Part shown: positions 1-64,000 of the stretch, piece by piece
Numbering within the stretch: the stretch's first letter is position 1
Layout: each line of letters opens with the position of its first letter
Assembly (NCBI GenBank): GCA_001704065.1
Contig: LHBX01000043.1
Location: 1 to 64,000, forward strand
DNA: 64,000 nt
Origin: Pelagibacteraceae bacterium GOM-A1
GTDB taxonomy: Bacteria > Pseudomonadota > Alphaproteobacteria > Pelagibacterales > Pelagibacteraceae
Reading direction: 5' to 3'
The notes under the pieces: model-generated
The model's database searches: none
What the model saw: only the letters and a program-made list of their open reading frames with translations
Told to the model about the DNA's origin: nothing
Translations under genes and position numbers: made by a program

Positions 1-671
1 TTATATTAACTTTATTAATTTTTATAATTGTTGGTGGTATTTATTTTATATATTTTTACTCAGATCCAAACAAAAAAACAACATTATCAGAGATTGATGG
101 AAATTTAAATTTATCAGTTGATAAAGTAATTTTAGAAGATAGCGAGGCTGGTGATAAAAATAACTTATCAATAAGTGAAATCGAAGATTCAAAAAAAGTA
201 ATTGATAATGAAAAAATCAAAGATGAAAAACAAAAATACAAGAAATTTGAAAATTTAACCAAACAAATTCAATATATTACCTCAAGTAGTAATGGAGATG
301 TATTTAAAATATTAGCGGATACTGGAAAAACAAATTTAAAGAATAGAAATTTACTAGATCTTGAAAATGTTAAAGGTTCAATAATATCATCGGAGAGGCC
401 TGATATACACATATCCTCAAAATTTGCTGAATATAATTATTCTGACCAAAATTCAAAATTCTATAATGATGTAATAATTAAATACGATGATAGAATAATA
501 AAATGCGATAATTTTGATTTAATAATAAGTGAAAATATAGCGATAGCTTATAATAATGTAACAATACAAAGTGAAGATTCACTAATGAAAGCTGAAAAAA
601 TAACTATGAACATCTTAACTAAAGATATAAGTATTAATTCGAATGAAAAAATTGAAGTAACAAAAAATTAA
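1..671 (+). CDS. lptC: LptC-like LPS export protein, 5' end outside window
   Basis: The frame is open from the left edge to a TAA at 669-671, about 222 residues. It begins inside a hydrophobic segment (Ile/Leu/Val/Phe/Tyr-rich, first ~18 residues) that fits the single N-terminal membrane anchor of LptC. An acidic, Lys-rich linker follows, then a region of alternating strands that fits the periplasmic LptC beta-jellyroll. LptC links the LptBFG transporter in the inner membrane to the periplasmic LPS bridge. The next gene is lptB, with a TAATG overlap, which supports the call. The usual lptA gene between lptC and lptB is absent. Sequence identity is weak, as is normal for LptC, so context carries much of the call. 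Confidence 0.7.
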   Translation, partial: ILTLLIFIIVGGIYFIYFYSDPNKKTTLSEIDGNLNLSVDKVILEDSEAGDKNNLSISEIEDSKKVIDNEKIKDEKQKYKKFENLTKQIQYITSSSNGDVFKILADTGKTNLKNRNLLDLENVKGSIISSERPDIHISSKFAEYNYSDQNSKFYNDVIIKYDDRIIKCDNFDLIISENIAIAYNNVTIQSEDSLMKAEKITMNILTKDISINSNEKIEVTKN

Positions 672-1447
672 TGGCCGTAATAAAAAAATTCAAAATTAAA
701 AGTTACAAAAAAATTCAATCAATTATTGAACTAAAAAATATCTCCGTTTTTTATAACAAAAGACAAATTATAGAAAACTTAAGTTTAAGTATAAATAAAC
801 AAGAGATTTTGGGTATGTTAGGTCCAAATGGTGTTGGAAAATCTACAATATTTAATTTAATTACAGGATTAAAAGATCCAAATTATGGAGAAATAATTAT
901 CGATGGTGTAAATGTAACAAAATTACCAATAAACGAAAGGTTTACAAAATTCAAATTGGGTTTAGTACCTCAATATGGTGGACTTATTCATGATTTATCC
1001 CTAATTGATAATCTCAAATTGGTGTCTGAAATTCATGTAAAAGAAAAAGAATTAAGAGATCACAAAATAAATAAGATTATAACACAGTTTGAATTTGAAT
1101 CTTTATTAAAGATTAAAGCCAAAAATCTATCGGGAGGTCAGAAGAAAAAGTTAGTGATTGCGATGTCATTAATGAATGATCCAAAAATACTATTACTTGA
1201 TGAACCGTTTGCTGCATTAGATATATTAACAATAAAAATGCTACAAAAAATTATTGTGAATTTGCAGGCATCGGAAGAAATTTCTATAGTTGTATGCGAC
1301 CACCAAGCTAGAGATCTTTTAAATTGTGTAGATAGAGCCATTATTCTATCAAATGGAAAAATTATAGCATCTGGTAGTCCGAAAGAAGTAATTAGCGATG
1401 AAGAGGCAAAAACTCACTATTTTGGAGATGAATTTAATATAAGTTAA
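671..1447 (+). CDS. lptB: LPS export ABC transporter ATP-binding protein
   Basis: A 258-residue ABC ATPase. It has Walker A GPNGVGKST (about 51-59), a Q-loop in VPQYGG (about 97), signature LSGGQKKK, Walker B ILLLDEP followed by a D-loop, and H-loop residue in CDHQ. LptB hydrolyses ATP at the cytoplasmic face of the LptFG complex to drive LPS out of the inner membrane. The start overlaps the lptC stop as TAATG. About 18 Lys-rich residues precede the usual LptB start, so an internal start is possible but no better one is visible. The family call is firm, and the LptB assignment rests on the LptC-like neighbour and the closeness of the motifs. Confidence 0.9.
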   Translation: MAVIKKFKIKSYKKIQSIIELKNISVFYNKRQIIENLSLSINKQEILGMLGPNGVGKSTIFNLITGLKDPNYGEIIIDGVNVTKLPINERFTKFKLGLVPQYGGLIHDLSLIDNLKLVSEIHVKEKELRDHKINKIITQFEFESLLKIKAKNLSGGQKKKLVIAMSLMNDPKILLLDEPFAALDILTIKMLQKIIVNLQASEEISIVVCDHQARDLLNCVDRAIILSNGKIIASGSPKEVISDEEAKTHYFGDEFNIS

Positions 1448-1454
1448 TTCATCA

Positions 1455-2780
1455 ATGAAAAGCTACATTCAAATTAAGAATAAAATTTCAAAATTTGATA
1501 AAATAATTAAAGTTAGTGGAGATAAAAGTATCTCAATCAGATGTGTTCTTTTAGCATCTCAAGCTATTGGTAAGTCAAAAATTTATAATCTACTAGAATC
1601 TGAAGATGTACTAAGCACATTAAAATCAATAAAAAAACTGGGAATAAATTACAAAAAAATTAAAGATTATTACGAGATAAGAGGATTTGGTTTGAAAGGT
1701 TTTAATACTAAAAGCAAGGTAATATTAAATGCGGGGAACTCTGGCACTTTTGCAAGATTAGTACTTGGTTTATTAGTTGACTCAGAAAATGAAATAACAA
1801 TTACTGGCGATAGAAGTCTTTCTAAAAGAGATTTTTCTAGAGTTACAAGCCCACTGAAAATATTTGGAGCAATTTTAAAATCCAAAAAAAATCAATTACC
1901 AGTTAAAATAAGAGGATCAAAGTTTTTAAGGCCAATTGAATATTTTGAAAGACTGGGTAGTGCCCAGTGCAAAAGTTCAGTTATTTTAGCTGCTTTAAAA
2001 ACACCAGGTTTAACCAAAATTAAAGCTAAAAAGTCAAGAAACCATACTGAGCTTCTTTTAAAAAATCTAAAACTACCAATTCAAGTGTCATCTTCCAAAT
2101 ATTATGACTATATAAAAATTAAGGGTCAAAATAATTTTGGTGGCTTTAATTATTCTGTGCCAGGCGATATTAGTTCTTGCTCATTTTTTTTAGTTTTAAC
2201 GTTATTGTCACATAATTCAAAGTTAATAATTAAAAATATTAATATAAACAAATCTAGAATTGGGATTTTAAAAATTCTTAATAAAATGAACGCCAATATT
2301 TTATCAAAAAACAAAAAAATTTATAAAGGTGAAACTATTTCGGATTTAGTTGTTAAAAGTAAAAGTAATTTAAAAGGCATAAATTGTCCAAAAAATTTAA
2401 ACAGTTCAGCAATAGATGAATTTCTAATAATTTTTTTAGCAGCCGCTAAGGCTAGAGGGGTCTCAACATTTAGAGATTTAGATGAACTTAATAAAAAAGA
2501 AAGTCCAAGGTTGGATATTGGAATAAAATTTCTTAAAATGATTGGTGTGAAGGTAATTAGAATTAAAAACGATATAAAAATATATGGTAATCCTAATTTA
2601 AATCTAAGTAATCATTATATCATGAAAAATTTTAGAAAAGACCATAGAGTTTTTATGATGTCATGTATAGCTGCTTTAACTTTAGGAGGAAAATGGAAAA
2701 TACATGATAAAGACTCCATTAATTCCTCCTTTCCAAAATTTGTTAAAATTTTAAAAAAATTAGGAGCAAAAATAAATTGA
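1455..2780 (+). CDS. aroA: 3-phosphoshikimate 1-carboxyvinyltransferase (EPSP synthase)
   Basis: 441 residues, normal for the family. The enzyme transfers enolpyruvyl from PEP to shikimate-3-phosphate in the chorismate pathway. The N-terminal VSGDKSISIR motif and the EDVL segment resemble class II EPSP synthases. The phosphate-binding stretch NAGNSGTFAR keeps Gly at the position that is Ala in glyphosate-tolerant class II enzymes. The SAQ motif is present in LGSAQCKSS, with a C-terminal KESPRLD segment. It starts 8 nt after lptB and its TGA overlaps the TTG start of cmk. aroK and aroB lie about 43 kb away in the same window. Confidence 0.95.
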   Translation: MKSYIQIKNKISKFDKIIKVSGDKSISIRCVLLASQAIGKSKIYNLLESEDVLSTLKSIKKLGINYKKIKDYYEIRGFGLKGFNTKSKVILNAGNSGTFARLVLGLLVDSENEITITGDRSLSKRDFSRVTSPLKIFGAILKSKKNQLPVKIRGSKFLRPIEYFERLGSAQCKSSVILAALKTPGLTKIKAKKSRNHTELLLKNLKLPIQVSSSKYYDYIKIKGQNNFGGFNYSVPGDISSCSFFLVLTLLSHNSKLIIKNININKSRIGILKILNKMNANILSKNKKIYKGETISDLVVKSKSNLKGINCPKNLNSSAIDEFLIIFLAAAKARGVSTFRDLDELNKKESPRLDIGIKFLKMIGVKVIRIKNDIKIYGNPNLNLSNHYIMKNFRKDHRVFMMSCIAALTLGGKWKIHDKDSINSSFPKFVKILKKLGAKIN

Positions 2781-3442
2781 GAAAACTGAACAAAAGAATT
2801 GAATTTAAAATTGCAGCAGATGGAAGTAGCGCATCTGGAAAAACAACAGGTGGTAAGTTAATTGCAAAAAAATTAAATATGAAATTTCTTTCAAGTGGTA
2901 CACTATATAGATTTTGTGCTCTTAAAGTTTTGGAAAATAAAAATAAATATAATTTAAAATTTATTAATAAAATTGCTAATTCAATTACATTGAAGAAATT
3001 AGAAAATAAAGAACTCTATAGTCCTGAGGTAGCAAGATTATCATCAGTAATTGCAAAAAAACCTTATGTCAGAAAAGCATTAAAAAGTTTTCAAAAAAAT
3101 TTTATTAAAAATTCTAAGTTAGTTGTTGTTGAAGGAAGAGATATAGGTTCAAAAATAATGCCAAATGCTGATTTAAAACTTTTCTTTACGTGTTCTACAA
3201 AAGAAAAGGCAAAAAGAAGGCTTAAAGAGTTTAAAAATCTAGATAAAAAGATAACTTTAAAACAAGTCGAAAAAGCCTTGATTCAAAGGGATATGGAAGA
3301 CATTAAAAGAAAAATAAGTCCCTTGATTATGACCAAAAATGCTGTATTAGTCGACACCACTAAATTAACAATTAAGCAAATGGAGGCAAAACTTGCTAAT
3401 TTAGTAAAGAATTCGATTAAAAAAAAATATGGAAATTTATAA
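2777..3442 (+). CDS. cmk: Cytidylate kinase
   Basis: 221 residues. It phosphorylates CMP and dCMP with ATP. The P-loop is DGSSASGKTTGGK near the N-terminus, followed by the SSGTLYR substrate motif and VVVEGRDIGS, the conserved GRDIG nucleotide-binding element. The start is TTG in a TTGA overlap with the aroA stop, preceded by an AGGAG ribosome-binding site at 2762-2766. The order aroA-cmk-rpsA-ihfB is a widely conserved proteobacterial arrangement. The 3' end overlaps rpsA by 14 bp. Confidence 0.95.
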   Translation: MRKLNKRIEFKIAADGSSASGKTTGGKLIAKKLNMKFLSSGTLYRFCALKVLENKNKYNLKFINKIANSITLKKLENKELYSPEVARLSSVIAKKPYVRKALKSFQKNFIKNSKLVVVEGRDIGSKIMPNADLKLFFTCSTKEKAKRRLKEFKNLDKKITLKQVEKALIQRDMEDIKRKISPLIMTKNAVLVDTTKLTIKQMEAKLANLVKNSIKKKYGNL

Positions 3443-5168
3443 GGATCTAAAAACTCAAAAAAATCAGGATTTTGAAAAATTATTAAACTCTCAATTATCA
3501 AAAAATAAGATTGAAGAAGGAAAAATAATTGATGGTAAAATTACAAAGATCACCGAAAAATTTGTTTTCATATTTATACCTGGTTTAAAAAGTGAACCGA
3601 TCATTGATATAAATGAGTTAAAAATAATCGGAATGCATGACAAAATTGTTGAAGGTGAAACAGTAAGTGTTCTTCTCGAGCGTATAGAGGATAAATTTGG
3701 AAACGTTGTAGTTTCTGCGCTAAAAGCCCAAAAAATTAAAGGATGGGAGTCTTTAGTAGAGGCTCATAAGAATGGTGAATTAATTGATTGTAAATATATA
3801 CAAAAAACAAAAGGTGGTATGATTGTTGAGCACGTTCAATCTAAAAGCTTATGTTTTCTCCCTGGATCTCAAATTTCTGATTCTCCACTTAAAAATGTTG
3901 ATCATCTAATTGGTGAGGTTCATAAATTTGCATTAGTAAAAATGGATATGATCCGTGGTAATAGTGTTGTATCCAGAAGACAGGTTATCACTAATAGTAA
4001 AAAAGGTGATAAGAAAAAAATTATATCACAATTCAAGATTGGTGATATAATTGAAAAAGCTAGAGTAAAAGGTTACTCAAGTTTTGGAGTATTTTTCGAA
4101 GTTGATACTCCAGAAGGTTCTCTAGATGTTTTGACTCATCTTCAGGAAATTTCTTATTCTAGAGTAAACCATCCGGATGAAATATTTTCAATTGGTGAAA
4201 CTCAAAAATTAAAAGTTATTTCGATAGATACAGAAAAACTTCAAATTGGTTGTTCAATTAAACAGTTATCACCAGATCCTTTTGAACATATTTCAAATTA
4301 CGAAGTTGGAAAACCATATAAGGTTAAAGTTGATAAAATCACTGATTACGGCTGCTTTTGTTCATTAGAACCTGGTTTAAGCACTTTACTACATAGTAGT
4401 GAGATGAGTTGGACAAAAAGAAATATTGTGCCAAAAAAATTATTTAAAGTGGGAGATATGATAGACTGCGTTATCACAGAAATTGACGAAACTAAGAGAC
4501 GAATTGCAATTTCACATAAACTGACAATAGAGAATCCTTATGAAGCTTTTCAAAATGCTTTCCCAGAAGGAAGTGAAGTTGATGGTGTGATATCAAGTAT
4601 GAACGAATATGCATTATATATAAAACTTGATAAATATGACATCGATGGTTTCTGCCACGCCAATGACATAAATTATTTTGGTAACCCGGAAGACGAATTA
4701 AAAAAATTTAAAAAAGGAGATAAGCTAAAAGTTAAAGTGTTGGAGATTAAGAAAGACGATCAAAAAGTAAGAGTTGGATTAAAACAACTTTCTAAAGATC
4801 CGTTCGATTGGTTCAAAGATAAAAAGGTAAATGACATAATAACTGTGAAGGTTGTTTCGACCGACAACAAAGGTTTAATTGTTAAGCCAGAGTCTTGTGA
4901 ATTAGATTTTTTGATAAAAAAATCCAATATTGCTGTAAATGCAGCTGACTCTAGACCTTCAAGATTTGTAGGAGGAGAGAGAATTGACGCTGCGATCTCA
5001 GAATTAAATCTTGAAAAACGAAAAGTGAATTTAAGTATAAAATTATTAGAAGAATTACAGAATAAAGAGGCTGTATCTAAATTTTCAAGTCCTCTAAGTG
5101 GTAAAAATTTACCGTTTTCATCATTATCTGAGAGGCTTGGAGATAAAAAAAAAAAAGATGAAGAGTAA
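3429..5168 (+). CDS. rpsA: 30S ribosomal protein S1
   Basis: 579 residues with six consecutive S1 RNA-binding domains. Typical blocks include GKITKITEKFVFIFI in domain 1, VKGYSSFGVFFEV in domain 3 and KVDKITDYGCFCSLEPG in domain 4, each followed by conserved HxSE/L-type turns. S1 recruits mRNA to the 30S subunit and helps unfold leaders. The tail is Lys/Glu-rich and is encoded over a run of 12 adenines at 5145-5156 without a frame change. It overlaps the end of cmk, and the ihfB start follows 4 nt after the stop. Confidence 0.96.
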   Translation: MEIYKDLKTQKNQDFEKLLNSQLSKNKIEEGKIIDGKITKITEKFVFIFIPGLKSEPIIDINELKIIGMHDKIVEGETVSVLLERIEDKFGNVVVSALKAQKIKGWESLVEAHKNGELIDCKYIQKTKGGMIVEHVQSKSLCFLPGSQISDSPLKNVDHLIGEVHKFALVKMDMIRGNSVVSRRQVITNSKKGDKKKIISQFKIGDIIEKARVKGYSSFGVFFEVDTPEGSLDVLTHLQEISYSRVNHPDEIFSIGETQKLKVISIDTEKLQIGCSIKQLSPDPFEHISNYEVGKPYKVKVDKITDYGCFCSLEPGLSTLLHSSEMSWTKRNIVPKKLFKVGDMIDCVITEIDETKRRIAISHKLTIENPYEAFQNAFPEGSEVDGVISSMNEYALYIKLDKYDIDGFCHANDINYFGNPEDELKKFKKGDKLKVKVLEIKKDDQKVRVGLKQLSKDPFDWFKDKKVNDIITVKVVSTDNKGLIVKPESCELDFLIKKSNIAVNAADSRPSRFVGGERIDAAISELNLEKRKVNLSIKLLEELQNKEAVSKFSSPLSGKNLPFSSLSERLGDKKKKDEE

Positions 5169-5172
5169 ATAA

Positions 5173-5463
5173 TTGGCTACAAGAAAATCAGAGCTTTTAA
5201 AACAATTTTCAGATAATTACCCAAATTTTTTAAAAAAAGATTTAAATAAATTAGTTTTTATATTTTTATCAGAAATAAAGAATTCATTAAAAAGACATGA
5301 AAGAGTGGAATTAAGGGATGTTTTTTCCTTGGAAGCTAAACTACAAAAAGCAAGAGCAGCACGGAATCCAAAAACTAATGAGAAAATATATATCAATGAA
5401 AAATATACTATACTTTTTAAAGCCTCAAAGTTTTGGTCGAAAAAAATAAATGAAGAAAAATAA
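5173..5463 (+). CDS. ihfB: Integration host factor subunit beta
   Basis: 96 residues of the HU/IHF fold. The beta-arm motif RNPKTNEKI carries the intercalating proline. The N-terminal KSELLKQFSDNYP resembles IHF-beta openings. The start is TTG at 5173, four nt after the rpsA stop, the same linkage as in many proteobacteria. IHF bends DNA by about 160 degrees and shapes promoters and the nucleoid. The gene for the alpha subunit is not in this window. It ends with a 14-bp overlap into pyrF. Confidence 0.92.
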   Translation: MATRKSELLKQFSDNYPNFLKKDLNKLVFIFLSEIKNSLKRHERVELRDVFSLEAKLQKARAARNPKTNEKIYINEKYTILFKASKFWSKKINEEK

Positions 5464-6124
5464 AATATTTCTTGCTTGTGATTCTAATAATGTTCACAGA
5501 ATAAAAAAAATTATAAGAGATTCTAAGTGTGATGAATTTTTTATTGGATATAAATTTGGACTAGAATTTATTAATTCTAAAAATGGAAGAAAATTTATCT
5601 CAAATTTAAAAAATGAAATAATATTTGGAGATTATAAACTTCACGATATTCCAAACACATGTGCTTCAACTATCAAATCTGTTAGAGACTTAAAGTTTGA
5701 TTACATAACAATACATATTAGCTCCGGCATAAATGCTCTTAAAGCAGCAAAAAAAATTTCAGGCAAAACGAAAATAGTTGGTGTTACAATTTTAACCTCA
5801 TTAGATAATAATGCGTTAAAAGAAATTGGATTTAACAAAGACGTGAAAAAATTAGTTTTACATCAGGCAAAATTAGCAAGTAAGGCAAATTTAGATGCTA
5901 TCGTATGTAGCGCTCAAGAAGTTAAAATAGTAAAAAAAGTATTTAAAAAAGAAATTATAACACCTGGAATAAGATTTAATTCGATGGCAAATGATCAAAA
6001 GAGAACTTTAACTCCTAAATTAGCTTACAGAAATGGTGCAGACTGGTTAGTTATAGGTAGAAATATTACAAAAGGGAATGTAAAAAAAAACATTAAAAAG
6101 TTAATTGATCATTTAAGTAAATGA
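5450..6124 (+). CDS. pyrF: Orotidine 5'-phosphate decarboxylase
   Basis: 224 residues, TIM-barrel family. It decarboxylates OMP to UMP in pyrimidine synthesis. The catalytic signature appears as GDYKLHDIPNT with the Asp-Lys-Asp arrangement. VTILTSL, ITPGIR and ADWLVIGRNIT near the end form the phosphate-binding loops. The start overlaps ihfB by 14 bp and the stop overlaps trpF as ATGA, so translation is probably coupled through the run. Confidence 0.94.
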   Translation: MKKNKIFLACDSNNVHRIKKIIRDSKCDEFFIGYKFGLEFINSKNGRKFISNLKNEIIFGDYKLHDIPNTCASTIKSVRDLKFDYITIHISSGINALKAAKKISGKTKIVGVTILTSLDNNALKEIGFNKDVKKLVLHQAKLASKANLDAIVCSAQEVKIVKKVFKKEIITPGIRFNSMANDQKRTLTPKLAYRNGADWLVIGRNITKGNVKKNIKKLIDHLSK

Positions 6125-6738
6125 TTAAAGGAATAAAGATTTGTGGTGTCTCTGATCCTAAAACCTTAAATTATATCTTAAATCATCCTCACCCCCCAAA
6201 ATTTATAGGCTTCATTACAAATTATAAAAAAAGCAAAAGATTTGTGGAGTATGAAAAATTAAGAGCTTTAATTAATGTTGATAAAAAAAAAGTAAATTTT
6301 ACGTCTGTGCTTGTGGATCCAAACAATGAGATTTTAGAAAAGATTAAAGATTTAAATTTTGACTATTATCAACTTTACGATGTAGATCCTGAAAGAACGG
6401 AAGAAATTAAATCAAAATATAAAATAAAAATAATATCTGCAATTACTGTTTCTAGTAAACATGATGTAATTAAATATAAAGACTATTCACATATATCGGA
6501 TATAATTTTATTTGACTCAAAAGGTTACCACAAATCTGAAAGTTTTGATCATAGTCTACTAAATGAAGTACCTGATGAGTTGGATAAAATGATTGCAGGA
6601 AATATCCAAATAGATGATATTCCTAGTTTTAAAAATAAAAACTTTATGATTGATCTTAGTGGTGCATTAGAAGATGAAAATGGAAAAAAAGATATAAGTA
6701 AAATTGATAAATTGTTAAACTTGTCTGCAAAAATATGA
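6121..6738 (+). CDS. trpF: Phosphoribosylanthranilate isomerase
   Basis: 205 residues, TIM barrel. It converts PRA to CdRP in tryptophan synthesis. Visible motifs are the N-terminal KICGV with the catalytic Cys, and a C-terminal DLSGALEDENGKKD segment that matches the usual SSGVE..G.KD block. The start and stop overlap pyrF and trpB by 4 bp each. trpE, trpD and trpC are not in this window, so the tryptophan genes are split. Confidence 0.92.
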   Translation: MIKGIKICGVSDPKTLNYILNHPHPPKFIGFITNYKKSKRFVEYEKLRALINVDKKKVNFTSVLVDPNNEILEKIKDLNFDYYQLYDVDPERTEEIKSKYKIKIISAITVSSKHDVIKYKDYSHISDIILFDSKGYHKSESFDHSLLNEVPDELDKMIAGNIQIDDIPSFKNKNFMIDLSGALEDENGKKDISKIDKLLNLSAKI

Positions 6739-7979
6739 AACTTAAAAAAGGAATTCCTGTAATAGACCAAGGCAATAAACTTGGATTTTGGGGCGGTAAA
6801 TTTGGAGGAAACTTTGTTCCCGAAACCTTAAAAAAACCTATCGAAGATTTAGAAGTACTATTTAACAAACTTAAAAAAGATAAAAAATTTATACAAGAAA
6901 GAGATAAATATTTTAAAAATTGGGTTGGTGCCCCTACTAGATTTATTAAATTAAAAAATTTAACAAATCATGTTGGCGGAGCTCAGATTTGGTCTAAAAT
7001 TGTTTCAGATGCAAATGGTGGAGCACACAAGATCTACAACGCAACTGTCCATTGTTTACTTGCAAAACGCTCTGGTAAAAAAGTTATAATTGGGGACACT
7101 GGTGCCGGGTATGCGGGTAAAATGTTAAGTATGGCTGCAAAAAAGTTTGGTCTTAAGTGTAAAATTTTCATGGGCGCAAAAGATATTGCAAGACAACAAC
7201 CAAATGTAAAAGCCATGAAAAAAAATGGTGCCGAGGTAGTTCCAGTTTATTCAGGAAGTCAAACGCTCGTGGATGCTGTTTCAGAGTGTATGAGGTTCTG
7301 GGTTGCTAATTGCGATACTACAGCCATGTGTGTTGGAAGCACAGTTGGGCCAGCTGTTTTTGTTCGTATTTGCGGATGGAGTACTAGTCAAATTTCAAGA
7401 GAATTAAAAGTTCAATTAATTGATCAGTTTGGATCAATTCCAAAAAAACTTAAACTTTACAATTGTGTGGGGGGTGGAAGTTCGAGTTTTGGGTTTTGGA
7501 ATGAGTTTATGGATTATGATAAAAAGCAGTGTGAATTTATTGGCGTAGAAGCTGGGGGACCTGCAAAAAGTAAAAAACATGCAGCACCTTTAACTTATGG
7601 TTCTAAAATTGGAATTCTACATGGTGCAGCCCAGTATGTTAATCAAAACTCAGATGGACAAATAGAAGAGACAGAATCTATTTCAGCAGGTTTGGATTAC
7701 CCTGGAATTTCTCCGCTTCATTGTTTTTTAAAAGACACAAAGAGAGCTAGATATACTGCTGCAAGTGATGAACAAGCATTAGAAGCTTACAAACTTGTTA
7801 CAAAATTTGAAAAATTAAGACCATCTCTTGAACCCAGCCACGCATTCGCTGTTGCAATAGCTGAATCGAAAAAATTGAGCAAAGATACGATCGTAGTTGT
7901 TAACAGTTGCGGTGATGCTTACAAGGACCGAGGAATTTTAGAGAAAAGATTAGGAAAAAAATATGTTAAATCCAATTAG
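6735..7979 (+). CDS. trpB: Tryptophan synthase beta chain
   Basis: 414 residues. It condenses indole with serine using pyridoxal phosphate. The PLP lysine lies in NGGAHKIYNA (H-K pair), and the phosphate-binding glycine loop is CVGGGSSSFG. The N-terminal GGKFGGNFVPETL block is characteristic. It keeps the type-1 architecture that pairs with TrpA, whose gene overlaps by 17 bp downstream. It sits in the middle of the plus-strand run. Confidence 0.96.
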   Translation: MKLKKGIPVIDQGNKLGFWGGKFGGNFVPETLKKPIEDLEVLFNKLKKDKKFIQERDKYFKNWVGAPTRFIKLKNLTNHVGGAQIWSKIVSDANGGAHKIYNATVHCLLAKRSGKKVIIGDTGAGYAGKMLSMAAKKFGLKCKIFMGAKDIARQQPNVKAMKKNGAEVVPVYSGSQTLVDAVSECMRFWVANCDTTAMCVGSTVGPAVFVRICGWSTSQISRELKVQLIDQFGSIPKKLKLYNCVGGGSSSFGFWNEFMDYDKKQCEFIGVEAGGPAKSKKHAAPLTYGSKIGILHGAAQYVNQNSDGQIEETESISAGLDYPGISPLHCFLKDTKRARYTAASDEQALEAYKLVTKFEKLRPSLEPSHAFAVAIAESKKLSKDTIVVVNSCGDAYKDRGILEKRLGKKYVKSN

Positions 7980-8763
7980 TGTAGCGTTTAAAAAAGCTAA
8001 ACAAGAAAATAGACCTGCTTTACTAACTTATACTGTTGCTGGAGATAGCTCAAAAAAACAATCTTTAGATATATTAAAATCAATTTCTAAAAATGCAGAT
8101 ATTTTAGAAGTAGGTGTGCCCCATAACACCCCCGTAGCAGATGGAAGTCAAATTCAAACAAGTGCATATAGAGCAATCAAAAATGGAATTAAATTAAATG
8201 ATATTTTTAAAATTGTAAAAGATTTCAAAAAGTTTGATAAGAATAAACCTGTTATATTAATGGGCTATTACAATATGATTTTTCAATATGGTGAAAATAA
8301 ATTCTTAAATAAGTGTAAGATATCTGGAGTAAATGGATTGATAGTTGTAGATTTGCCTTGGCCAGAAAATAAAAATTTCGCAAAAAAATGTAAAAAAAAA
8401 TCTATATATTTTATTCAGCTTTTATCACCAACAACAACAAAAATTAGGCTTAAAAAAATTATAAAAGACTCTCATCCTATGAATTATTTTATTTCAATGT
8501 TGAGCACAACAGGTGGTAAACTAAAAGTTTCACCTAATGATATATTAAAAAACTATACCAAAATAAAAAAAATTGATCCTAAGAAAGAAATTGTTATTGG
8601 TTTTGGAATCACTGAAAAAACAATTGGCAAACTCAAATCTGCAGATGGATTAGTTGTTGGAAGTGCTATTTGTAAGGAAATTAGCAAGAGTTTAAAGCAT
8701 AGACAAAATCCTGTCACAAATGTAAGTAAGCTAGTAAAAAAATTAAAAAGTAAAATTCTATGA
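7963..8763 (+). CDS. trpA: Tryptophan synthase alpha chain
   Basis: 266 residues, TIM barrel. It cleaves indole-3-glycerol phosphate and passes indole to TrpB. The catalytic Glu lies in ILEVGVPHNTPVADG, and the Asp lies in GLIVVDLPWPE. VVGSAI near the end is the phosphate loop. The usual PFSDP segment reads PHNTP here, a lineage-level change around a conserved loop. It overlaps trpB by 17 bp and accD by 4 bp. The trpA-accD-folC order is common in proteobacteria. Confidence 0.94.
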   Translation: MLNPISVAFKKAKQENRPALLTYTVAGDSSKKQSLDILKSISKNADILEVGVPHNTPVADGSQIQTSAYRAIKNGIKLNDIFKIVKDFKKFDKNKPVILMGYYNMIFQYGENKFLNKCKISGVNGLIVVDLPWPENKNFAKKCKKKSIYFIQLLSPTTTKIRLKKIIKDSHPMNYFISMLSTTGGKLKVSPNDILKNYTKIKKIDPKKEIVIGFGITEKTIGKLKSADGLVVGSAICKEISKSLKHRQNPVTNVSKLVKKLKSKIL

Positions 8764-9692
8764 ACTGGATTACAAAAGCTTTAAGTTTTGGTGAAAAAAT
8801 TAAAAAAGTTTTAAAAAAAAGACCATCAAAAGAGGATATAGCAAACTCAGACTGGACCAGTTGTTGCAAAGGCCCAATATTAAAAAAAGATCTTGAAGAA
8901 AATTTATGGGTTTGCAACTCATGTGGAAAACATCATAGAATTAATTGTCGACAAAGATTTGATATTATTTTTGGAAGAAATGCTTACGAAATACTTGATA
9001 CACCAATTCCTGCAGAAGATCCACTTGGATGGGTAGATACCAAATCTTATAAAGATAGATTAAAATCTGCACGAAAGAAAACTAATCAAAATTCAGCTGT
9101 GATGATTGCTAAAGGAAGAATAAATGGCGTCGAAGTGACAGCCGGAGCGATAAATTTTGAGTTTATTGGTGGTTCTGTTGGAGCCGCAGAAGGTGAGGCA
9201 ATTATTTATGGTGTTCAACACGCTATTGACAATCAAACACCATTTGTCTTCTTTCCTTGTGGTGGTGGACAGAGAATGTTTGAGTCTCCCATTGCACTTG
9301 CAAATATGACTAGAACTACCCTTGCTATTAATGAACTTAAAAAAAATAATCTCCCCTATTTAGTTTGTTTTACAGATCCTACTGCAGGTGGTATTACAGC
9401 ATCATTTGCAATGTTAGGTGATATACATTTTGCCGAACCAGGCTGTTTAATAGCCTTTGCAGGAAAAAGAGTTATACAAGCAACAGTGAAAGAAGAACTT
9501 AGTTCTGACTTTCAAACATCTGAGTTTGTGGAAAAGCATGGATTTGTAGACAGAATTGTTAAACGAAAAGATTTAAAAAACGAAATAAGCTTACTATTAT
9601 CAATATTGTTAAAAAAAGATAACGCGGTAAATGAAAAGCAAATAAATGAAACTTCAGACAATATTGAACCGCTTGCAAAAGCTGCATCCTAA
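8760..9692 (+). CDS. accD: Acetyl-CoA carboxylase carboxyltransferase subunit beta
   Basis: 310 residues. With AccA it transfers carboxyl from biotin to acetyl-CoA to make malonyl-CoA for fatty acid synthesis. The N-terminal zinc-ribbon region reads WTSCCKGPIL then VCNSCGKHHRI. The second ligand pair is a normal CxxC, but the first is an adjacent Cys-Cys instead of CxxC, so metal binding may be altered. The carboxyltransferase core includes the glycine-rich GGSVGAAEGEA and PCGGGQRM segments. It overlaps folC by 47 bp. Confidence 0.94.
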   Translation: MNWITKALSFGEKIKKVLKKRPSKEDIANSDWTSCCKGPILKKDLEENLWVCNSCGKHHRINCRQRFDIIFGRNAYEILDTPIPAEDPLGWVDTKSYKDRLKSARKKTNQNSAVMIAKGRINGVEVTAGAINFEFIGGSVGAAEGEAIIYGVQHAIDNQTPFVFFPCGGGQRMFESPIALANMTRTTLAINELKKNNLPYLVCFTDPTAGGITASFAMLGDIHFAEPGCLIAFAGKRVIQATVKEELSSDFQTSEFVEKHGFVDRIVKRKDLKNEISLLLSILLKKDNAVNEKQINETSDNIEPLAKAAS

Positions 9693-10911
9693 AGAAATCG
9701 ACCTAAGTCTAGATAGAGTTAAAAATCTTTGTAAAAAATTAGGTGATCCTCAAAAAAAATTAAAATACATATCTGTAGTTGGAACAAATGGAAAGTATTC
9801 AACTATACAGGCAGTAAGATCAATTTTAAGAACAGCTAATATAGATTGTAATATTTATACTAGTCCACATATTCAAAAAATTAATGAGAGATTTATTTTT
9901 AATGACAAAGAAATATCTGACGATAACTTGTCTAAGTTATTAATAGAAGTTGAAAATGTTAATAATGGAGAACAGATAACTTACTTCGAAATATTAACTG
10001 CAGCATATTTTTATCATGCAAGTAAATTCAAAGACAAAATAAATATTATAGAAAGTGGTCTATTTCATAGATTTGATGCAACAAATATTATTGATAATAA
10101 TTTATCTAGTATTGTTACTTCAATAGGTTTAGATCATTTAGACTGGTTACCAAAAAATGAGCAAAATATTGAAAAAATTGTTTATGAAAAAACCTCATCC
10201 CTTCTAAATTCTACTATTATAGTTAGCAAACAAAGCTCAGATGAAACCTTAAATTTAATAAAAAAAACAATTAATAATAATCAGTCAAAAAAAATCGTTT
10301 ATAAAGATCAATTTAATTATTCATTAAACGAGAATGGTTTTATTTATTATGAAGATGAATATGGTGGTTTAAAATTACCAAAACCAAATCTTTTAGGTAA
10401 TTTTCAAATTGATAATTGTGCGACTGCTATTGCTACAGTAAGAAATTTACAACTGGGAGTAAAAGATGAAAATATTAAAGAAGGTATTACTAGGATAAAA
10501 AGTATTGCAAGACTTCAAGAAATTAAATCTGGAAAGCTTAAAAATATTTGTAAGGATAATAGATTATATTTAGATGGCTCACATAATCCTTTGGGTGCAA
10601 AAGCTCTTAATGAATATTTAAATACTCTTGATTGTAAAAAGCATTTAATTCTAGGAATGATGTCTAATAAAGCTCACGAGGAATATTTAAGCAAATTTAA
10701 TAATATATCTTCCATAACAACAATTGATATTCCTAACCAACCAAATGCTATCAAAGGAATAGATTTAAAGGAAAAATTAAATAAATATCATAATGTAAGT
10801 TATAAAAAATCTATTGAAGAGGCTCTTAATTCATTAAATCTAGAGAAAGAGGATTTGATAATCATAACTGGGTCTTTATATCTTGCTGGTGAGCTACTTA
10901 ATTTGAATTAA
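9646..10911 (+). CDS. folC: Dihydrofolate synthase / folylpolyglutamate synthase
   Basis: 421 residues, Mur-ligase family. It adds glutamate to dihydropteroate and folates using ATP. The P-loop at about 46-53 reads GTNGKYST where the family normally has GKGST, so Tyr replaces a glycine. Later motifs are intact: GLDHLDWLP, the CATAI helix and DGSHNPLGAKAL. The start at 9646 overlaps accD by 47 bp but gives the conserved N-terminal helix, and a later start would remove it. The stop overlaps the convergent trxA stop by 4 bp, so there is no room for a terminator between them. Confidence 0.92.
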   Translation: MKLQTILNRLQKLHPKEIDLSLDRVKNLCKKLGDPQKKLKYISVVGTNGKYSTIQAVRSILRTANIDCNIYTSPHIQKINERFIFNDKEISDDNLSKLLIEVENVNNGEQITYFEILTAAYFYHASKFKDKINIIESGLFHRFDATNIIDNNLSSIVTSIGLDHLDWLPKNEQNIEKIVYEKTSSLLNSTIIVSKQSSDETLNLIKKTINNNQSKKIVYKDQFNYSLNENGFIYYEDEYGGLKLPKPNLLGNFQIDNCATAIATVRNLQLGVKDENIKEGITRIKSIARLQEIKSGKLKNICKDNRLYLDGSHNPLGAKALNEYLNTLDCKKHLILGMMSNKAHEEYLSKFNNISSITTIDIPNQPNAIKGIDLKEKLNKYHNVSYKKSIEEALNSLNLEKEDLIIITGSLYLAGELLNLN

Positions 10912-11228
10912 ATATTTTCTTTTATAAAAGCAACTATATCGCTCTTTGGTGTAGCTCCAACTTTAGTTGCTTTTAACTCTCCACCTTTAAATAAAAGCAT
11001 TGTTGGAATTCCTCGAACACCATACTTGGTGGGCATATTAGGTTCTGAGTCTATGTCATGTTTTGCAATGACAATATCATTTGCCATCTCCTCTGAAATT
11101 TCCTCTAAAATTGGCCCAACCATTTTACAAGGTCCACACCATTCGGCCCAAAAATCTACTAAAACAGGTTTCTCATTTTTTAAAACTTGTTCTTCAAATT
11201 TTTCGTCTGTAACTTTTAATGTTGCCAT
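10908..11228 (-). CDS. trxA: Thioredoxin
   Basis: 106 residues with the WAEWCGPCK redox motif and the cis-Pro in RGIPTMLLF. It is a cytoplasmic thiol-disulfide reductant, for example for ribonucleotide reductase and methionine sulfoxide reductase. It is convergent with folC and has its own plausible sigma-70-type promoter at 11235-11262, in the 66-nt gap from sbcB. Confidence 0.97.
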   Translation of the reverse strand: MATLKVTDEKFEEQVLKNEKPVLVDFWAEWCGPCKMVGPILEEISEEMANDIVIAKHDIDSEPNMPTKYGVRGIPTMLLFKGGELKATKVGATPKSDIVAFIKENI

Positions 11229-11234
11229 AGGCTT

Positions 11235-11262
11235 TTTATATAAATTAAAATTTTTTTATCAA
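11235..11262 (-). promoter_or_regulatory. Predicted sigma-70-type promoter of trxA
   Basis: On the minus strand, TTGATA (11262-11257) is followed by a 16-bp spacer and TATAAA (11240-11235), just upstream of the trxA start. In so AT-rich a genome such matches arise by chance, so support comes mainly from the position. Confidence 0.45.
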
Positions 11263-11294
11263 TAGTTAAAAGAAATATGTTAAAATTATCCACA

Positions 11295-12728
11295 TTAGAC
11301 ATTTTCATACTTTTGCTGTATTGACATTGCGTATTCATTGAACTCGTCTAGTAGCATAAGCTTTTCGTTATCATTCTCATTGGTATATTTTTCTCTTAGA
11401 GTATCAATTTCTGTATAAAGTGTTGGAATTGTCCACCATTTTTCTTTCTTTTCACTCAAAATTCGCTTTGCAATTTCTCGTTTTATTGCTTTAAGCATGC
11501 TCTCAGGTAGAACTTCGGGTGCCTCTTGATATATGATTTTTTTTCCAAATCCTACTAAGCGATCATCATCAAATTTATCTAGTAATTTAAGTTTATCTTT
11601 CCATGAAGCTGCATGCCAAGCAGGAAATAAGGAAGTATCTTTATTTGATGTAAATTTAGTATAGATGCTTTCTTCAGCATATATATCTTCTTGTGTTTTA
11701 GACTGTTCTTTTTCTTCAGCAATCTCTCTTAATGCATGAAGTATATTTTGAGAAAATTTCTCATTATTTTTAACAATATCTGCCCTTTTATTAATTAATG
11801 ATTTATCCATAGCAATGTAAGGTTCTGCTTTCATACCATATTTTGCATCAACAATTATTGGGGCCTTATTAGATCTAATAGTTCTTAAGAACTTGGGAGA
11901 CTTTTTCATTTCAACTTTTAGTTCATTTATTGATAAATTTAATAAAGGTTCTATATCAATCCTCAAATCGAATGCATAATACCAACCAGCATATATTGGA
12001 TGCATACAATATTTTTGATGAAGAGGTGCAACTAAATGGAGTCTAGATTTACCATAATAATATTCATTTAAAGTAATAATTTCCCCTTTCTTAATTATGG
12101 TTTCAGTATCAGATTTATTTGCAGTTTTGAAAAAAGATTTCCAAGTCTCCGGTTGTTTTTTTTTGACAATGTTTAAAACTTTAGCAGTCATTATACTATC
12201 ACTTAATGCGCTATGAGCGTCAGTTGAATCTATACCTTGCATTCTAGCTAATGATTCTAATTTAAATACTGCATTGTTTTTTTCATTAAATTCTACTTCT
12301 AGAATTGAAGGGTCAATTGCATAAGCAGCACGAGCAATATTAATGCCATCATGTCTTTTGTTGGGAGCGGCATTTGTAAGATATGGATATCTAATCCCTT
12401 TAAAAAACTCTTTTCTTATCATTTCATCGTCAAATCCAATATTAGACCAACCAAGAAATACTGCGGGGCTCCATTTTTTAAATATTTTTTCAACTTCTGC
12501 TAACATTTGATAATGAGAAAGATTAGTTTGAGTTAATTGCTTTATAGATGTTTTATTTACAATAAGTGCCATGGCCTGAAAGATTTCTCCTTCAGGTAAA
12601 CTGCATCTTAAGTTAAATCTGTCTTTCTCTTTAAAGTTTTCATCAACTAAAACTCCACCAATTTCAATGATGCTCCCGAAGTCAGTGCTTGCACTCGATG
12701 ATTCTATGTCCCAAATTGCTAAATTCAT
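11295..12728 (-). CDS. sbcB: Exodeoxyribonuclease I
   Basis: 477 residues, the usual length of SbcB/ExoI (about 475). It degrades single-stranded DNA 3' to 5' and acts in mismatch repair and recombination. DnaQ-type exonuclease motifs are complete: Exo I WDIES (D7, E9), Exo II GWSNIGFDDEMIR (93-105) and Exo III with H172 and D177 in DAHSALSDS. The C-terminal ExoI-specific domain (LVGFGKKIIYQEAPEVLP region) is present, which separates it from simple DnaQ proteins. The 124-nt gap upstream holds no gene, only a possible TTGACT -35-like element at 12851-12856. It lies beside the DNA-processing block but lacks the shared CGGTTAT element. Confidence 0.9.
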   Translation of the reverse strand: MNLAIWDIESSSASTDFGSIIEIGGVLVDENFKEKDRFNLRCSLPEGEIFQAMALIVNKTSIKQLTQTNLSHYQMLAEVEKIFKKWSPAVFLGWSNIGFDDEMIRKEFFKGIRYPYLTNAAPNKRHDGINIARAAYAIDPSILEVEFNEKNNAVFKLESLARMQGIDSTDAHSALSDSIMTAKVLNIVKKKQPETWKSFFKTANKSDTETIIKKGEIITLNEYYYGKSRLHLVAPLHQKYCMHPIYAGWYYAFDLRIDIEPLLNLSINELKVEMKKSPKFLRTIRSNKAPIIVDAKYGMKAEPYIAMDKSLINKRADIVKNNEKFSQNILHALREIAEEKEQSKTQEDIYAEESIYTKFTSNKDTSLFPAWHAASWKDKLKLLDKFDDDRLVGFGKKIIYQEAPEVLPESMLKAIKREIAKRILSEKKEKWWTIPTLYTEIDTLREKYTNENDNEKLMLLDEFNEYAMSIQQKYENV

Positions 12729-12852
12729 AATTTTATCCTCAAATTAGCTAATATTTTATGGGTTTTTGGAAAGTTTTTTAAAGACTTAACCATTAGCATA
12801 TAAACGATTAGCTCAGGTATTAATAACTCTTTTATGGATAGGTTAAATAAAG

Positions 12853-13539
12853 TCAAGATATATTATTCAATTCGTAAAACTTTTTAACCCTTCCTAAAAA
12901 TAAATTTTGATACATTTCTAATTCTGCTCCTTCAATTTTAAATTCTTGGAATAAAATATCTTTAGTACATAATAATATTATTCCTGCTTTCATTTTGGTT
13001 CCATGAACAACATCATGAGCTAAAGTGTATGCTCCTAATTGTAAAAAGTAATCTTGTATATATTCACTTTTCTTAACTTTGTTCGCTTGTTTGAAATCTA
13101 TTACGACGGGATTACCTTGGTAAACACCAATAAGGTCTGCTGTTCCAGCGTACTGTTCTGGATAATATAGAGTTTCTTCCATACCATATATTTCCTCTAA
13201 TTTTCCATTAATTCCTTTTTCTATAATTTCTTTAGCCATATTTTTATAAAGTTCATTACTTTCAAAAAAACTATCATTAATTCTACCTCGCAAGTAATTT
13301 TCAATGTATGAATGAAGATTATTTCCACGAGTTGAAGCTTCAGTTTTTATTCTTGTAGCCTCTTTATGTCCTACTCTCTCTTTCCAGTTTGCTAGTGCAG
13401 CTTTTTCCTCTTCAGATTTTGTTGCACTTAGTATTGTTGTTACACTTGGTAGCTTATTATCTCCTAATAAGTACTTTCTGTAACCATCTTCTAAAGATCT
13501 AGAAGACTTTGGATAATTAAATTTGTTGCTCCACTTCAT
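12853..13539 (-). CDS. MGME1-like PD-(D/E)XK single-strand DNA exonuclease
   Basis: 228 residues. The N-terminal LPSVTTILSATKSEEEKAAL and NWKERVG segments resemble the mitochondrial genome maintenance exonuclease (MGME1) family, which also occurs in phages. The nuclease core is clear: TRGNNLHSYIE (70-80, helix with H76), AGTADLIG (D135), VVIDFKQA (D148 and K150, the D-x-K pair) and QLGAY (167-171). Such RecB/Cas4-like nucleases trim single-stranded DNA ends. The start lies 7 nt after the rmuC stop on the same strand, so the two are probably co-transcribed. The nuclease fold is confident; which substrate it takes is not known from the sequence. Confidence 0.8.
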   Translation of the reverse strand: MKWSNKFNYPKSSRSLEDGYRKYLLGDNKLPSVTTILSATKSEEEKAALANWKERVGHKEATRIKTEASTRGNNLHSYIENYLRGRINDSFFESNELYKNMAKEIIEKGINGKLEEIYGMEETLYYPEQYAGTADLIGVYQGNPVVIDFKQANKVKKSEYIQDYFLQLGAYTLAHDVVHGTKMKAGIILLCTKDILFQEFKIEGAELEMYQNLFLGRVKKFYELNNIS

Positions 13540-13546
13540 TCATTTT

Positions 13547-14620
13547 TTATGAAACTTTTCTTTTTTCAACTTGTCCGTAGCTGCTTATTGGTGATGGTGT
13601 GTCTGGATCTGGATCATTATCATCATTTGGATTTTTTATAGAATCGATACTTCTATTAATTGCTCTTGCATCTTTACCAAAACTATCAACAACTGACATA
13701 GCTTCCTCTAATTTTTTTCTTAAAACTAAAACATTATTAAAATGCATATTAAATCTTGTACTTATTTTCTTTAGATGATCATATATTTCTGACGCATGTT
13801 TTTTAATTCTTAAACTTTGGAAACCCATATGCAGAGATTGTAAATAGCCAGATAAATTATTAGGGCCCATAATAGTTACTTTATATTTCTTCATTAATTC
13901 TTGGGTTAATAATTCTTTTGTTGAAGGATCTTGGTAGTTAGCTAACTCTAAAAATAAACTTTCAGTTGGAGCGTAAACAATTGCAAAATCAGTTGTTTTT
14001 GGTGGCACTATGTATTTTTCGTTCACGCTTTTAGCTTTTTCTTTAAATGCTCTAGCAAGTTTGGTTCTTGCATCAGCCATAGCTTTTTTATCATCTTCCT
14101 GATGAGCATCCTGGATGGCCTTAAATCTTTCAACTGGAAAGTGGCTATCAACTGGAACCAAAATCCCATCTTGAAGCTTAATTGCAAACTCAACATTTTC
14201 ACTCGTATCTTCTTTCATTTTTACATTTGATAAATATTGAGATGCTGGCAACAAATCCTTAATCAGCGAGCCCAAACTAAACTCAGCTAAGGTTCCATAC
14301 TTTTTTACACCTGCTAAAATTTGATTTATCCCCTTCTGACTTTCATTAAGATTTTCAACCTGAGTGTTAAAGTTTGATACTTTTTCATTAACTGTGGTCA
14401 AAGCACTAGACATATCTTTTGTTACATTTTGAGATAAATTATTAAATGATGAGGACATTTGGTTTATTGAGTTGTTAACTGATGATTTCAGCTCATTTAA
14501 TTGAATTTGTAGAGAGTCGTCTTCCACTTTATTTTTTTGCTCATTTCTTTTTAACAACAAAACAACTGATGAAATTACACCAATTAAAATTAAACTTAAA
14601 ATTAACACCTCTAATGTCAT
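13547..14620 (-). CDS. rmuC: DNA recombination protein RmuC
   Basis: 357 residues. It has an N-terminal membrane segment (about 5-23), a coiled-coil stretch rich in Asn/Gln/Ser (about 35-110), then the RmuC nuclease-like domain with conserved DGILVPVDSHFPVERF and VPPKTTDFAIVYAPTE blocks. RmuC proteins limit inversion at short inverted repeats and belong to the restriction-endonuclease-like superfamily. It is the first gene of a leftward unit with the MGME1-like nuclease. A CGGTTAT element lies 10 nt upstream, mirrored by the element in front of the divergent ATPase gene. Confidence 0.9.
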   Translation of the reverse strand: MTLEVLILSLILIGVISSVVLLLKRNEQKNKVEDDSLQIQLNELKSSVNNSINQMSSSFNNLSQNVTKDMSSALTTVNEKVSNFNTQVENLNESQKGINQILAGVKKYGTLAEFSLGSLIKDLLPASQYLSNVKMKEDTSENVEFAIKLQDGILVPVDSHFPVERFKAIQDAHQEDDKKAMADARTKLARAFKEKAKSVNEKYIVPPKTTDFAIVYAPTESLFLELANYQDPSTKELLTQELMKKYKVTIMGPNNLSGYLQSLHMGFQSLRIKKHASEIYDHLKKISTRFNMHFNNVLVLRKKLEEAMSVVDSFGKDARAINRSIDSIKNPNDDNDPDPDTPSPISSYGQVEKRKVS

Positions 14621-14627
14621 AATTTTT

Positions 14628-14646
14628 TTTATAACCGCATTAATTT
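14628..14646 (-). promoter_or_regulatory. Shared CGGTTAT element upstream of rmuC (copy 1)
   Basis: The minus strand reads AAATTAATGCGGTTATAAA. The core CGGTTAT is at 14637-14631, ending 10 nt before the rmuC start. A TTGTTT hexamer upstream and TTATAA in the element give a possible -35/-10 pair with an 18-bp spacer. See copies at 14676-14694 and 17869-17887. Confidence 0.6.
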
Positions 14647-14675
14647 AAAATTAAACAAAAAAATAATTTAAATAT

Positions 14676-14694
14676 CAATTTATACGGTTATTAT
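14676..14694 (+). promoter_or_regulatory. Shared CGGTTAT element upstream of the DUF3696-type ATPase gene (copy 2)
   Basis: The plus strand reads CAATTTATACGGTTATTAT. The core is at 14685-14691, 17 nt before the ATPase gene start. It lies in inverted orientation to copy 1, with core centres 54 bp apart. A TATAAT hexamer at 14692-14697 overlaps the flank. Confidence 0.6.
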
Positions 14695-14708
14695 AATATT
14701 TTATAAAT

Positions 14709-16502
14709 ATGACTAAATTTACAATTAACTCATTGTTATTAGAAAATTACAGAAGTTATGGAAAAGAAACCCAGATAAATTTTGGATCTCAAATTACTTT
14801 AATATTTGGCAAAGGCAGTGTTGGTAAAAGTACAATAATAGATGCTATTCAATCACTTCATATTGCCAATGAAAATGAGGTTGATTTGGTAGAAAAAACT
14901 TACAAATTACTAACTACAAAGAACTTTTCGAAAAAAAAACAAAAATCTTATGATTATTTTACATTAGGACTTTCCTGTAGAGAGGAACATTCTGATGATG
15001 ATATAAGTATTAAATCAATAAAAAAAGACTTTGCAACGGGTGATATACCTAAAATAGGATATACAGATTATCCTGCCAAAATTGCTCTATATTCTAACGA
15101 AGGATCAAATCTTGATACTAATCCTTTTGATGAAAAAAATAAATATATAAGCACACTAAATTTACCTTTAGTAACAAAAGAAGATAAAGATCTCAAAAAT
15201 TTTAGCTGCTCAACAATTGAAAGTTTTAGAAATGAAAATTCGTGGAAAAAACTGCATGAATTTACAAATAAAAAAAGCAAGGAATTATTAAAGTATTTTA
15301 AGAAAGTAGAAGATTTTGAAAAAAAATATGATGAGATTAACAAAAAGTTAAACGACGCTGAAAAACGAAAAAAAAGTAATGAAGCGAGTTTACTTCAAAA
15401 AGAATTAGATAAAGTATTTGATAAAGAATTTTCTGCTGAGGGATTTTCAGCAGTATGGTTTCCAATGGGTAGTCGAAGGGAAAAATATCAAAAATTTGTT
15501 GAAAAAGGGTCAAGTCTCAAAGAATTTATAAATTTTATTGAAGATGATATTAGACTTAATAAGGTATATTTATACAAAAGTAATCGACTTTACTCTAGAA
15601 GTAGTTATGAAAAAAATTTTTCTAGAAAAAGAGTAGATAAAATTTTATTAAAAAATAAAATAAAATTTCAGTCTCAACCATTTTATAATACAACAAGTTT
15701 AGCAGAATTTCTTTGCTATACTCTGACAGAGATAATTCATACCTCTTCAGGTCGTATGGATGAGCAGTTTTCTTTACCCATCATCCCGAGTAGAGATAAT
15801 TTTAGGTGGGGCAACAAAATCGGAGAGGAAATTATCCTTAGTCCAGATAAGATATTTGAGTTATGTGATAAATCATTCAAGCCACTTTTGGCTCAGATTA
15901 AAACAGTGCGTCATCAAGAAAATTTTAATAATTTGATTAAAAGCTTAAGTCAGTTTAGCGCAGCAAATCCATCTGCATCTGAATTTAACGACATAGTTGA
16001 TCAAAATTCAAAATCAATTAATAAATGGTTAAAAGAATTTGAATATGATTTTAAAATTACAGTTGATAAAATAGGATTAACTGGAGAAACTGAGATAAAT
16101 CACCAAAAAAACGGTTACAAAATACCATCTGACTTTGGTGGGTCTGGGGCACGTTACTTATTAACATATTTAACTGAACTTCTCGATTCCACTAATAAAA
16201 CTTTATTAATTGAAGAACCAGAGAAAGCACTTCACGCATCACTACAAATTAAATTAGCAAAACTTTTTACAGAGGTAAGTAAAAAGAACCAACTCATAAT
16301 TGAAACCCACAGTGAAAATTTACTATTAGGTATTCTTAAAGAAATTAGAGATAAGAACCTTAATCATAATAAAGTAAAAGTTCTCTACGTTTACATGGAA
16401 AATGGACAATCTAAGATTGATGAGGTTCAATTAAATGAAAAAGGTGGTTTTAGATCAAAATGGAGAGATGGTTTTTTTACGGAAAAATTAGATCTTTTAT
16501 AA
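14709..16502 (+). CDS. OLD/RecF-like AAA ATPase with DUF3696-type C-terminus
   Basis: 597 residues. N-terminal LLLENYRSYG leads into Walker A GKGSVGKST (34-42). A charged coiled-coil insertion lies at about 190-245. The second half of the nucleotide-binding domain has the signature-like DFGGSGARY (about 477), Walker B LLIEEPE (about 498) and H-loop ETHSENLLL (about 531). The tail, with a KIDEVQLNEKGG stretch and a final DGFFTEKLDLL, resembles DUF3696-type ATPases. There is no TOPRIM domain, so it is not a classical OLD nuclease. ATPases of this type often drive an effector encoded next door, and the gene ends exactly where the unknown 16503 gene begins. Divergent from rmuC. Confidence 0.75.
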   Translation: MTKFTINSLLLENYRSYGKETQINFGSQITLIFGKGSVGKSTIIDAIQSLHIANENEVDLVEKTYKLLTTKNFSKKKQKSYDYFTLGLSCREEHSDDDISIKSIKKDFATGDIPKIGYTDYPAKIALYSNEGSNLDTNPFDEKNKYISTLNLPLVTKEDKDLKNFSCSTIESFRNENSWKKLHEFTNKKSKELLKYFKKVEDFEKKYDEINKKLNDAEKRKKSNEASLLQKELDKVFDKEFSAEGFSAVWFPMGSRREKYQKFVEKGSSLKEFINFIEDDIRLNKVYLYKSNRLYSRSSYEKNFSRKRVDKILLKNKIKFQSQPFYNTTSLAEFLCYTLTEIIHTSSGRMDEQFSLPIIPSRDNFRWGNKIGEEIILSPDKIFELCDKSFKPLLAQIKTVRHQENFNNLIKSLSQFSAANPSASEFNDIVDQNSKSINKWLKEFEYDFKITVDKIGLTGETEINHQKNGYKIPSDFGGSGARYLLTYLTELLDSTNKTLLIEEPEKALHASLQIKLAKLFTEVSKKNQLIIETHSENLLLGILKEIRDKNLNHNKVKVLYVYMENGQSKIDEVQLNEKGGFRSKWRDGFFTEKLDLL

Positions 16503-17804
16503 ATGATATACCCCTTGTTTATAAGTCCAAAGTTTTTAATTGAGTTGAAAGATAACGAAAAACTTATGGATAAATTTTCAAATTTTGTAAATAGATTTAA
16601 GGAGTATTGGAATGATATATTTATACTGATTGATGATGAGGATAATAGCTTTACAAAAAAGTTTAAGGAAATAAAGCAAAATTTCGGCCACGAAAGTTAT
16701 GATTTTTTTATTATTTGCGATCTACTTATAAATTCAAGTAAAACCAAAACTATTAAACTCAACAAAAAATTTAAAGATGAAGATGAAATAATAAATTTTT
16801 TGAAAATAGAAAAAAAAATTAAAAATTTAGTTACTTTTCCAAAATATTTCGAAGAAGATAACATTACTTTAAAAAATACACTTCATAAAGTATTATTATC
16901 ATCATTGTCGGAAGAAGAGGCCTTACAAAGAATTATTTCTGTTACAAGATTTTCAAAAAAAATAGTTCTGATAGATCCAAATTTAGCAGATGCTTTAACT
17001 AATTTTAGTCATCAAAAATCTAGGGAGCATAAAAATGATTGTACGCAAATTAAAAGTAAGATAAATGACAAAAATAATGATTTAATTTTTTCTCTAAATA
17101 AAATTATTAAATCAATTTATGCATCAAACTTATTTCAAAAAGATATAAAAATTCAAATTAGGACAACTTTGAATCACAGTAAATTAAATCATTTTAAATT
17201 TGATATAATAGATAATTATAACAAATGGAAAATATTTGAAGATGCAAAGCAAAAAGGTTTTTCAAAATTTTTATGGCCAATTAAAAAGAAAAACACGAAT
17301 TTTCCAAAAAATTATGAAACTTTATATGATGGTAATAAATATTTTTCACTCATAAATAAAGATTTCGATGAGGACGAAGAAAGTTATAATATTAGATTAA
17401 AATCAAGTAGTATCTTGAATGTGGATAGTAAAATTAAACTAGACAAAAAAAAAGAAGCATTTAGTAAAATTGGTGAATTACTCAAATCTAATATGGAGAT
17501 TTGTACTACTAATATCTTAAAAGATTTAAAACCAGAAGTAATTATAAATGAACATTACAAAAATATAAAAAAAATTGATGAAGCAGAGCAAGATATTTAT
17601 TTTAGACATATTTTAGCAGTCGACCTAAGGTCAAGTATGGAATTAAGAAAAAGATTAGATATTTTTGACGCAAAAACAAAAAAATTAAAAAAAATTAACA
17701 GCTGGTATTTAAATTTAGAGGTAGGACCAGATGAAAAAAATTCAGCATTTAATATATTTAGTCATTCATTATACAAACCAGAGGAAATAAATTTCAATCG
17801 ATAG
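16503..17804 (+). CDS. Unknown protein paired with the AAA ATPase
   Basis: 433 residues, no family recognised. It is Lys/Asp/Asn-rich, with no signal peptide or membrane segment, so probably cytoplasmic. The start follows the ATPase stop with no gap, so the two should be made together. A hydrophobic strand followed by Asp (KKIVLIDPNLADAL, about 152-165) precedes a long helical region. Near the end, FRHILAVDL and then RKRLDIFD (about 367-390) faintly resemble the His-x-x-x / GRGLDIF pattern of phospholipase-D-like domains, but the catalytic HxK is not visible. It may be the effector or sensor of a two-gene system. Confidence 0.6.
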   Translation: MIYPLFISPKFLIELKDNEKLMDKFSNFVNRFKEYWNDIFILIDDEDNSFTKKFKEIKQNFGHESYDFFIICDLLINSSKTKTIKLNKKFKDEDEIINFLKIEKKIKNLVTFPKYFEEDNITLKNTLHKVLLSSLSEEEALQRIISVTRFSKKIVLIDPNLADALTNFSHQKSREHKNDCTQIKSKINDKNNDLIFSLNKIIKSIYASNLFQKDIKIQIRTTLNHSKLNHFKFDIIDNYNKWKIFEDAKQKGFSKFLWPIKKKNTNFPKNYETLYDGNKYFSLINKDFDEDEESYNIRLKSSSILNVDSKIKLDKKKEAFSKIGELLKSNMEICTTNILKDLKPEVIINEHYKNIKKIDEAEQDIYFRHILAVDLRSSMELRKRLDIFDAKTKKLKKINSWYLNLEVGPDEKNSAFNIFSHSLYKPEEINFNR

Positions 17805-17868
17805 TTGATTTTGACCAAAATCCCTTATTTTTACAGAAAAAAAATTAAATATATCTTTGTTGAAAATT

Positions 17869-17887
17869 AAAATTTAGCGGTTATATA
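17869..17887 (+). promoter_or_regulatory. Shared CGGTTAT element upstream of the sigma-factor gene (copy 3)
   Basis: The plus strand reads AAAATTTAGCGGTTATATA with the core at 17878-17884, 25 nt before the start at 17910. A TTGAAA at 17860-17865 and TATATA at 17882-17887 make a possible promoter pair with a 16-bp spacer, so the CGG sits just upstream of the -10. Confidence 0.6.
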
Positions 17888-17909
17888 AATTTTAAGCAGC
17901 AAGCCATAT

Positions 17910-18854
17910 ATGAATGAAAAAAAACGGCTTGCTTCAAATACAAAATTATTATCAGTATACAGCGTTACCAGTGCTGCAAAAAGTACTATAGATAATGAAC
18001 TAAACCTAATTCCAAAACATTGTAATAATATAGCAGAATTCTACTGTAAATTACCTTATGAATTTAAACAAAAATCGTTAATTTATAGGTCTATAAACTA
18101 TTATTTAAACTTAAATAATTTTTACCAGAACAAAGAAAATGTAGAGGACATTGTTAATGAGGCGATGTTTTTATTACATGAGGCATCATTTAAATATTTT
18201 GAAAAAATAAGAGATTATAATATTGAACAATTTGCAATAGTCCACATCAGAGAAAATATAAAAAGTTTTTTATCTAAATGTAATGGATTAAATAGTTCTG
18301 ATCAGAACGAATTGATTCACACAGCTATTAAAATAGTCAAAAAAAATAGTAAAAATTCATTCTTAACTTACGAAGAAGCAAAACACTTAGCTAATCATTT
18401 TAATTTATGCGATAAATTTGGATATAAGAAAATTTGGAAACTTGAAAGTCTCCATTTTGATAAAATACCACTTTGGAAAAAAAAAAAAGATAAAGATGGT
18501 TCTTTGGAAGAAATTTGTGTTGCAGATAAAAAAGAGATTGGTCTTTACGATAACTTTAATGAAAGTGAATATTATAACCCAGAATTTAAAATTGAAAAAA
18601 ATGATGAATTAAAAGATATAAATATTAAAAAAAATATTTTAAGGACCTTTGGGGAAGAAATAAGTAATCAAAAGGAAAAAGTAATTTTTAAACATAGAAT
18701 ATATAATGAAAATTTATCTTTTTTAAAACTTAGAGAAATTTCAAATTTACTTGGTATATCTATTCAAAGAATTAGCAAAATAGAAAAAAAATTAAAAGTC
18801 CAATTAAAAAAAATTTATGATATTGAAAAAAAAAAAACTGCGGACATAAGATAA
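17910..18854 (+). CDS. Divergent sigma-70 family factor (RpoH-like)
   Basis: 314 residues. A region-2-like segment (about 57-123) ends in FAIVHIRENIKSFL, which aligns with the YAIWWIRAAIQEYI helix of RpoH/RpoD region 2.4 but has lost its tryptophans. A region-4-like segment (about 243-302) includes LKLREISNLLGISIQRISKIE, a good match to the helix-turn-helix of region 4.2. The middle (about 180-240) is highly charged and is encoded over an A12 run at 18477-18488. It probably directs RNA polymerase to special promoters. Its own promoter carries the shared CGGTTAT element. First gene of the operon with nurA and herA. The family call is good; RpoH-like is an impression. Confidence 0.7.
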   Translation: MNEKKRLASNTKLLSVYSVTSAAKSTIDNELNLIPKHCNNIAEFYCKLPYEFKQKSLIYRSINYYLNLNNFYQNKENVEDIVNEAMFLLHEASFKYFEKIRDYNIEQFAIVHIRENIKSFLSKCNGLNSSDQNELIHTAIKIVKKNSKNSFLTYEEAKHLANHFNLCDKFGYKKIWKLESLHFDKIPLWKKKKDKDGSLEEICVADKKEIGLYDNFNESEYYNPEFKIEKNDELKDINIKKNILRTFGEEISNQKEKVIFKHRIYNENLSFLKLREISNLLGISIQRISKIEKKLKVQLKKIYDIEKKKTADIR

Positions 18855-18856
18855 AT

Positions 18857-19192
18857 ATGAACTTTAACTTTAACAAAACTAAACAAAGGAGGTTGTCTTC
18901 ACATAACTTTTCTAGCTTTGGTAAGAGTAGCTGTCGAGTAGCGGTAACGCCTCAATCACTTGGTTCTTCTTTTATTCCTTTCTTTAATTACCAAGTATCT
19001 GTATGCAGCAGCTCTTCCAAGGCCAGAAATAGTATAAAAATTCATTTTAGAAGTTTTTCTAGCAGAAAATCATGCTTCGTTTTCAAAAAAAAATTAAAAG
19101 AAAAGTTTTACAATTTCTCAAACAAAAAATTAAAAATTAGAACAAATGTTAGAGGAACTAAAATTCAATATTATTGTGGAGCAAATGCATGA
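18857..19192 (+). CDS. Hypothetical 111-residue basic Ser-rich ORF between sigma and nurA
   Basis: The frame is open for 111 codons, starts 2 nt after the sigma gene stop and ends with its TGA overlapping the nurA ATG as ATGA, which fits a translated, coupled gene. Against that, the product is an odd Ser/Arg/Lys/Phe-rich sequence with no recognisable family, the first half has about 41% G+C, and it uses codons that are rare around it (AGC, TGC, GCG, ACG). It contains a perfect AAAGGAGGT at 18885-18893 with no start codon placed to use it. It may be a real small protein or an RNA element that happens to be open in this frame. Confidence 0.4.
   Translation: MNFNFNKTKQRRLSSHNFSSFGKSSCRVAVTPQSLGSSFIPFFNYQVSVCSSSSKARNSIKIHFRSFSSRKSCFVFKKKLKEKFYNFSNKKLKIRTNVRGTKIQYYCGANA
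18885..19030. other. GC-richer segment with possible structured RNA
   Basis: About 41% G+C over 18881-19030 in surroundings near 25-30%. It begins with a 9-nt perfect Shine-Dalgarno sequence. It contains a repeated GAGTAGC (18926-18932 and 18936-18942) and an inverted repeat ACTTGGT / ACCAAGT (18958-18964 and 18990-18996) around a pyrimidine-rich loop. GC islands in AT-rich genomes often mark RNA genes. No known RNA family was recognised on either strand. Confidence 0.35.
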
Positions 19193-20496
19193 CTTTAAAA
19201 ATAGATATTAAAGACAAAATTAAACAAAACTCGTCAATGTTCGTTAACTTTATAAAAAACGCAATAACTGCATCTCCAAAAGTACAAAATAATTTCTTAG
19301 AAGTAACAACTAAAGTTGCTGAAACAGCTTTGAAAATTATTAAAGATGCCGACCTGATTGTTGATCTAAATTATAAAGGTAAAGAATTTTGGTCAATAAA
19401 TCGTTGCAAAACCTCATGTTTTATAGATGGAGGTGTTGATAGAACATCAATAATTAGCTCTGCCCCATTAAGCATAAGAGCTGGAAGCTATATAGTTAAA
19501 CCAGACGCAACCAGTAAAAGAGAATTTTTTGAAGAAAGCATGGTTTTCTTAGGTGACTTATATGATCCAAAAAATGAACTATATGATTTTGTTGACGATG
19601 ATTTTGAAGAAGATCAAATGCTCAATAAAAAGAAAGATGGTGCAAGAATTATATTTGAAGCTGCTACAATTGTTAAACACATCTTATTAAATAAAAAATT
19701 TGATTACTGTTTTCTCCATGGCCCACTAGAAGCAACTGTAATGCCATTTACAGTTGCGGGCTTTCCAACTTTTACTAAATTTGCAGTTGAAAATATGTTT
19801 CCATTTATAAACAAGAATTCAAACATAGAGTCTAGACATTTTATTAATGCTTATTTGGAAGCACTTAATTATATAAAGAAAAGTAAATTCCCAATATATG
19901 GTATTGTTGAGACATCTAATTCAGCACCATACATTAAAAATTTATTATTTAATTATAAAATCAAAGGAACAATTTCTGATAAAGATTATAATTCAGTAAT
20001 CAAAACGATTAAAAAATATAAAATTACTGACTCTCATATTCTTGAGATCATTTTATCAAGTGGCCAGGCCTTAAAGCCTCTTGAAGTAAAAAAACAGCTT
20101 GCAGGCTTTACAGTTACAAGTGGTTCAGCTTGGGAAGAAAAAATGGATAGCTTTCCTAAAGTATTTATTGGTTATATTAAAACATCAGACAATCAAGCAC
20201 CAGTAAGAATTGAATCTCTAAATTATCCAAAATATTTGATCAAAGATTATGAATATATTTTAGGAACTTCAAGGTTATTACCTAATTATGGATTTCCGGT
20301 TGGTTTAAATGTTGTCGATAAATTTGCAAAAATTCCAAACTGGATGAGTAAAACTTCTAGGAAATATTACGCAACCCATTTGTTAAGACAAGCTATAAAA
20401 AACAAAGACCAAAACACTGTTAGTCTTGCAGTAAAAATTTTATCAAAAAAATCAAGGTCTTGGAAAAATAGACCAATAGGAGGTATATCAAAATGA
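19189..20496 (+). CDS. nurA: NurA-like 5'-3' nuclease
   Basis: 435 residues from the ATG at 19189, chosen because it overlaps the upstream stop; a TTG at 19174 would add five residues. NurA-domain features are the first metal-binding motif CFIDGG (D80), a glutamate helix GARIIFEAATIVKHI (about 151-165), IYGIVETSNSAPYI in the position of the GIVK-S motif, and a late APVRIE segment. The second acidic motif, usually LDGPL or LDGSL, reads FLHGPL (176-181), replacing Asp by His. NurA resects DNA ends together with HerA, whose gene overlaps by 4 bp. The gene pair is decisive for the call. Confidence 0.75.
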   Translation: MTLKIDIKDKIKQNSSMFVNFIKNAITASPKVQNNFLEVTTKVAETALKIIKDADLIVDLNYKGKEFWSINRCKTSCFIDGGVDRTSIISSAPLSIRAGSYIVKPDATSKREFFEESMVFLGDLYDPKNELYDFVDDDFEEDQMLNKKKDGARIIFEAATIVKHILLNKKFDYCFLHGPLEATVMPFTVAGFPTFTKFAVENMFPFINKNSNIESRHFINAYLEALNYIKKSKFPIYGIVETSNSAPYIKNLLFNYKIKGTISDKDYNSVIKTIKKYKITDSHILEIILSSGQALKPLEVKKQLAGFTVTSGSAWEEKMDSFPKVFIGYIKTSDNQAPVRIESLNYPKYLIKDYEYILGTSRLLPNYGFPVGLNVVDKFAKIPNWMSKTSRKYYATHLLRQAIKNKDQNTVSLAVKILSKKSRSWKNRPIGGISK

Positions 20497-22187
20497 GTAA
20501 ATTTAATAATTGGAAAGCAATTGGAACTGTATTAGGCGAAACTGATATTAATGAGTATCACTTTAGTTTAAAAAATTATAAGGCCAAAAAAGGAGACATA
20601 GTGACTACAGCTTCAAGGCTTCCGTCTACAGATGGCACAGTGATACCTGTTACAGTTTGGGGAAAAATTTCAAGTATTGAAAGATTTAATGCATTCTTTC
20701 CTGCTGAGGCTGCTCAAGAACTGACAAACGAAGATATAGATATAAGAGACACTATACTTCCTACAACTAAAGATGAGTTAAGATGTAAAGTTATCATCCT
20801 AGGATACACAGAGGATGGGAAAGAAAAAATATCTAAACTTTTACCATTAAATTATCCAGTCATGCCTGCTGCAATAGTGAAATATCCCTCAAGTAAAGAC
20901 GTAGAGGAGCTATTTATCTCAGATTTAGACTCTTCTCATCCAATCTCAATTGGTAATTTGCTTGCTAGAAAAGACGTAGAAATCAAGATTGACGGGGATA
21001 ATTTAATATCTCGACATATCTCGGTTTGGGGAATGTCCGGATCTGGTAAGACTGTTTTTGTTAGAAGAATACTTACAGAATTATTAAATTTAAAATATCC
21101 AAGTTTTGTTTTAGATATACATGGAGATTATTTAGGGTTCGTCCAAAAACAAAAGAAATATTTTCCAGATAATAAAGTTAAATTATTTTACCCTAATTTA
21201 AGCGTTAGAGCTGAAGATAAAGAAATAGTTTATACTTTAATAGATAAACTAGGAAATACACTAACGGATCCACAAAAAGATTTCTTAAACTCACTATTAG
21301 AAAAAATTAAATACGAAGGTGGAAGTCTTCTTCAATATATTAAATTATTAAATTTAAAAGCAAGAGAGTTTGCATCATCAGGTTCTACTTCATTCAAAAA
21401 TGTTAAACCTGCTTCCATGTTTGTTGTGGCTAGAAGCTTAAGAATTGTATCTAAAAAACTTGAAAATATGGAACAAACAAATGCAAGGCACAGAAGAAAG
21501 ATGAGCCACCTTAAATTTGAAGAATTGCCAGACTCAGCTACTGAACCAGAAAAAATTATTTCTAAAGGCCAAATGAGTATATTATATTTAAGAGGTTATG
21601 AAAATTTACCAGCAAGTGCAATCGTTTCAATCGTATTAGAAAATCTATTCAGACACAGACAAGAGGCAAGCGAAGAAATTGCACCATTCTTTACTGTAAT
21701 TGAAGAAGCTCATAATTTCATCCCCTCAAGATCTGAAAATAAAGATGATATTCCATCCGTTGATACAATTAGAAAAGTAATCTCAGAGGGTAGAAAATTC
21801 GGAACTGGGGTTATGATTATCTCTCAAAGACCATCTAGAGTAGACGAAACAATTGCTTCACAATGTAATAGTCAGGTAGTATTTAGGATTGTCAATCAAA
21901 GAGACCAAAGAGCAACAACAAGAGACTCTGAAACATTAAGCAATGATGATGCAAAACAATTACCTAACTTGGCAAATGGTCAAGGTATAATCAGTGGGCA
22001 AATCGTAAATTATTCTTTACCTGTTCAAATAAAATTTGATGAAAAATTAATTAATGACGATATCGGAAATGAAAACTTCATTGATACTGTTGAAAATTGG
22101 GATGATAAAGAATCTGTAAAACTGAGAAAAAAGTTTGCAAAAGATTTTGCAGATATAAATGAAATAGATAGTAGGAGGGCAAATTGA
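20493..22187 (+). CDS. herA: HerA-family hexameric DNA translocase/ATPase
   Basis: 564 residues. An N-terminal beta-rich HAS-barrel-like region (about 1-130) precedes Walker A GMSGSGKT (180-187), then FVLDIHGDY, Walker B TVIEEAHNF (about 400) and the ISQRPSRVD segment that holds the sensor and arginine-finger region of HerA/FtsK ATPases. HerA rings pump DNA and stimulate NurA resection in archaea. In bacteria HerA is often found in anti-phage loci with a nuclease or SIR2-type partner. The start overlaps the nurA stop as ATGA, and a TTGA overlap couples it to the next gene. Confidence 0.88.
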   Translation: MSKFNNWKAIGTVLGETDINEYHFSLKNYKAKKGDIVTTASRLPSTDGTVIPVTVWGKISSIERFNAFFPAEAAQELTNEDIDIRDTILPTTKDELRCKVIILGYTEDGKEKISKLLPLNYPVMPAAIVKYPSSKDVEELFISDLDSSHPISIGNLLARKDVEIKIDGDNLISRHISVWGMSGSGKTVFVRRILTELLNLKYPSFVLDIHGDYLGFVQKQKKYFPDNKVKLFYPNLSVRAEDKEIVYTLIDKLGNTLTDPQKDFLNSLLEKIKYEGGSLLQYIKLLNLKAREFASSGSTSFKNVKPASMFVVARSLRIVSKKLENMEQTNARHRRKMSHLKFEELPDSATEPEKIISKGQMSILYLRGYENLPASAIVSIVLENLFRHRQEASEEIAPFFTVIEEAHNFIPSRSENKDDIPSVDTIRKVISEGRKFGTGVMIISQRPSRVDETIASQCNSQVVFRIVNQRDQRATTRDSETLSNDDAKQLPNLANGQGIISGQIVNYSLPVQIKFDEKLINDDIGNENFIDTVENWDDKESVKLRKKFAKDFADINEIDSRRAN

Positions 22188-22504
22188 TCGAAGTTTTAAA
22201 CTTAACTGAAATAATGGAATTAGCCCTTAAAATAACTTTGATTTTTTATGGTGTTTTTGTCTTTTACTTATTTGGAAAATTTGAAAAAATACCTTACTCA
22301 GCAAGACAGACTATATTTGTAATAGGAAATGGTGGTTGTTTATTTTTGGCTGGAGGCCTTATAACTAGCAATTTTTTTCTCATAAAAGGTGGAATTTTTA
22401 TATTGATAATTCACGCACTTATCGATGCTCATTATTTAATTTCAAGATACGAGATGTTTAAAGAATTAGAGAAAGAAGAGAAGAAAAGTAATGAAAAAAA
22501 ATAA
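22184..22504 (+). CDS. Small membrane protein in the herA operon
   Basis: 106 residues, family not recognised. The TTG start in a TTGA overlap with the herA stop is preceded by AGGAGGG at 22173-22179. It has three likely membrane segments (about 9-28, 41-60, 66-84) with short loops, and a charged C-terminal tail (EKEEKKSNEKK) predicted in the cytoplasm. No catalytic motif. Its place directly after herA suggests an accessory or membrane-linked role in the same module, which is inference. Confidence 0.6.
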   Translation: MIEVLNLTEIMELALKITLIFYGVFVFYLFGKFEKIPYSARQTIFVIGNGGCLFLAGGLITSNFFLIKGGIFILIIHALIDAHYLISRYEMFKELEKEEKKSNEKK

Positions 22505-22679
22505 AAATTATAATTGTCCAGCATGTAATGGGATTGGAGAAATAAAAGTAATTAAAAATATAGCTCAAATAGGACCATTTCATCTAGGAAAGGAAGTAAT
22601 GGAAAAATGTAATTTCTGCAAAACATACAAAAATGAAAAAAATTTATTTGATGAAGAATTTAGAGGAACTGTACACTAA
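22491..22679 (+). CDS. Small zinc-ribbon-like protein
   Basis: 62 residues. Two Cys pairs, CPACNGIG near the N-terminus and CNFCK (about 40-44), resemble the CxxCxGxG halves of DnaJ-type zinc fingers. It overlaps the preceding gene by 14 bp and the following one as TAATG. It probably binds one zinc ion. Partner unknown. Confidence 0.55.
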   Translation: MKKNKNYNCPACNGIGEIKVIKNIAQIGPFHLGKEVMEKCNFCKTYKNEKNLFDEEFRGTVH

Positions 22680-23005
22680 TGGGGAAATTACTAACTGTTG
22701 ATGACTTAGAAATTATCTTCGAAAAGCAAAGTGACGATCATGATTGCAGATGGTGTGTATATGTTAGGGCTAGAAAAGGACAAAAGGAAAAAAATATTTT
22801 AATGATTAAATTGAATAATAAACCTTATACAAGATTCTTAAAGAATGACGGCACCATAGTTAAAAATTCCAAAGATGTTTTGAAAGACATAATGTCTAAT
22901 ATCGTTCAACTAATTTGGGAGATGCCTGTAAGCAAACTTGAGAAAGATATTATGAAAAAGTCAAATAAAAAGAAATTAAAGAAAAGTGGAAACTATAGAA
23001 ATTAA
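22679..23005 (+). CDS. Hypothetical small cytoplasmic protein
   Basis: 108 residues, family not recognised. It begins in a TAATG overlap with the zinc-ribbon gene. The segment DDHDCRWCVYVRARKG contains a Cys-x-x-Cys pair, and the C-terminus is very Lys-rich (KKSNKKKLKKS), which suggests nucleic-acid contact. Part of the same operon by overlap. Confidence 0.55.
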   Translation: MGKLLTVDDLEIIFEKQSDDHDCRWCVYVRARKGQKEKNILMIKLNNKPYTRFLKNDGTIVKNSKDVLKDIMSNIVQLIWEMPVSKLEKDIMKKSNKKKLKKSGNYRN

Positions 23006-23282
23006 AGAAGAAAAAGCTATTAAAGTTTTAATAAGTCCAAGTAAAAATGGATTTAATTGTGTAATTGATATTAAAAATAAAAATAATTTAAATTCTGCTG
23101 AGGAAGAACTATGCACAACAATAGCAAGGGGCCTAGTTCAACAAGCGACTTCCAGACCAAGTCAAACTTTTAAAATGGGATTAAAAGCTATAAAGAAGGA
23201 TAAAAAAAGTATTAGTGATAAGCTTGGTAAAGAACAAAATAATGTAATAGATTTTTATAAATATATATCAAGACCAAGATGA
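22986..23282 (+). CDS. Hypothetical small protein, last gene of the herA operon
   Basis: 98 residues from a GTG start, overlapping the previous gene by 20 bp. An alpha/beta N-terminal half is followed by a helical stretch (AEEELCTTIARGLVQQA). No family recognised. It ends 23 bp from the convergent hisG stop. Between them is the AT-only inverted repeat ATTTTAAT/ATTAAAAT (23286-23303), too weak to call a terminator. Confidence 0.5.
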   Translation: METIEIKEEKAIKVLISPSKNGFNCVIDIKNKNNLNSAEEELCTTIARGLVQQATSRPSQTFKMGLKAIKKDKKSISDKLGKEQNNVIDFYKYISRPR

Positions 23283-23305
23283 TCGATTTTAATAAATTAA
23301 AATTA

Positions 23306-23995
23306 TTAATTAGATAGGGTTTTAATTAAACTCTTTGTACCAGATCTACTACTTGATGCCTTCGAAAATAGTAAGCATGCCTGAGAATTAAGAATTATTC
23401 CATCTTTTAATATCCTTAATTTATTAGCTTTTAAAGTTGCTCCAGTTGAAGTTATATCGGTTATTATTTCAGATGATCCGGTAAATGGATATATCTCTGT
23501 TGCACCAAGACTCTTTACTAATTTAAATTGTGTAACTCCTCTAGAGAACATAAACTCCGTAGTTAGATTTGGATATTTTGTAGCTATACGCAATCTATTT
23601 CTTTTTTTATCTTTAAATTCAAAAGCTATTTCTTCTAGATCAGGCATTGTCTGTACATCTATCCAGTCATCTGGAATTGCAACCACCAATGTAGCCTCTC
23701 CAAAATCGTACTTTTTTTTTACTATCACCTTTTTTTGAATATTAATTTCGCTTTCCATTAATAAATCATATCCAGAAAAACCAATATCTAAAGATCCATC
23801 TGCAAGACGTTCTATTATCTCTCTAGCATGCAGATAATTAATAACTATATTTTTTTTTCCTTTGATAAATCCAAATAAGTCTCTCTCACCTCTTTCAGAG
23901 AGAATTTTTAGTTTCTTTTTTTTAAAAATATTTAATACTCCAGATCGTAAACGACCTTTACTTGGAATTCCAATTTTTATGATTTTATTACTCAT
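23306..23995 (-). CDS. hisG: ATP phosphoribosyltransferase, short catalytic form
   Basis: 229 residues, the short HisG form that lacks the C-terminal regulatory domain and needs HisZ. It joins ATP and PRPP in the first step of histidine synthesis. Typical blocks are IGIPSKGRLR, DIGFSGYDLL and the PRPP loop DITSTGATLKAN. hisZ lies in the same operon, but a sulfotransferase gene sits between the two, overlapping hisG by 8 bp. Feedback control by histidine would act through HisZ. Confidence 0.95.
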   Translation of the reverse strand: MSNKIIKIGIPSKGRLRSGVLNIFKKKKLKILSERGERDLFGFIKGKKNIVINYLHAREIIERLADGSLDIGFSGYDLLMESEINIQKKVIVKKKYDFGEATLVVAIPDDWIDVQTMPDLEEIAFEFKDKKRNRLRIATKYPNLTTEFMFSRGVTQFKLVKSLGATEIYPFTGSSEIITDITSTGATLKANKLRILKDGIILNSQACLLFSKASSSRSGTKSLIKTLSN

Positions 23996-24833
23996 ATTTA
24001 TATTTTACCAGCTCTTCTTGAAATAAATTATTCATTTTACTTATTAAATTTTCATTAAGTAATTTCCTGTAATCATTGTCTTTTCCTAAATTAAAAAATT
24101 TTATTTTTTCATCAGAACCTTTTTTTGTTATAGCTTCTGAAAAACCTTTTTCTTCTTCTAGTTTTTTTAAATTATTAAAATCGCAATTATCTATGCATTT
24201 TAAAGCTTTTTCTTTTTTAAATTTTTCATCTGATTTAGAAAGTTTATTAATAAAATTAATGACTTGTTTAAGTGTGTTTAGTGCATCGGTTTGTAGATCT
24301 TCATATCTTACAGTTAAAACTGGATATAATTTATTATCTACCCAAGATTTCTGATTTAATTTCCAAGAAAAAAGTGCCTGAAAACCTAAAAATCGATCTT
24401 TTTCTTTAGAGACAATTCCTCTTTTTTCATCTGTCATAAATTGAAAAGCCTCATCAACAGAAATTTGGTAATGATTTGATAATGAAGAGATTACATTTCT
24501 TGGATCTCTTATTATATAAATAACCCCTAACGTATTTTCTTTATTAGTAAATTTATTACCTTGTATTTTACAAAGTGCATTATGAGTTTTAAAAAATTTC
24601 AAACCTTTGGATTGATTAATTTTTTCTTGCTCCTTTATCCAATACTTTGAAGTATCGTGAGGCTGGTTGAATTTATCTAAATACTTTCTAAAATATTTGT
24701 TACTTGGAAAAGAGTCGATTTTTTCTAAAAGGTCAAAATTAAACTCACCTGTTTCTGAGAAATAATAATTTGCTATTAAAGATCTCAACCAAGTATTTCC
24801 ACTTTTAGGATATGAAGCTAACCAAATTATCAT
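23988..24833 (-). CDS. PAPS-dependent sulfotransferase
   Basis: 281 residues, soluble sulfotransferase type 1 fold. The 5'-phosphosulfate loop is YPKSGNTWLR (8-17), the likely catalytic His is in KTHNAL (H84), and the 3'-phosphate motif is RDPRNVISS (109-117). It transfers sulfate from PAPS to a hydroxyl or amine of an unknown acceptor. It is embedded in the his operon, with an ATGA overlap to hisZ and an 8-bp overlap to hisG, so it should be expressed with histidine genes although it has no known histidine role. The family is certain; the substrate is not. Confidence 0.88.
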   Translation of the reverse strand: MIIWLASYPKSGNTWLRSLIANYYFSETGEFNFDLLEKIDSFPSNKYFRKYLDKFNQPHDTSKYWIKEQEKINQSKGLKFFKTHNALCKIQGNKFTNKENTLGVIYIIRDPRNVISSLSNHYQISVDEAFQFMTDEKRGIVSKEKDRFLGFQALFSWKLNQKSWVDNKLYPVLTVRYEDLQTDALNTLKQVINFINKLSKSDEKFKKEKALKCIDNCDFNNLKKLEEEKGFSEAITKKGSDEKIKFFNLGKDNDYRKLLNENLISKMNNLFQEELVKYKYE

Positions 24834-25885
24834 TTTTTTTCTAAGTTAATAGCAGCTCCAACAGCTGGTATATTTTTTTTAAAGCCAAGATCTTTAATTA
24901 AAGAATCGTATCTACCACCTCTAATATTTAATTTCTCAGAATTTGATTTAATATCAATCTTAAATACCAAACCAGTATAATATTCGAGATGTCTTCCAAA
25001 AGAAGAATTAAATCTAACATTTAATTTATTAATTTTATTTTTAGTTATTGGAAAATAATCATTCTGAACTCTAAGATTAATTTTGTTTTTTTTAAAAAAT
25101 AAATTTAACTTTTTAGATGCTTGATTAATTGGACACTCAATTTTTAAGTACTCTTTTAAAATTTTTACGACATTACTCCCTTTTTTTGTTCTTCTTGGAT
25201 CTTTAATTTTTGTGTCAAATCTCAATAATATTTCTTCTATTGATCTTCCGGCAACTTCTTTTTTTTGGTTTCCATTTATCATCTTAGAATATTTTTTTTT
25301 GTCTATTTCAACAATTGTTGGATCAATGTCAGAGTTGGTCTCCAGTCGCTTTAGTAAATCATTAAAATATTTTTCTCTCCAAAAATGACGTTGTAATCTT
25401 AATTTCCATCTTGCCGGACAATCCAATTTATCTAATAAAAGCCTAAAAATTTCTATGTTACCTATTACTAAATTTCCACTATTATATTTAATTTTTGATA
25501 ATGCTTTTAGTGAAGTTTCTATTATTTTTTTATCATCTTTTTTTTCAGTAAAAGATCCCAATATTTCAAAACCAATTTGATTTCTGATAACAGAATCTTT
25601 TTTATTTAATCCTTTTCTAAATGCTTGACCACTATAGAAAATTTTTTCACTAGTTTTCTTATTATTATTTAAATATCTAACACAAGATGCAATTGTTAAA
25701 TCAGGTCTTAAACAAAGTTCATTTCCCAATTGATCATTGAAAGAAAATATAAATCTTTTGAAACTTTCTCCTGACCTTTCCAATATTAAATTCGTGTCAA
25801 TTACTGTATCAAGATCAATATATTTATATCCATTTGACTTAATAATTTTTAAAATATTCTCAGATAAGTTTTTTGATTTCATCAA
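24830..25885 (-). CDS. hisZ: ATP phosphoribosyltransferase regulatory subunit
   Basis: 351 residues, a paralogue of the HisRS catalytic core. Class II synthetase-like motifs appear as LCLRPDLT and a final GGRYDSLI. It forms an octamer with short HisG and carries histidine feedback control; it does not charge tRNA. It directly follows hisS (26-bp overlap), from which such genes are thought to have arisen. The short HisG nearby makes the HisZ call secure. Confidence 0.9.
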   Translation of the reverse strand: MMKSKNLSENILKIIKSNGYKYIDLDTVIDTNLILERSGESFKRFIFSFNDQLGNELCLRPDLTIASCVRYLNNNKKTSEKIFYSGQAFRKGLNKKDSVIRNQIGFEILGSFTEKKDDKKIIETSLKALSKIKYNSGNLVIGNIEIFRLLLDKLDCPARWKLRLQRHFWREKYFNDLLKRLETNSDIDPTIVEIDKKKYSKMINGNQKKEVAGRSIEEILLRFDTKIKDPRRTKKGSNVVKILKEYLKIECPINQASKKLNLFFKKNKINLRVQNDYFPITKNKINKLNVRFNSSFGRHLEYYTGLVFKIDIKSNSEKLNIRGGRYDSLIKDLGFKKNIPAVGAAINLEKK

Positions 25886-27290
25886 TCAGGTTCTCCTTGT
25901 CACAGGTAATTTGAGTATTTTCAGATTTTTTCCACTCTTCTCTAGATAAATTTTTTGATGTTTCATTTAAGTTTGAGTTTAATTTTTTTATAGTAATTTT
26001 ATTATTTTTAAATTCATCTTCCCCACAAAGAATTACCGCTGGTGCACTCCTTTTATCAGCATATTTTAATTGAGATTTCAAACCTGAATCTCCTAGATAA
26101 ATTTCGGATCTTATATTTTGATTTCTAAGTTGTGATAACAATTCATAATAATTAGAGAGATATTTTTTATCTAAAACACATATTATTATTGGTGAATAAT
26201 TTTTAACCTCGATTTTATTTAACTGAACTAATGCGTATAGCAAACGATCAAGACCTATGGAAACACCTGTTGCAGATAAGTCTACTTTTTTGAATCTTGA
26301 AACTAAAGAATTATATCTTCCACCTCCACCAACTGAGCCAAACTCCACCTCTTGGTTTTTTTGATTTTTGACTTTAAATGTTAAATTTGCCTCAAATATT
26401 GGGCCATCATAATATTCAAGTCCTCTAATAACTTCAGGAGAGAAAATTATTTGATCAAAATTAGATGAATAATTTATTCCATCTAATACTTTATTTAATT
26501 CATCAACACCATCTTCAACTAATTTGTTTGGTATGGCTGACTTAATTTCATCTAAAGATTTCATATTTATAAAACTAACTATTTCTTCTGCCTGATAATC
26601 AGATAGGTTTGCTCCAACAGTTTTATCACCAGATTTGTCTTCACGTCCTATTGTAAGCAATTGTTTAACACCATCAGTTCCAACTCTATCAAGTTTATCT
26701 ATGGCTCTCAAAACAGTAAGTTGCTGTTTGCTTTCTGAAATTTTTAAATTTTCAATAAGTCCTTGAATTAATTTTCTATTACTTAATTTGATTTGATATT
26801 GATTTTTTTCTAAACCACAGAAATTTAATGTGTCAGCTAAAAGATTGCACATCTCAGCATCTGCTAAAAGATTATTAGATCCAATAATGTCACAATCAGC
26901 TTGAGTAAACTCTCTAAATCTTCCGGGTCCAGGTTTCTCATTTCGCCATACATTACCAATTTGAAATCTTTTAAAAGGATTTGAGATATTTAAATAATTT
27001 TGAGACACATATCTTGCTAATGGTGCAGTTAAATCATAACGTAAAGATATCCAACTATCATTTTCTTCTTGGAAACCAAATACACCAGAACTTGGCCTAT
27101 CTTCATCTGGTAAAAATTTTCCTATATTTTCTGAGATTTCAAAACTAGGAGTTTCTAACTTAGAAAAACCAAACTTTAAAAAATTTTTTTCAATCTTAGC
27201 AATTAAATTTTCTTTTAATGCTAATTCGTTACCGTATCTATCAACAAAACCCGAGGGAGGATTAGCTGACAATTTTTTTTCTTTATTCAT
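25860..27290 (-). CDS. hisS: Histidine--tRNA ligase
   Basis: 476 residues from the ATG at 27290. An in-frame extension to 27356 is only the translated tRNA-His gene and was discarded. Class II motifs are present: SLRYDLTAPLARY (motif 2 region), FRQIGNVWRNE-type block reading FQIGNVWRNEKPG, the histidine-specific GLEYYDGPIFEA, and GGGGRYNSL (motif 3 region). A C-terminal anticodon-binding domain follows. It charges the tRNA-His encoded 4 bp upstream, which lacks G-1, so this should be the alphaproteobacterial type of HisRS that does not need it. Confidence 0.95.
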   Translation of the reverse strand: MNKEKKLSANPPSGFVDRYGNELALKENLIAKIEKNFLKFGFSKLETPSFEISENIGKFLPDEDRPSSGVFGFQEENDSWISLRYDLTAPLARYVSQNYLNISNPFKRFQIGNVWRNEKPGPGRFREFTQADCDIIGSNNLLADAEMCNLLADTLNFCGLEKNQYQIKLSNRKLIQGLIENLKISESKQQLTVLRAIDKLDRVGTDGVKQLLTIGREDKSGDKTVGANLSDYQAEEIVSFINMKSLDEIKSAIPNKLVEDGVDELNKVLDGINYSSNFDQIIFSPEVIRGLEYYDGPIFEANLTFKVKNQKNQEVEFGSVGGGGRYNSLVSRFKKVDLSATGVSIGLDRLLYALVQLNKIEVKNYSPIIICVLDKKYLSNYYELLSQLRNQNIRSEIYLGDSGLKSQLKYADKRSAPAVILCGEDEFKNNKITIKKLNSNLNETSKNLSREEWKKSENTQITCDKENLIDEIKKLI

Positions 27291-27294
27291 TTTT

Positions 27295-27371
27295 TGGTAC
27301 ACGGGGACAGATTCGAACTGTCGACCTTCGGTTCCACAAACCGCTGCTCTAACCAACTGAGCTACCCGTGC
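27295..27371 (-). tRNA. tRNA-His (GTG), no G-1, A73, CCA encoded
   Basis: A 77-nt cloverleaf. Acceptor GCACGGG pairs with CCCGTGT, the anticodon stem-loop is GCGGTTTGTGGAACCGA with GTG, and the T-loop is TTCGAAT. The base before position 1 is A, not G, and the discriminator is A73. Most bacterial tRNA-His have encoded G-1 opposite C73. Loss of G-1 with A73 is known from a group of Alphaproteobacteria. Confidence 0.95.
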
Positions 27372-27551
27372 TCCTTTTTATGTTTTATACTAAATGTGGA
27401 TAAAATAAAATTTATAAATAATTAAATAGCTAGCTTGCAGCCAGCATGAAAATGATGTCTGTGTGTTTCTTTTTTTATAGTAAATATTTTAGTCATTACT
27501 GTGTTAGTAGCATTTTTATTTTGAATTACAAGTAAGAAAGGACTTTGTGCA

Positions 27552-27584
27552 GGAATAGGAATATATTTTAATATATCCTATCCC
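27552..27584 (-). terminator. Imperfect hairpin downstream of cspA
   Basis: On the minus strand GGGATAGGATATAT faces ATATATTCCTATTCC, with one or two bulges and a short AT loop. It begins 32 nt after the cspA stop. No clean T-tract follows, so it may be an mRNA-stabilising hairpin rather than a terminator. The rest of the 27372-27615 gap shows no gene. Confidence 0.4.
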
Positions 27585-27615
27585 TATACAAATATTTTTG
27601 ATGAATTAAATTTTA

Positions 27616-27828
27616 TTAACCTAATTTTTTCAAATTTACAGCGCTCGGACCTTTTTCGCCGTCTTGAATTTCGAATTCTATAGCATCGTTTTCATTCAAA
27701 AATCTTAGTCCGGCTTCTCTAACCGCACTCGCATGAACGAAACAATCTTTTTCTCCGTCTTCTCTTTCAATAAAACCGTAGCCCTTCTTTCCATTGAACC
27801 ACTTTACTTTGCCTTTTAATGTACTCAT
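27616..27828 (-). CDS. cspA: Cold shock-domain protein
   Basis: 70 residues. RNA-binding motifs RNP1 (KGYGFI) and RNP2 (CFVHASA) are intact in a single OB fold. It binds single-stranded RNA/DNA and acts as an RNA chaperone. It is surrounded by non-coding leader and trailer sequence in an otherwise gapless region, which suggests a separately regulated monocistronic mRNA. The symbol marks the family, not a proven cold response. Confidence 0.93.
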
Positions 27829-27943
27829 ACTTTAGTTACTCTTTCTTTGTTATTATATAATTAGCTATAAATAGCTGAAGGATAGGTATTAGATTTTAAT
27901 TTTGAATGCAAGCATAATGATGGATATTAATACCACATGTGTA

Positions 27944-28019
27944 TGGTGGCTTCGGCGGGACTCGAACCAGCGACACAAGCCTTTTCAGGGCTCTGCTCTA
28001 CCAACTGAGCTACGAAGCC
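27944..28019 (-). tRNA. tRNA-Phe (GAA)
   Basis: 76 nt with encoded CCA. Acceptor GGCTTCG pairs with CGAAGCC; anticodon loop CTGAAAA gives GAA. The T-arm GCTGG-TTCGAGT-CCCGC has one T:C mismatch in the middle of the stem. All other stems pair well. Confidence 0.95.
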
Positions 28020-28022
28020 ATT

Positions 28023-28238
28023 TTAAGATCTAAAAATTATACGACCTTTTGAAAGATCATATTGAGAAACTTCTAACTTTACTCTATCACCTTGTAAAAC
28101 ACGAATACGATTTTTTCTTAATTTTCCTGCAGTGTGAGCGGTAATGTTGTGACCATTATCAAGCTTAACTCTAAACATTGCATTAGGAAGAAGATCAGTT
28201 ACTACACCTTCAAACTCCAACGTATCTTGTTTACCCAA
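28023..28238 (-). CDS. infA: Translation initiation factor IF-1
   Basis: 71 residues, the full length of IF-1, an S1/OB-fold protein that occupies the ribosomal A site during initiation. Conserved blocks are [40 protein letters not shown] and the end RIIFRS. It sits 4 bp after the hisD start side of the same minus-strand run and 3 bp before tRNA-Phe. Confidence 0.97.
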
Positions 28239-28242
28239 ATTA

Positions 28243-29505
28243 TTATCTCCTTATTCTTGATCTTATACTTAAAGCATGTCCATATAATTCTTCATACTCA
28301 GCGAGATATGTAGCGGATTCTCCTATTTTCTCAACACCTTTTTTAGATAGAGTTATATAGCTAATTTTTTTATAAAATTCGTTTACGTTCAATCCTGATG
28401 CAAACTTTGCTGAACCAAAAGTTGGTAAGACATGATTTGTACCAGCATTATAGTCCGTGACTGCCATAGGAGAATATTTACCAATACAGACACTTCCTAC
28501 ATTAGTAATCTTATGAATTATATTGTTTGGTTTTAAAATATTAATTTCTAAATGTTCTGGAGCTATTTCATTTATGGAATTAATTATATCTGAATTTTTT
28601 TTTGCAAAAATTACTAAACCATTATTTTTTAAACTTTTTAAAGCTATTGATCTTCTTGGTATTTTTTTTATTTTTTCTTTAATTCTTTTTTGAAATTCTT
28701 TTATTAATTTTAAATTCTTTGAAATAAGAATACACTGTGAATTTTCATCATGCTCTGCTTGACCTATCATTGATGTGAGTACATCTTCTATTCTGGTTTT
28801 ATTATCTGCTAGAATTGTTATTTCTGAAGGACCAGCTACCATAGACTCTATACCAACCTGGCCGAATAATTCTTTTTTAGCTGCAGCAACGAAAATATTT
28901 CCAGGTCCAACAATTTTATTAACTTTTTGAATATAGGCTAAACTTGCAATAGCCTGTGCACCGCCCATTGAATATATTTCATTAATTCCAACTTTCTGAG
29001 CAGCATATAAAACAGCAGGATTTAATTTTCCATTGAGTTTGGGGTTGGCCAAAACAATTCTTTTAACACCAGCAATCCTGGCAGGTATAGAATTCATAAG
29101 CAATGTTGAGGGTAAATTTGCAGGAACATAAATTCCTACTGACTGTAATGGAACATATTTATAAGCTAGCTTATTGTTATATTTATCTTTATAAAAAATA
29201 TTTTCTTTTTGCTGTTTTTTATGAAAATTAAAAATTCTATTATATGCTAAATCAATTGATTGTTTTATTTTTTTATCTAAAGATTTAATTGAATTCTTTA
29301 GCTCATCATCTCTAATTTTTATCGAATTGTTATTGCTAAATTTTTTTTCGTATTTCAATAATGCTTTATTCTTGTTTACTTTCACGTCTTTTAGAATTCT
29401 TTTTACTATAGTTGTATCAATATTTTTTCCAGATCTCCTTAAATCCAAAAAGTTTATTAATTTTGTTTGATAATTTTTGCTTTTAGCATCTAAAAACTTA
29501 ATCAT
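28243..29505 (-). CDS. hisD: Histidinol dehydrogenase
   Basis: 420 residues. It oxidises histidinol to histidine in two NAD-dependent steps and uses one zinc ion. Motifs include [26 protein letters not shown], the [10 protein letters not shown] zinc-ligand segment, EHLEI and [13 protein letters not shown]. It overlaps the DUF2948 gene upstream by 8 bp. The murA-DUF2948-hisD order is characteristic of Alphaproteobacteria. It lies apart from the hisG/Z/S group. Confidence 0.96.
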
Positions 29506-29890
29506 TTTTAATTTTTTGATCCTCCAATGTTACATCAATAACTTCTGTGGAAAGTGTTATAATTCCATTTTTTGAAAATAACAGAACTATTTCGAAATTT
29601 TCTTTTTTTTTAAAAATATCAATTGCAAGTAACTCTAAAATTAAATCTGCATTGGACTGGTTAATGTTTTTAGACTTCGAACTTTCAATAAATTCAAATT
29701 TTACAACACTATTAATAGGTTTACCACTATCTGCATCTTTATCAGTTCTTGTAACAGAAAGTAAAAATATTTTCGTTGAAGGCAAATATTTTATATCAGA
29801 AATTTTGACTTTAGAATCTGCACATATTGCTGATATAATTCGTAGGTCATCTGGAGATTGAGCAATTACTTTCTTTAAAAAATTATTCAC
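29498..29890 (-). CDS. DUF2948 family protein
   Basis: 130 residues. The N-terminal SPDDLRIISAICADSKVKI followed by DIKYLPSTKIFLLSVTR matches the DUF2948 pattern (Asp-Leu, two short beta-strand blocks, YLP). The function of this alphaproteobacterial family is not known. Its place between murA and hisD is the normal one. It shares one base with the murA stop and overlaps hisD by 8 bp. Confidence 0.75.
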   Translation of the reverse strand: MNNFLKKVIAQSPDDLRIISAICADSKVKISDIKYLPSTKIFLLSVTRTDKDADSGKPINSVVKFEFIESSKSKNINQSNADLILELLAIDIFKKKENFEIVLLFSKNGIITLSTEVIDVTLEDQKIKND

Positions 29891-31152
29891 TAAGATATTC
29901 TTTTAATTTTAACCCCAATTTTTTTTAATTTATTTTCAATTTTCTCATAACCTCGATCTAAATGATAAACTCTATTTATAATAGATGTTCCTTTCGAAAT
30001 AAAAGCTGCTAAAACCAAAGCTACTGATGCCCTTAAATCACTAGACATTAACTCAGCTCCCTCTAGATTATTAGTTCCTTCAATAATTGCCTTGTTTCCT
30101 TTAATATTTATTTTTGCACCTAATCTTTTTAATTCTGGAACATGCATAAATCTGTTTTCAAATATATTTTCTTCAATTGTGCTTTTTCCATTTGCTCTAG
30201 TTAATAATACCATAATTTGAGCCTGCAAATCGGTGGGGAAGTTTGGATATTCTCCAGTTTTTAAAAAATCTAAACTTCTAATTTTTTTTGGTCCCATAAT
30301 TTGAATCGTATTTTTTGTGGTTTTAATCTTTGCGCCAATTTTTTTAAGTAAATTTATCTCTGTATTAATAACTTTTGGCTCAAAGTTTTTAATTTTTAAG
30401 TTCCCGCCATTTAAACATGCAGCAACACAAAAAGTGCCTGCTTCAATTCTATCATTCATGATTGAGTAAGTTATGCTTTTTAAAGTTTTAACACCCTCTA
30501 TTTTTAAAGTTCTTTTACCGATCCATTTAATCTTAGCACCAGCTGTTTTTAAAAAATTTACCAGATCCTTGATCTCAGGTTCTATAGCACAATTCTTTAT
30601 TGTTGTTATTCCTTTTGCAAGACAAGCAGCAAGAATTAAATTTTCAGTAGCTCCAACAGATATTTTTGAAAATCTTATTTCTGATCCAACTAATCCCTCT
30701 TGAGCTTTCGCATTAACATATCCTTTTTGAATTTGAATTTTAGCACCTAACTTTGATATAGCTTTTAAATGTATATCTATTGGTCTTACTCCTATACTGC
30801 AACCACCTGGACTACTTACTTTTGCTTTTTTATTTTTTGCCAACAAAGGGCCAAGAACTAAAATTCCTGCTCTCATTGTTTTAACGAGAGAATAAGGCGC
30901 AAAAAATTTATTTTTTTTCCCTTTTGAAATTGTCGCGATTTTTTTATTATTTTTAAAGCTAATTTTCTTTCCTAACGATTTTAATAAATTTAGCATTGTA
31001 TCTATATCTTTAACTCGTGGAAGATTTTTGATTGTTACATTTTTGTCAAAAAGTAAAGTTGCAGCGAGTATTGGTAGAGCAGCATTTTTACTGCCAGAAA
31101 TTATTACTTCTCCTCTGATCTTGGAGGGACCATTTATTTTAAATTTGTCCAT
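29890..31152 (-). CDS. murA: UDP-N-acetylglucosamine 1-carboxyvinyltransferase
   Basis: 420 residues, EPT fold. It performs the first committed step of peptidoglycan synthesis. The catalytic cysteine is in SSPGGCSIGVRPIDIH, and the N-terminal SGSKNAALPILAA and late FENRFMHVPEL blocks are typical. Cys in the loop means fosfomycin sensitivity is expected. It starts 1 bp after the dcd stop. Confidence 0.96.
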   Translation of the reverse strand: MDKFKINGPSKIRGEVIISGSKNAALPILAATLLFDKNVTIKNLPRVKDIDTMLNLLKSLGKKISFKNNKKIATISKGKKNKFFAPYSLVKTMRAGILVLGPLLAKNKKAKVSSPGGCSIGVRPIDIHLKAISKLGAKIQIQKGYVNAKAQEGLVGSEIRFSKISVGATENLILAACLAKGITTIKNCAIEPEIKDLVNFLKTAGAKIKWIGKRTLKIEGVKTLKSITYSIMNDRIEAGTFCVAACLNGGNLKIKNFEPKVINTEINLLKKIGAKIKTTKNTIQIMGPKKIRSLDFLKTGEYPNFPTDLQAQIMVLLTRANGKSTIEENIFENRFMHVPELKRLGAKINIKGNKAIIEGTNNLEGAELMSSDLRASVALVLAAFISKGTSIINRVYHLDRGYEKIENKLKKIGVKIKRIS

Positions 31153-31153
31153 T

Positions 31154-31708
31154 TTAAATTTTGGGAAGCGTTACCCCTTTTTGGCCCATATATTTTCCAT
31201 TTCTGTCAGCATATGAAACTTCGGGTTTCTCATTCCCTTTTAAAAATATAAATTGAGCCACACCCTCATTTGCATATATTTTGGCTGGTAATGGAGTTGT
31301 GTTAGAAAATTCAAGAGTCACATGTCCTTCCCAACCTGGTTCCAAGGGTGTTACATTAACAATTATTCCACATCTTGCATAAGTGGACTTACCTAAACAA
31401 ATAACCAAGATATCGCTAGGAATTTTAAAATATTCGACTGTTCTTGCTAAAACAAACGAGTTTGGTGGAATAATACATTCATCAGATTCTTTTGTTACAA
31501 AATTTGTTGGTTTAAAATTTTTTGGATCTACAATTTCAGAGTTAACATTAGTAAATATTTTAAACTCATTAGATACTCTCGCATCGTACCCGTATGAAGA
31601 AACGCCAAATGAAATTTTTCCCTCCCTTATTTGTTTATCTTCAAATGGTGAAATCATTGCTTGTTCTTTTGCCATTTTGATTATCCACTTGTCTGATTGC
31701 ACTGACAT
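31154..31708 (-). CDS. dcd: dCTP deaminase
   Basis: 184 residues. It deaminates dCTP to dUTP, supplying dTMP synthesis. The core motif [27 protein letters not shown] holds the catalytic glutamate, and the N-terminal [12 protein letters not shown] is conserved. This length fits the monofunctional proteobacterial enzyme. It lies in a minus-strand operon behind two small genes and ahead of murA. Confidence 0.95.
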
Positions 31709-31712
31709 TTAT

Positions 31713-31811
31713 TTATTTTTTTTTATTTTTTCTTTGAAAAATTTTTCTTTTTCTTAAGTTTTTACGCAAAGCTTGTTCTAGTTTAGCTTTTTTATCCTTC
31801 TTCCTGTCCAT
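31713..31811 (-). CDS. Small basic conserved protein (32 aa)
   Basis: ATG at 31811, TAA at 31713-31715. The product contains KLEQALRKNLRKRK, which resembles the short alphaproteobacterial proteins with an ALRxNLxRRK core. It fits exactly between its neighbours, with 5 nt to the upstream gene and 4 nt to dcd. Function unknown; the strong basic charge suggests RNA or ribosome contact. Confidence 0.6.
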   Translation of the reverse strand: MDRKKDKKAKLEQALRKNLRKRKIFQRKNKKK

Positions 31812-31816
31812 CTTGA

Positions 31817-32014
31817 TTACTTTTTGTCTGGATTGGTAAGGTGATCCAAAGTTATTATTTGATCGATTGGTATTGTTTTATCCTCTGGCTTTTTGGGGTC
31901 ACCTTGTTTAGCTATTTTTTTTGCTCTTTTTTCAGCAAGCTTTTTTTCTCTTTTAGCCTGCTTCTCCATAGCCTTAGCTCCTCTTGTGGATTTATAATCG
32001 TAGTGAATTCCCAT
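31817..32014 (-). CDS. Small Lys/Ala-rich hypothetical protein
   Basis: 65 residues from the ATG at 32014; a TTG at 32026 is in frame but less likely. The opening GIHYDYKSTRGAKAMEKQAKR is followed by a basic helix (KLAEKRAKKIAKQ) and a C-terminal segment DQIITLDHLTNPDK. No known domain. First gene of the minus-strand unit that continues to infA. Confidence 0.6.
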   Translation of the reverse strand: MGIHYDYKSTRGAKAMEKQAKREKKLAEKRAKKIAKQGDPKKPEDKTIPIDQIITLDHLTNPDKK

Positions 32015-32068
32015 ATCATTTACCAAAGTTAGATATAACTGATTTTATTAAAAAATTAAGGCAATTAT

Positions 32069-32097
32069 TTGAAAAAAACAATTTTATACACTAATTA
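32069..32097 (+). promoter_or_regulatory. Possible promoter of tRNA-Thr
   Basis: TTGAAA at 32069-32074, a 17-bp spacer and TAATTA at 32092-32097 lie 13 nt before the tRNA. A weak -10 in AT-rich DNA; position is the main support. Confidence 0.35.
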
Positions 32098-32109
32098 TAT
32101 TTAAAAAAT

Positions 32110-32183
32110 GCCCTCATAGTTAAATGGTATAACACATCCATGGTAAGGATGAGTTTCCAGTTCAATTCTGGGTGAGGGCACCA
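32110..32183 (+). tRNA. tRNA-Thr (GGT)
   Basis: 74 nt with encoded CCA. Acceptor GCCCTCA pairs with TGAGGGC; anticodon stem CATCC/GGATG encloses ATGGTAA, anticodon GGT. T-arm TCCAG-TTCAATT-CTGGG closes with one wobble. It is the only plus-strand RNA gene here, convergent with the VTT-domain gene. Confidence 0.95.
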
Positions 32184-32184
32184 G

Positions 32185-32901
32185 TTATTTATAGAATTTT
32201 TTTCTGATTATAAATCCGACTAAAACCAGGATTATCATACCAATTACTGGTACAAAAATATCTGGAGTTAAAATTATATCAAATACGCTTGGAAGTTCTT
32301 GATTGTTTTCAATTACTTTATTTAGACCTGCGCCAAGAGAGACTCCAACAAATAACTGGGGTGTCATTCCAATAACAGATCCGAAAAAGAAATTGCTAAT
32401 CTTAACATTAAATAATGTTGGCAAAATGTTTGAAATAAAAAAAGGTATTCCACCAACAAATCTATATATCAGAAAAAAAGTAAATTCATTTTTTTTAAAT
32501 TTTTCAGTAAGATTAGAAAACTTTGATGAAAATTTTTTTTTAATTAAATCTTTGAAAAAATAATTTGCACAAATATATAAAAGTGTTGCACCAATAGATA
32601 AACCAAATACTATAAGGATTGTCCCTATCCATTTTCCAAAAACAAATCCTCCAACTAAAAAAACTGGAGAACCAAATCCTAAAAGCAATACCCAAATAAT
32701 CACTCCAATAAAAAATAATAAGCTAGCAATTAAAAGATTGGAATTTTTGATATCATTAAGTTTATCTCTATTATTTTTTATTAGTTCAAAACTTGAAAAG
32801 TCATCGAACGAGAAATAGCTAAAAAAAAGCAACAAAAAGCCAGTAACTATGGAAAGATATACAATACCGAGAATTATTTTTAATTTATTTTCATTTTCCA
32901 T
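32185..32901 (-). CDS. TVP38/TMEM64 (VTT-domain) membrane protein
   Basis: 238 residues with about six membrane segments. The VTT/SNARE-associated domain is marked by GSPVFLVGGFVFGKWIG and by YRFVGGIPFFISNILPTLF, where Arg-Phe and the Pro/Asn turn form the re-entrant loops. DedA/TMEM64-type proteins move lipids between membrane leaflets or affect membrane-potential-dependent transport. The exact substrate is open. It is divergent from rpmH across 84 nt. Confidence 0.85.
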   Translation of the reverse strand: MENENKLKIILGIVYLSIVTGFLLLFFSYFSFDDFSSFELIKNNRDKLNDIKNSNLLIASLLFFIGVIIWVLLLGFGSPVFLVGGFVFGKWIGTILIVFGLSIGATLLYICANYFFKDLIKKKFSSKFSNLTEKFKKNEFTFFLIYRFVGGIPFFISNILPTLFNVKISNFFFGSVIGMTPQLFVGVSLGAGLNKVIENNQELPSVFDIILTPDIFVPVIGMIILVLVGFIIRKKFYK

Positions 32902-32985
32902 TTTGTTCTAATTTATTAAAAATCGCTGTACTTATATACATTTAATTGTATAACTACCGAAATTTAACAAAAAAGAAGCCTTAAT

Positions 32986-33120
32986 ATGAAACGTACATAT
33001 CAACCTAGTAAAAAAGTGAGAAAAAGAAGGCATGGTTTTAGGTCTAAAATGAAGACTAAAGGTGGAAGAAAACTAATTAGAAGAAGAAGAAGCAAGGGTA
33101 GAAAAAAACTCACTGTTTAA
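32986..33120 (+). CDS. rpmH: 50S ribosomal protein L34
   Basis: 44 residues beginning MKRTYQPSK with [11 protein letters not shown], the L34 signature. Start at 32986, TAA at 33118-33120, sharing one base with the rnpA ATG. The rpmH-rnpA-yidD-yidC cluster is nearly universal in bacteria. The 84-nt region before it must hold its promoter. Confidence 0.97.
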
Positions 33121-33461
33121 TGCAGGTTAAATTAAAAAGTTTATCCAAAAATGAAGATTTTAAATTTGTTTTAAATGGTAAAAAAATTTCAAATAAATAC
33201 TCAACAATTTTTTACAGGAGATTAAAAAATAAAAGTAATAGATATTTTAATATAAGTTTTATTACAAAAAAAAAGATTGGTACAGCTGTTATAAGAAATA
33301 AAATTAAAAGAAGATTAAGAAATATGATGAATGAAGCTCTAAAAAAAATTAAAATTAATCTTAATTATAGTTATTTATTAATTGCTAGAAAATCTGTTTT
33401 AGAAGATGAGTACAATTTTATCAAAATAAAACTTTTTAGTGAGTTAAAAAAAATTAGATAG
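33120..33461 (+). CDS. rnpA: Ribonuclease P protein component
   Basis: 113 residues. The RNA-contacting signature GTAVIRNKIKRRLRNMMNE is intact. It helps the catalytic RNase P RNA cut tRNA leaders. That RNA gene (rnpB) is not in this window. TAATG overlap with rpmH, 2 nt before yidD. Confidence 0.94.
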   Translation: MQVKLKSLSKNEDFKFVLNGKKISNKYSTIFYRRLKNKSNRYFNISFITKKKIGTAVIRNKIKRRLRNMMNEALKKIKINLNYSYLLIARKSVLEDEYNFIKIKLFSELKKIR

Positions 33462-33463
33462 TT

Positions 33464-33703
33464 ATGATTAAAAAGGGATTAATATATTTAATAAAATTTT
33501 ATAAATATTTCATTTCACCAGTTTTGGGTAATAATTGCAGATATCTTCCAACTTGTTCAGAGTATTTTATTGATAGTTTAAATGAACATGGTGTTTTGAA
33601 AGGTTGTTATAAAGGTATCAAAAGAATTTTATCTTGTCATCCTATAAAATTATTGGGAGGAGGACATGGGTATGACCCGGTAAAAAAGAAGAATATTAAA
33701 TAA
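33464..33703 (+). CDS. yidD: Membrane protein insertion efficiency factor
   Basis: 79 residues. The Cys-rich core CRYLPTCSEY and the later GCYKGIKRILSCHP and GGHGYDPV blocks are the YidD signature. It is a small membrane-associated helper of YidC, whose ATG shares one base with this stop. Confidence 0.94.
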   Translation: MIKKGLIYLIKFYKYFISPVLGNNCRYLPTCSEYFIDSLNEHGVLKGCYKGIKRILSCHPIKLLGGGHGYDPVKKKNIK

Positions 33704-35385
33704 TGGACACAAGAAACGTAATAGCAGCAATTTCATTAAGTGCAGCAGTAATAATTCTCTATGGATTATTTTTCGCTCCGCCAAGTCCTGATCCAAAGCA
33801 GGTAACTAATAATGATCAAAATAAGAACAATCTTCAACTAAGCGAGGCACCAAAAATAGAGCAAAATATTGAGAATAATAAAATTTCCAGATCAGAAGCA
33901 ATTAACAAAGTTGAAAGGATACTTTTTGAAAATGAGAATATTAAAGGTTCTATTTCTCTAGAGGGATCTCTAATCGATGACCTAATTTTTAAGAAATACA
34001 CTGAAACTTTGGACTCTGATGAAAATGTGGTTTTGCTTAATCCCAAAGAGTCTGAAAATGGTTATTATATAGAAACAGGTTGGGCTATAAATAATAAAAA
34101 TATCGAAGTTCCTAATTCAAACACAAAATGGGAAGTTATTGGCAATAAATTACTAACACCGAACAGTCCGGTTAAATTAGTATGGAATAATAAGCAGAAT
34201 ATAACATTTGAGAAAGAAATAAGCATAGATGATAAATTTTTATTTACTGTTAACCAAAAAATTACCAATAATACTCAAAATACTTATAACTTTTATCCCT
34301 ACGGACAGATTATTAGAAACCTAGCTCCTGATGTAACTGATTTTTATATATTACACGAAGGTTTATTAGGTGTTTTTGATGATAATCTTGTTGAGGAAGA
34401 TTACGATGACATAAAAGACAAAAAGTACTCTGTAAATGCTAACAAAGGATGGATGGGTATTACAGATAAATATTGGATAACAAGTTTAATCCCAGAAAGT
34501 AATAAAAGTTTTAGATCAGATTTCGATTATAAAAATAAATTTAAAGCTAACTTCATAGAGACTGCTGCAACAGAAGTCAGGGCTAATGAAAGCAAAACTA
34601 ATCAGGTAAAAGTGATTATTGCGGCGAAAGAAGTGGATGTTGTTGATGGTTATGCGGAAAAACTAAATATTAATAAATTTGATTTAGCAATTGATTGGGG
34701 TTTCCTATATTTTTTAACAAAACCAATATTTTTGATATCCGATTATTTCTTTAAATTAACCGGTAACTATGGAATTGCAATTATACTAATAACCGCTTGT
34801 ATAAGAATATTATTTTTTCCTCTCGCTAACTACTCATTTAGATCAATGGCAAAAATGAAAGTTCTTCAACCTGAAATGGTTAGGCTTAAAGAACTTCATA
34901 AGGAGGATAAAATGAAGTTACAGCAAGAAATGATGGCTCTTTACAAAAGAGAGAAGGTGAATCCTGTAAGTGGGTGTTTACCTATTTTAATTCAAATACC
35001 ATTCTTTTTTGCAATTTATAAAATGTTGTTTGTTACAATTGAAATGAGACATCAGCCTTTTTTTGGTTGGATACATGATCTAAGTGAAAGAGATCCAACA
35101 AGTTTATTTAATCTATTTGGTTTGTTACCATATGATGTTCCATCATTTTTAATTATTGGCGCTTGGCCAGTAGCGATGGGTGTAACAATGTGGATGCAAC
35201 AAAAACTTAATCCAACACCACCAGATCCGATTCAACAAAAAATATTTATGTTTTTTCCTGTATTCTTAACAGTTATACTTGCACCTTTTCCATCAGGATT
35301 AGTTATATATTGGACAATTAATAACGTGCTTACAATGGCACAACAATATGTAATTATGAAGAGAACTTCAGTTAAAACAGTTTAA
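33703..35385 (+). CDS. yidC: Membrane protein insertase YidC
   Basis: 560 residues, the Gram-negative form. An N-terminal membrane segment (about 5-25) is followed by a large periplasmic domain (about 30-330) and the conserved insertase core with five membrane helices. FPLANYSFRSMAKMK contains the hydrophilic-groove arginine, and NPVSGCLPILIQIPFFFAIYKML and FPSGLVIYWTINN are diagnostic. It inserts and folds inner-membrane proteins with or without SecYEG. engB, which often follows in Alphaproteobacteria, is missing here; argB begins 3 nt downstream. Confidence 0.96.
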   Translation: MDTRNVIAAISLSAAVIILYGLFFAPPSPDPKQVTNNDQNKNNLQLSEAPKIEQNIENNKISRSEAINKVERILFENENIKGSISLEGSLIDDLIFKKYTETLDSDENVVLLNPKESENGYYIETGWAINNKNIEVPNSNTKWEVIGNKLLTPNSPVKLVWNNKQNITFEKEISIDDKFLFTVNQKITNNTQNTYNFYPYGQIIRNLAPDVTDFYILHEGLLGVFDDNLVEEDYDDIKDKKYSVNANKGWMGITDKYWITSLIPESNKSFRSDFDYKNKFKANFIETAATEVRANESKTNQVKVIIAAKEVDVVDGYAEKLNINKFDLAIDWGFLYFLTKPIFLISDYFFKLTGNYGIAIILITACIRILFFPLANYSFRSMAKMKVLQPEMVRLKELHKEDKMKLQQEMMALYKREKVNPVSGCLPILIQIPFFFAIYKMLFVTIEMRHQPFFGWIHDLSERDPTSLFNLFGLLPYDVPSFLIIGAWPVAMGVTMWMQQKLNPTPPDPIQQKIFMFFPVFLTVILAPFPSGLVIYWTINNVLTMAQQYVIMKRTSVKTV

Positions 35386-35388
35386 TTG

Positions 35389-36237
35389 ATGGAATTAGAT
35401 AAGATTATTCCAAAAGATGGACCGAATATTAACGAGGTTGAAAAATATATAAACAAATACCAGTCTGAGGTTATAGTAATTAAATGTGGTGGATCTGTTT
35501 TATTAGATAAAAAACTATTTAATCAGTTCATAGAAGATATTTCAGTAATAAACAAAATTGGTTTATCAGCAATAGTAGTTCATGGTGGAGGTAAAAATAT
35601 TAAAAAAAAATTAGATGAAAATAATATTGAAACAAGATTTGTCAAAGGACTTAGGGTTTCAGACGAAAAAACAATAAGATATATAGAAGAGGCTTTAGTA
35701 GAGCTTAATTTAGAGATTTTACATGAATTAAAATCTAAAAACACTAATGTTTGTTCAATATCACCTAAAGAAAATAATGTAATTAATATTATTCCAGAAA
35801 GTGAAGAATTGGGATATGTCGGGAAACCAAAAAAAATTAATAAAGAGAAAATATTAAATTTTATTAATAATAAACAAATTCCAATTGTTGTCCCTTTAGG
35901 ATTGGGTGATGATGGCAGAATTTATAATATTAATGCAGATGTTGCTGCAGGTTCAATTGCAAAAGAGATCGATGCCAGACGTCTTCTTTTGATGACAGAT
36001 GTTGAAGGAGTTCTTGATGAAAATCAAAAACTTATATCTGAAATTAATCTCAATAAAGCCAATGAAATGTTAAAAAATAATACTATTTCTGGAGGCATGA
36101 TACCAAAAATAAACACTTGTTTAGATGCAATATCTAATGGTGTTAGAGGTGTTGTTATTGTCGATGGGAGAAAACCACATTCAATACTATTTGAATTATT
36201 TTCTGATAAGGGCGCAGGAACATTAATAAGAAAATGA
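35389..36237 (+). CDS. argB: Acetylglutamate kinase
   Basis: 282 residues from the ATG at 35389; an in-frame TTG at 35386 is less likely. Amino-acid kinase fold with IKCGGSVL and VVHGGGKNI at the phosphate-binding strands, NINADVAAG near the substrate site and a C-terminal GAGTLI. It phosphorylates N-acetylglutamate in arginine synthesis. Its stop overlaps the HAD gene as ATGA. Confidence 0.95.
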   Translation: MELDKIIPKDGPNINEVEKYINKYQSEVIVIKCGGSVLLDKKLFNQFIEDISVINKIGLSAIVVHGGGKNIKKKLDENNIETRFVKGLRVSDEKTIRYIEEALVELNLEILHELKSKNTNVCSISPKENNVINIIPESEELGYVGKPKKINKEKILNFINNKQIPIVVPLGLGDDGRIYNINADVAAGSIAKEIDARRLLLMTDVEGVLDENQKLISEINLNKANEMLKNNTISGGMIPKINTCLDAISNGVRGVVIVDGRKPHSILFELFSDKGAGTLIRK

Positions 36238-36905
36238 ATAATTTAAAAAATATAAAGAATATTTTGTTCGACTGTGATGGTGTTTTATATAATGATTTAG
36301 AAGCAGTTTTTGGCCAAGTTAGTAAGAGAATGACAAAATATATTTCGAATAAACTTAACTTAGACCTTACAAAAGCTAAAGAATTACAAAGGGATTATTT
36401 TCATAAATATAACACAAGTTTAAATGGATTAATGATACATCATGATATACCGCCAGAAGAATTCTTGGAGTATGTTCATGATATTGATCTTTCATTTATG
36501 GAAAAAGATCTTGTTTTAAGAAATGAGCTTGAAAAGATAAATTTAAATAAATTCGTATTCACAAACGGAAGTAGAGCACACGTAAAAAATATAGTTAAAA
36601 CTCTTGGTATAGAAGACCAATTTAAAGATATATTTGATATAGTAGACGCAAAATATCACCCAAAGCCTGAGGCCAAAACTTTTGATCTTATGGTTGATAA
36701 ATTTAAGATTAATCCAAAAGAAACTCTTTATATTGAGGATATAGCTAAAAATTTATCAATAGGTAAAGAGCGGGGGACTATAACAGCTTGGCTTATCAAT
36801 AATGAATATTGGGGTAAAAAAGAGTCTGATAAAGATTACATCGACTATAAAATCGAAAATCTCTCTTTATTTTTAAAAGAAATAAGGTTATTAAAAAACT
36901 CATAA
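36234..36905 (+). CDS. HAD-family hydrolase, pyrimidine 5'-nucleotidase type
   Basis: 223 residues. HAD motifs: I FDCDGVLY (nucleophile D13, general acid D15), II FTNGS, III Lys in HPKPEA, IV YIEDIAKN. The helical cap and the motif I form DCDGVLY resemble SDT1/PHM8-type pyrimidine 5'-nucleotidases, which commonly lie between argB and dapD in Alphaproteobacteria. It probably dephosphorylates small nucleotides. The substrate is inferred from neighbourhood and family. Confidence 0.85.
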   Translation: MNNLKNIKNILFDCDGVLYNDLEAVFGQVSKRMTKYISNKLNLDLTKAKELQRDYFHKYNTSLNGLMIHHDIPPEEFLEYVHDIDLSFMEKDLVLRNELEKINLNKFVFTNGSRAHVKNIVKTLGIEDQFKDIFDIVDAKYHPKPEAKTFDLMVDKFKINPKETLYIEDIAKNLSIGKERGTITAWLINNEYWGKKESDKDYIDYKIENLSLFLKEIRLLKNS

Positions 36906-36909
36906 AATT

Positions 36910-37737
36910 ATGAGTGTTGAAAAAATTATAAATGAAGCTTGGGAAAATAAAGACCTAGTAAACCAAAATTCAGATAAATCTTTAAAGGATGCTGTTAATC
37001 AAATTATTAATAATCTAGACAGTGGAAAAGCAAGAGTAGCTGAAAAGATCAATGGTGAATGGGTTACTCATCAACATCTAAAAAAAGCTATCATGTTAAG
37101 TTTTCGAATGCATGGAATGGATATCATGGCGGGACCATATTCAACATGGAGAGATAAGAGTCACTTATTAAAAGGCAAAACTGCTGGCTGGACGAATGAA
37201 GATTTTGAAAAAGCTGGGTTCAGAATGGTCCCTAACACAGCAGCAAGACGTGGTTCCTTTGTTGCAAAAAATGCTGTTCTTATGCCATGTTATGTAAATA
37301 TTGGAGCGTACATAGACGAAGGTACTATGATGGATACATTCAGTCGTGCAGGAAGTTGTTGTCAGATTGGAAAAAATTGTCATATCTCAGCCGGAACTGG
37401 AGTTGGTGGAGTATTAGAACCAGCCCAAGCATTACCAACAATTATTGAAGATAATGTTTTCTTAGGAGCAATGTCAGAAGTAGTAGAAGGTGTAATAGTT
37501 GGAGAAGGCTCTGTTTTAAGTATGGGAATGTATATTGGGCAATCAACAAAAATTGTTAATAGAAAAACTGGTGAAATAACTTATGGAAAAATTCCACCAT
37601 ACTCAGTAGTAGTTCCAGGATCCTTGCCAGATAAAAACAATCCACAAGCACCATCTTTATATTGTGCAGTAATAATTAAACAAGTTGATGAAAAAACTAG
37701 ATCAAAGACATCTGTTAATGATCTTTTAAGAGAATAA
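36910..37737 (+). CDS. dapD: 2,3,4,5-tetrahydropyridine-2,6-dicarboxylate N-succinyltransferase
   Basis: 275 residues. An N-terminal helical domain precedes a left-handed beta-helix with hexapeptide repeats (for example IGAYIDEGTMMDTFSRAGSC, and VEGVIVGEGSVLSMG). It succinylates tetrahydrodipicolinate in the lysine/diaminopimelate pathway. dapE, the desuccinylase of the same pathway, follows after 4 nt. Confidence 0.96.
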   Translation: MSVEKIINEAWENKDLVNQNSDKSLKDAVNQIINNLDSGKARVAEKINGEWVTHQHLKKAIMLSFRMHGMDIMAGPYSTWRDKSHLLKGKTAGWTNEDFEKAGFRMVPNTAARRGSFVAKNAVLMPCYVNIGAYIDEGTMMDTFSRAGSCCQIGKNCHISAGTGVGGVLEPAQALPTIIEDNVFLGAMSEVVEGVIVGEGSVLSMGMYIGQSTKIVNRKTGEITYGKIPPYSVVVPGSLPDKNNPQAPSLYCAVIIKQVDEKTRSKTSVNDLLRE

Positions 37738-37741
37738 ACTT

Positions 37742-38884
37742 ATGAAAACTTATAATGAACTAAAGTTAGCTCAGGAGCTAATAAAATTTCAAACCATTAA
37801 AACTGAAGATAAAGGGATTATGAAGTTTCTTTCAAAGAAACTTTCCTCATTAGGTTTTAAATGTCAGATAATAAAATCAAAAGGCACAGGTGCTAAACCT
37901 GCATTAAATTTATATGCAAAATTTGGTAAATCAAAACCTAACATTAATTATTTGGGTCACACAGATGTTGTTGCTAACCTTAATAATTGGGAGTTTCCGC
38001 CATTTAAAGCATTAGTAAAAAAAGGATATTTATATGGCAGAGGATCTCAAGACATGAAGGGTAGTGTAGCGTGTTGGATAAGTGCTGTAAGTGATTTTAT
38101 TAAAGATAAAAAATTTAAAGGTTCTATATCAATAATAATTACAGCTGATGAAGAAACTACAGGTCATGGTTGTCCAGCAGTTATGAAATATTTAAAGAAA
38201 AAAAAAGAAAAAATTGACTTTTCAATAGTAGGCGAACCGTCTTCAAATAAATCAGTTGGGGATGAAATCAGGATTGGAAGAAGAGGTTCTATGAATGCAA
38301 CAGTAATAGTGTATGGAAAAAGTGGGCACTCTGCATTTTATGGGACATATATAAATCCATGTACTGCTCTTGCTAAAATAATATCTAAACTGAAAAGTGT
38401 TCCGCTAGACAAAGGAACAAAGTATATGCCACCATCAAATTTAGAATTTACAAAAATGAATGTAGATAATATATCTGAAAATGTAGTCCCGCAATCTGCA
38501 AGTGCTAAATTTAATGTTAGGTTTAATTCATCTTATAAATCTACATCTTTGAAAAAAAAACTTAGTAAAATTATTAATGCAGTTGCAAAAAAAGAAAATT
38601 GCAAAACAAAAATAGAATATAAAGTAAGTGGAGAAGCATTTTACACAGTACCAAATAAAGAAATTTATATGGTAAAAAAAGTTGTAAAAAAAGTTACAGG
38701 GAACAATGCAAAATTAAATTGTAGAGGTGGCACAAGTGACAGCAGATTTTTAGGTTCGATACCACGTCTTGAGCTGGGGTTAAGAAATAATACTATTCAT
38801 ATGGTTAACGAGAGAACATCGATATCAGATTTAAAAAAGTTAACTAAAATTTATAAGAATATCTTACACAATTATTTCACTTGA
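37742..38884 (+). CDS. dapE: Succinyl-diaminopimelate desuccinylase
   Basis: 380 residues, M20 metallopeptidase fold. Zinc ligands and catalytic residues are in LGHTDVV, GRGSQDMKGS, TADEETTGHG (two Glu), VGEPSS and a late IHMVNE (His). A dimerisation domain lies in the middle. It makes LL-diaminopimelate for lysine and peptidoglycan. The TGA overlaps the TTG start of the next gene as TTGA. Confidence 0.96.
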   Translation: MKTYNELKLAQELIKFQTIKTEDKGIMKFLSKKLSSLGFKCQIIKSKGTGAKPALNLYAKFGKSKPNINYLGHTDVVANLNNWEFPPFKALVKKGYLYGRGSQDMKGSVACWISAVSDFIKDKKFKGSISIIITADEETTGHGCPAVMKYLKKKKEKIDFSIVGEPSSNKSVGDEIRIGRRGSMNATVIVYGKSGHSAFYGTYINPCTALAKIISKLKSVPLDKGTKYMPPSNLEFTKMNVDNISENVVPQSASAKFNVRFNSSYKSTSLKKKLSKIINAVAKKENCKTKIEYKVSGEAFYTVPNKEIYMVKKVVKKVTGNNAKLNCRGGTSDSRFLGSIPRLELGLRNNTIHMVNERTSISDLKKLTKIYKNILHNYFT

Positions 38885-39810
38885 GAACTGCAATTATAAC
38901 ATCCGAATCTTCAGAAAAACATATAACAGGCGATGGTCATCCAGAGCAACCGAAGAGAGTGGTTTCAATAATTGATACTTTAAAAAAAAATAAAGAACTG
39001 CTTTGGGATAAGCCAGATGTTGTTCCTAATGATATTCTTAATATGACTCATTCTGAAGATTATATTAACAATTTAAATAACTCATTTCCTAAAAGTGGCT
39101 TAAATTTTTTAGATGGTGATACAGTTGTATCGCCTGGAAGTAAGGATGCAGTATTTCAAGCTGCAGGATCAGCTATAAGTGCAATAGACGGAATTGAGAG
39201 CAAAAAATATAAAAATGCTTTTTGCGTTGTAAGACCACCAGGACACCATGCTGAAAAAAACAAATCAATGGGTTTTTGCTGTATTTCTAATGCAGGTGTT
39301 GCAGTTAATTATTTAATAAAAAAATATAAGTATAAAAGAATTGCATGTGTAGATTTTGATGTTCATTGGGGAAATGGAAATTATGATGTAATGTATGATA
39401 ATAAAAATTCACTTTATATATCAACACATCAATATCCATTCTATCCAGGTGGTGGCTCAGAAAAAGACAAGGGAAAGTATAATAATTCTCTTAATATACC
39501 TCTTCCTGCTGGCACAAATTCTGAGGAGTATTTTAATGCTTATGATAGAGTTTTAGATAGGTTAATTGAATATAAGCCTGATTACCTAATCTTTTCTGCT
39601 GGCTTTGATGCTCACAAGAATGATCCATTAGCTCAATTTGAACTTTCATCCAAAGATTTTTATGAAATAACAAGAAGAACACTAAAAGCCACTAATAAAT
39701 TTACTAACGGGAAAGTGGTATCTTTATTAGAAGGTGGATACGACCTAAAAGCACTTGCTGAAAGCGCTAATTATCATGTAAATGCATTAATCGAGTCGGA
39801 AAATACATAA
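38881..39810 (+). CDS. Histone deacetylase-like protein (class II type)
   Basis: 309 residues from a TTG start coupled to the dapE stop. Arginase/deacetylase fold with the tandem His motif RPPGHHAE, zinc ligands Asp and His in CVDFDVHWGNG, a third Asp in SAGFDAHKNDP, and the Tyr-region LEGGYDL. Such bacterial enzymes remove acyl groups from lysine side chains or from small acetylated amines such as polyamines. It lies 2 nt before a SET-domain gene. Substrate unknown. Confidence 0.9.
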   Translation: MRTAIITSESSEKHITGDGHPEQPKRVVSIIDTLKKNKELLWDKPDVVPNDILNMTHSEDYINNLNNSFPKSGLNFLDGDTVVSPGSKDAVFQAAGSAISAIDGIESKKYKNAFCVVRPPGHHAEKNKSMGFCCISNAGVAVNYLIKKYKYKRIACVDFDVHWGNGNYDVMYDNKNSLYISTHQYPFYPGGGSEKDKGKYNNSLNIPLPAGTNSEEYFNAYDRVLDRLIEYKPDYLIFSAGFDAHKNDPLAQFELSSKDFYEITRRTLKATNKFTNGKVVSLLEGGYDLKALAESANYHVNALIESENT

Positions 39811-39812
39811 TC

Positions 39813-40274
39813 ATGAAACTATATAAACAAAAAACATCAAATATTGATAACAGGGGACTGTTTGCATCTAAAAATATAAAAAAAGGAACTAAGATTATTT
39901 ACTACACAGGTAAAATAATTACAAAAAAACAGACCGAAAATAATCCAAAATTTGATAATGATAAAGCGATTTATCTTTTTAACTTAAATAATAGATATGA
40001 TTTAGACGGTGATTTTGCTTACAATACTGCAAGACTTATTAATCACTCTTGTGATCCAAACTGTGAAGTTGAGGGCAAAGGTTTAAAATTATGGATTAGT
40101 TCTATTAAAGATATAAATAAAAATGAGGAACTAACTTATGATTATGGGTTTAGTTTTGATGAAAACTATAAGGATTTTCCTTGTAAGTGTGGCTCCAAAA
40201 ATTGTTGTGGTTACATAGTTAGAGAGGGATCAAGATGGAGAATAAAAAAGAAAAAAAAGAAATCTAATAAATAA
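39813..40274 (+). CDS. SET-domain lysine methyltransferase
   Basis: 153 residues, a small SET protein. RGLFASKNIKKGT is the SET-N motif, LINHSCDPNCE the NHSC cofactor pseudoknot motif, ELTYDYGF the second pseudoknot strand with catalytic Tyr, and PCKCGSKNCCGYI a post-SET Cys cluster (CxC plus CxxxxCC) that binds zinc. It uses S-adenosylmethionine to methylate a lysine of an unknown protein. The C-terminal tail is poly-Lys. It overlaps the truA stop, in the opposite direction, by 11 bp. Confidence 0.9.
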   Translation: MKLYKQKTSNIDNRGLFASKNIKKGTKIIYYTGKIITKKQTENNPKFDNDKAIYLFNLNNRYDLDGDFAYNTARLINHSCDPNCEVEGKGLKLWISSIKDINKNEELTYDYGFSFDENYKDFPCKCGSKNCCGYIVREGSRWRIKKKKKKSNK

Positions 40275-41004
40275 TTTTCTCAAGATATAAACCATGTGCA
40301 GGGGCAATAGGAGCACAATTTTTTCTATATTTTGATTTAAATACACTGGTAAATTTTTTTAAGTTCCATTTTTTTTCACCAAGGTATTTGAGTGAACCAA
40401 CCATGGATCTAACTTGACTCTTAAGAAATGATTTTGACACAAATTGAATTTTTATAACATTTTTAACTCTGGTTATTTTTACTTTTTTCATGGTTCTTAC
40501 CGGACTTTTTGCAGCACAATTAGATGCTCTAAAAGTTGAAAAATCATGAGTTCCAATTAATTTTTTTGCTCCTTTTTTCATCAATTCAACATCAATTTTT
40601 TTTTTAATATGCCACTCTCTGTTAAAATTGATAACTGAAGGAGAAGCATCATTTCTAATTAAGTACGTATACCGTCTTTCTTTTGCAGAATATCTCGAAT
40701 GAAAAAGTTTATTTTTTTTCTTTATTTTTAAAATAGATATTTTTTTTTTATTTAAAAAGAAGTTTAGTGAATTCAATAGTTTATCTTTTTGAATAATTTT
40801 GTTTGTAGTATCAAAGTGAGCTGATTGCTCTTTAGCATGAACTCCTGTATCTGTTCGTCCAGACCCGTAAATTTTTATTTTTTCTTTTAATAGTTTAGAT
40901 AAGACAATCTCAATATTTTCCTGGATTGACTTACCTTTTTTTTGAATTTGCCAACCATTGTATAAAGTGCCTTCGTATTCTATTAGAATCTGATATCTAT
41001 TCAC
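40264..41004 (-). CDS. truA: tRNA pseudouridine(38-40) synthase
   Basis: 246 residues. The catalytic Asp is in SGRTDTGVHA. Other blocks are EYEGTLYNGWQIQ near the start, DFSTFRASNC in the middle and FLKSQVRSMVGSL near the end. It modifies the anticodon stem of many tRNAs. An 8-bp overlap joins it to fmt, and def precedes fmt in the same minus-strand unit. Confidence 0.95.
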   Translation of the reverse strand: MNRYQILIEYEGTLYNGWQIQKKGKSIQENIEIVLSKLLKEKIKIYGSGRTDTGVHAKEQSAHFDTTNKIIQKDKLLNSLNFFLNKKKISILKIKKKNKLFHSRYSAKERRYTYLIRNDASPSVINFNREWHIKKKIDVELMKKGAKKLIGTHDFSTFRASNCAAKSPVRTMKKVKITRVKNVIKIQFVSKSFLKSQVRSMVGSLKYLGEKKWNLKKFTSVFKSKYRKNCAPIAPAHGLYLEKIIY

Positions 41005-41911
41005 TTGTAATTATTGTTCCTTTTCTAACCTTATTCCCTAATAAAAATTCTTTTATTAATTGAGGACTCTTGCCCTCTTTTTGTATCTCAATAATATTTA
41101 TTGAATTTTCACCACATGCTATTGTCATTTGTTCATCGATTACTTCACCAATTTTTGCTGACTGCTTGTTTATTTTGGCTTTTAATATTTTATGTCTTTT
41201 GTTGTTAAGCTCAAACCATGCACCAGGTTTTGGATATAATCCATTTATTTGAGCAATTATTTTACGAGCACTATTATTCCAATCTATCTTTCCCTCTATT
41301 TTTTGAATTTTCTTTGCGTATGTAGCTTTTGCATGATCTTGCTCTTTAAATATTGCCTCTCCGTCTAAAACTTTTAGCATATTTTCTAAAATTTTTTCTG
41401 TACTCAAATAGGATAATTTTTCTGATAAAATTTCTGCGTTATCTTGATCAAGAATATCTATTGAATATTTATTACATACTGGTCCACAATCTAATTTTTC
41501 ATCAATTTTCATAAATGATATACCAGTTTTTTTTTCATTGTTTAAAATCGATCTTTGGATTGGTGCCGCACCTCTCCATTTTGGTAATAATGAAGCATGA
41601 ATATTCAAAAAACCTTTTTTACTCAAATCAAGAATTTTTTTTGGAATTAATTGTCCATATGCAACAACAATTACAAGATCTAAATTTAATTCTTTAAGAT
41701 ATTCAAATTCTTCATCGATTTTTTTTGGAGTTTTAACTTCTAGATTAAGTTCCTCTGCACATATATGAATAGATGATTTCGTAAACTTTTGACCTCTATT
41801 TGATTTACTTGGAGGCTGAGTAAATACACAGTTAATTTTATATTTTTGATTAATTTTTTTTAGGATAGGCACAGCAAACTGCGGTGTGCCCATGAATACA
41901 ATATTTGACAT
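40997..41911 (-). CDS. fmt: Methionyl-tRNA formyltransferase
   Basis: 304 residues. Formyltransferase core with the FMGTPQFAVP opening, NIHASLLPKWRGAAPIQRSI (catalytic Asn-x-His and the insert loop) and a C-terminal OB-like domain. It formylates initiator Met-tRNA. def, which removes that formyl group later, lies directly upstream with no gap, the usual pair. Confidence 0.96.
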   Translation of the reverse strand: MSNIVFMGTPQFAVPILKKINQKYKINCVFTQPPSKSNRGQKFTKSSIHICAEELNLEVKTPKKIDEEFEYLKELNLDLVIVVAYGQLIPKKILDLSKKGFLNIHASLLPKWRGAAPIQRSILNNEKKTGISFMKIDEKLDCGPVCNKYSIDILDQDNAEILSEKLSYLSTEKILENMLKVLDGEAIFKEQDHAKATYAKKIQKIEGKIDWNNSARKIIAQINGLYPKPGAWFELNNKRHKILKAKINKQSAKIGEVIDEQMTIACGENSINIIEIQKEGKSPQLIKEFLLGNKVRKGTIITSE

Positions 41912-42433
41912 TTAAACAACAACTCTATTAGAAGTTTTTTGTTTAGACAATTTTTTTATTATTAAATCTTTTTTGATTTTAGATAAATAATCAATTATTA
42001 GTTTTCCATCTAGGTGATTTATTTCATGTTGTAAACATGTTGAGAGTAATCCATCGCATTCCATTTCTTTCTTATCACCATTTTCATCTATATAAGATAC
42101 GGTACAAATTTCTGGTCTCTCTATCTCAATAAAGGTATTAGGTATTGATAAACAACCTTCCTCATATGTAGACATTTTTTCACTTAAAGTTTTTATTTGT
42201 GGATTAATAAAGCATAAAGGTTCTTTTTCATTTTCATTTTTTGAGACATCTAAAACAACTACTCTTTTAAGTATTCCAACTTGAACAGCTGCCAAACCTA
42301 TACCATTGTGATGGTACATAGTTTCAAATAAATCTTTTATGAGTTTTTTTTCATTAACATCAACTTTATTTAAAGGCTCAGATTTTTTTCTAAGAATATC
42401 ATCAGGTACTGTGATTAGCTCTTTTACTGACAT
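41912..42433 (-). CDS. def: Peptide deformylase
   Basis: 173 residues. The three motifs are GIGLAAVQVG, EEGCLSIP (Cys metal ligand) and QHEINHLDG (HExxH, two His ligands and catalytic Glu). It removes the N-formyl group from new proteins at the ribosome. It abuts fmt and follows an unknown exported-protein gene after 14 nt. Confidence 0.96.
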   Translation of the reverse strand: MSVKELITVPDDILRKKSEPLNKVDVNEKKLIKDLFETMYHHNGIGLAAVQVGILKRVVVLDVSKNENEKEPLCFINPQIKTLSEKMSTYEEGCLSIPNTFIEIERPEICTVSYIDENGDKKEMECDGLLSTCLQHEINHLDGKLIIDYLSKIKKDLIIKKLSKQKTSNRVVV

Positions 42434-42447
42434 AGTTTATTTATTGT

Positions 42448-44187
42448 TTAGACTTTTAAAGGCAAGACTTCTATTAGAATTTCGTTCCTTAAATCTACAT
42501 TTTTTAGCTCATTCATAGTTGAAACTAATAAATTCACAGTGTTTATATCTAGATCTTCAAGGTTACTTTCACCAACAATATCTACTATTTTAATTAATAA
42601 TAAGCCTAACTCTCCATTCGATAGCATTTGTTTTATATCAGAGGAAAATTGATAGTTGTATTCATAAAGGTTTGCGTATTTTTTATCTATTTTTACTCCA
42701 TCTGATTTGAGCGATTCAATAAGAATCATATCTTTTGTTGAAAAAACATATTTTTTGTTTCTTTTAATTTTTTTTAAAATATCGTTTGTTTCCTTTTCAG
42801 CTTTAGGCAAACTAGTTTTATTTAAAAAGTAATTTAATAATTTAGACTGATGTATTTTTTTATTATTAAATTTTATCTTTCTCTCCTTTTTTAACTTGTT
42901 GTCGGTATGATTTTCATAAAAGGTAGTAAAATTCGAGGGAACATCATCTTTTTTTATTTTTTTTAATATTACTTTGATTTCATTATCAAACGCATTATCT
43001 AATTTTTTTTTTTGGAAAGATTTATATAATTCAGAAGCCATACTTAATCTTTGCTCGATATCAACAGATAAAAGTAATCTTTGATATAATAAAGCTCTGC
43101 CCTCATAATCTGGAAGTAGTTTATAAGCATCTTTGGCATTTAATAGTTGTGTTATGTTAAATTGAAATTTTTTATATGTATCTAGTAGTTCTCTCTCGTC
43201 AAATACACTTTCGTGAGTTGCTCTTTCTAATAATCTTAAATCTTCTGGATTTTCAATATCAAAGGAATTTGCATTTTTAAGAATATTTGATGACGACAAA
43301 TAACTCCAGATATATCTAGGTGAGTCCATTTTTGGCTCATAATTAAAATCATTATTTGTTTTATGAGATAAGTGAAAATATAAAATATTTTCGTCTGAAA
43401 TTATTTCATCTTTGCTAGCGTAACCCATTAATATATTAAATTTATTTTCAAAAAAAGTGTCTATCTCATCCAACTCTTTTGACAAATCGAAAAGTAGTTG
43501 TGCTTGTTCTTTTTTATCTTCTAGAATTAAACAATAAATTTTAAAATTATTTAGATACTTATCAGTAATAGCACCACTAATATTGAATATTTCACATGCT
43601 TTTTTTACTTCTGAGTTTGAAAGAAAATATTCTGAATAAAATTTAATCAATTTATTTTTATTTGAAACTTCAGAGTTATTAATTAAAAATTCTTTAATTA
43701 ATTCAAAATCTTTTTTGTTTATTAAATGATTGAATTTAAACTCTAAAAATTCCTCTTCAGTAATATTATTTGTAGGAATATATGAATTTGTTAGTAAAGC
43801 TATATCTAATATTTTTTTTGAAAATTCAGATAAATTTCTATTTAAATTTTTATTTAGTATACTTTTAATTATCTCACCATCACTGTTCGACCACATGTCA
43901 ATTTTTAAGCCATTCTGCGCAGGATCATACAATCCAGCTAATTTTATAGCAGATGACTCGATTTCTTCGTTTATCACTATCTCAGAACTAGATTGAACTG
44001 ATAATGTTGTATTAGTATTTAGATTATTACTTACGTTTATGTTTGAGGTTGAATTTTCTTTGTTAATAATATCTTTTTTTTCAATTTTCCAGATATCGAT
44101 TGGTTCATTTGCAAAAGAACAATTATAGAAAAATAAAATTAAGGTTATTTTGAAAATTATTTTACTTAATTGTTTTAAAATTTTCAT
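42448..44187 (-). CDS. Exported helical hypothetical protein
   Basis: 579 residues, family not recognised. An N-terminal signal peptide is clear: basic MKILKQLSKIIFK, a hydrophobic core ITLILFFYNC, then SFANEP as a plausible cleavage site; the Cys could also suggest a lipoprotein, but the lipobox is poor. An Asn/Ser/Thr-rich linker (about 40-75) leads into a long all-helical, Leu/Lys/Glu-rich region that could be repeat-like (solenoid). Probably periplasmic. It lies upstream of def and overlaps a small membrane-protein gene at its start. Confidence 0.6.
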   Translation of the reverse strand: MKILKQLSKIIFKITLILFFYNCSFANEPIDIWKIEKKDIINKENSTSNINVSNNLNTNTTLSVQSSSEIVINEEIESSAIKLAGLYDPAQNGLKIDMWSNSDGEIIKSILNKNLNRNLSEFSKKILDIALLTNSYIPTNNITEEEFLEFKFNHLINKKDFELIKEFLINNSEVSNKNKLIKFYSEYFLSNSEVKKACEIFNISGAITDKYLNNFKIYCLILEDKKEQAQLLFDLSKELDEIDTFFENKFNILMGYASKDEIISDENILYFHLSHKTNNDFNYEPKMDSPRYIWSYLSSSNILKNANSFDIENPEDLRLLERATHESVFDERELLDTYKKFQFNITQLLNAKDAYKLLPDYEGRALLYQRLLLSVDIEQRLSMASELYKSFQKKKLDNAFDNEIKVILKKIKKDDVPSNFTTFYENHTDNKLKKERKIKFNNKKIHQSKLLNYFLNKTSLPKAEKETNDILKKIKRNKKYVFSTKDMILIESLKSDGVKIDKKYANLYEYNYQFSSDIKQMLSNGELGLLLIKIVDIVGESNLEDLDINTVNLLVSTMNELKNVDLRNEILIEVLPLKV

Positions 44188-44302
44188 TAGGCAAAATCAC
44201 TTCAATTTTTTTGTTGGGGGATGGGAAATCAATCTGACTCAAAACAACAATAGACAAAATTAATATAAAAAAAATAATTCCAGCTTTAATTGCAAATTTC
44301 AT
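44162..44302 (-). CDS. Small single-pass membrane protein (46 aa)
   Basis: ATG at 44302, TAA at 44162-44164. The product has one membrane helix (about 5-22) followed by IDFPSPNKKIEVILPNENF. A short alphaproteobacterial family shows the same plan of an N-terminal helix followed by a DFP-P---E--IPN-R/NF tail. It overlaps the start of the exported 579-residue gene by 26 bp, so the two are probably linked. An AAAGGA ribosome-binding site precedes the start. Confidence 0.6.
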   Translation of the reverse strand: MKFAIKAGIIFFILILSIVVLSQIDFPSPNKKIEVILPNENFKTIK

Positions 44303-44398
44303 ATTATGTTATATTCCTTTGTAGTATAATGTTTTAAAAGCATATAATTTTGTAAAATCAAAATAAGACATATTTGTGTTTTTTCAACTTAGAAATAT

Positions 44399-44923
44399 AT
44401 GGAATCAAATAAAAATCTAGTTTTAGTAGGTATGATGGGCTCGGGAAAGACACTAATAGGAAAATTGATTTCTAAACAAACCAAACTTAAATTTATTGAT
44501 ATAGATAATAAAATTGAAGAAAAAGAAAAAATGAAAATTGCAGAAATTTTCAAAAAAAAAGGAGAAAAATACTTCCGTGAATGTGAAGAAGAAATAACAT
44601 TATCATGTTTAAAAGGTGAAAAACAAATTTTATCACTAGGTGGAGGTGCATATATTAATACTAATATTAGGAAAGAATGTAAGAAAAGTTCTTTTAGTTT
44701 TTGGTTGAACTGGAAAAAAGATATAATAATTAAAAGAATAAATGGTAGCAAAAAAAGACCTCTAGCCATGTCATTAAGTGAAACAGATCTAGAGAGACTA
44801 ATAAATGAGAGAGCTAAAATATATAGTTTAGCAGATTTCACAATTAATTGTGATCAGCTAAATAAAAATGAAATAGCAAATAAAATTATAAAAAAATATG
44901 AAATCAAAAATAATAAAGGTTAA
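44399..44923 (+). CDS. aroK: Shikimate kinase
   Basis: 174 residues. Walker A GMMGSGKT, then DIDNKIE for shikimate binding, SLGGGAY (the GGG loop), and the lid region KKRPLAM with its conserved arginine. It phosphorylates shikimate in the chorismate pathway. The 96-nt region upstream (44303-44398) separates it from the divergent small membrane-protein gene and carries a TATAAT at 44325-44330. It overlaps aroB by 26 bp. Confidence 0.95.
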   Translation: MESNKNLVLVGMMGSGKTLIGKLISKQTKLKFIDIDNKIEEKEKMKIAEIFKKKGEKYFRECEEEITLSCLKGEKQILSLGGGAYINTNIRKECKKSSFSFWLNWKKDIIIKRINGSKKRPLAMSLSETDLERLINERAKIYSLADFTINCDQLNKNEIANKIIKKYEIKNNKG

Positions 44924-46013
44924 AACTAAAAGTAAAAATTACGAAGTTCATATTGGTACCAATCTAATTTCAAAATTAAGAAATATTATAAAAAAAAATA
45001 AATTATCATTTTCAAAATGTTTAATAGTAATTGATAGTAAGATACCAAAAAAATTTAGAACGATACTTTTAAGAAATTTAAATGATCAAAAAATTTTTAC
45101 TTTAAATTTTAATGCAAATGAAAAAAATAAAAGTAACTTAAGTATCGATAACATACACAATATTTTATTTAAAAATAATTTTTATAGAGAAGACTGTATA
45201 ATTTCATTTGGCGGAGGAATTACAGGAGATGTAGTTGGATATGCGGCCAGCACATTTAAAAGAGGAATAAAATTTATTAACATACCCTCCACTTTATTAG
45301 CTCAAGTCGACTCTTCGATAGGCGGTAAAACAGGTATTAATAATAAATTTGGAAAAAATCTTGTAGGAAGTTTTTATCAGCCAGATTTAGTAATTTCAGA
45401 TATTAATTTACTACGTACACTCCCCAAAAGAGAAATTATATGTGGATATGCTGAAATATTAAAAAGTAGTTTAATTGATAGCAAAAAAAATTTTATTTTT
45501 TTAGATAAAAATTTTAATAAGATTTTAAGTCTCAAAGGAAATTTTATAATTAATGCAATTTTAAATAGCTGTTTATTAAAAAAAAAAATTATTGAAAAGG
45601 ATGAAAAAGAAAAAAATTTAAGAAAATCTTTAAATCTTGGCCATACTTTTGCTCACGCATATGAGGCTAGTCTTGGTTACTCAAAAAAATTAAATCATGG
45701 AGAAGCTGTTATATTTGGTTTAATGAATGCTGTAAATTTTAGTAAAGAAAAAAAAATTATTTCAAATTCAAATTCAGAATTAATAAACAATCATATTAAA
45801 AAGATAGAAATTAAAAATAAATATAAAGACCTTTTTAATAAAACAAAAATTACATCAATTCTTAATTTTATGAAAAGTGATAAAAAAAATAAATCAGACA
45901 GTATAAACTTAATTTTAATAAGGAATTTTGGAAAATTAAACCTTAATTATCAGGCCAAATCTGGTGAATTGAACAAATTTTTAGTAAAAGAGTTAAATAA
46001 AGCTTATTTGTAA
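44898..46013 (+). CDS. aroB: 3-dehydroquinate synthase
   Basis: 371 residues. NAD-binding GGGITGDVVGYAASTFKRG, followed by PSTLLAQVDSSIGGKTGIN and GKNLVGSFYQP. Zinc ligands come from the LGHTFAHAYE and LNHGEAV segments. It makes 3-dehydroquinate, the second step of the shikimate pathway. aroK and aroB form a common alphaproteobacterial pair. The 3' end overlaps the convergent bolA by 21 bp. Confidence 0.96.
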   Translation: MKSKIIKVKTKSKNYEVHIGTNLISKLRNIIKKNKLSFSKCLIVIDSKIPKKFRTILLRNLNDQKIFTLNFNANEKNKSNLSIDNIHNILFKNNFYREDCIISFGGGITGDVVGYAASTFKRGIKFINIPSTLLAQVDSSIGGKTGINNKFGKNLVGSFYQPDLVISDINLLRTLPKREIICGYAEILKSSLIDSKKNFIFLDKNFNKILSLKGNFIINAILNSCLLKKKIIEKDEKEKNLRKSLNLGHTFAHAYEASLGYSKKLNHGEAVIFGLMNAVNFSKEKKIISNSNSELINNHIKKIEIKNKYKDLFNKTKITSILNFMKSDKKNKSDSINLILIRNFGKLNLNYQAKSGELNKFLVKELNKAYL

Positions 46014-46253
46014 AGAATGAATATCAGTTTTCAATTCTTCGCTTAAAATTTTGTAGATTACTTTATTAGACTGAATTCTATTTGTTTTTTTTAATATTTC
46101 AGATTTTATTTCTAATTTAATATGATATTTGCCTTTCTGATGTGAATTGTGTTTTAAATGCTTATAAGTGTTGTCAATTATCTTTACATTTTTTATAGAG
46201 GTGTCATTTAAAAGTTTATTTTCAATTTTTTTTGAAAGTTGATTAATATCCAT
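45993..46253 (-). CDS. bolA: BolA family protein
   Basis: 86 residues from the ATG at 46253. The in-frame extension to 46331 crosses into the divergent gene and was rejected. The core HNSHQKGKYHIKLEI fits the BolA turn with its conserved His and Gly, and the C-terminal NKVIYKILSEELKTDIHSL holds the second conserved His (usual motif HAL-I). BolA proteins work with monothiol glutaredoxins in iron-sulfur handling. Divergent from the J-domain gene across only 20 nt. Confidence 0.85.
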   Translation of the reverse strand: MDINQLSKKIENKLLNDTSIKNVKIIDNTYKHLKHNSHQKGKYHIKLEIKSEILKKTNRIQSNKVIYKILSEELKTDIHSLQISFI

Positions 46254-46273
46254 TAAACTTGATATTATATTAT

Positions 46274-46801
46274 ATGAAAAATATTTGTGAATGGAATAAT
46301 TGCAATGAGGAAGGACTTTACAAAGCTCCAAAAGAAAAGGATAACAGCAAAGAATATAGGCTTCTATGTCTAGAGCATGTAAGAGAATTTAATAAAAGCT
46401 GGAATTATTTCTCAGGTATGAGCGACGAACAAGTAATCAACTTTTTAAAGTCTGACATGACATGGCATAAGCCAACGCAAAGTTTCAGCTCTTCAGACAA
46501 TTTTTTCAAAATATTGTGGAATAATACTTTAAAAGATGAAAATGGAAAATTTAAAGATTTTAGTAATTTGAATCATATGAATAAGTTTAAGTTTAATAGT
46601 AATGATCTTAAAGCCTTTGAAATTTTGGGTGTTGGAGTTGGTTTAAAATGGGCCAAAATACAAGAAAAATTCAAAAGACTTGTGAAAAAATTTCACCCTG
46701 ATATGAATGCTGGCAATAAAAAATTTGAAGATAAGCTTAAAGTGATAACTTTAGCTTATACCCAATTAAAAAATACTTATAAGGAAAAAATTGACAACTA
46801 A
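46274..46801 (+). CDS. J-domain protein of the bolA-cobS region
   Basis: 175 residues from the ATG at 46274. A short N-terminal Cys/His cluster (CEWNNC, then CLEHV) could bind zinc. The C-terminal J-domain (about 112-170) has the essential HPD in KKFHPDMNAG. It would stimulate DnaK ATPase on particular clients. The same gene order, bolA then a J-domain protein then cobS and cobT, recurs in Alphaproteobacteria, which suggests a role for chaperone action on the CobS/CobT complex. It overlaps cobS by 11 bp. Confidence 0.85.
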   Translation: MKNICEWNNCNEEGLYKAPKEKDNSKEYRLLCLEHVREFNKSWNYFSGMSDEQVINFLKSDMTWHKPTQSFSSSDNFFKILWNNTLKDENGKFKDFSNLNHMNKFKFNSNDLKAFEILGVGVGLKWAKIQEKFKRLVKKFHPDMNAGNKKFEDKLKVITLAYTQLKNTYKEKIDN

Positions 46802-47765
46802 TATTGAACAAACCCCAGATATTAAATTATCGATTAAACAAACATTCGGTATAGATTCTGATATGGAAGTGGACGCATTTTCAAAAAAAACAGATTATGT
46901 GCCGGATATAGATAAAACTTATAAATTTGATAAAGATACAACTTTAGCAATCCTCTCCGGATTTTCATTTAATAAAAGAGTCTTAGTGCAAGGCTATCAT
47001 GGAACAGGTAAATCCACACATATAGAACAAATTGCAGCCAGATTGAATTGGCCATGTATCAGAATTAACTTAGATAGTCATGTCAGTAGAATAGATTTAA
47101 TTGGTAAAGACTCAATTGTAATTAAAGATGGAAAACAAGTCACAGAATTCAAGGAGGGAATTCTTCCTTGGTCGATACAAAATCCAGTAGCTTTAGTATT
47201 TGATGAATATGATGCCGGTAGACCAGATGTGATGTTTGTAATTCAAAGAGTTTTAGAAGCGGAAGGAAATTTTACTTTATTAGATAAAAATAAGGTCATT
47301 AAGCAGAATAAATATTTCAGATTATTTGCAACCTCAAATACTGTTGGTTTAGGGGATACAACTGGACTCTATCATGGAACACAACAAATAAACCAGGGGC
47401 AAATGGATAGATGGAATATCGTTACAACATTAAATTATTTAGCTTTGGAAAAAGAAATGGAAATTATTTTAGGAAAAAATAAATCTTTAGATAATAATAA
47501 AGGTAAAGAGCGAGTTGCAAACATGATAAAAGTTGCGACACTTTCAAGAAAAGGCTTTATGGCTGGAGATATTTCAACGGTTATGAGCCCTAGAACAGTA
47601 TTACATTGGGCAGAAAATTCTGAAATATTTAAAGATGTGGGCTATGCGTTCAGAGTAACTTTTTTAAATAAATGTGATGATGTAGAAAAGAATACAATTG
47701 CAGAATACTATCAAAGATGTTTTGGCGAAGAACTGCCAGAATCAATGATAAATATTCAGGTTTAA
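46791..47765 (+). CDS. cobS: CobS-type MoxR AAA+ ATPase
   Basis: 324 residues from a TTG start. Walker [10 protein letters not shown], Walker [15 protein letters not shown], sensor 1 FATSNT and the CobS-typical [11 protein letters not shown] block. With CobT it forms the chaperone part of the aerobic cobaltochelatase CobNST, which inserts cobalt during vitamin B12 synthesis. No cobN or other B12 gene is in the window. Stop shares one base with cobT (TAATG). Confidence 0.88.
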
Positions 47766-49555
47766 TGAACAAAGATGATCTTATAAAAGAGCAATTTAAA
47801 CAAGCTTTAAACTCAACAATTAAAGCCATTTCAGATGAAACATATCCATTAAAAGACAAAAAAAATTTAAAAGAATTTAATATTTCAAAGTTTGATAATT
47901 TAAAAGATAAAGAAAACTTTATTAAATTAAGAGCCGAGGCAGATTCAGAGGCATTAAAAAGAAAATTTTCTAATAATTCTACATTGGAACGAAATATTCC
48001 AAAAACACCTACTTGTCATACACTTTATAAAATTTCTGAAAAAATAAGATATGAACTTTTAGGTTCACAAATGATGAAGGGAATTTCCAAAAATTTAATG
48101 ACCAGATATACCAATAAGATCAGTATGGCAAAATCTGAAAACATAAATAAGAAAGAAGAATCTAATGTTTCTGAAGCTTTTGAATATTACATGCTTAGTA
48201 AACTAATGAATTTAAGTTTATCAGAAAGTGCTGAAAAAATTTTATCATATTGGAAAGATGATTTTGAAAAATCTTTAGATAAACACATAGACTTCTTAAA
48301 AGAAAATGCAGAAAACCAAGACATATACAATTCTAAAATATCAGAAATTCTTCAGAATATGGAAATCTTTGAGTCCGAAGAAGAAAACAAAAGAGAAGAG
48401 CAGAAAGAAGATGAGCAAGATAATAATAATTCAAAAGATGATCAAAAAACAGATAGTGGAGAGTCTAAGGAAAGAGAAGAGGAAGACAGTATAAATGAAG
48501 GTGTTGATAGTTCCGACGAAATGAATGAATTTAGACTTGATGAACAACTAGGAAATGATGATGCTGAAAATAATGAAATAGAAAATATTGTTCAGAAAAA
48601 AAATTTAGGAATAAGTAATAAAGAATATAAAATATATACTTCAGAATTTGATGAGATAGCAAAAGCAGAAACATTGGAAAACTTAGAGGAAATTTCTAAA
48701 TTAAGAAAAAATTTAGATCAACAGCTAACCAGTTTCCAAGATATAATTACAAAACTTGCTAATAAATTACAAAGACAGTTACTTGCAAAACAAAATAGAT
48801 CTTGGGAGTTTGATCTTGAAGAAGGATTATTAGATAGTTCAAAATTACCAAGAATAATAATTGATCCATATAATTCTCTTTCATTTAAAAAAGAGAAAGA
48901 TTTAGAGTTTAAAGATACAGTCGTGACTTTACTCATAGATAATTCTGGATCAATGAGAGGAAGGCCAATTACTATTGCTGCTCTTTGTGCCGATATATTA
49001 TCAAGAACACTAGAAAGATGTTCAGTTAAAGTAGAAATTCTTGGTTTTACAACAAAAAATTGGAAGGGTGGCAAGAGTAGAGAAAAGTGGAATAAACTTG
49101 GAAAATTAAAAAACCCAGGACGTTTAAATGATTTAAGACATATAATTTATAAATCTGCTGATACTCATTGGAGACAATCGAAAAAAAATTTAGGCTTAAT
49201 GCTTAAAGAAGGCTTGCTTAAAGAAAATATTGATGGTGAAGCTATTACTTGGGCTTTCAATAGACTTAAAAAAAGAAAAGAAGAAAGAAAAATTCTTATG
49301 GTTATTTCGGATGGAGCTCCAGTTGATGATTCAACATTATCTGTTAACTCGGGTGATTTTTTAGAAAAACATCTAAAGCAAACTGTAAAATCAATAGAAA
49401 ACAAAAGTGATATCGAAATTCTTGCTATAGGTATAGGCCACGATGTTTCGAGATATTACAAAAAAGCGATAAAAATTGCTGATGTTCAAGAGTTAGGGGA
49501 TGTAATGATTGGGCAGCTTAGTGGTTTGTTTGAAAATAATAAAAAATTACACTAA
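47765..49555 (+). CDS. cobT: CobT-type VWA-domain protein
   Basis: 596 residues from the ATG at 47765, which overlaps the cobS stop; a longer frame to 47717 adds unrelated residues. The CobT N-terminal helical part is followed by a very acidic segment (about 205-265, runs of Glu/Asp/Lys/Ser) and a C-terminal von Willebrand A domain with the MIDAS motif DNSGSMRG. The domain plan matches cobaltochelatase subunit CobT, the partner of CobS. It ends in a 9-bp overlap with the convergent kinase gene. Confidence 0.88.
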
Positions 49556-50827
49556 TTTTTTTAAATTTTTATTCTCCCACTCTATTTTTACTTCAGCCCC
49601 GCCTCTAGTTTCTGAATTTCTAATTGTTATTTTTGCAGAATTTTTTTCTAACAACGTTTTGCCTATAAAAATTCCTAAACCTAGTCCAGTTTTTTTATTA
49701 TCTTTAGGTTTAAGTGTCTTGATATAAGGTTCTCCAATCTTATTAATTATATCTTTTGGTATACCAGGGCCATCATCCTCTATTGTTATTTCAGTCTTTT
49801 GACTATCACTTTTGATAGCAATATAGATATTTTCATTTGAAAATTTGTTAGCATTTCCAATAAAATTCCTCAAACCATAAACAATTTCAACAGATTTTAA
49901 TATTTCAAATGAGTTAGAATCTTGCTCTTTATCAATATTGAAATTCTTATTAGAAATTTCCTTAAATGAGTTAACTATCTCACTAATATAATCGTAAAGC
50001 GTTTTATTTTTGTCAATAAAATCATCTTCTATAGTTGGATTTAATGTTAATTTTTTTAAAATATCATTACACCTATTAACCTGACTGATTAACAGTTCGA
50101 GATCTTTTTTTACATCATTATTGTCTTTAAATTGATCGAATAAATCATGAGAAATAATTTTAATTGTAGACAAAGGAGTACCAAATGAATGAGCTGCAGC
50201 TGCAGCCTGTCCCCCAAGTGAAACAAGTTCGTGTTCTTTGGAAATTACTTCTTGGATTTTATCTAAAGCATCTTTCCTTAGATTTGTTTCTTGTCCAAAA
50301 ATAAATGCAAAATAATTTAAAAAAAATAATGCAATTATTAATGCAAGAGGAATTGCATAGTAATAATAAATACTAATACTATATTCATCTAATGGTTTTG
50401 GTAATTCATAATGATAAAAAGTTAAAATTATAATCGATGCTAGAGTAATTAAAATTAGAGCAATATTTGTTTTAATATTTAAATTGGATGCAGCAAATAC
50501 ACTTGGTATCAAAAGAAATATTGAAAATGGATTTAAGATACCCCCAGATAAATAAAGTAAAGCACTCAATTGAAGAATATCTAAAGATAAAAAATTAAAA
50601 GAAGTTACGTTTGAAAGTATTGGTTTTTTATAAAAAAACATTAAGTAAAAGTTACTTAAAGCTCCAACAAAAATTATAATATTAGATATAATAAAATTGA
50701 ACTCAAAACCAAAAATAAATTTTACTGTGTTTATAGTTATAAATTGACCTAAAATACCAATCCATCTTAAATTGATATAAGTAGACTTATTTAATGATGC
50801 TGCTTTGACAGATTGTTTAAAATCCAT
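49547..50827 (-). CDS. regB: RegB/ActS-type redox sensor histidine kinase
   Basis: 426 residues. Six membrane segments span about 20-178 and include the quinone-site motif GGILNPF (95-101). The H-box [14 protein letters not shown] has the phospho-His at 213, and Cys253 in NRCNDIL is placed like the redox-active Cys of RegB. ATP-binding boxes are present: [10 protein letters not shown] (N), DDGPGIP (G1) and [10 protein letters not shown] (G2). RegB/PrrB kinases respond to the quinone pool and oxygen and phosphorylate RegA. No regA lies beside it. Convergent overlap with cobT; gyrB ends 1 bp upstream. Confidence 0.9.
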
Positions 50828-52891
<2,064 letters not shown>

Positions 52892-52913
52892 TTAATATGA
52901 AAAAAATTTTTAT

Positions 52914-52942
52914 AACATTTTTACAAAAAATTTAAAAATGTT
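52914..52942 (-). terminator. AT hairpin between tRNA-Ser and gyrB
   Basis: A perfect 9-bp inverted repeat, AACATTTTT / AAAAATGTT, with an 11-nt loop. On the minus strand it is followed closely by a T-rich tract. It could end the transcript carrying tRNA-Ser, or act in the gyrB leader. The stem is almost all A:T, so weak alone. Confidence 0.4.
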
Positions 52943-53055
52943 AGAAGTGTAAATGCTTAAATAAGCCTTGAATACCAACATTTATTTGATGTTTTTATGA
53001 TTTTTTTTCTATTTCAGTAAAACCCGTTAAAAAGATCAATTTTCTAATAAAAATA

Positions 53056-53145
53056 TGGCGGAGAGAATGGGATTCGAACCCATGATAGAGTTTCCCCTAT
53101 ACACGCTTTCCAAGCGTGCGCCTTCAACCGCTCGGCCACCTCTCC
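53056..53145 (-). tRNA. tRNA-Ser (GGA)
   Basis: 90 nt with the long variable arm of tRNA-Ser (TATAGGGGAAACTCTA region). Acceptor GGAGAGG pairs with CTCTCC plus a closing pair; anticodon stem CACGC/GCGTG encloses TTGGAAA with anticodon GGA. Discriminator G73 and encoded CCA. It starts 4 bp from the stop of the glycosyltransferase gene. Confidence 0.96.
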
Positions 53146-53149
53146 TACT

Positions 53150-53893
53150 TTATAAAATAGTAAAATTGTTAGTTCTACTTTTTAATTCTTCGTATGTTTG
53201 ACAATTTTCTTCGTATTTCAATTTTCTAGCCTGCTTTCTATCTTTTTTATAAGTTTCAATAATTGCACCAAGTTGAGTGTGTTTTTTATATATTGACTTA
53301 ATTTTAAAAAAAAATGGTTGTCTTATCATTGAAAAAATTGATTCTATGTCAATTTTCAAAACTTTATTTAAATAAATTGAAATCCATAAATCGTCATTGA
53401 GAATAAGTCTTTCGTCATTTTTTACATAGTTCTCATAAAAATTATATATATTTTTTAAATATTTTGAACTTATAAGAAACCCGTCTGCACCTTGTCCAAC
53501 TTTACAATCTAAAACATTATAAACATGAAAACTATAGGATTTGTCTGAATTGTTTAAAAACCGATTTTTAAAATATTCTGACATGTATTTTTTATATATA
53601 TGATCATCATCAACTAAAATAACATAATCGTAATTTTGAATTTTTTCCAATGATCCAAGTAATTTTGTTCCAGATCCATAGTCATCACAATCTACAACTT
53701 CTAAATTTTCATAATCTTTTTCTAAAGATTTTATATCAATTTTTATATTTGTATTAAACCGTCTAAAATTTTTTGGTAAATTTAAAAAAATTTTGTTTGC
53801 TTTTACTGATTGCTGGTTTAATGATCTCAATGTTTTATTTATAGACTTTACTCTTGGAGGTATTGTAGTTAAAGAAATACAAAAGTTTGTCAT
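53150..53893 (-). CDS. GT2-like glycosyltransferase
   Basis: 247 residues. An N-terminal Rossmann-like region ([11 protein letters not shown], then [13 protein letters not shown]) is followed by the metal-binding VDDDHIY (DxD type) and a later [11 protein letters not shown], where the acidic pair could include the catalytic base. The C-terminus is basic. It probably adds a sugar to a surface glycan or protein; donor and acceptor cannot be read. It follows a methyltransferase-like gene after 17 nt in the same direction. Confidence 0.7.
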
Positions 53894-53910
53894 ATAATAT
53901 AAATTTTAAA

Positions 53911-54799
53911 TCAAAAAAAAACTAAATTTTTTTTTAAAAGTTCTATTTGTATTTTTTTTACTTTACTTATACTGTGTCTAATAGGATTTTTGAAATTTTT
54001 TATTGGGTCTAAAACTTTAAAATGATGCTTTAGATCACCTCTTACAAAAAAAGCATTTACCGAAGAAGATTCTAAAGCAATCAGATGGTAATCTTTTAAA
54101 AATGCTAATGAACAAATCGCATTCAAGGAAGCACCTGAATATGGAGATCCAATCTCCCATTTAAAATTTTCAGAATATGGAATAGAGCATTTTAATTCAC
54201 TTCCAAACCAAAAATTATATTCAATACATATAATTTTTGGTCGAAAATTTAATTTTTCAAAAATATAATAATCCACACCATCGACATCTAATGATAAAAT
54301 ATCAATTTCCTCATCACTATCGAAATATTCTAGTATTATATTATTTATATTGTCTTTATTTACTAAACTATTTTTAAAAAAAATTTTTTTATTTTTGTAA
54401 AATAAATTTGTAATGTTTTTAAAAATAAAGACTTTTTCATATGAAGCATCAACAAATAATCCCTTATTAGATTTCTTCAAGAAATTGATAGAATTATTTT
54501 CATAATAGTCAAAACCAATTTCAACAAAATTTATTTTTTTTAAGTCAAGTTTTTGAATTATATAATCGAATATTCCATCTTCGTTATTTTGAGATGTTTT
54601 TTTATATTCGAACTTGTTTATTTCATCCAAATTATCGGAGTAAAATTCTCTTTTTTTTTTTTTTATTAATTTTATAAAGAAATTTACATCTAGTTGAAAA
54701 TATCAAAACAAGACTATGTAATTTTGGCGCAATCTCTTTTAGACACTGGAATAAAGAATTTCTCACTGATTTAATTTTTCTACTTAATCCAAATCCCAT
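53911..54799 (-). CDS. FkbM-like methyltransferase gene, interrupted by a one-base shift at an A14 tract
   Basis: The main part (53911-54630, 239 residues, first codon TTG) has SQNNEDGIFDYI, INFVEIGF (SAM-binding glycine region) and ILSLDVDGVDYYI, which fits the FkbM-type Rossmann methyltransferases seen in glycan clusters. Upstream, another frame starts at ATG 54799, 1 nt after the lepA stop, and runs about 54 codons to 54632 with a basic, amphipathic sequence (MGFGLSRKIKSVRNSLFQC). The two frames meet in a 14-A run at 54651-54664. With 13 A the gene would be one continuous frame from 54799. It may be sequencing error, a phase-variable gene or transcriptional slippage. Confidence 0.6.
54651..54664 (-). 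repeat. 14-nt homopolymer tract (A14 on the coding strand)
   Basis: The longest single-base run I noticed in the window. It falls exactly where the reading frame of the methyltransferase-like gene breaks. Two other long runs (A12 at 5145-5156 in rpsA and A12 at 18477-18488 in the sigma gene) leave the frame intact. Confidence 0.9.
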
Positions 54800-54800
54800 T

Positions 54801-56612
54801 TTATTTCTCTTTAGAAATTTTTAATACTCCAATAAATGCTTCTTGGGGAATCTCAACTTTTCCAAATTGCTTAGCCCTAGCTTTACCTTTTTTCTGTTTT
54901 TCTAGCAGTTTTCTTTTTCTATCTGTCGCTCCTCCTCCATGAATTTTTGTTAATACATCCTTTTTAAAACCTTTGATAGTTTCTCTTGCAATAATTTTAC
55001 CCCCAATAGCTGCTTGGACTGGAATCATAAAATTATGCCTTGGAATTAAATCTTTTAATTTTTCACATACCTCTCGACCAGTAGTTTGAGCAAAATCTTT
55101 ATGTATCATCATAGCAAGAGCATCAACAGGCTCTGAATTTACAAGTATATTCATTTTTACAAGGTCTCCTTCTTTGTGATCAATAATTTCATAATCAAAA
55201 CTAGCATATCCACTCGTCATAGATTTAAGACGATCATTAAAATCAAATACTACCTCATTCAAAGGTATCTCATAATTGATTACTGCACGGTTTCCTGAAT
55301 AACTTAAATTTGTTTGTATACCTCTCTTATTTTGACATAACTTAATAATTGATCCTAAATACTGATCTGGAGTAATAATTGTGGCTTTAATCCATGGTTC
55401 CTCAATAAATTTTATATAAGTAGGATCTGGTAAATTCGAGGGATTTTGAAGTTCGACAATTTCACCGTTATTTAGGTGAACCTTATAAACAACACCTGGT
55501 GTTGTGGTTAATAAATTTATATCAAATTCTCGTTCAAGCCTCTCTGTGATTATTTCAAGGTGCAAAAGACCTAAAAATCCACATCTAAAACCAAGTCCTA
55601 AAGCAGATGATGATTCGGCTTCATAAGAAAAACTTGCATCATTTAATTGTAATTTAGCAAGTCCATCTTTTAATTTTTGATATTCTGAACTATCAACAGG
55701 AAATAAACCACAAAAAACTACTGGTTTACTTGGTTTAAAGCCAGGTAATGCTTCCTGGAGAGGATTTTCTGCATCGCATATGGTGTCCCCAACTTTAGTT
55801 TCAGATAAAATTTTAATACCAGTTGTAATAAAACCTATTTCTCCAGCGTTAAGTTCGCTCACATCTTTTGCCTTAGGTGTAAAAACACCAACTTTTTCTA
55901 CAATATATTCTTGATTTGTAGACATCATTTTTATTTTCATATTTTTTTTAAGTTTTCCGTCTATAATTCTCACTAATATAACAACTCCAAGATAAGTGTC
56001 ATACCAGCTATCAACTAATAAACATTTTAATTTGCTATTTTTTTCACCTTTAGGTCCAGGCAAAGAATTAATAATTTGCTCAAGAATTTCATCTATTCCT
56101 TGTCCAGTTTTTCCAGAGCAAGGAACAGAATTAGATGTATCTATCCCAATAACATCTTCAATTTGATTATTTGTTCTTTCGAGATCAGATGCTGGTAGAT
56201 CAATTTTATTTAATACTGGGATAATCTCATGATTTATGTCAAGTGCTTGATATACATTTGCAAGTGTTTGAGCCTCTACCCCTTGAGTACTATCCACAAT
56301 TAATATTGAGCCCTCACACGCATAAAGGCTTCTGCTAACTTCATAACTAAAATCTACATGTCCCGGAGTGTCTATAATATTTAAAATATAATTTTTACCA
56401 TTTTTAGCTTTATAATTTAATTTAACTGTTTGTGCTTTAATTGTTATCCCTCTCTCTCTTTCTATATCCATAGAGTCAAGCACTTGAGATTTCATTTCTC
56501 TGTCACTCAAACCTCCACATTTATGAATTATTCTATCAGCTATAGTTGATTTACCATGATCTATATGAGCTATAATTGCAAAATTCCTAATGTTGTCTAT
56601 TGTGTCACCCAT
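54801..56612 (-). CDS. lepA: Elongation factor 4 (LepA)
   Basis: 603 residues. GTPase motifs AHIDHGKST (G1), the DTPGHVDF (G3) and NKIDLPASD (G4) blocks, then the LepA-specific C-terminal domain with [22 protein letters not shown]. It is a ribosomal GTPase thought to act on stalled or mispositioned ribosomes, mostly under ionic or cold stress. Two nt separate it from pheT. The next gene downstream starts within 1-2 nt of its stop. Confidence 0.97.
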
Positions 56613-56614
56613 TT

Positions 56615-59023
56615 TTAGGATCTAATTTTTGCGCCAGACTTTGACTCAACTGAAGAGATAATTAGTTTATTAATGTTGTCCAGGTCATTTTCATTTAATG
56701 TTTTTTCTTCTGATTGAATAGTTACATTAACGGCTATAGATTTTTTTCCCTCTGGTATATTTTCTCCCTCAAATACATCAAATACTCTTACTGACTTAAT
56801 TAATTTTTTATCAACAGATTTAATTATATTAACTAATTCTTGAGATTTAAAATTTTTATTAATAATAAATGCAAAATCTCTCTCTGATTTTTGGAAATCA
56901 GAAAACTTATATTCAGATTTTGAATCTTTTATCTTTTGTTTTGACTCTTTTATGTAATCAAGACAAATTTCAAATATTACCAAACCTTCGGTTTTTATAT
57001 CTAATTTTTTTATTATGTTTGGATGTATTTCTCCAAAATATGCTATAGCATTTTTTTCATTTTTATTTTGGTACACTCCTCCAGATTTTCCCGGATGATA
57101 GTAAGAAGGAGTTCTATCGTCTATAATAATATCATCTTTATTAATCCCTGCTTCACAAAGACTTTGTATTACATCTTTTTTTACATCAAATGTGTCTACA
57201 ATTCTCTCTTTATCATTCCAAGACAATCTTGAAACCTTTCCTGCTCTTACAGCGCCTATCACTGTCAGTTGATCTCCAGGATTTTTTCCTTTAAAAGCTG
57301 GACCAATTTCAAATAAAGAAATATCTTTAAATCCTCTATCTAAATTTTTCTTCAAATAAAATAATAAATTTGGAAAAATAGAATTTCTTAAAACATTTAG
57401 ATCTGAACTAATCGGATTTACAATTTGTATTTCTTCATCATTTTCTTTAAATAATTGATTAATTTTAGAGTCAGTAAATGACCATGTCACAGTCTCTAAA
57501 TAACCTTTAGATGCCACAGATCTTTGTAAAAAATGAAATAATTTCTGATAATAATTAAGTGTTGGCTTTAATCTTGTCTTAATAGGTTCTAAAGTATTAA
57601 TATGTTCGTAACCTTTTATTCTTACTATTTCCTCAACAATATCAATTGGTTGAGTTATATCAGGTCTCCATGAAGGTATTGCTAATTTTAAAATTTTTTT
57701 ATTCTTAGATACATTAAAACCTAGCTTTTCTAGTATTTTGATTAATTCTTTATTTTCAACGTTAAATCCAGTCGTTTTTTCAAAAAGAAATGGATCAAAA
57801 TTTATTGATGTTTTTTTATAATTTTCAATTTTTTTTACATCTAAATTGCTTATTTCACCTCCGCAAATTTGTTTTATTAATTCAGAAGCTTTTATTAATC
57901 CTTCTTCAATTGAAAGGGGATCTATGCCTCTTTCGAATCTGAATTTTGCATCTGTATCTATATTTAATTGTTTAGAGGTTTTTCTTATTGAACGTGGTAA
58001 AAAATAAGCAGATTCTAATAATATATTTTTAGTCGAATATTCTGTTCCAGATCTTGTCCCACCAATTATGCCGCCAAGACCAAGGACTCCAGATCTATCA
58101 GAAATAACGCACATATCATTTTCTAAAATATATTTTTTATTATCTAAGGCTTCGAAGCTTTCTCCTTTAGAAGAACTTCTAACAATAATTTCATTATCTA
58201 TTTTATCTGCATCATAAGCGTGTAATGGTCTATTTAAATCAAACATTACATAATTAGTAATATCGACTATCGCAGATATTGGTTTTTGGCCTAAAGACAA
58301 AATTTTATCTTTTAGCCATTTTGGACTCTCTTTATTTGTTACACCTTTTATTAAACAGCTTCCAAATATTGTGCATCCTTGAGCTTTTTCTTTTTTTATT
58401 GTTACCTTTATATTTTGATTACCTCTATGTTTTAAATTGGATTTTTTATTAATTTTTAATTTGCCAGCACCAGCAGCAGATAAATCTCTAGCAATTCCTC
58501 TTACCCCTAAACAATCTGGTCTATTGGGCGTAATTGATAAATCTATTACTTTTTCAGAAGTGTTTTTAAAATATTTTTCTCCAATTTTATTTGCATATTT
58601 ATTGTTTTTTAATTCTATTATTCCATCACTTTCATTAGATAATAGTAATTCTGATTCAGAACAGAGCATTCCATAAGAAGTTACACCTCTTATTTTACTT
58701 ACAGATAATTTCATCTGATTTTTGGGAATAATTGATCCTGGAGGAGCATAAACTGTCAAAAGACCATTTTTTGCATTTGGGGCTCCACATACTACTTCAA
58801 TTGTTTTGTCGCTACCTATATCAACATCACATAACTTCAATCTGTCAGCATTTGGATGAGTTTTGGCATTTATAATTTTTGCAACAATAAAAGAGTCTGA
58901 TTCAGATGTAGAGTTCTCAAAACTTTCTACTTCTAGACCAATATTGGTTAATTTATCTATTATTTGATTATTATTAAATTTTGTATCAAGATGGTTTTTT
59001 AACCAGTCAACTGTGAACTTCAT
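56615..59023 (-). CDS. pheT: Phenylalanine--tRNA ligase beta subunit
   Basis: 802 residues, full length. The N-terminal tRNA-binding EMAP-like domain (about 40-150) precedes B3/B4 editing domains (with [21 protein letters not shown]), the B5 domain, the class-II-like core and the C-terminal anticodon-binding domain. It pairs with PheS and edits mischarged tyrosine. Its ATG overlaps the pheS stop by 4 bp. Confidence 0.97.
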
Positions 59024-60087
59024 CTACTCAGTCCTCTATAATTTGATGGGACATCTAATGGATCAAAACCAAAGTGAGTTAACCATCTATAATCTGTCTC
59101 AAAAAAGGCTCTTAAATCATTAATTCCATATTTCAACATTCCCAGTCTGTCTATGCCAATTCCAAAGGCATATCCTTGATATTTACTTGGATTAACTTTT
59201 ACGTTTTTTAAAACATTTGGATGAACCATTCCGCAACCTAAAATTTCTAGCCATTTATCACCTTCACCAATTACTATCTTTCCATTTTTAATTTCATATC
59301 CTATATCTACTTCTGCTGAAGGTTCAGTAAATGGAAAATGACTTGGTCTAAATCTCATTTTAATTTTATCAACTTCAAAAAACTCCTTAATAAAATAATT
59401 TAAACATCCTTTTAGATGTCCCATGTTTATATTTTTATCTATATGTAACCCTTCAACTTGATGAAACATTGGAGCATGAGTTTGATCACTGTCTGATCTG
59501 TAAGTTCTTCCTGGTGCAATAATTTTAAAAGGGGGCTTACCTTTTAACATGGTTCTTACCTGAACTGGAGATGTGTGAGTTCTCAAAAGTAATTCCTTAT
59601 TATTATCTAGATAAAAAGTATCATGCATATCTCTAGCTGGATGATTGTCAGGTGTATTTAATGCTGTAAAATTATTATATTCATTTTCTACGTCTGGGCC
59701 TTCCTCAACACTAAATCCAATTTCAGAAAATATAGACGAAATTTCATCTATTACCTGAGAGACTGGGTGTATTTTACCAATTTCAATATCTCTTTCTGGA
59801 AGAGTTACATCAATTTTTTCTTTCTCAAGCTTTAAATTAATTTCTTGAGTTTCTATTTCTTGAATTTTGATTGATATTTTATTTTGAAGTTCGTCTTTAA
59901 CATTATTTAAATCTGAGGCTAATTTTTTTCTTTCTTCTACAGAAATCGAACCTAATTTTTTAAATTCGTTCGATATAATTCCATTTTTTCCAAATAGTTC
60001 GGATTTAATGTTATTTACCTTATCAACATTATTTTCCGTATTAAGTTTATCGATATAATCATCTTTTATTTTTTTAATATCAGACAT
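59020..60087 (-). CDS. pheS: Phenylalanine--tRNA ligase alpha subunit
   Basis: 355 residues. An N-terminal coiled-coil (about 1-90) is followed by the class II catalytic core: [34 protein letters not shown] (motif 2) and [14 protein letters not shown] (motif 3). The core binds ATP and phenylalanine. It follows rplT after 43 nt in the operon infC-rpmI-rplT-pheS-pheT. Confidence 0.97.
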
Positions 60088-60130
60088 TTTGATAGAATAT
60101 TTGTTAAAGGAAGAAAAACAATAGTCTTGA

Positions 60131-60487
60131 TTAATTTAATGCTGCTTGAGCCCTTTTAACTATAGTTTTGAATGCTTCAGGGTTGTCGTAAGCAATTTCG
60201 GCAAGAATTTTTCTATCTAATTTAATTCCTGACTTACTTAAACCGTTAATAAACTTTGAATATGTTATACCTTCGGATCGGACACCAGCATTAATTCTTT
60301 GTATCCAAAGTGATTTGAAATCCCTTTTTTTATTTCTTCTATCTCTATAAGCGTACTGCATAGCTTTTTCCATTGCTTGTCTTGCAACTCTTATAGTATT
60401 TTTTCTTCTTCCCCACTGACCTTTAACAGCTTTTAAAACTTTTTTGTGTTTAGCTCTGCTTGTAACTCCTCTTTTAACTCTCGCCAT
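60131..60487 (-). CDS. rplT: 50S ribosomal protein L20
   Basis: 118 residues, with the opening MARVKRGV and [18 protein letters not shown] basic N-terminal extension contacts 23S rRNA early in 50S assembly. In many bacteria L20 represses the infC-rpmI-rplT mRNA; the same gene order is present, but no mimic of its rRNA site was identified. One nt from rpmI. Confidence 0.97.
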
Positions 60488-60488
60488 T

Positions 60489-60695
60489 TTATCCTCTTAA
60501 GCTGTAAGGCATATAAGATTTTACTATCTTACCATCTTGTTTAGATAAAACAGTTGTGCCTCTTTGTTTTCTAATTTGTGAATTCGTTCTTTTAATCATG
60601 CCATGTCTTTTTCCGGCCTGTGGTGTAATAACCTTACCTTTGGCTGAGATTTTAAATCTTTTTTTAGCTGAACTTTTTGTTTTTAACTTGGGCAT
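60489..60695 (-). CDS. rpmI: 50S ribosomal protein L35
   Basis: 68 residues, opening [15 protein letters not shown] with [10 protein letters not shown] in the middle, the L35 pattern. It sits between infC and rplT as usual, 52 nt after the infC stop. Confidence 0.97.
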
Positions 60696-60747
60696 AATTT
60701 TCGGCTTTATACAAATATTAAATTAAATTTACAACTAGAAATATGGC

Positions 60748-61293
60748 TTATAAAGGTTGAATTACCATAATCATTTGCTTTCCATCAAATTTTGGTTGAA
60801 GCTCTACTCTTCCAATAGTCTCCATGTCTGCCTTAATTTTATCCATTAATTCATTGCCAAGATTCGAATGTTGTAATTCTCTCCCTTTAAACCTTATTGT
60901 AAATTTGACTTTATCGCCCTTTGCCAAAAATTTTTGAGCATTTTTAATTTTGAAAGTGTAGTCGTGAACTTCTGTAACTGGCCTTAATTTTATTTCTTTT
61001 AATTCAATCTTCTTTTGTTTTTTTTTTGCCTTGTTAGCTTTTTTTTGTGCGTCGTATTTATATTTACCCATGTCCATAATTTTACAGACAGGCGGTTTTG
61101 CATTTGGAGCAATTTCAATTAAATCTAAACTTTCATTTTTTGCTTTATTGATTGCTTCATTTAAATTTAAAATTCCTAAATTTTCTCCATCACTTGCAAT
61201 AACTTGAACTTCATTTGATGTAATCCTGTTGTTAGACCTTGGGCCTCTTGCTTTAGTTCTTTTTTGAAAATAATTTTGTTTAAAATCTGCCAC
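60748..61293 (-). CDS. infC: Translation initiation factor IF-3
   Basis: 181 residues, two domains joined by a Lys-rich helix (AQKKANKAKKKQKK). GPRSNNRITSNEV and the C-terminal FRGRELQH-type block reading IRFKGRELQHSN are typical. The start is GTG, directly after the thrS TAA. Many infC genes use a rare AUU start for self-control, but no AUU suits this reading frame better. IF-3 keeps 30S free and checks the start codon. Confidence 0.95.
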   Translation of the reverse strand: MADFKQNYFQKRTKARGPRSNNRITSNEVQVIASDGENLGILNLNEAINKAKNESLDLIEIAPNAKPPVCKIMDMGKYKYDAQKKANKAKKKQKKIELKEIKLRPVTEVHDYTFKIKNAQKFLAKGDKVKFTIRFKGRELQHSNLGNELMDKIKADMETIGRVELQPKFDGKQMIMVIQPL

Positions 61294-63213
61294 TTAGATT
61301 GAAGGGGCTTTATTAAGATCGGAGTATTTTTTTATAAATTCTTTCAAAGCCATATTTTCTTGTTTATTAGAATCCAATCTTCTAATAGTTACACTGTTGG
61401 AGTCAACTTCTTTTTTTCCACAAATCAATAACATTGGAACTTTTGTTAAAGAATGATCTCTTATTTTATAATTTAAATTGTGATTTTTAAGATCCACCTC
61501 GACAATCAAACCACTCAGTTTTAATTCCTTAGCTACTCTTTTAGCATATTCATCAAAATCACTAGAGATTGGAATAACTACTGCCTGTAAAGGTGATATC
61601 CAAAATGGCAGCTTGCCTGCATAATTCTCTATAAGGATACCTATGAACCTTTCTAAAGATCCAAATAATGCTCTGTGTAACATTACAGGCACTTTTTTGG
61701 TTCCATCTTTATCAACAAAAGAAGCTCCCAATCTACCAGGTAAATTTAAATCCACTTGCAAAGTTCCACACTGCCAATCTCTACCGATTGCATCTCTTAA
61801 AACAAATTCAATTTTTGGTCCATAAAATGCGCCCTCACCTTTATTAATTGAGTACTCTAGCTTTGTCGCTTTGATAGCTTCTAACAAAGCAGCCTCTGAC
61901 TTATCCCAAACTTTATCATCTCCAACTCTTAAATCTGGTCTATCTGAATATTTTAAAATAACATCTTCAAAACCAAGATCTTTATAAATTTCTAAAATTA
62001 AATTTGTAACACTCAAACATTCTTCTGTAATTTGTTCTTCTGTACAAAAAATATGCGCATCATCTTGTGTAAAGGCTCTTACACGTAATAATCCATGCAA
62101 TGCGCCTGAAGGTTCATATCTGTGAACTTTTCCGAATTCTGACATCTTTAAAGGTAAGTCTCTATAACTTTTAAGTCCTTGATTAAATACTTGGACGCAC
62201 CCTGGACAATTCATGGGCTTAATTGCAAATACTTTTTCATCTGGTGTAGTTGAAGTATACATATTAGCTCCAAATTTTTCCCAGTGACCAGATTTTTCCC
62301 ACAAAGATCTATCAAGTATTTCTGGAGTATTTATCTCTTTGTAACCATCATGATCTTGTTTCATTCTCATATAAGAGACAAGTTTTTGGAACAAATTCCA
62401 GCCTTTCTGGTGCCAAAATACAGATCCAGGACTTTCTTCTCTAAAATGAAATAAATCCATTTCTTTTCCAATTTTTCTATGATCTCTTTTTTCTGCTTCT
62501 TCATTTCTCTTAAGATAAAGGTCTAATTCTTTTTGAGTTGCCCAACCAGTACCATATATTCTTTGAAGCATTTCATTATTAGAGTCACCACGCCAATAAG
62601 CTCCGGATACTTTTGTCAATTTAAAAGCCTTACCTATTTTACCAGAAGATACTAAATGAGGACCTCTGCATAAATCATGCCATGTTTCACCATGATGATA
62701 AACTGTAAGTTCTTCATTTTTAGGAATGCTCTCAATTATCTCAGCTTTATATTTTTCTCCAATTTTTTTAAAATGACTTATTGCTTTATCTCTCTCCCAA
62801 ACTTCTTTTCTTGTTTTTACATCTTTGTCTATTATCTCTAACATTTTTTTTTCAATCTTTTTTAGATCATCGCTAGTAAAAGGCTCTTTTCTTGCGAAAT
62901 CATAGTAAAATCCATTTTCTATAACTGGCCCAATTGTTACCTGTGTTCCTGGGTAAAGTTCTTGAACAGCCATAGCCATTATATGTGCAGTGTCATGTCT
63001 AATGACTTCTAAACCCTCAGGATCTTTAGCTGTAAATATTTCAATAGAACAATCTTGATCAATAACAGTATATAAATCTTTAAGTTCACCGTTTATGCTC
63101 ATCACCAAAGCTTGCTTACCTAAAGACTTGCTAATTTTTTCAGCAACCTCTGTACCTGTGATACTTTTTTCAAAGTTTAATTTTTTTCCATCAGGTAGTG
63201 TAATATTTGGCAT
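61294..63213 (-). CDS. thrS: Threonine--tRNA ligase
   Basis: 639 residues. An N-terminal TGS domain, then the editing domain with HDTAHIMAMAVQ (HxxxH), the class II core with MNCPGCVQVF (zinc Cys), RAFTQDDAHIFC (zinc/catalytic His), RDAIGRDWQCGTLQVD and HRALFGSLERF (motif 3), and a C-terminal anticodon domain. It charges tRNA-Thr; one such tRNA is in this window. It shares one base with the glycosyltransferase gene upstream. Confidence 0.97.
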   Translation of the reverse strand: MPNITLPDGKKLNFEKSITGTEVAEKISKSLGKQALVMSINGELKDLYTVIDQDCSIEIFTAKDPEGLEVIRHDTAHIMAMAVQELYPGTQVTIGPVIENGFYYDFARKEPFTSDDLKKIEKKMLEIIDKDVKTRKEVWERDKAISHFKKIGEKYKAEIIESIPKNEELTVYHHGETWHDLCRGPHLVSSGKIGKAFKLTKVSGAYWRGDSNNEMLQRIYGTGWATQKELDLYLKRNEEAEKRDHRKIGKEMDLFHFREESPGSVFWHQKGWNLFQKLVSYMRMKQDHDGYKEINTPEILDRSLWEKSGHWEKFGANMYTSTTPDEKVFAIKPMNCPGCVQVFNQGLKSYRDLPLKMSEFGKVHRYEPSGALHGLLRVRAFTQDDAHIFCTEEQITEECLSVTNLILEIYKDLGFEDVILKYSDRPDLRVGDDKVWDKSEAALLEAIKATKLEYSINKGEGAFYGPKIEFVLRDAIGRDWQCGTLQVDLNLPGRLGASFVDKDGTKKVPVMLHRALFGSLERFIGILIENYAGKLPFWISPLQAVVIPISSDFDEYAKRVAKELKLSGLIVEVDLKNHNLNYKIRDHSLTKVPMLLICGKKEVDSNSVTIRRLDSNKQENMALKEFIKKYSDLNKAPSI

Positions 63214-64000
63214 TAGTTTATTAATTTTTTATACTCTGAATAAGTAGAAAAACACATTTTTTCAACATTAAATTTTGAAACGACATTTTTTCTACCTTCT
63301 ATGCCCATTTGATTGATAGTCTGTTCATCTAAATTCATAATTTCTATTAATTTTTTTGAAAGATCCTCAGAGTTATTTGCTTCAAATAAAAATCCTGTTT
63401 TATTTTCATTTATAGTCTCTTTTGATCCCCCTATATTGCTTGCAACAATTGGTTTTTTCATTGCCTGAGCCTCAACAGATATTCTTCCAAAGGCTTCGGG
63501 TTCTATTGATGAAGAAACTATGATGTCTGAAACTTTGTATGCAAGAGGCATATTTTTACAATGATCTACAAATTTTACTTGGTTAGTTAATCTGTACTGT
63601 TCAACTAACCTAATAAGTTTCTTTTTGTAAAGTTCTCTTCCTTGATCGCTCCCAAGAATAATTACATTAAATACCTCGTGTCCTAAATTAATATTTACTT
63701 TATTAATAGCGTCTAAAAACATTTCTTGGCCTTTCCATTCTGTTAATCTTCCAGGCAATAGAACAGTTTTTCTCTCAATTTTAAGTCCCCATGATTTAAA
63801 TAATTCATCTTCCTCTGTTTCTATAGTAGTTGATGGATCAAAATAATCAGTATTAATGCCTCTAAATATCACCAAGAATTTTTTTTTATCATTAAGGTAT
63901 TCAGAGTATTTTTCTTTAATATGCGAAAATATAAAATTAGACCCAGCAATAATTAAATCTGATCTCAACATTATAGAATTATATAATTTTTTTAATTTAC
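63213..64000 (-). CDS. GT4-family glycosyltransferase, N-terminus outside window
   Basis: The frame is open from the right edge, so the gene is cut; the ATG at 63971 is probably internal. The visible part is a GT-B C-terminal lobe: LLPGRLTEWKGQEMFLDAI, the donor-binding EPEAFGRISVEAQAM (E-x7-E motif) and IVASNIGGSKETI. It fits retaining GT4 enzymes that build LPS or other surface glycans. Its position before thrS and the total length are set by the window edge. Confidence 0.88.
   Translation of the reverse strand, partial: KLKKLYNSIMLRSDLIIAGSNFIFSHIKEKYSEYLNDKKKFLVIFRGINTDYFDPSTTIETEEDELFKSWGLKIERKTVLLPGRLTEWKGQEMFLDAINKVNINLGHEVFNVIILGSDQGRELYKKKLIRLVEQYRLTNQVKFVDHCKNMPLAYKVSDIIVSSSIEPEAFGRISVEAQAMKKPIVASNIGGSKETINENKTGFLFEANNSEDLSKKLIEIMNLDEQTINQMGIEGRKNVVSKFNVEKMCFSTYSEYKKLIN

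Follow-up and report, generated by a model that had tools for sequence, protein, structure and literature searches.

Comparative evidence for a structured RNA read in frame within a small gene next to nurA in a Pelagibacteraceae genome

We show by comparison with homologous loci that the segment at 18857-19192 of the window (the whole stretch of 64,000 nucleotides analysed here) is dual-coding, in that it encodes a novel small protein, ORF111, and a predicted conserved RNA that is also novel. The RNA matches no catalogued family and ORF111 was previously unnamed. A sequence-only reading of this DNA had proposed a small gene or a new RNA, and both proposals turned out to be true on the same nucleotides rather than being alternatives. 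It had suggested that relatives be compared for compensatory changes in the stems, as a test of RNA, and for synonymous bias in the 111-codon frame, as a test of protein; the relatives display both. Because the frame and the stems are conserved together in relatives, the segment is more than a product of chance. The source genome is Pelagibacter-type (1.33 Mb), and near-identical operons are present in Pelagibacteraceae single-cell genomes. The setting is one of the most abundant groups of ocean bacteria and a nuclease-ATPase operon resembling phage defence, and the segment offers a compact and testable example of protein and RNA selection on one sequence.

The gene ORF111 and its protein

ORF111 is a real gene. 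Its frame of 111 codons runs from 18857 to 19192 on the forward strand, as had been read earlier, beginning with an ATG 2 nt past the stop of the upstream sigma-like gene and ending with a TGA that lies within the ATG of nurA (an ATGA overlap at 19189-19192). It is stop-free in all of about 26 Pelagibacteraceae homologues and is found in the same frame, again without stops, in two near relatives of 71 and 65% identity. The lengths of the homologues vary by multiples of whole codons, and the start is in all of them an in-frame ATG located 9-16 codons 5' of an Arg-Arg pair. Homologues occur in 11 of the 397 genomes of the order, including the sister genus, and also at the loci of 21 NurA relatives (partial only at L043). 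A weak match at L024 (G005) contained stops and lacked the RNA, and was rejected as chance.

AlphaFold2 predicted a folded bbabb domain at about residues 51-107 (coding region 19007-19189, forward strand), with pLDDT of 86-96 over approximately residues 51-110 and below 50 over residues 1-37; disorder was predicted for residues 1-47. The fold predicted for the sister-genus protein matches that of the window's protein. The domain is strongly basic, with 17 K+R versus 1 D+E. No known family in Pfam, NCBIfam, PHROGs, PADLOC or PDB matched ORF111, and a Foldseek search with the model returned nothing below E 0.03. The PDB matches were to designed proteins or chance only; PDB 9HNH, a candidate relative of the ORF111 profile, was rejected as a designed repeat protein in which weak repeats were summed. 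Neither ORF111 nor nurA had relatives in the viral and phage collections searched.

Architecture and conservation of the RNA

The RNA occupies codons 11-58 of ORF111 (about 18887-19025, forward strand) and is predicted to consist of AGGAGGT followed by a three-way junction of the helices P1, P2 and P3, which replaced a tRNA-like T-arm interpretation. In P1, the 5' strand (18913-18934) pairs with the 3' strand (19005-19025), and 8 of the 20 pairs underwent two-sided changes. P2 (18935-18954) is a hairpin of the form CGAG-UA-GCG-GUAA-CGC-CUCA, with a UA bulge, a GNRA tetraloop at 18944-18947 and two-sided changes in 5 of its 7 pairs. P3 (18957-18997) has a stem formed by 18957-18965 with 18989-18997, changed on both sides at 5 of 9 pairs, and a pyrimidine-rich loop of 23 nt that includes UUCCUUUC at 18975-18982. 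The junction strand J3/1 (18998-19004) is conserved and unpaired; it reads UCUGUAU here and UCUUUCU in the consensus. Landmarks pointed out earlier find their place in this fold. The inverted repeat ACTTGGT (18958-18964) and ACCAAGT (18990-18996) is helix P3, and of the two copies of GAGTAGC (18925-18931 and 18936-18942) the second is the source of part of P2, including the conserved UA bulge. The elevated G+C of about 41% over 150 nt was also reproduced (0.41 across 18884-19033), and in 150-nt steps the peak is 0.367 versus roughly 0.17-0.30 in the surroundings.

The stretch is unusually frozen in the codon alignment of the ORF111 homologues, and alignment folding over it gave a z of about -14 relative to column shuffles in the non-redundant set. 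Over 36 pairs in 22 sequences, 90.5% of the cells are paired, and in slid-partner controls the pairing falls to 29-44%. Two-sided compensatory change was found in 18 of the 36 pairs, compared to 7.6 +/- 1.6 in the shuffles (0 of 500 reached it). Because these shuffles ignore relatedness, we added redraws of synonymous codons that preserve the protein. The RNA part of 13 of 13 representatives folded better than all 60 redraws made for each (z -3.0 to -6.8), and with the same treatment the folding of the C-terminal part was ordinary. On a tree made without the RNA part, state changes recurred in several pairs, for instance seven times in the column pair 75-116 and five times in the column pair 37-138. 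On these comparative grounds, compensatory change beyond the shuffles and the slid controls identifies the element as a conserved structured RNA. It could be argued that ORF111 is a protein gene only, with a structure that is apparent from composition and codon bias, and the frame is conserved as this would require. However, such an explanation is almost certainly incorrect: it would need a wrong alignment, against which two independent members speak, and it is opposed by the synonymous shuffles, in which the protein is preserved but the fold is lost, by the compensatory changes and by the AGG codons described below.

A covariance model finds one copy of the RNA per genome, exactly in those 11 genomes that have the protein, and it matches two diverged sister-genus copies that were left out of model building (E about 1e-14). 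A sliding scan of the operon in unaligned windows (about 100) was less sharp, with a best z of -3.85 in ORF111 and values down to -3.25 in other genes. At the gathering score, Rfam 15 finds only tRNAs elsewhere in the window, and its permissive search over 18850-19200 gave a single chance lncRNA match (9.8 bits, E 8.2). No paper on the element was found in the literature searched, in which subscription journals were thinly covered.

In the alignment of 22 sequences (A6), the GNRA loop and the UA bulge of P2 are present in 22 of 22, and both are retained in L080 and L081. The pairs of the RNA contain 46 G-U cells versus 17 A-C cells. This excess, together with the constancy of the loop and the bulge, indicates an RNA of the sense strand. 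Alternatively, the active form of the structure might be folded single-stranded DNA, with a role, for example, in exchanging the alleles upstream of ORF111, and the exchange breakpoints do lie at, or just upstream of, the ORF111 start. Given the sense-strand signal, and that the sequence downstream is not exchanged at the fold, we consider this highly improbable. A diverged copy at L042 (5415-5570; 46.7 bits) retains P1 and has lost P2; ORF111 is 46% identical there.

The Shine-Dalgarno-like AGGAGGT (18887-18893, codons 11-13) lies 5' of the fold and is present in 22 of 22 sequences of A6; the longer AAAGGAGGT that had been noted is present at 18885-18893. In the main genus the Arg-Arg pair is coded by AGG AGG in 40 of 40 codons, versus AGG at 1 of 166 other Arg codons of the same genes, which implies selection on nucleotides and not on amino acids alone. 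The share of AGG among the Arg codons of other window genes is 10.5%. The residue whose codon gives the final T of the motif varies (L, S, F or Y). In predicted folds AGGAGGT is accessible in part, with a mean unpaired probability of 0.42, and its spacing to P1 is about 20 nt in one genus versus about 10 nt in the other. The earlier remark that no start codon stands behind it holds in this genus, which has no conserved start codon there, and fails in the sister genus, in which an out-of-frame ATGG follows the motif's position within a few bases at five of five loci (L056, L058, L039, L080 and L081). This ATGG opens short ORFs of varying length (MARVRAGLEYR, then a stop, and similar). We rejected a short +1-frame leader peptide, because it would be confined to the sister genus and variable in length, and this genus has no conserved start codon for it. 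Pairing of AGGAGG with UUCCUUUC of the P3 loop as a pseudoknot was not established: although 90% of the cells pair, the motif does not vary and the loop is rich in pyrimidines. The distant relative L081 has lost AGGAGG and kept the loop.

In the RNA region of 24 distinct homologues, the ORF111 frame has no stops, versus 50 and 113 in the two other forward frames, and the plausible short peptides that had been seen in several frames of both strands were not borne out by this count. Indels in the region are multiples of three. Because the frame is open across the whole RNA, the mRNA would be translated through it. Synonymous divergence (pS) is lower than in the C-terminal half (0.29 versus 0.48) and pN/pS is higher (0.61 versus 0.32), as expected if selection acts on RNA structure rather than on a disordered peptide. 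Judged from these substitution patterns, the C-terminal half is under protein-type evolution and codons 11-58, approximately, are under evolution of the structured-RNA type while being read in frame. Recoding signals classically consist of an internal Shine-Dalgarno motif with a structure behind it, and here both are present together with rare AGG AGG codons. Nevertheless, programmed frameshifting or bypass is very unlikely, because the other frames are closed, a conserved slippery heptamer is absent from the codon alignment, the spacing is not conserved and the continuous frame already codes for the whole protein.

Operon setting and possible function

The nurA-like gene (19189-20496, forward strand) lies directly 3' of ORF111 and adjoins it in nearly all homologues; its match to Pfam NurA is just below the 21-bit cut-off (18.3 bits, E 0.0018). 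A class-wide search for the window's NurA found its own genome only. The herA-like ATPase gene (20493-22187, forward strand) matches Pfam DUF87 HerA at 1.6e-25. The gene 5' of ORF111 is sigma-70-like (17910-18854, forward strand; TIGR02937 above cut-off) and is one of several exchanged alleles. At all loci that are long enough, the order is AAA ATPase, variable partner, variable sigma-like gene, ORF111, nurA, herA and small genes; most of these loci are flanked by rmuC on the upstream side and by hisG on the downstream side. The ATPase of the operon is similar to the AAA_15/OLD-type proteins found in several defence systems, and the sigma-like gene matches MzaA in one allele (4.9e-8); these similarities make a defence role of the operon plausible.

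Across L040-L060, the partner and sigma-like genes (14709-18854 in the window) occupy a fixed chromosomal site in the form of several alleles that are unrelated to one another, and ORF111, nurA and herA are constant. The two variable genes are possibly an exchangeable specificity module. At L036 and L037, identity to the window's genes is only about 50% for nurA and about 61-62% for ORF111, and it seems from these loci that ORF111 with its RNA has moved partly independently of nurA. At L028 (11886-12548), and also at L042, L059 and L060, nurA and herA are separated by a gene of 220 aa with an apparent GIY-YIG-like motif. In L029 (5517-7200) and L051 (7314-8997), herA is in two open frames, by frameshift or assembly error. 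Two small proteins are encoded 3' of herA and conserved with it, namely a 62-aa CxxC protein with a weak match to a DnaJ zinc domain (22491-22679) and an apparently membrane protein of 106 aa.

We suggest, with about even confidence, that the RNA controls the translation of ORF111 and the coupled nurA, acting in cis on the sense mRNA. The fold, the Shine-Dalgarno-like motif and the tandem rare AGG codons would slow or gate ribosomes early in ORF111. Such gating would determine how much ORF111 is made and, via the ATGA overlap, how strongly nurA and perhaps also herA are translated. The small basic C-terminal domain, as predicted, may be a ligand of its own mRNA and thus allow autoregulation. 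We favour the cis reading because the RNA is read in frame, a terminator is lacking, the upstream sequence is exchanged and the genes overlap by ATGA. Between 18500 and 19400 there are no terminator-like sites, and the seven promoter-like sites are not beyond chance (4.6 +/- 2.2 expected); since the RNA is also constant across differing upstream alleles, it is probably transcribed with the operon. On the other side, the motif has no conserved start codon behind it in this genus, L081 is without AGGAGGT, L042 is without P2 and the motif is only partly accessible. The difference in AGGAGGT-P1 spacing between the genera weakens a precise geometry of ribosome pausing.

The main rival is a separate non-coding RNA, cut from or made from the region and serving the ORF111/NurA/HerA machinery, for example, as its RNA cofactor or as a sensor. 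The GNRA loop, the UA bulge and the conserved junction strand exceed the needs of a simple attenuator, the RNA has a single copy per genome in constant protein company, and the very basic domain of ORF111 also speaks for it. However, the frame is open through the whole RNA, which is hence translated, a terminator-like site is lacking and no conserved upstream sequence is fit to be a promoter of its own, so that we regard this rival as fairly unlikely. A bolder reading, which we estimate to be unlikely, is that ORF111 encodes a small basic protein together with its RNA partner: the in-gene RNA, released or bound, would be the RNA component of a new kind of NurA-HerA defence machine. If this were true, one short stretch would encode both halves of a ribonucleoprotein. 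It is also conceivable, if quite unlikely, that the long P1 duplex serves for processing of the RNase III type, which would split the operon mRNA into upstream and downstream parts and so tune ORF111 against nurA-herA. About 20 pairs would suffice for a duplex nuclease, and the element lies between exchanged upstream and constant downstream genes, but conservation of the GNRA loop, the UA bulge, AGGAGGT and the junction strand would be left unexplained.

Relation to known systems

For the cis-acting control element that we favour, there are parallels in ribosomal protein leaders such as that of S15 (PMC4137082), in which the mRNA likewise carries a conserved structured RNA that controls its own operon, as it would here, and a small basic protein is encoded in cis. 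Leaders of the S15 type are located in or beside the 5' UTR, whereas the fold of ORF111 is entirely inside the coding frame; moreover, ORF111 does not belong to the known ribosomal proteins, and its binding to its own mRNA is only a candidate interaction. A riboswitch would be expected in a 5' untranslated leader, and the fold lies wholly within ORF111 codons, without a terminator-like site.

In a survey of Pelagibacter RNAs, which included the rpsL motif and others, intergenic regions were searched and conserved coding regions were removed (PMC2704228). The motifs came from the same organisms and were likewise flagged by high G+C in an AT-rich genome, but an RNA inside a gene was outside the scope of that survey because of its intergenic design. 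Bacterial structured-RNA searches usually drop coding regions, so that such RNAs can be missed by design. In E. coli arfA, a hairpin inside the coding sequence is cut by RNase III. Structure within a small ORF thus controls expression there, as we propose for ORF111; compared by description, ORF111 differs in having a three-way junction in its first half and in that no nonstop product is expected. The recoding signals of dnaX and prfB type share an internal Shine-Dalgarno-like motif 5' of a structure, but unlike them ORF111 is without a slippery site and a conserved second frame. We know of no in-gene RNA in NurA-HerA or MZA systems. The operon shares its nurA-herA pair with the NurA-HerA nuclease-ATPase (PMC12977600) and its sigma-like neighbour, with the MzaA match of one allele, with the sigma-containing MZA defence operons, and it differs from both systems in content.
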